In this document: in pieces, positions 1 to 22,368 of the stretch
Numbering within the stretch: position 1 is the first letter of the stretch
How the letters are laid out: each line of letters starts with the position of its first letter
Source: Saccoglossus kowalevskii
Taxonomy: Eukaryota > Hemichordata > Enteropneusta > Harrimaniidae
Direction: 5' to 3'
Assembly (NCBI RefSeq): GCF_000003605.2
Contig: NW_003118435.1
Location: forward strand, 183,707 to 206,074
DNA: 22,368 nucleotides
Translations under genes and position numbers: made by a program
Notes under the pieces: model-generated
Database searches by the model: none
Seen by the model: only the letters and a program-made list of their open reading frames with translations
What the model was told of the DNA's origin: nothing

Positions 1-408
1 GGGTGCAGTTCTTTTGGGTTTGGGGGTGCAAATGCCCATCTGGTATTTGAAGCATATAACCCACCTAATGACAAGAGACTGTCAAATACAAGAAAAATGG
101 AAATGAAAAGATCCATAGTTGAAGATGAAGTATCTTTACCAGTACTTCTGGTTCTTTCTTCTGCAACAAAAAAAGGCTTAGCGAATAGCGTGACAGACTG
201 GATTAGTTATTTGGAGAAAGAGATTGGACAAAACCACACCGATTTTATAAATGCTGCATTTACAACTAGTATGAAGTTACAACATCACTCATGTAGAATA
301 GCAATAATAGCAAGAACAAGAGAAGATGCCATTGTAGAACTAAAAAAACGACGAGATGGTAAACCATCACCTAATTGTGTTGAAGGCATTTCCAGTGATG
401 TCAGAACT
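1..408 (+). other. Ketosynthase C-terminus and KS-AT linker
   Basis: Frame 1 from base 1 reads GCSSFGFGGANAH, the conserved end of the condensing domain (family form SFGFGGTNAH). The catalytic Cys and the two His motifs of the KS lie upstream of the window, so KS activity cannot be judged. Residues 23-136 are the KS-AT linker, leading into the AT start PIVFVFSGMG at r137. Confidence 0.93.
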
Positions 409-3400
409 CCAATAGTGTTTGTATTTTCCGGCATGGGTACTCAGTGGTGGGGAATGTCACGGCAGTTAATGAATTGTATTCCTCATTTTCGTGATACAAT
501 AAAGGTAAATGTGTAATAAATACTATATACTTATAAGGTTTTGGGCTCTTTGGGATTTCATTGTGTGTTCTAACAAAAACACGTATTTATGTATTTGCAG
601 AAAATAGACATGATTCTTCATAAATGTGGTGCTAAGTGGTCACTTGAACACTTGCTTATGCAAGAAACTGATCCAGATATCATATCCAGTACAGGTAAGG
701 TCATTGTTAACTTTTTGTACCAAGTGTAATAAAATATTCAATTACAACACTTGGTAATCTCCTAAAGTAAAACATAATAGTACAAAGACTAACTTAAACA
801 AACACACTAACTATTAGATGTAGTCACTCAACTCAGAACTAGCTCAACAACGTAATCTAGAAAAGAAATCTATGTTTATTAGTGGGTAATAATGTCTCAA
901 TTATAATCTGATCGGACATACTAACAGTACATCAAACAGTGTTTCTTGGTTTATAAGGTGGCAGGGTGGGTTAGCTGTCATTACTAAAGGCATATATGTA
1001 ATACTAAAACACTTCTGGAAACTTTTGTTATATAACTTTTGACCTAAAATACAGCACGTTGTAGTGATTCCAATAATCATAGACATTTTTCTATTTTTTT
1101 TACAGAAATTGCACAGCCTTCTATTTTCGCAGTACAAATTGGACTTGTTGAAATATGGCGATCTTGTGGCGTGAATCCACATGCTATTGTTGGTCATAGT
1201 GTTGGTGAAGTAGCAGCAGCTTACACAGCTGGCCTGCTAACACTAGAAGATGCTGTAGGTATAATTTATAATCGTGGGAAGCAATTGATGAAGACAAGTG
1301 GTTCTGGTACAATGCTAGCAGTACTACATTCCATTGAAGAAATAAAAGATCGATTAGCAAGCAGTAATCTCAATGATGAATTGGATATTGCTACCATAAA
1401 TAGTCCTTTGCAAATTGTGATTTCAGGTAAAACAAGTGCAATTGAGCAATTTAGTGAAGAATTGAAGGCAGACGGTATTAAAAGCATAAGTTTAAAGGTC
1501 AATAATGCGTTTCACAGTCATCAGCAAGACACCATCAAAATGACTTTTCTAAAGCAGTTGGAGTTTCTTTTTGAACACAAGAAAAGAGATGTTGCACTAA
1601 ATGCTCAATCTATTCCTATGCTATCAACAGTCACTAATCAATACATATCCTCTGAGAATACCATGGATCCCGAATACTGGTGGAAAAATGTACGACACCA
1701 AGTGAAGTTTAAGACAGCCATTGAAATACTATTGAATGAAGGATATACTGTTTTCCTTGAAATTGGACCTCATCCAGCATTAATACCTCCTATGAATGAA
1801 GTTGCACTAATGAAGAAGCCACAAGCTAGTAAGTTTTCTGTGACACATTCAATAAAAAGACCAAAAGATATACAGTTGTTAGCAGATGACATGATTCATT
1901 TGTGCCAGGCGCTAGGAAAACTCTTTGTTGATGGCTGCAAGGTAGATCTACAAGTATTATTTTTTACCAGAGAATGTGAACAGGTACACGTCCCAACTTA
2001 TCCATGGCAGCGAGTACATTGCACTGTTGAAACCAAAATCAATAGGAGTATTTACAGATTCCCCATGGAAAACCATGCTTTACTTGGCAAAGAACTAGAA
2101 GTATCTTCATTTTCCAACTCTCAGACCCATGTCTGGAATTCTGAGATTTCTCAAGTTGTTCTTCCATGGATGAATGATCATATTGCCCAAGGTAATGTTA
2201 TTTTGCCAGCAACTGCATATGTTGAAACTGCATTAGCAGCATCCAGGTCTATGACTACTGATGATACAGAGATACATCTGGAGAATTTAGCTTTCAAAAG
2301 ATTCCTATATGCACCAGCTACAAGTGCAATACTTGAAACTACATTGGAAAAAGACGGAGAGCTTTCAAGGTTTTCACTGAGAAGTAGAGATAAGAATAAG
2401 AATCAATGGACATTGCATGCAACAGGTGATATCAAATTGATGCTGGATAATTGTGATAGTAATTCACCCAACACTTGGCATCTTTCAAAGTGTGATTTTC
2501 AGCAAGTTAGATCCAGATGTCAACAGATGATTTCTCACGATGAATTCTATTTGAAAGCTGCTCAAAGTGGATTTAACTTGGGAGATTCTTTCCACTCTGT
2601 TAACAGCGTTCTACACAATGCTGATTTTTCAGAGGTACTGCTCTTTGCTGAGAGATCTGCAGCTGTAAAGAGAGAGGGTAAGAAGTACATATTCCATCCT
2701 GCCTACATGGATGCAGTATTTCAGACATTTGCAGTTATCCAACTGGCCAAAGATAAAAATGACGCAGATGATAATGGAATAACATTTGATCCAGTGTTTG
2801 GTGTACCACACTCAATTCGAGAGATGAAATTCAAGGGAATGGTACCTAATTCAATAATCTGTCACATTGAAGTAGATAAAAAAGACCAGGATGAATATGT
2901 TTGCAAAGCTGTAATGACTGATGCAATAAATGGCAAAGTGTTCTGCTTTATGAACCATTTGAAATTTGCAAAGATTTTAACTTCAACAGAACAGCTTCGG
3001 CTGTGGTCGGTATGCTGGCAGAAACTTTCTTCTACTGAAGTCACTCCTGTCAAACACATAAGAGAAGAAGGGCTCACAGAAAACCTACAATCCGATAAGG
3101 CAGCTATAGAAAATGTAACATTACCTCCCAATAATGAAGCAAAAGCTGTTCTGGTTGTCCCTGATCTGCAAGGTTTTTCCCAATGGTTGAAAGTTATGCT
3201 CAAGTCAAATAAAGTTAAAGTAAAGATTACTTCATCATACACTCCAGACAGAAAGGAATGGGACATTGAATTGAAGAAGGCCATTAATGTTTTTATGCCA
3301 ACTGATATTGTCATAACATCATCGCTGGATGTTAACCAAGATGTGAACTCACTAAATTCCTTCAGCAGTTTCACACGTACCCAGTCTGTTGGAGGATTGC

Positions 3401-6400
3401 TTGCTATAAAGGTATACAGTATGCTTAACCAACTTAAAGTATGGCCTATACCAACGTTGTGGTTGTTGACACGCTGTTCTCAAGCTGTTGTTGAATATGA
3501 AGAAACTATACCTTTAAATGTTGGAGTTCAAGCAGTAGGTATAACAATTATGCATGAGGATCCAGAGTTTCCAGTCAAAACAGTTGACCTTCCATTGCAC
3601 TACGATGCTTCGAAACTAGCAGAAGATGTATCAAATATAATCCAAAGACCAATACCTTTTGAAAATCAGATTGCTCTCAGACCTTTGAGAAGTACAGAAT
3701 TTGGGCACACACCTGAAACAGACATAGTGTATGACGTACATGCACCAAGACTGCTAGTTGAACCAAATTTAACTTTCACTGGTAGAGTAACAGTAGATAA
3801 ATGGAGGATGGAAATGAGTGATGCTCGATTCCAATTTAGACACGAATCAACCGCATTTGGTGATGTGCAGGCAGGCAAAGTCAAGATAAAAGTTGAAGCA
3901 TTTATGCCACTCATAGCCGATGATGAATCATCATTAGAAGGCAGTAGTTTTAGTGTATTCGCTGGAAAAATAACAAAGAAGGGCAAGAATGTATTAGCTC
4001 ATGTGTCTGACGAAAAAGTGATTGGCTTGGTAGACTGTTTGTCATCTACAATACTCATTAATGAGGATTACATTTGCAAGATACCAGACGGAATATCGTT
4101 TGTAGACGCTGTTCATATTGCTAGAAAACAACTGCTACCATACCTTGCATTGACGCATATTGCCCAAGTACATGAACAATCTACAATATTGATGTGTGTA
4201 AATGATGAGGTTGATGAGTATGAAACAGTAATAACAAAAATAGGGAAATTACTGGGTGTGCAAAGACTGACCAACATAAAGTTGGGAAGAGAAACAAGTG
4301 CCCTTGTGAATGGAGGTGAAAGTGTGCTTCCTATCAGTCAGGTTGACAATTTTGATCTTATAATTTTGAGACTAGGCGAGGATCTGAAGCAAGAGCAAAT
4401 TAGCCTGATATGTTCTAAATTGAATCCATTCGGAAAAATCCTTTTCTTCCATGAAAGAAATTTGGTAAAGTTTCCACCTAATATACAAGTACTGAGTCTA
4501 GATTTTGGAATGTTTCATAGTCGGGCACGAGGGCGTGTGATCTTTCAAGAAAAGATGCTAGAACTCATGCATTTTCTCCTTCGCCATGATGATGTATCAT
4601 CTAGATGCGAGTCAGAATCACCTACCAAGTTGTTATCTGAAGTTTCTGCATTAAGGAAAGTTGAGTTGAATATGACAGTTGTATCAGTTGATAAGGTTGA
4701 AATTCCTGTTTTGTTTGATATGGATGATGGTGATATCAGGTTCAATCCCAGAGCATCTTATTTGATTACGGGTGGAAACAAAGGTTTTGGATTAGAGATG
4801 GTGGAATGGCTTGCCAATAGTGGAGCTGGTTATATCATTACATTCTCAAGAAGTGCACCAGATGTAGAAGTTCTACACAAATTTGATATAATAAAGAAGA
4901 GAACAAATATCAATATACTACCAATGAGAGTTGATGTCACAAACAGACATTCACTAAAAAACGCCTTTGCCAAGATTAAAGAAAATGGAACAATACCAGC
5001 ATTGGAAGGAATATTCCATTGTGCAGTAGTTTTCCACGACAACCTACTCAAGGATATTACTGAGAAAGAGTGGAATTCAGTGATGGCGGCAAAAGCCTAT
5101 GGTGCTCTTCTTCTACATCAACTCATCAAGCAGTTTGAATTCCCAATCAAATATTTTGTCATGATATCATCAATTATTGCACTTATTGGAAACTCAGGCC
5201 AAGCTAGCTACTGTTCTGCAAACATGTTCTTAACTAGTCTGAGTCAGCTGAGAAAGAGTCAAGGTCTACCAGCCACTGTTCTGCATGCAGGGGTTATCAA
5301 TTCAACCGGGTTTGCTGCCAGAAAGGGGTATGTTGCTATATGGGATGCAAAAGGAGTGAAGAGTATGTCACCTGCACAACTCCTCTATGTCCTTGGTTGC
5401 ATGATCAAGTCAAAATGCACAGCGCTAGGAATTACATCCATGTACAATAAGAAGAAATACTACAATATGAATAAACACATGGTCACCAGTCACATGAAAG
5501 AGGATCCTGGTCTATTTTCTATCTTTAAAAAGCTAATCACAATTGAAGACAAATACTTAGAAGATTCTAATGATACTGTGGTGAACAAAATTCGTTCAGA
5601 AGATCTATCATCAGCCATCAGAATAATAGAAGAACATGTTTGTGATTATTTGAGACGAGTTCTTGGAATATCAGGGGAGGTGCAAACTGATGTTTCGCCT
5701 TTTACACTTGGTCTTGATTCTATGATGTCAGCAGAAATGAGTTCTGTATTAACAAATCTGTTTGGTGTCTTACTTCAGCCAGTTGAGCTTTTGAATGACC
5801 AAATTACAATAAATAGATTAAGTGAAGAAATTTATTATAAGGTGATTGAGAGCAGCAGCTCAGGAAATAATACGCAAGTGACAATTCAAGAACACAGTGT
5901 TCCCAAGCTGTTTGCAATTGATGGGCCACTTCAGAAATGTCATTCGCAGCTAGTATGTTTCCCACCTAATGGTGGAGGAACTTCCGTATTCAAGCATTGG
6001 TACCAATCATTGCATAAACATGGTATTCAGACAGTAGTTGTCCAGCCCCCAGGATGGGAGGGCCGAGAAAGCGAGAAACCTACAAAGCAGTTACAAAGTC
6101 TGGTTTCACTTATTGGTGATCAACTACAGCCAATACTCTTGACAGGGAAGCATATCTTTTATGGCCATAGTCTTGGAAGTTTGATTGCATTTGAAGTAGC
6201 ACACTACATATTTGCTAACTATGGTATGTGTCCAGTCCAGCTGTTTGTCGGTGGCTGGTATGCTCCATCAATGCCATATCCACATCCCAATGATTACAAT
6301 ATTCCATTCGCAGCTCTATACACCTCATCCAATATCTCAAACATGTTACGAGAATATGGAGCATTCAAATTCATAGATGATGCTGTATTAAACAACTCAG

Positions 6401-6726
6401 CTGTACTGGCAAGACTACTGCCATGTTTTGAAGCAGGACTGGAAATTTGCAAATTGTACAAATGTGCACACGTAACACAGCTGCCGTGTGATCTGACTGT
6501 TTTTGCAGGCAGTAAAGACGAGTTTATCAAGCCATACATGGTGGATGATTGGCAAAAAGAAATAAACCAAGAGTCAAAATTCAAGAAAATCACTCTCCCT
6601 GGGAAACATCACTTTCTTTTGACATCTACACCTAGGTTGCTCAAAGAGATATTTGAATGCAGTGGAAACATGAAACATAATGCTGCAGTTCAAAGTGGTC
6701 ATGAATCTGATCTGTTGTTATATTAG
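1..6726 (+). CDS. Animal FAS-like type I polyketide synthase, 3' part (KS end-AT-DH-psiKR-psiER-KR-ACP-TE)
   Basis: Join of 1-504, 601-694 and 1106-6726: 6216 nt, 2072 codons without internal stop, ending at TAG 6724-6726. The 5' end lies outside the window, because base 1 is already inside the ketosynthase. Exon junctions are seen directly: donor GTAAAT at 505, acceptor TTTGCAG ending 600, donor GTAAGG at 695, acceptor TTTACAG ending 1105. The reading phase joins correctly and restores the AT motif EIAQPSIFAVQ across the last junction. Visible residues: KS end r1-22, KS-AT linker r23-136, AT r137-441, DH r519-826, structural KR half r876-1066, degenerate ER r1076-1361, KR r1411-1651, ACP r1699-1776, TE r1809-2049, then a 23-residue tail. 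Motifs such as SGMGTQWWGM and GFGLE are close to animal fatty acid synthase. There is room for only about 50 residues between DH and the KR half, so the pseudo-methyltransferase block of FAS is absent. Predicted cytosolic iterative synthase making a beta-reduced, unsaturated acyl product. The product itself cannot be told from sequence. Confidence 0.95.
505..600 (+). other. PKS intron, phase 0
   Basis: A 96-bp intron: donor AAAG|GTAAAT, acceptor TATTTGCAG|AAAA. The frame on both sides is open, and joining gives DTIKKIDMIL inside the AT domain. Reading through would hit a stop (TAA) a few codons after the donor. Confidence 0.93.
695..1105 (+). other. PKS intron, phase 1
   Basis: A 411-bp intron: donor ACAG|GTAAGG, acceptor after a T-rich tract TTTTTTTTACAG. 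Joining completes a Glu codon (G+AA) and restores the AT segment before GHSVG. The intron is AT-rich with stops in all frames I checked, and nothing else is recognised inside it. Confidence 0.93.
2062..2985 (+). other. Dehydratase domain (double hot dog), catalytic dyad intact
   Basis: The domain opens at NHALLGKEL. The HxxxGxxxxP motif reads HIAQGNVILP, with catalytic His r558 at 2179-2181. The second half-site reads HPAYMDAVFQ, with catalytic Asp r735 at 2710-2712 and the following Gln kept. It should remove water from the beta-hydroxyacyl intermediate produced by the KR, leaving an enoyl chain. Both catalytic residues are present, so activity is likely. Confidence 0.9.
3133..3705 (+). other. 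Structural (non-catalytic) ketoreductase half
   Basis: The region contains PTLWLLTRCSQAV, then GVQAVGITIMHEDPEF and a V-D-L-P segment. This matches the order of the KR structural subdomain in type I synthases (LWLVTRGAQ, then GLGR..EHPE, then DL). It normally sits before the ER and packs against the catalytic KR. There is no nucleotide-binding motif, as expected for this half. Confidence 0.75.
3733..4590 (+). other. Degenerate enoylreductase domain (pseudo-ER)
   Basis: The position is exactly where an ER should be, between the structural KR half and the catalytic KR. Several ER landmarks can be aligned by eye: AGKITKKGKNV against the GVVxxVGxxV strand, KIPDGISFVDA against IPDGLSFEEA, and LNPFGKILFF against LAPFGRFVEI. 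The NADPH-binding segment at about 4183-4260, normally LIHAAxGGVGQAA, reads ILMCVNDEVDEYETV and has lost every glycine of the GGVG loop. The LNFRD-like substrate segment is also missing. I infer a folded scaffold that cannot reduce enoyl chains. Homology to ER is judged from pattern only. Confidence 0.72.
4738..5460 (+). other. Catalytic ketoreductase domain, complete active site
   Basis: The Rossmann motif is LITGGNKGFGLEMVEW, very close to the FAS KR form (TGGxGGFGLELAQW). The catalytic set is complete: Lys r1529 (5092-5094), Ser r1555 (5170-5172), Tyr r1568 (5209-5211) and Asn r1572 (5221-5223), in the pattern MISS...GQASYCSAN. The LDD signature of B-type bacterial PKS ketoreductases is absent (AVVFHD instead), as in FAS. 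It reduces the beta-keto group with NADPH. Confidence 0.92.
5602..5835 (+). other. Acyl carrier protein domain
   Basis: A four-helix-sized segment of about 78 residues with the phosphopantetheine attachment motif LGLDSMMSAEM. The modified Ser is r1738 at 5719-5721. There is a single carrier domain, consistent with an iterative synthase. A Ser/Gly-rich linker (SSSSGNN) follows before the TE. Confidence 0.93.
5932..6654 (+). other. C-terminal thioesterase, alpha/beta hydrolase of the type-II/GrsT/OLAH pattern
   Basis: The domain starts VCFPPNGGGTSVFKHW, a pattern typical of stand-alone type II thioesterases and the mammalian medium-chain hydrolase OLAH. The triad is visible: Ser r1888 in GHSLGS (6169-6171), Asp r2004 in GSKDEF (6517-6519) and His r2034 in GKHHFLL (6607-6609). 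It should release the finished chain from the ACP by hydrolysis, or possibly cyclisation. The 23-residue tail after it shows no motif. Many described animal FAS-like PKSs end at the ACP, so a fused TE is informative about product release. Confidence 0.9.
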
Positions 6727-7260
6727 GAGATAGAACATTTTGAAGTGTTGTCATGTACTTGTATTGATCTGTTTGTTGTTTACTGAGAGATTTTCACACT
6801 ATGCAATGATGATACGAATTGCTCTACCTGGTGGAAAACATAATATCACAAACTTCCAGCAAGTGTTAGATTATCTTATCTACTGATTTGGACCAGAAGC
6901 TTCAGCATCACTCGATATTCACTGCATAACAGTTATGTCAATCTTTTCTTATATATATGCTTAGCAGAGACTGAATACTAGCCACACTGTCATTGACAGT
7001 TTTTACTACAAAGTTTACAAACTGTGTTTGTTGCTATCATGGCCTGATATTCACTCTACAAGTGAAAAAATGGTTGAAGGAGATAGTCAGCGTGATAGTC
7101 TAGGTGTGTATTTCACACACACTAAGATTAGATTCGGATAATCTTGCCAATGTGCATTCAAACAAAAACCCATATTTATATTACAATGTCTTTATCGACC
7201 TTCTAGCAATGACTGAAAATTCAGTTTCAATAAATTGTTGAATTCAATTAAATTTCTCAT
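6727..7260 (+). other. Probable PKS 3' UTR
   Basis: Non-coding, AT-rich sequence directly after the PKS stop codon. The first canonical AATAAA downstream of the stop is at 7229-7234, with an ATTAAA variant at 7247-7252. The transcript end is therefore placed at about 7245-7275, by inference. Confidence 0.5.
7229..7234 (+). terminator. Candidate polyadenylation signal of the PKS gene
   Basis: AATAAA, the first canonical hexamer after the stop codon, about 500 bp into the 3' UTR. ATTAAA follows at 7247-7252. No cleavage-site evidence is available. Confidence 0.5.
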
Positions 7261-8571
7261 CATGCAAACTCGGCTTATTTGCATTGTTAATAGAATCATC
7301 AGTAATGAGTGGCTGAACAACATTACCTTATTTTACTTTATTCTGCTATTAACCTATTACCAGGACTCTAGAGTTGTCAGTTGTTGAGTTTATTTTGTTT
7401 TTATGTATGACCTGGTTGATCACTCGTTCATCTGCAGCAATGTATTGTCACACAGACGGTATTGTGGACGATAACATCACTGCTCACAATATTGCATTCG
7501 ACTCCTGGTATACCATTATAAACAAGTTATGACATGACACGACACAGACTAAGTTCTTTTCATTGTATGTTTTTATATGAGTACATGTTCGGTTACACCT
7601 CATGACAATATTAACAAGAGATGAATGCACTTATTCAAAATGTTTGGCAGATTAAAAGCTCTGGCAATATTATATATATATACCACATTTTAAAAACCCT
7701 CAGATCTGTTTCCACAAATCATTGAACTTAGTGCATTTTCGCTACAAGATGTACAAGTTGAATCAATTTTGAATTAAAACTTGAAACGAATGCTTGTCAA
7801 TACGCGTGATGTATATTGTATTTGTCTTTGAACAGTATGGTCTTTGTAAATTTTATTTATAAATCATTAATTGATCATGGCATGATCTAATACTAATGTA
7901 TAGCCAGCAACGTATACCCAATTATTTTTTCTAAGTAATCAAAATCATTTGTGTTATTATGTAGATAACAGATAATTATATTATATTACAACTGCGTATG
8001 TAAACATTGTATCACATGTTATCGAGATTTCGCATTATTGTCATTTAACAGTATATTGTACAATCAACATCAGTGCAATGTTTTCGAAATTTCGCACTTC
8101 TTTACATTTAATATAACTACTATTTTGTTAACTGCCGTCATACTTCAGAATACATGTGTCTGAAATAGTCACAGAAGACTAAAAGTAGCATCCGTATATG
8201 GGTTATGTATAGACAACAGTAGATTTAGAATATTGGGAGGGCAGGTGTTTGACCGTAGATAACAAAAGGTCGCCTGCCGCATTACGTTTTTACAATTAAC
8301 TGAAACAATTTATTGTTTTGTGAATATGAAATCAAACCATATGTGCATTTACATTTCCAATTTTCCCACAGTGTTTTAGAAAAAAACATGTCTTGTATAA
8401 TCTCTTTTAATTTCTTGAGTTGAGGAACAATCACCAAAATAGTTGGTTAGTCTGATCTTTTGCACATAAAATCCGAATTTGTTTCATCAAAAACTAGACG
8501 TAATGTGACATTTTGTTTGTGTGGTTCAAAATTAAGGTTTATTTCCGTGAAAATTACAGAAAACAAATTTA

Positions 8572-8607
8572 ACCCAATTTGAGCGGAGGAAATTGCGCTC
8601 AATGGGT
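8572..8607. repeat. Inverted repeat, 12-bp stem with small bulge
   Basis: ACCCA (8572-8576) pairs with TGGGT (8603-8607), and TTGAGCG (8579-8585) pairs with CGCTCAA (8596-8602). The loop is 10 nt, with a 2-nt bulge on the left arm. The origin is unknown; it could be a repeat remnant or a structured RNA. Confidence 0.6.
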
Positions 8608-9197
8608 CAATATGTATGACACATTGGTAGACTTAATTTCTCATGCAATGTTCAGTTTTAAGGAAGATCACTTACTGTATCCCACAATATTATTCTTACA
8701 AGCCTTTGTGTGTGTTGTGAACAATCACCATTAAGTTTCAACTATTGAATTCTAGACATAGGCTGATCTTCTCATCTCATGTAGCACATTAACTTCCATA
8801 CTACCACTATGTTCATGTTATTGTGATATGTACATTGTGTTGAAATCTTTATACATCATCTTTTTAAACTTGTCTAATCGGAAATACTGTTTCAGAACCT
8901 TGATTGAAAATATTGTATCATGATTGTAATTTTCACACATGAACTGAGTGTAATTGTTTACACAATTCGTGGTATGATTAGTATAAGTGACAGGAAATCA
9001 TTATGATTTTTCATTATTTTGACGCCGGTCAAACAGCGTTTTGAAAATGATCATCTTGAAAATAAAAGTTCGGCATTTTAAAAATGATGTATACTTGGTA
9101 TAATAATTTCCATATTCAAATTAACATGTAACAAAACAAAACATTTTTTTAACAAAAAATTGAATTTTATATGTTCAGAAAATGTCAATAATAATTG

Positions 9198-9221
9198 TAC
9201 AACGCATGCGTGTACTTCCGG
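9198..9221. promoter_or_regulatory. Palindromic CGCATGCG (NRF-1-like) next to an ETS-like site
   Basis: ACGCATGCGT at 9202-9211 is a perfect 10-bp palindrome flanked by GTAC on both sides. ACTTCCGG (9214-9221), the reverse of the ETS core CCGGAAGT, follows directly. This pairing resembles CpG-type metazoan promoters, but no gene start is recognised on either strand nearby, so regulatory function is only a suggestion. Confidence 0.25.
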
Positions 9222-10800
9222 TCGTTTCTGAATCTGCATCAACTTACGTAGTGAGTCGTAGTTATACTGATTTTAGTACATTTATGTCAATATTTGGCAC
9301 GTACAACACGTCTGGGAATGTCATTGGCATCCTATTAATTCAACTTATTTATAAATATATTGGACATGTCACAAACGATCACTGTTGTCATACACTGCTC
9401 GTTTGGTGACGAATAATTCCTGTTATCGATTCAAATGGTTTCTGACTGGATTAAAGGTCATTGTATTGTAACAACGTATACTGAATTGGTACCAATTGAT
9501 TTCATTTGGTCAAGAACTAAATACATGAAATCCATTGTAGATTATATAAATGTGACGCTAATCTCATTGTTATTGCTTTCTAATATGTTAATATGACAAT
9601 GCTTTTAATGACTTTCCATGCGACAAGTGTGCCACATATATGGTCTGTCGTCATGCAAATTGATATCATGAATTTAATTTCCCTGGGTAATATGAAATAT
9701 ATTAACCGGGAAAACCATTAGTATATTTTACAAAATTCGAATTTGTTTGTGAGGCAGATTTTAAAAGAAAAAATCCGTTATTGATTTATGTATAACATTA
9801 TGTATCATAGTCTTTAAATAATTAACGCATTCGCACGTGAATAAAACAATTGTTATATTTAGTCCATTGAGTTGAATGTATTATTAAACAGATTGAGCTT
9901 TAAAATGTATTAATGTTTATACGTCCTCAGCTTATGACACAAGTCATCTTGTTTCACGCCAAAAAATATGTAATGTTATTTGGTGTTTAATGAATTGATC
10001 ACTACCCAGCATCAATGAAGACAAAGTGCATGTAATATGACCATTGACATTATACACACAAGGTAAATACGAGTATTACTCACTGATGCAAACACAAACA
10101 GTTGAATGGCAATGTATGTAAACACTAAAGAATGATTTAGATACTGTATTCAAGTTTATAAAATTGTATTCAGTGTTAGAGTTGGTGGGTAAGTTGTGAT
10201 TTTATTCTGATACTGGTTTATGGAATTCTAGTATAGTCCCTTAACATATTTCAGATCTGGTTTCCCAGTATCAATGCAGTGGAGAGCGTGTTTACGTGGC
10301 AATTATGCTTATATAGCTTACAACTGAGGAATTGCAAAAATACGAAAGTTCAATGATACTTCACATAGTCTGGTATGTGCCTGTCCGTGATACGCTTGAG
10401 TATACCAGATCCTTTCCTCCATTGTGAAGAGTTTGTTGATTAATGACGTAGCCTACTTGAATTGAGAATATGTACATAGAAACAGATGCATTATGTGCCA
10501 AAATACAAAGTGTTTAATCAAGCGGTATATTTTAAGCTGTTGAGACAAAAACTATTCATAAATCAGCATCTGACCTGTGATTGAATGCAGTCATTAAATG
10601 TTAGTTGGAATTGCAAGGAATATAGCAGTGCGGTGTGTATCACGCACACTTTACGGTATCACCATATCGCCCTTGTTTTGGGCGGATTTGGAGGGGACTT
10701 CCAGGGCACAAGAGCTCATGAAATAACAATTACACAAACCAGATCTTCAAATCATGTCATAATACATGTATCTCGAATTTGTTATAAATAATAAACAGAG

Positions 10801-12559
10801 AATTAACACCAGACTTATAAATTGCGTTTGTCCATGGTGCGGCATAGTCTGTATAAAAAATGCCACTCCTGTCCCGTTTTTCACCCCCCTAACAGTAGAA
10901 GAAAATGACCAGTTCCTGGGAAGCCCGTCACCAGCCGGTCCGTAGACTGTTCTCCGAGTATTGCCTTGCTTACATCACGTCTTGTATGATTTGGTCTTTT
11001 TCAAAGGCTAAAGGTCGAGATATGCAAATTTATCGAATCGTATAGCAAATGTCCTGAAGTCTGTTTTCGGCAGTGAGGCGTTAAAACAAGCAGAGGAAAC
11101 TGGGGGTAATCAAGTGTAATGCAAGTGTACCAGTTACGAGTAACAAGAGTTAGTAAAATGATAATAAATAGAATAATATACCTGACACGGCCCGATGCTA
11201 GGAAGCAACGTATGCTAAGGATCGGGAAACAAGATTAAATCACTATCAAAATATAAATTTATTTGTTCTGTACGCGCAAGGTATCACTGGAGTGTACAGT
11301 ATATGAAAAATGAAAATTACTTGCAATGAATTACTATACTTTCAATATTGGTCAAATACAATACATACCTCAAACGTCAAGACCTCAAGACTTAATTCTC
11401 CAACTATATGCGACTAGAATATAAATACAAGTACAAGTATGATGAATGCACACATTAACCCACAGAATCAGAAATGTACATATATAACCGGCATGTACAT
11501 ATATGGCCAAGCATTCAGAACATCCCATGAATATATCATCTTTACACCAGACTACGGCTGGGTTTTACAACAACGAACTCCAATTCGGTTATTCTAACAG
11601 TGGCTTCAGAAATACCACCAACCCGCATTAATTACTATATAAATTAAACTCGTGGCCCAATACGCTAACAATAATATTATAACAGCTTAGCTCGATGGCA
11701 ATAATATTATAATTATTCGGAATGCTTGCCCCTTAAAATAGTTGATCAATTTTAATATGTTGTTATACAAATATAAATCATAGGCATAGGGATTTGATAT
11801 AAATACAAATATGTATGCAAACACAGTTCAGTTCGTGAAAATGGCCACAGTAACGTAGCAATGTACACTAAACGCTGGAATGGCGACGTAGAATCTCGTA
11901 CTTAAGACGATGACGTTCACACCTTGCACTTCTCCCGCCATAGGGATGAGGTAATCAGTCGGCGATGTTCACGCAACTTTCGGTTCTTTACCTATAGGGC
12001 TGAAGTAGTCAGTCGACGAACACGAACTCGGTGAACGGCAGAGCAGACTTTCAGTATTGATAACGTACAACCGGACATAACAGTGTTGAAATACATGCGG
12101 TGAATTGGTACTCAATTGCATTACACGCCACGTGGCAACACCAGGATTTTGCCACACCTGCCGACTACTCGAGGTATTGTAATGAATGACCAAGAATTGA
12201 AGTCTGACGACCCCTTTATAGACAACGTATGGGGCGTCTCCCTAGCTTAATAGTAAATGTGTTGGGAACATACAAAAATAAAAATAGCACAATTCCAAAC
12301 TATGAAATGCACCAATACCCAATCAATGTAAACACAAAATGGATACTATACCATTTTGTTCACATTTAATTTCTGTAACTACTTGACACGTATTGGATAA
12401 ATAAAGCCACAATTCATCACTACACACAAAGCAGATTTGACTATCATTCATTTTGCATATTCGAGTAGGACTAAACTCCAATTCCCTGTCGATTAACACA
12501 GTTATGATCAAGTAATCCGGTTAGTTTAATCTTTTAATTAGATTAAAATATGCATGATT
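10801..12559. other. Intergenic, probably repeat-derived
   Basis: No coding region recognised. It contains short local repeats. A ~24-bp motif starting ATAGGG occurs at 11940 and 11994 (period 54). A 14-bp direct repeat CAATAATATTATAA occurs at 11669 and 11699, and ATGTACATATAT occurs at 11474 and 11493. An 8-bp-stem hairpin (TTTAATCT/AGATTAAA, 12525-12547) lies just before the tandem repeat region. No transposon termini could be defined. Confidence 0.4.
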
Positions 12560-12599
12560 TGCGTTAAACAAGCAGCCTTTCGGCTGTTAGCAATTCACA

Positions 12600-13048
12600 T
12601 TTCAATTAAAGAACTGAAGATATCTTTAGACAAGGAACAAATCTGAGAGAGGTCTACCTGAGGTACCTATATGTATAGTACCAAAGCTATTGGACTTGCG
12701 GTTTTTCAATAAGAAGTTGAAAATATCACTTTTTACCAAAAATGACAAAAATATTCATCAAAATTATAGAATCGAAGATATCACGAAATGAACAAATCTG
12801 AGAGAAGAGAGGTCCACATGTAGTACCTATATATCGAATACGAAAGCAATCCGACTTGCGGTTTTCAACAAGAAGTTGAAAATATCGCTTTTTACCAAAA
12901 ATGACAAAAATATACATCAAAATTAGAGAATTAAAAATATCATCACGAAATGAACAAATCTAAGAGAAGTCTTCCCAATGTAAATATACGTCAAGTATCA
13001 AAGCAATAAGAATTGTAAATTTCAAGAAGAAGTCGAAAAAGTAAAAAG
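12600..13048. repeat. Tandem repeat, three diverged copies of ~159 bp
   Basis: The segment AGAAGTTGAAAATATC recurs at 12712 and 12871, and a diverged form (AGAAGTCGAAAAAGT) at 13028, giving spacings of 159 and 157 bp. Each copy also carries ATGAACAAATCTGAGAGA-like and CTTTTTACCAAAAATGAC-like blocks, though the outer copies have lost some of them. The middle copy is the best preserved. It is probably the body of a dispersed repeat whose tail is the GACGAC-rich block that follows. Confidence 0.8.
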
Positions 13049-13125
13049 TTGACATGGACGACGGACGACGACGGATAACATCCGACGACGACGGACAATC
13101 ACTCATATGATAAGCTCCGCTCGAC
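13049..13125. repeat. GACGAC-rich repeat tail
   Basis: Imperfect GACGACGG units at about 13056-13096, followed by the segment CATATGATAAGCTCCGCTCG at 13104-13123. From memory, this kind of GACGACGG plus TGATAAGCTC tail is found in dispersed repeats of several marine invertebrate genomes. I cannot name the family. Confidence 0.6.
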
Positions 13126-15385
13126 TAACTTTAAATAGGTATTGAACGGCAGCTACGCATTAAATAACAGCGATGAATCATGAGTCATCATCAAGCAGCG
13201 ATTAATGAAGTTTCTTAATTTTGCAAACATTTGATATTGTTCCCAGATGAGTGCATTATATTTTTTAAATAATTTAACATGGTCTGTAACACGTTTTATG
13301 TAAGCATTCACTATAATGCACAGAAGACAATGGTACGCGTAAACAATGGTACGGGCGTTGGACGAAAATTACTGGTCACATGGTCTATATGGCGAACTCC
13401 TATGGTCACTTGGAGACGTGTCATACGCTGTCATACGTCTTAATCAAACTATACATACACACGTTGTAAATTGTAATAGTTTGGAAATAGTCAAGAATAT
13501 ACTGCTTTTAATAAATAAAAATAGATGTTATTTTATTGATGAGCACGTTAACAAATTAAACATGATAAATCATCTCAATATATCTTATTGCGTCCTGTCA
13601 CTATTTCATTGTAACATGCTTTTTGTGTGACATCCACAGACTAAATACATGGTAGTTTTGTACAAAGTACTCCCCCATGACCAGGGAATCAGATTGAATA
13701 CATACGTTGAAGCAAGCGCCTCTCCGCCGTGTGTTATTATATGAACAGGTTTATTTCAACGGATCTATACTATGTTTGACAAGTTTGTTCGCCAATGACC
13801 GATTATAAACTAAAATAAAATGCAACTGTGTTACAACCTGAAAGAGCATACATGGACAACATGCTGTGAACCGTGTATACCGTTGTCAATAACTTTTCTG
13901 TGAATAGGTGAGTATATCATCTTGTGGCTTTTGGAATGTTGCTTTTTTAATCAGATGAAATGTTAATTGAAGGTACCGTTTAATTGTGGCAGCCATTTAG
14001 CAAGTAGGTGGTCCCAGAGACCGAGTCCATCAAAGCATTTTGAATAGACTCTAAATTCAGGTTGGTCAGACTGCCAGACTAACATCATATCAACAAGACT
14101 ATCACAAGTTTTTTTTTTAACCAGAACGTGTAATCACTCGAATGTGGTTAGAATTGTTTCTATAGTCTAAAGACGGGCCCTCAACATGTTTCCGTACTGT
14201 CAGGATCAATTCCAACTGTAGCAACGCAATGTATCAGTAACTGGCTGGACCCAGTTTAGAGTGGGCGCTGCTTTAAAGGCATTTGTTTGTCCAAATATGG
14301 TCGAAAAGAGTCGGGCGTGATATGAAAAATGATTGCAGCTCTCTCATCGGGCATTACAAGGTATATGATAAACGTGTTATCAATTTCTCCGTGTAGTGTT
14401 TCATTGCCACCTTCTTGTCAGAGCGGAGCGTTCAATTTATATTGCTGGGAAAGAATTCACACATGTCGGCGTGTGAGGGCATACGGGCCCTGGCAGATTA
14501 ATTAAGTATGTTTGGAAATAAATCCATTATTGCGCACAGTGTGAACCCGTTTCCTTTGGATTTTGTTTATGTGTTGTGCTTGCCAGATTATCTCTACTTT
14601 CCCTACTGCGTGACAGGGAGACGAGTCTCTGTAGTTGACCATCTAGTTGACTGTTTCCATGATTGTAGTAATCATAGGAAATCCGTATATCGACCATCGC
14701 AGACGGATACATGCTAATTTGGCAAACATCATGATTTCCAATTTTGAGTTACAAATCCCTCCGCTAAATATGGGTCGGTTAATTTCATATAATAAAACAC
14801 AGCTGTATGTATGATCACAAAATTATTAAGCATACAACAACAACAAGTGGAGATATGATCGCACATACACAAATAAACATATAATTTACAAGTATAATTC
14901 CTCTCGCCGTTGTACATGCTATAGCTGATTGGTATGACTGACATTGCAGTAGGTTGACGATTAGCTGAGTTTGAGTAATTCAAAGTTTATTAATATCCAA
15001 AATATCATTGTTTAAATCGTACTACAACTATCCGTTTCTTGTAATGCTGTGGCCAGTTTACCACAATACGCCGTTCTTCTACAATACCAGATATATAGCA
15101 ACGCACTACAGACTATACTGTTGAAAGTGAACACTGAAAACATATATATATGTGAGCACTGAACACAACTTGAACCATAGCATGTAGTATTTCATGATGT
15201 ATTTGGGCAGCCAATATTGTCAGCAATTTAAATACAGAATTTTTTGCGGGAGTTCTAAACTAACATAGAAAATTATGACCAAGCTTAGTCAATAATTAAA
15301 GTTAGATTTTTAAATTCCCTGTACTTTTTATTGTGCGCAGTAACTAGAGTACTGCTCTCATGTCTGCTCACCGCCATAGAAATAC
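13126..15385. other. Intergenic, nothing recognised
   Basis: Only short open frames without recognisable domains, some overlapping on opposite strands (around 14508-14717). There is an AT microsatellite-like ACATATATATATGT near 15141-15154. No RNA gene or transposon terminus was found. Confidence 0.5.
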
Positions 15386-16256
15386 TTAAGGTAGAGATGC
15401 AGGTTCGTGGGCACTTGGGAGTGAATTTTTTTTTTTGCTTCTTATTATCCAAACAGTCTTGGCTATGGACTGTTAAAATTTTGTAGAATTGTGAATAGTG
15501 AAACATACTGAAAAAACGATTTTAAAATATAGATAACAGGTGCAAACATTCTCTCTTGTGAATGCTTAGCAAGATATAGCAAGGCTGTACATAAATAATA
15601 AAAAAGAAACATGGTGAAAAAAAGAAATGACGGGATCTCCATATTATGCACTATATTTAACTTTTGACAAAACGATAATACATTTAAATTTGGTACTGTT
15701 ACAGCCATTTTAATTATGAGCATTAGCAAACTTCTTACTGAGTGAATTGTTATGCAAATTAGCAATTTTCTCAGCTTCTTTTTAGTGCACATCCCAGAAC
15801 TTTAAAAAAAATAGCTCCTAGACGCTTTGACCTTTTGTTTTGAAATTTTCACAAATGATTGACAATGTGTTTATCTTCAAAACGCCTGGGTGTTAATTTA
15901 TGCATAAACTTGAAGTAGTGAAATTTGAGCTGCTGCCTTGCAAAATTGACAACTGGTACACAGTTTTCAAGACGGCACTTTCTTCATAGTAAACAGATGT
16001 ACCCATAAATCAATTTTGACAGGAAACAGAAGCATGGTTTAGAAGCTAATTTTTTTCAAATTACTTTTGACCAAAAAAGCACATTTTTGTGCATATTTCA
16101 AACTACAGTGTCCATAACAAAAAAATACTAACAAAGTTTTAAAATTCATACAATAACCTTTCCAAAAATATATAGTTTTGTGTACAAGGGAGGTCATCTT
16201 GGTTTCCCAATTAACTGATTAAAATACCTGTCAGGTAAACTGCATCTCTACCTTAA
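15386..16256. mobile_element. MITE with TTAA target-site duplication (piggyBac-type), 863 bp
   Basis: TTAA at 15386-15389 is followed by GGTAGAGATGCAG (15390-15402). At the other end CTGCATCTCTACC (16240-16252) is followed by TTAA (16253-16256). The terminal inverted repeat is 13 bp and perfect, 17 bp including the duplicated TTAA. TTAA duplication is the hallmark of piggyBac-superfamily insertion. The interior is AT-rich without a transposase, so this is a non-autonomous element. A sub-terminal palindrome TACCTGTCAGGTA lies at 16225-16237. The TIR does not start with the CCC common in classic piggyBac elements, so the superfamily call rests on TTAA alone. Confidence 0.8.
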
Positions 16257-16350
16257 TTGCCAAACTCGAATGCTACGAAATTCAAATACCCTACCAATTT
16301 ATGTAAGCCTTTTAGCATTCCTAGACTTGAATCTCGCAAACATGTTTTCT

Positions 16351-16399
16351 CATAAATCGTATTGAATCATCGAGTGAAAGATGTTTTTGTATGATTTGG
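16351..16399. repeat. Dispersed hairpin motif, copy 1
   Basis: CATAAATCGTATTGAATC followed by a variable centre and TGTATGATTTGG. It is about 80% identical to the segment at 17319-17369. The outer arms AATCGTA and TATGATT pair with one G-T wobble. Confidence 0.65.
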
Positions 16400-17318
16400 T
16401 CACTGAGAGGTTCAAAACTGCCATGTTCTGGTCGAACATTTGGGGCGAAGAGTACATAGACACAAATTGTTATGTATGTGTTCTATCAGATAGACATCAT
16501 CAACAAAAGGTACCTTCAACTTTTGTGTTGCCTGGATTGAGTCACATTATTATACAACAGGTTCGCTAAAGACATAAATTGCTTACTGAATCACTCAGTT
16601 TAATATATATCGTAACCCGAGCGGTAATAGTGTTAACATTTGTCAACATCAACTTTTCTACCACGTGTATGTGGGCTTTTCAACTAATATCCTCTTTACT
16701 TTCAAAAACAAGTGTAATTGTAAAAGTTCTCTAAAGTAATTGTGTTTTATATTATGATTAACAAATACAGTTCAATGGAAATTATTATAGGAAATTGTGC
16801 ACCTTCTAACAAACTTCATATGTAATTTATCCAAGTTATAATACTGTTACTATTATGATCAGTATACTCGTTTCTGTTGTTCGTCCTTCAAATATATGCA
16901 AAACATTGCCCATGACTTTTAAAGACGTAACCTATCGTCAACGCCCATTAAACTCGTTGTCATAATTTGAAATAACAAAGCATGTCTACAGAAAACCACT
17001 TGTATCGACATTTAGTGGTATTGTACTTCGCAGGCCTTATTGTAGACCACCTGATAGGCAAATCGATACTCGATACTGTGATTTAGATACTACTCTCAAG
17101 TGAATGTAGACCGAGCGCTTTCTTGTCTGATCAGACATAATAGGTATGTATTGCTGAGCTGACCTAGTTTATCGCACTATTGATCAACATAGAGAAACAA
17201 AGGCGCCTTGAAACAACCTCAGATAACTATCCATTTAGAACCCTATATGATCTGTAATGTATTAATTAAGTAGCTTATGGTACTGGACAATACAATTCTA
17301 TTTTGTTTTGTTTCTTTT

Positions 17319-17369
17319 CATAAATCGTATTGAATCGTCGAGTAAAAAAAGTTTTTTGTACGATTGTGG
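17319..17369. repeat. Dispersed hairpin motif, copy 2
   Basis: This is the second copy, 968 bp after the first. The outer arms AATCGTA and TACGATT pair perfectly, and the centre (AAAAAAAGTTTTTT) can form an inner A-T stem. Similarity stops at the edges of the ~50-bp block. Confidence 0.65.
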
Positions 17370-18674
17370 AGTAAAAATGCGCAATGTCCATATCATTATA
17401 CATCCACTATGTGTTATAGCAATACAAGAAAGAATGATTTATTTTGTTATCAAACGAAAACAATGTAATTAGTGAAAACACACATTTCTTAATTTAAACA
17501 TTTCTTCAAGTATAGGCATTGTATTTAACTTTTCTTTTTCCTTTCCTTTTTAAAATGCCACGACATTTTATTGTTGGCATTGTACACCTCATTTTGCATT
17601 GTAGCCACTTTACTGCCGATACAGTGTAGAATAAATATGCAACCCACTAAGAGAAAGATTGTTTTGACTAACAAAATGTATTGGAAAATATGAATAAACA
17701 AATGAATCAATTACAATTACTATCAAGAATCTGAAATATGTGACCATGGAGTGCTCTACATGGCTGCACTTGTAATTGTAATTATGTACGCTATTCCCGT
17801 GTATGTAGATTTATGTTAAGTTATCAGCATGTATTATATTGTACATTTCCACTCCTTTTTTTCCATGTCATGCCCTGCGGCGTTGTAAAAATGGTCGCCT
17901 TTAAATTTAGTCATCGGTTGCCCACAAAAGCAAGACACATATGGCAACAAAAAATGATGGATTTGAGAAAAAACATTGTAAATTTAAATAATTTTAATAA
18001 TAGCAAATACAAAATTAGTAAACACATTTGTCAAGTGTGTTTACACTGAATTCAAAGCGGGGGAGTCGTCATCCGCGCATGCGGCAGACGACGTCGACCA
18101 TAGCGTGTCTTGTTTACGAACAGACGTCTACCAATGAGCCTTGTCGATTTTTGGCATGCTTTGATATCGTCGCTTAGGACTCAATTTATGCGCAGGTGAC
18201 GACCCCTTTAAAGCGTACAAGTTGGTCCTTGAGCTATTAAGAAACGTAGTGTACAACCTGTATGATACAGCGCTAACACACTCACTGAGCTCGGAAAAAT
18301 AACTTGTGCTAGATCTAGTGATAATTGTATCATGACTCAAACGATTGAGGGAGGTTTAGTTTATACTAATAAATATTATCCGTGCTTTAATTTGATCCAT
18401 CGTAGAAATAATCGGCATCACATGGACGTAGTAAATAAATAGGAGATCAATTTCTAACAATTGTATCATGTAAAGAAAAAAAAAACTGTGATATATTTTT
18501 TATTCAAAAACCAACTTTTTATCGGTTTGAAGTGCCTGAGAAATGTACGTTGTTTCTGCTCAGAAAATATTTGTTTTAATCCGATAAATTAAAATTCTTG
18601 GCTGCCTGGTTGTTATTCCAGTTTGTCAACCGTTGATAACTCAAGTAGAATTGAAACTCCGCATAAGAGATTCG

Positions 18675-18682
18675 TGACGTCA
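18675..18682. promoter_or_regulatory. Full CRE palindrome TGACGTCA
   Basis: A perfect 8-bp CREB/ATF consensus within the 10-bp palindrome GTGACGTCAC. About 0.3 such sites are expected by chance in a window this size, and no gene start is recognised nearby, so function is uncertain. Confidence 0.2.
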
Positions 18683-20141
18683 CCCGGCGAACACAAGCTT
18701 GTATTCACTGATTTCGCACGAAGGAGTACGATTGTTTGTGACGACTCTGATTCATTCCACATACAACTAATCACTCAGATTGAATCGTTTGAGGTGACAA
18801 CTCCGATGATACTGGGTTCAATTAATGTGCAAGCAGGTCCAGCCAAGGGGACTAGCATAGAATAAAAAACTTAAATCGTTAGATTATGCTATGAATGTAC
18901 ATCACTTGAATTCAATGTGTCGATAAATCGGTTGAAAATTAAATTGATTAATAACGAGTTGATTAATACGAAACTGAATTGTCAAATGCGTGTTTTGGAC
19001 TACGAATACGAGGCGTCCAATTTGAAAAGGCTAGTCTTGCCTTGTTTATGTGTGACACGGCCAGAGTATGGCATTTCATTTTGCCGAGGTTTCATTGCAC
19101 TTCAAATGTTATCCTTATTATATTATCGGAACTGCGACTCGGCCCTGTTCGCTGAATAGTGTTGGCACTACCGTCTACCGTTGTCTGCGCTTAACATTTT
19201 TCTGTAAACAGCGGGCTCCAAAATGCGTCTGTAGCAAAATGTGCACTGGTATATAATACGGTGGAAATTACGGCCTTAGTCCATTAAAAAACGAAACTGT
19301 ACGTCTATCTAATCCGATTACCGGTAGTTGTGAACTTAATGTGACGTCTCTGCACTGTTCTGAAAAGAAACACTTATCTCTGCGGCTTAGCAAATTTCCA
19401 ATGTATTAACTACGTATTGCAGGAGAGCTGAACCGAAATTCAAGAACCAAGAGTTGGGTAGCGTGGTCCAAACGGATGCTTGCATTCTGCTGTCGTGAAT
19501 TTGCTACTAAATCATAAACCAGGGCAAGACCCATCTAAAAACGAAAGTTTGTGTATCACATATCTCAGGCACTTTAAATTTATAAATAAAAAAGGCGTAA
19601 TAACGGCGATATTTAAAAATATACGATTTAGAAAAAATACTCGACGATCGAGACGTATGACCTCAATGAAGCATTCCTGTTTAATATTCCAGGAATTTAA
19701 TCGATAAAAACAACTTGAACGAATATGATGTACAAAGTATTCAAAATATGCATTACATAACTGTCTAATTTGAACATATTATTATCGTGTTTTGAGTTCA
19801 ATGCTCGTATAAATGTAACGCGCGTCTTCATTTAAAACGATCAAAACAAAAACATACTGATTTATATTTGCATGCAAGCTAGCTAGGTTTATATATTTGC
19901 ATCGGAAATGATTTGTTTGGATATTGCGTGTACATAACATTAATATTGCACATAAAATTAAGCGTTTGCGAACAAGCTCTATTCAAGGACGGAAATCAGT
20001 AAGCTGGAACTAACACAACTATTTGGATTTAATTTAACAATTTTTGCACTTTATCGCATTCAGCACCAGACTGGAGTTAGATACTCACGATAGTCGGCCA
20101 CGCTGTTAGAAATGACCTAACCTTGTTCTACTCCCACATGT

Positions 20142-21877
20142 CTATTGTTCACATGTTGTGGTGTGCATTGTTTCGGAGCTAATTCGACGCAAGCTTCTGT
20201 TAGATGAGCAGACTTCCTTCGACCAGATTTCCATTTTGGCATCCGTAAGTGGATTCTGGTGTCCGTGTTTGGTCTCAGTTACCCCGCTTATAGGATCAAT
20301 TGTATGCATTTCACCTACTTCCTCTTTTTCTGGCGATCTACATGGTCCTAATAATATCAAGAAAACAGGCAAATAGGAGTACATGTAGCGCACGAATAGA
20401 AATAACAAGAAACATTGTCTTGAAAAAAGTTCGGAATATGTAGGACACTGATAAAGATAGAGCCAACACACTCAATATTGTTGACAAAGCACCTTCTAAT
20501 ATGGGCCAGCCTAGAAGGTAGAGAGCGTGGACTGAACGCTTATTTCGAGAGTGATGTGGTGCAATAACAAAAGCATAGGTGATATGAGCGGAAAAGTCCA
20601 CACTGAAACCTATACATATGATAATATTAATCATCGCTACAGCGTCCAGTTTCACATGCCATAGCGTCATATAGCCAATTACACCGAGTGAGATAGATGC
20701 GATTGCCAGTGTCACATATAACGAACACAGTGGATGCGGTATCAAAATAAGGGACACAAGGAACATTGCGCCTGCTGCAATGCCTATGTTTTGCAGAGTG
20801 TTGGACAGTATAGCAATGTATTGTTCATAAAAGACGAAGGCGGGATGGTACGCGAACATCTGGATGTCTGACTTGTCGGCTATGCGACGCGATTCCACCA
20901 TGATGTTGCGTTCACGGTTCGCTGTACTAGAATCTGACGAGGAAATCAAAAACCGAGATGCAACGATACTGGTGTTGTCGTCGTTGAATTGGATGTCAGT
21001 GTCAAACACGGTGGGGCGAACTAGAAACATGCTCCTTAAAATTTGAATAAACTGGTCTTTGTTCGAATAAGTAATATTATTCTGTTCCATAAAAACAAGA
21101 AACTCGGTTAACCAGAACTGAACAGTAGAATTGCTACTGTGGAAATAATCGTTCACTTTCAGTTCTTCAATTACGTCATACAGTTTGGTTTGAACGATTT
21201 TACTGGAATAGTCAACCTCTTCGTCGATGGTAAATGACACTATCGGGCCATAAACTTTGAAATATTCATCATCCAAATCGTAGAATGTGGTTGCATACGA
21301 ATCATCATTGGCCAAGTTTTTAAGTCGAATGCCTTTCTGTAGATGTAGAGATCCTCATATTGCTACACTGAGATATGCGGCGTATAACACAATCGTCACA
21401 AGCTTCACCGGCAATTTGGTGATGAACGGCCCGTAATGAACGCGAAAGAACTTTAAATTACAAAAACGTGTTCGCTTGCTTCGTCGTCTGGGAGTGTTTT
21501 ATCTGACCACCCACCTGCGCAAAAAAGTCGATATGTCGTAGACGGAAACTCTTTCTTTGGTAGCACTTTCATGCAAGAGCAACAGTGACGATTGGCAGCT
21601 TCACGGCGTCCGAAGAGTGCCATGCACGCCCCAAAGAAAGTGATTTGGTAGAGGTAGTCGAAAAGTACGGCGACTCCGGTGTATAAACAGAATATCTGCA
21701 CGGCAGGAAAGAACGAAATGGCTCCAATACAGAATGCCAGAAAATCTGTAATGCTTGTTATTGTGATGGATAGGGCTGCCTCGGAATATGCATGTCCCAT
21801 TCGCTCTTCTACGGTGAACTTCGACGGTGTTTTCCTCCAAGCAACTATCATAATAAACATATCATCAACTCCAATTC
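20142..21877 (-). pseudogene. PTCHD3-like Patched/RND-type membrane protein, 3' part, disrupted
   Basis: Read on the minus strand. After an acceptor TTATAG (last base 21878), the exon from 21877 opens with IGVDDMFIMI, the RND/Patched motif of the first half. It continues through SITITSITDFLAFCIGA, the sterol-sensing segment AVLFDYLYQITFFGACMA and GRREAANRHC, all typical of invertebrate PTCHD3-like proteins. The second extracellular loop starts NLANDDSYATTFYD. The second-half motif GFSVDFSAHITYAF and the ending LPVFLILLGPC follow. The frame breaks three times: about +2 nt at 21454-21455, TGA at 21355-21357 (where relatives have Tyr), and about -2 nt near 20371. Homologous sequence continues through each break, with no room for introns. 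In addition, two Gly of the conserved FGALHG-like stretch are replaced (IRALHV). An ~80-residue tail ends at TAG 20142-20144. The family is thought to transport or sense sterol-like lipids. The 5' exons are not visible. Confidence 0.85.
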
Positions 21878-22368
21878 CTATAAGATATTAGAAAAAATAT
21901 TACTCAACAATGTTATCTATTAATTAATGTTACAGCCAAAACAAAGTGAGCTTGGACATTCAGTTGTGAGACATGACAAAATAAACGGTGCCAGTGATAG
22001 ATTTCGAGAATGAAAGAACAAAATAAACGCAATCAAAGACGCCGACCACGCGCGTTGGAAATAAATAAAACGCGTTGCGACGAGAAATCTCACCTGCATC
22101 TTTCACTCACGCAAACGCACACACATGCTATTTCCGTATATTGAATACGTTGGCAACGGAAGGGACAAGTTTAAATCATCTTTGTATTAACACAACTTGA
22201 AAGCAATAGTCTCACACTGAATATACTAAACATTCAATGAAGCGGACTGCGACGGTTAAGACGAAAAACATGTGACAGTACGATTATGCTCGTCTACTAC
22301 ACGCCCGGGAACTACACGTTCAAGTATCCAACTTCCCAATACAAAACATGATTAGTATCAGCAATAAT
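21878..22368 (-). other. Probable intron upstream of the Patched-like exon
   Basis: The exon starting at 21877 needs one more base of its first Gly codon from an upstream exon (phase 1 junction). Reading the minus strand from 22368 to 21878, I find no open, hydrophobic segment like the preceding transmembrane helices. The previous exon therefore lies outside the window. Confidence 0.55.

Follow-up and report, generated by a model that had tools for sequence, protein, structure and literature searches.

A Saccoglossus kowalevskii polyketide synthase gene that appears to retain an enoylreductase domain without its reductive site

A type I PKS gene whose 3' part lies on the plus strand of a 22,368-nucleotide stretch of Saccoglossus kowalevskii DNA (the window) includes there a segment that is probably a psiER, an enoylreductase (ER) domain that would keep its fold and carry out neither NADPH binding nor reduction. 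We consider it likely that the gene encodes an iterative, single-module animal PKS in which this domain acts as a dimer scaffold and from which unsaturated acids are released. The psiER would sit as a medium-chain-dehydrogenase fold between a structural subdomain (psiKR) and the ketoreductase (KR), with no cofactor or reductase function. It may be kept for holding the psiKR-ER-KR region together, most likely via the ER homodimer interface of related megasynthases. After processing by KR and the dehydratase (DH), chains would then exit by the thioesterase (TE) as free acids with their double bonds kept, either polyenes or otherwise unsaturated.

All introns of the gene in the window are of the GT-AG type. 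Its features, with positions in the window, are as follows.

1..504, plus strand: exon with the KS C-terminal extension, the KS-AT linker and the start of AT (Pfam KAsynt_C_assoc, CurL-like_PKS_C and Acyl_transf_1; splice donor at 505)
601..694, plus strand: small AT exon flanked by GT-AG introns (sequence)
1048-6726, plus strand: stop-to-stop open frame (ORF list)
1106..6726, plus strand: large exon AT-DH-psiKR-ER-KR-ACP-TE, stop codon at 6724-6726 (Pfam, sequence)
2074..2997, plus strand: dehydratase with HIAQGNVILP and HPAYMDAVFQ kept (Pfam PKS_DH_N and PS-DH; motifs)
3136..3696, plus strand: psiKR structural subdomain (psiKR-ER-KR model, domain positions)
3733..4737, plus strand: predicted inactive enoylreductase, whole domain (HMM, alignment, model, hhalign)
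3901..3957, plus strand: approximate place of the LNFxD...GME segment of live ERs, here shortened and unrelated (column alignment)
4180..4353, plus strand: former cofactor part of the ER, omega 1.32 (95% 0.53-6.54) versus the duplicate gene
4201..4224, plus strand: NDEVDEYE replacing the glycine-rich NADPH loop (sequence, column alignment)
4354..4590, plus strand: following part of the Rossmann subdomain of the ER, omega 0.21 (95% 0.08-0.49) versus the duplicate gene
4450..4455, plus strand: His-Glu replacing the conserved Gly-Lys (EIGK) of live ERs (column alignment)
4741..5337, plus strand: ketoreductase with the NADPH motif TGGNKGFG and S-Y-N kept (Pfam KR, 3.9e-47; motifs)
5623..5847, plus strand: acyl carrier protein (ACP) with LGLDS (Pfam PP-binding; motif)
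5935..6657, plus strand: thioesterase with GHSLGS (Pfam Thioesterase, 1.9e-22; motif)

As proposed in an earlier note on this DNA, the reading frame of the ER segment is open: it falls within the stop-to-stop frame, inside a gene with GT-AG exon ends. The further claim that all neighboring catalytic domains are intact holds at the motif level for AT (GHSVGE and AFHS are present), DH, KR, ACP, and TE. It does not extend to KS, whose catalytic part lies upstream of the window, where the stretch that was fetched is N at 9907 of 9951 bases. A methyltransferase domain is absent between DH and psiKR because the gap of <50 residues is too small for one. When the window gene was searched with Pfam, no match at E ≤ 1 was found between DH and KR. 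Elsewhere in the window, positions 20338-21887 of the minus strand likely hold Patched/sterol-sensing-domain exons; the Pfam match is at 21453-21887 only, and the frame at 20338-21354 has no Pfam hit at E ≤ 1.

Searched alone, the ER segment also gives no Pfam match at E ≤ 1, and its sequence matches in the PDB are weak (CurK ER, E 0.044; MAS-like ER, E 0.27). An HMM of 25 bacterial ERs scores the window ER at 31.4 bits (best domain), with the match limited to model positions 71-150, and scores the ER of a duplicate gene on contig C3863 at 29.7 bits. Shuffled copies of the segment were reported in 586 of 1000 cases, the best reaching 8.0 bits. Alignment of the window and duplicate sequences to the 25 ERs by hhalign gives 95.8% over 259 columns, a span that therefore also covers the second half of the ER, and the maximum among 30 column shuffles is 1.67%. 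With these two shuffle controls, chance resemblance is rejected. Judged by these sequence comparisons, the segment is homologous to the ER domains (MDR superfamily) of FAS and PKS. The landmarks IPDGISFV (4081-4104) and LNPFGKIL (4420-4443) are where the earlier note placed them. Its start of the domain at 3733 is kept, whereas its end at 4590 drops ∼49 residues and is moved to ∼4737, at the start of KR.

Structure prediction, conducted with ER rows in the alignment, yields an MDR fold sited between psiKR and KR. The model is biased toward an ER because 24 of its 30 bacterial input rows are live-looking ERs, and 97 of 350 residues have pLDDT values <50, with dips within the Rossmann part as well. 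Foldseek TMq values range from 0.42 to 0.53 among the 50 matches listed. Compared with known tri-domains, the psiKR-ER-KR model shows rmsd values of 10.4 Å (MAS-like), 13.0 Å (EcPKS1), and 16.5 Å (LovB). Order and folds agree in this modeled comparison, and domain placement is not superposable; several top rows of the tri-domain structure search match KR only. An unrelated fold was also considered, and it is rejected by the structure matches and hhalign.

The window ER lacks three features of active ERs, namely the glycine-rich NADPH loop (here EVDE), the GK lysine, and LNFxD...GME. Replacement of the GGVG loop, as described in the earlier note, is confirmed by NDEVDEYE at 4201-4224, and HSATGGVGLAA of live ERs aligns with VNDEVDEYETV. 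Loss of the substrate segment is likewise borne out, the counterpart of LNFxD...GME being shortened and unrelated in the column alignment. The GK column of live ERs is HE in the window ER; the conserved GK lysine of ERs is catalytic. The glycine-loop pattern occurs in 24 of the 24 live rows of alignment A4, which were picked largely by this loop. The lysine pattern is found in 23 and the NxxD pattern in 20 of these rows, and several of the misses are shortened rows. For degenerate rows, the loop state was read from the column alignment and not from the pattern count, which gave two hits in seven rows that were taken as matches elsewhere in the chain.

In the same genome, FAS genes on C3223 and C2890 keep LNFRD, HSGSGGVGQ, and GKYD, and a third (C4579), read as far as LNFRD, carries that motif. 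The ERs of EcPKS1 and EcPKS2 match a FAS ER fragment of the S. kowalevskii genome at 107.7 and 113.1 bits, respectively, whereas phmmer with the window ER as query lists no FAS or EcPKS chain at E ≤ 10. The window ER is thus more decayed than the EcPKS ERs. The best explanation for its sequence is that the domain is predicted to be without NADPH binding or enoyl reduction.

The DH and KR motifs, taken with a dead ER, suggest a polyene-type product. If reduction were instead supplied in trans by a free reductase or a FAS partner, the product could be partly or fully saturated. There is precedent in LovB, which has a psiER and recruits LovC (in the portion of PMC7870829 available), and FAS genes with intact ERs are present in the same genome. 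However, when the ER HMM was run on the 517 window frames of at least 25 residues, the only frame reported beyond the PKS frame had an E of 0.54. Moreover, purified EcPKS1 makes polyenes without a partner, according to the available portion of PMC7280274. Reduction in trans is therefore unlikely.

Selection on the domain was examined with the duplicate PKS gene (L025, contig C3863), which aligns with window positions 1317-10924, including ∼4 kb of 3' flank, and is readable from about residue 80. Amino acid identity is 85%; DNA identity is 91% in the coding region and 72-88% in the 3' flank, where seven pieces align over ∼4 kb. This copy was taken as a duplicate and not an allele because the dS value of 0.19 is too high. 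No frameshift or stop occurs in the readable part of either copy. A pseudogene is rejected, given frames open in two copies and a whole-exon omega of 0.38.

By NG86, omega is 0.29 for AT, 0.30 for DH, 0.30 for KR, 0.26 for TE, 0.27 (0.05-1.19) for ACP, and 0.57 (0.35-0.96) for psiKR, the last reaching 1 or more in 99 of 5000 bootstraps. For the whole ER, omega is 0.50 (0.35-0.71) and reaches 1 or more in 3 of 5000 bootstraps. Purifying selection acts on the ER domain taken as a whole. A dN/dS comparison with KR and DH had been proposed across related species; made here on the duplicate pair, it contrasts an omega of 0.50 for the ER with 0.30 for both KR and DH. The ER exceeds the pooled catalytic domains in dN by a factor of 2.06, a ratio reached in 0 of 5000 permutations, and the difference in omega between the ER and the catalytic domains has a p of 0.026.

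Within the ER, omega is 0.63 (0.37-1.13) in the front part, 1.32 in the former cofactor part (18 nonsynonymous and 4 synonymous changes), 0.21 in the following part, and 0.27 (0.09-0.79) in the tail, as estimated from one pair by a simple NG86 count with breakpoints set after seeing the sequence. The cofactor and following parts, which are short (58 and 79 codons), differ by dN permutation (p 0.005) and by a Fisher test on rounded change counts (p 0.049). Sliding windows place the former site regions among the faster-evolving ER stretches. Uneven selection, in which the NADPH site drifts and the remainder is held, is thus indicated but not proved. The earlier note had favored selected retention over decay. 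Because omega differs between parts, retention applies to the domain as a whole and probably not to the cofactor site. An unconstrained cofactor part beside a constrained remainder is a sequence-level hint of structural retention. The ER-ER dimer strand presumably lies within the constrained part, and the omega of 0.21 is consistent with a stabilizing homodimer.

The same data bear on whether the ER is an unneeded vestige in the course of being lost, with the remaining constraint reflecting folding in a large chain or past activity. The omega values of the cofactor and front parts are in line with such a loss, and the need for an ER is challenged by a related bacterial PKS (L035) that has none and runs DH-KR-ACP in Pfam. 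In contrast, the strong constraint at 4354-4590, the absence of frameshifts and stops from the readable parts of both copies, and the repeated keeping of degenerate ERs among relatives (eight rows with four label changes, at least three of them forced, on a tree without ER columns) make a vestige quite improbable. A pocket rebuilt for another ligand or reaction is hardly credible: CurF, an ER-derived cyclopropanase and the best structural match of the ER model, demonstrates that altered ER chemistry exists, but it is tied with ordinary ERs (MAS and JamJ are within Z 1), and site regions among the faster ER parts in sliding windows are the opposite of what a new active site would show. A nonreducing structural ER remains the preferred reading.

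Bacterial genomes scanned with a KR alignment yielded 51 relatives out of 99 stretches; a single-protein scan of genome contigs gave nine pattern stretches and no relatives. Motif scanning and reading sorted the 51 loci into 25 with a live-looking ER, which supplied the ER HMM, at least six with a degenerate ER, and 20 set aside because the loop motif was missing where it should stand or because the frame was interrupted. The count of six is a lower bound because just five of the 20 set-aside loci were scored with the ER HMM (L035, 4.6 bits; L058, 7.3; L060, 6.1; L062, 5.8; L067, −2.0). Alignments A4 and A5 used 30 of the 51 loci.

The six FAS-like PKSs with degenerate ERs (L034, L041, L043, L045, L053, and L056) come from Acidobacteriota, Nitrosomonas, Chitinophaga, and Opitutaceae. 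Their domain order equals that of the window gene and their size is similar. As in the window ER, the glycine loop and GK are changed and LNFxD is altered or missing, suggesting that each of these ERs may be inactive. They are less decayed by whole-sequence score, however, at 135-233 bits for L034, L045, L053, and L056 and 73-81 bits for L041 and L043, compared with 32 bits for the window. The tree without ER columns, made by a quick method, includes the window and its duplicate among its eight degenerate rows. Its forced changes indicate that the site was lost repeatedly while the domain was retained; loss of the whole domain occurs as well (L035). Degenerate ERs in several bacterial relatives suggest that synthases repeatedly come to make unsaturated products through site decay, besides domain deletion.

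In a KR-only tree of 57 rows, which covers every one of the 51 loci, the window pairs with L034 (97/85) and stands away from three FAS rows, with a bootstrap that had not settled. The AT-to-ACP tree without ER columns (42 rows, quick method, no FAS rows) does not join the window with L034. Its alignment had 45 rows (42 loci, the window, the duplicate, and L026), from which the long branches L055, L067, and L076 were dropped before the tree was made; L051, L064, L069, L070, L078, L079, L080, L082, and L083 were omitted for a short 5' side or by choice. One tentative scenario, which we regard as rather doubtful, is that the PKS is bacterial in descent, that its ER was dead before or soon after arrival, and that selection has since divided this ER into a cofactor part that drifts and a structural part that is conserved. 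If this scenario is true, then the gene offers a natural experiment separating the architectural from the catalytic role of an ER, repeated independently in several bacterial lineages.

The genome carries spliced FAS and PKS genes. Contig C1512 (L015:4121-9901 and L026:2-6760) holds a PKS-NRPS hybrid gene with KS, AT, and, by Pfam, DH, KR, ACP, condensation, and partial AMP-binding domains; the ER HMM finds no ER match in its DH-to-KR stretch (−1.8 bits). Between FAS exons on C3223, L028:4214-6241 (overlapping L012:148-748) is a long array of repeats that resemble STLDQYATGLAWS in one frame. KS fragments occur on C1736 (L014, ∼2235-2556 and 4706-5134), one with an internal TGA, together with a further match to the window KS-AT region at 26.5% identity and N beyond. 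This locus may be a PKS copy that has decayed or been rearranged. Contig C4830 (L030, L031, and L032) is mitochondrial, with 17,037 bases; judging by its codons, AGR would stand for Ser, AAA for Lys, and ATA probably for Ile. These are the assignments of the enteropneust mitochondrial code.

Hemichordate sequences of the PKS superfamily are already in print, because a 2020 paper mentions an S. kowalevskii PKS sequence with a methylmalonate motif (PMC7280274, portion available). Among the matches listed in a literature search on hemichordates, Saccoglossus, and enteropneusts, no title concerns the window gene. Mollusc "PKS clade" genes, as set against AFPKs, have few introns, mostly near the N-terminus, and some types carry a condensation domain whereas others do not (PMC10764717, portion available). 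The window gene and the C1512 PKS-NRPS resemble these genes in such features.

The principle of a dead ER is already published for LovB (PMC7870829) and EcPKS1/2 (PMC7280274), as the available portions of these papers describe. With the window gene, the enzymes that keep such a domain come to include an animal PKS that ends in a TE and has no methyltransferase. Like the psiER of LovB, the lovastatin nonaketide synthase of Aspergillus terreus, the window ER has lost its site and is predicted to keep the ER fold. LovB differs, however, in that its methyltransferase domain is intact, release is carried out by a separate thioesterase (LovG), and an ER is supplied in trans (LovC) (PMC7870829, portion available). 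In the window gene, the space between DH and psiKR is too small for a methyltransferase, and the chain ends in its own TE. EcPKS1 and EcPKS2 of Elysia chlorotica are iterative animal FAS-like PKSs whose ERs are without key NADPH residues, and the in vitro products of EcPKS1 are polyene pyrones (PMC7280274, portion available). In the same account, and unlike in the window gene, a methyltransferase-type domain is present and a TE is absent. In the KR-only tree, which includes three FAS rows and whose bootstrap had not settled, the window KR appears to fall outside the FAS KRs.
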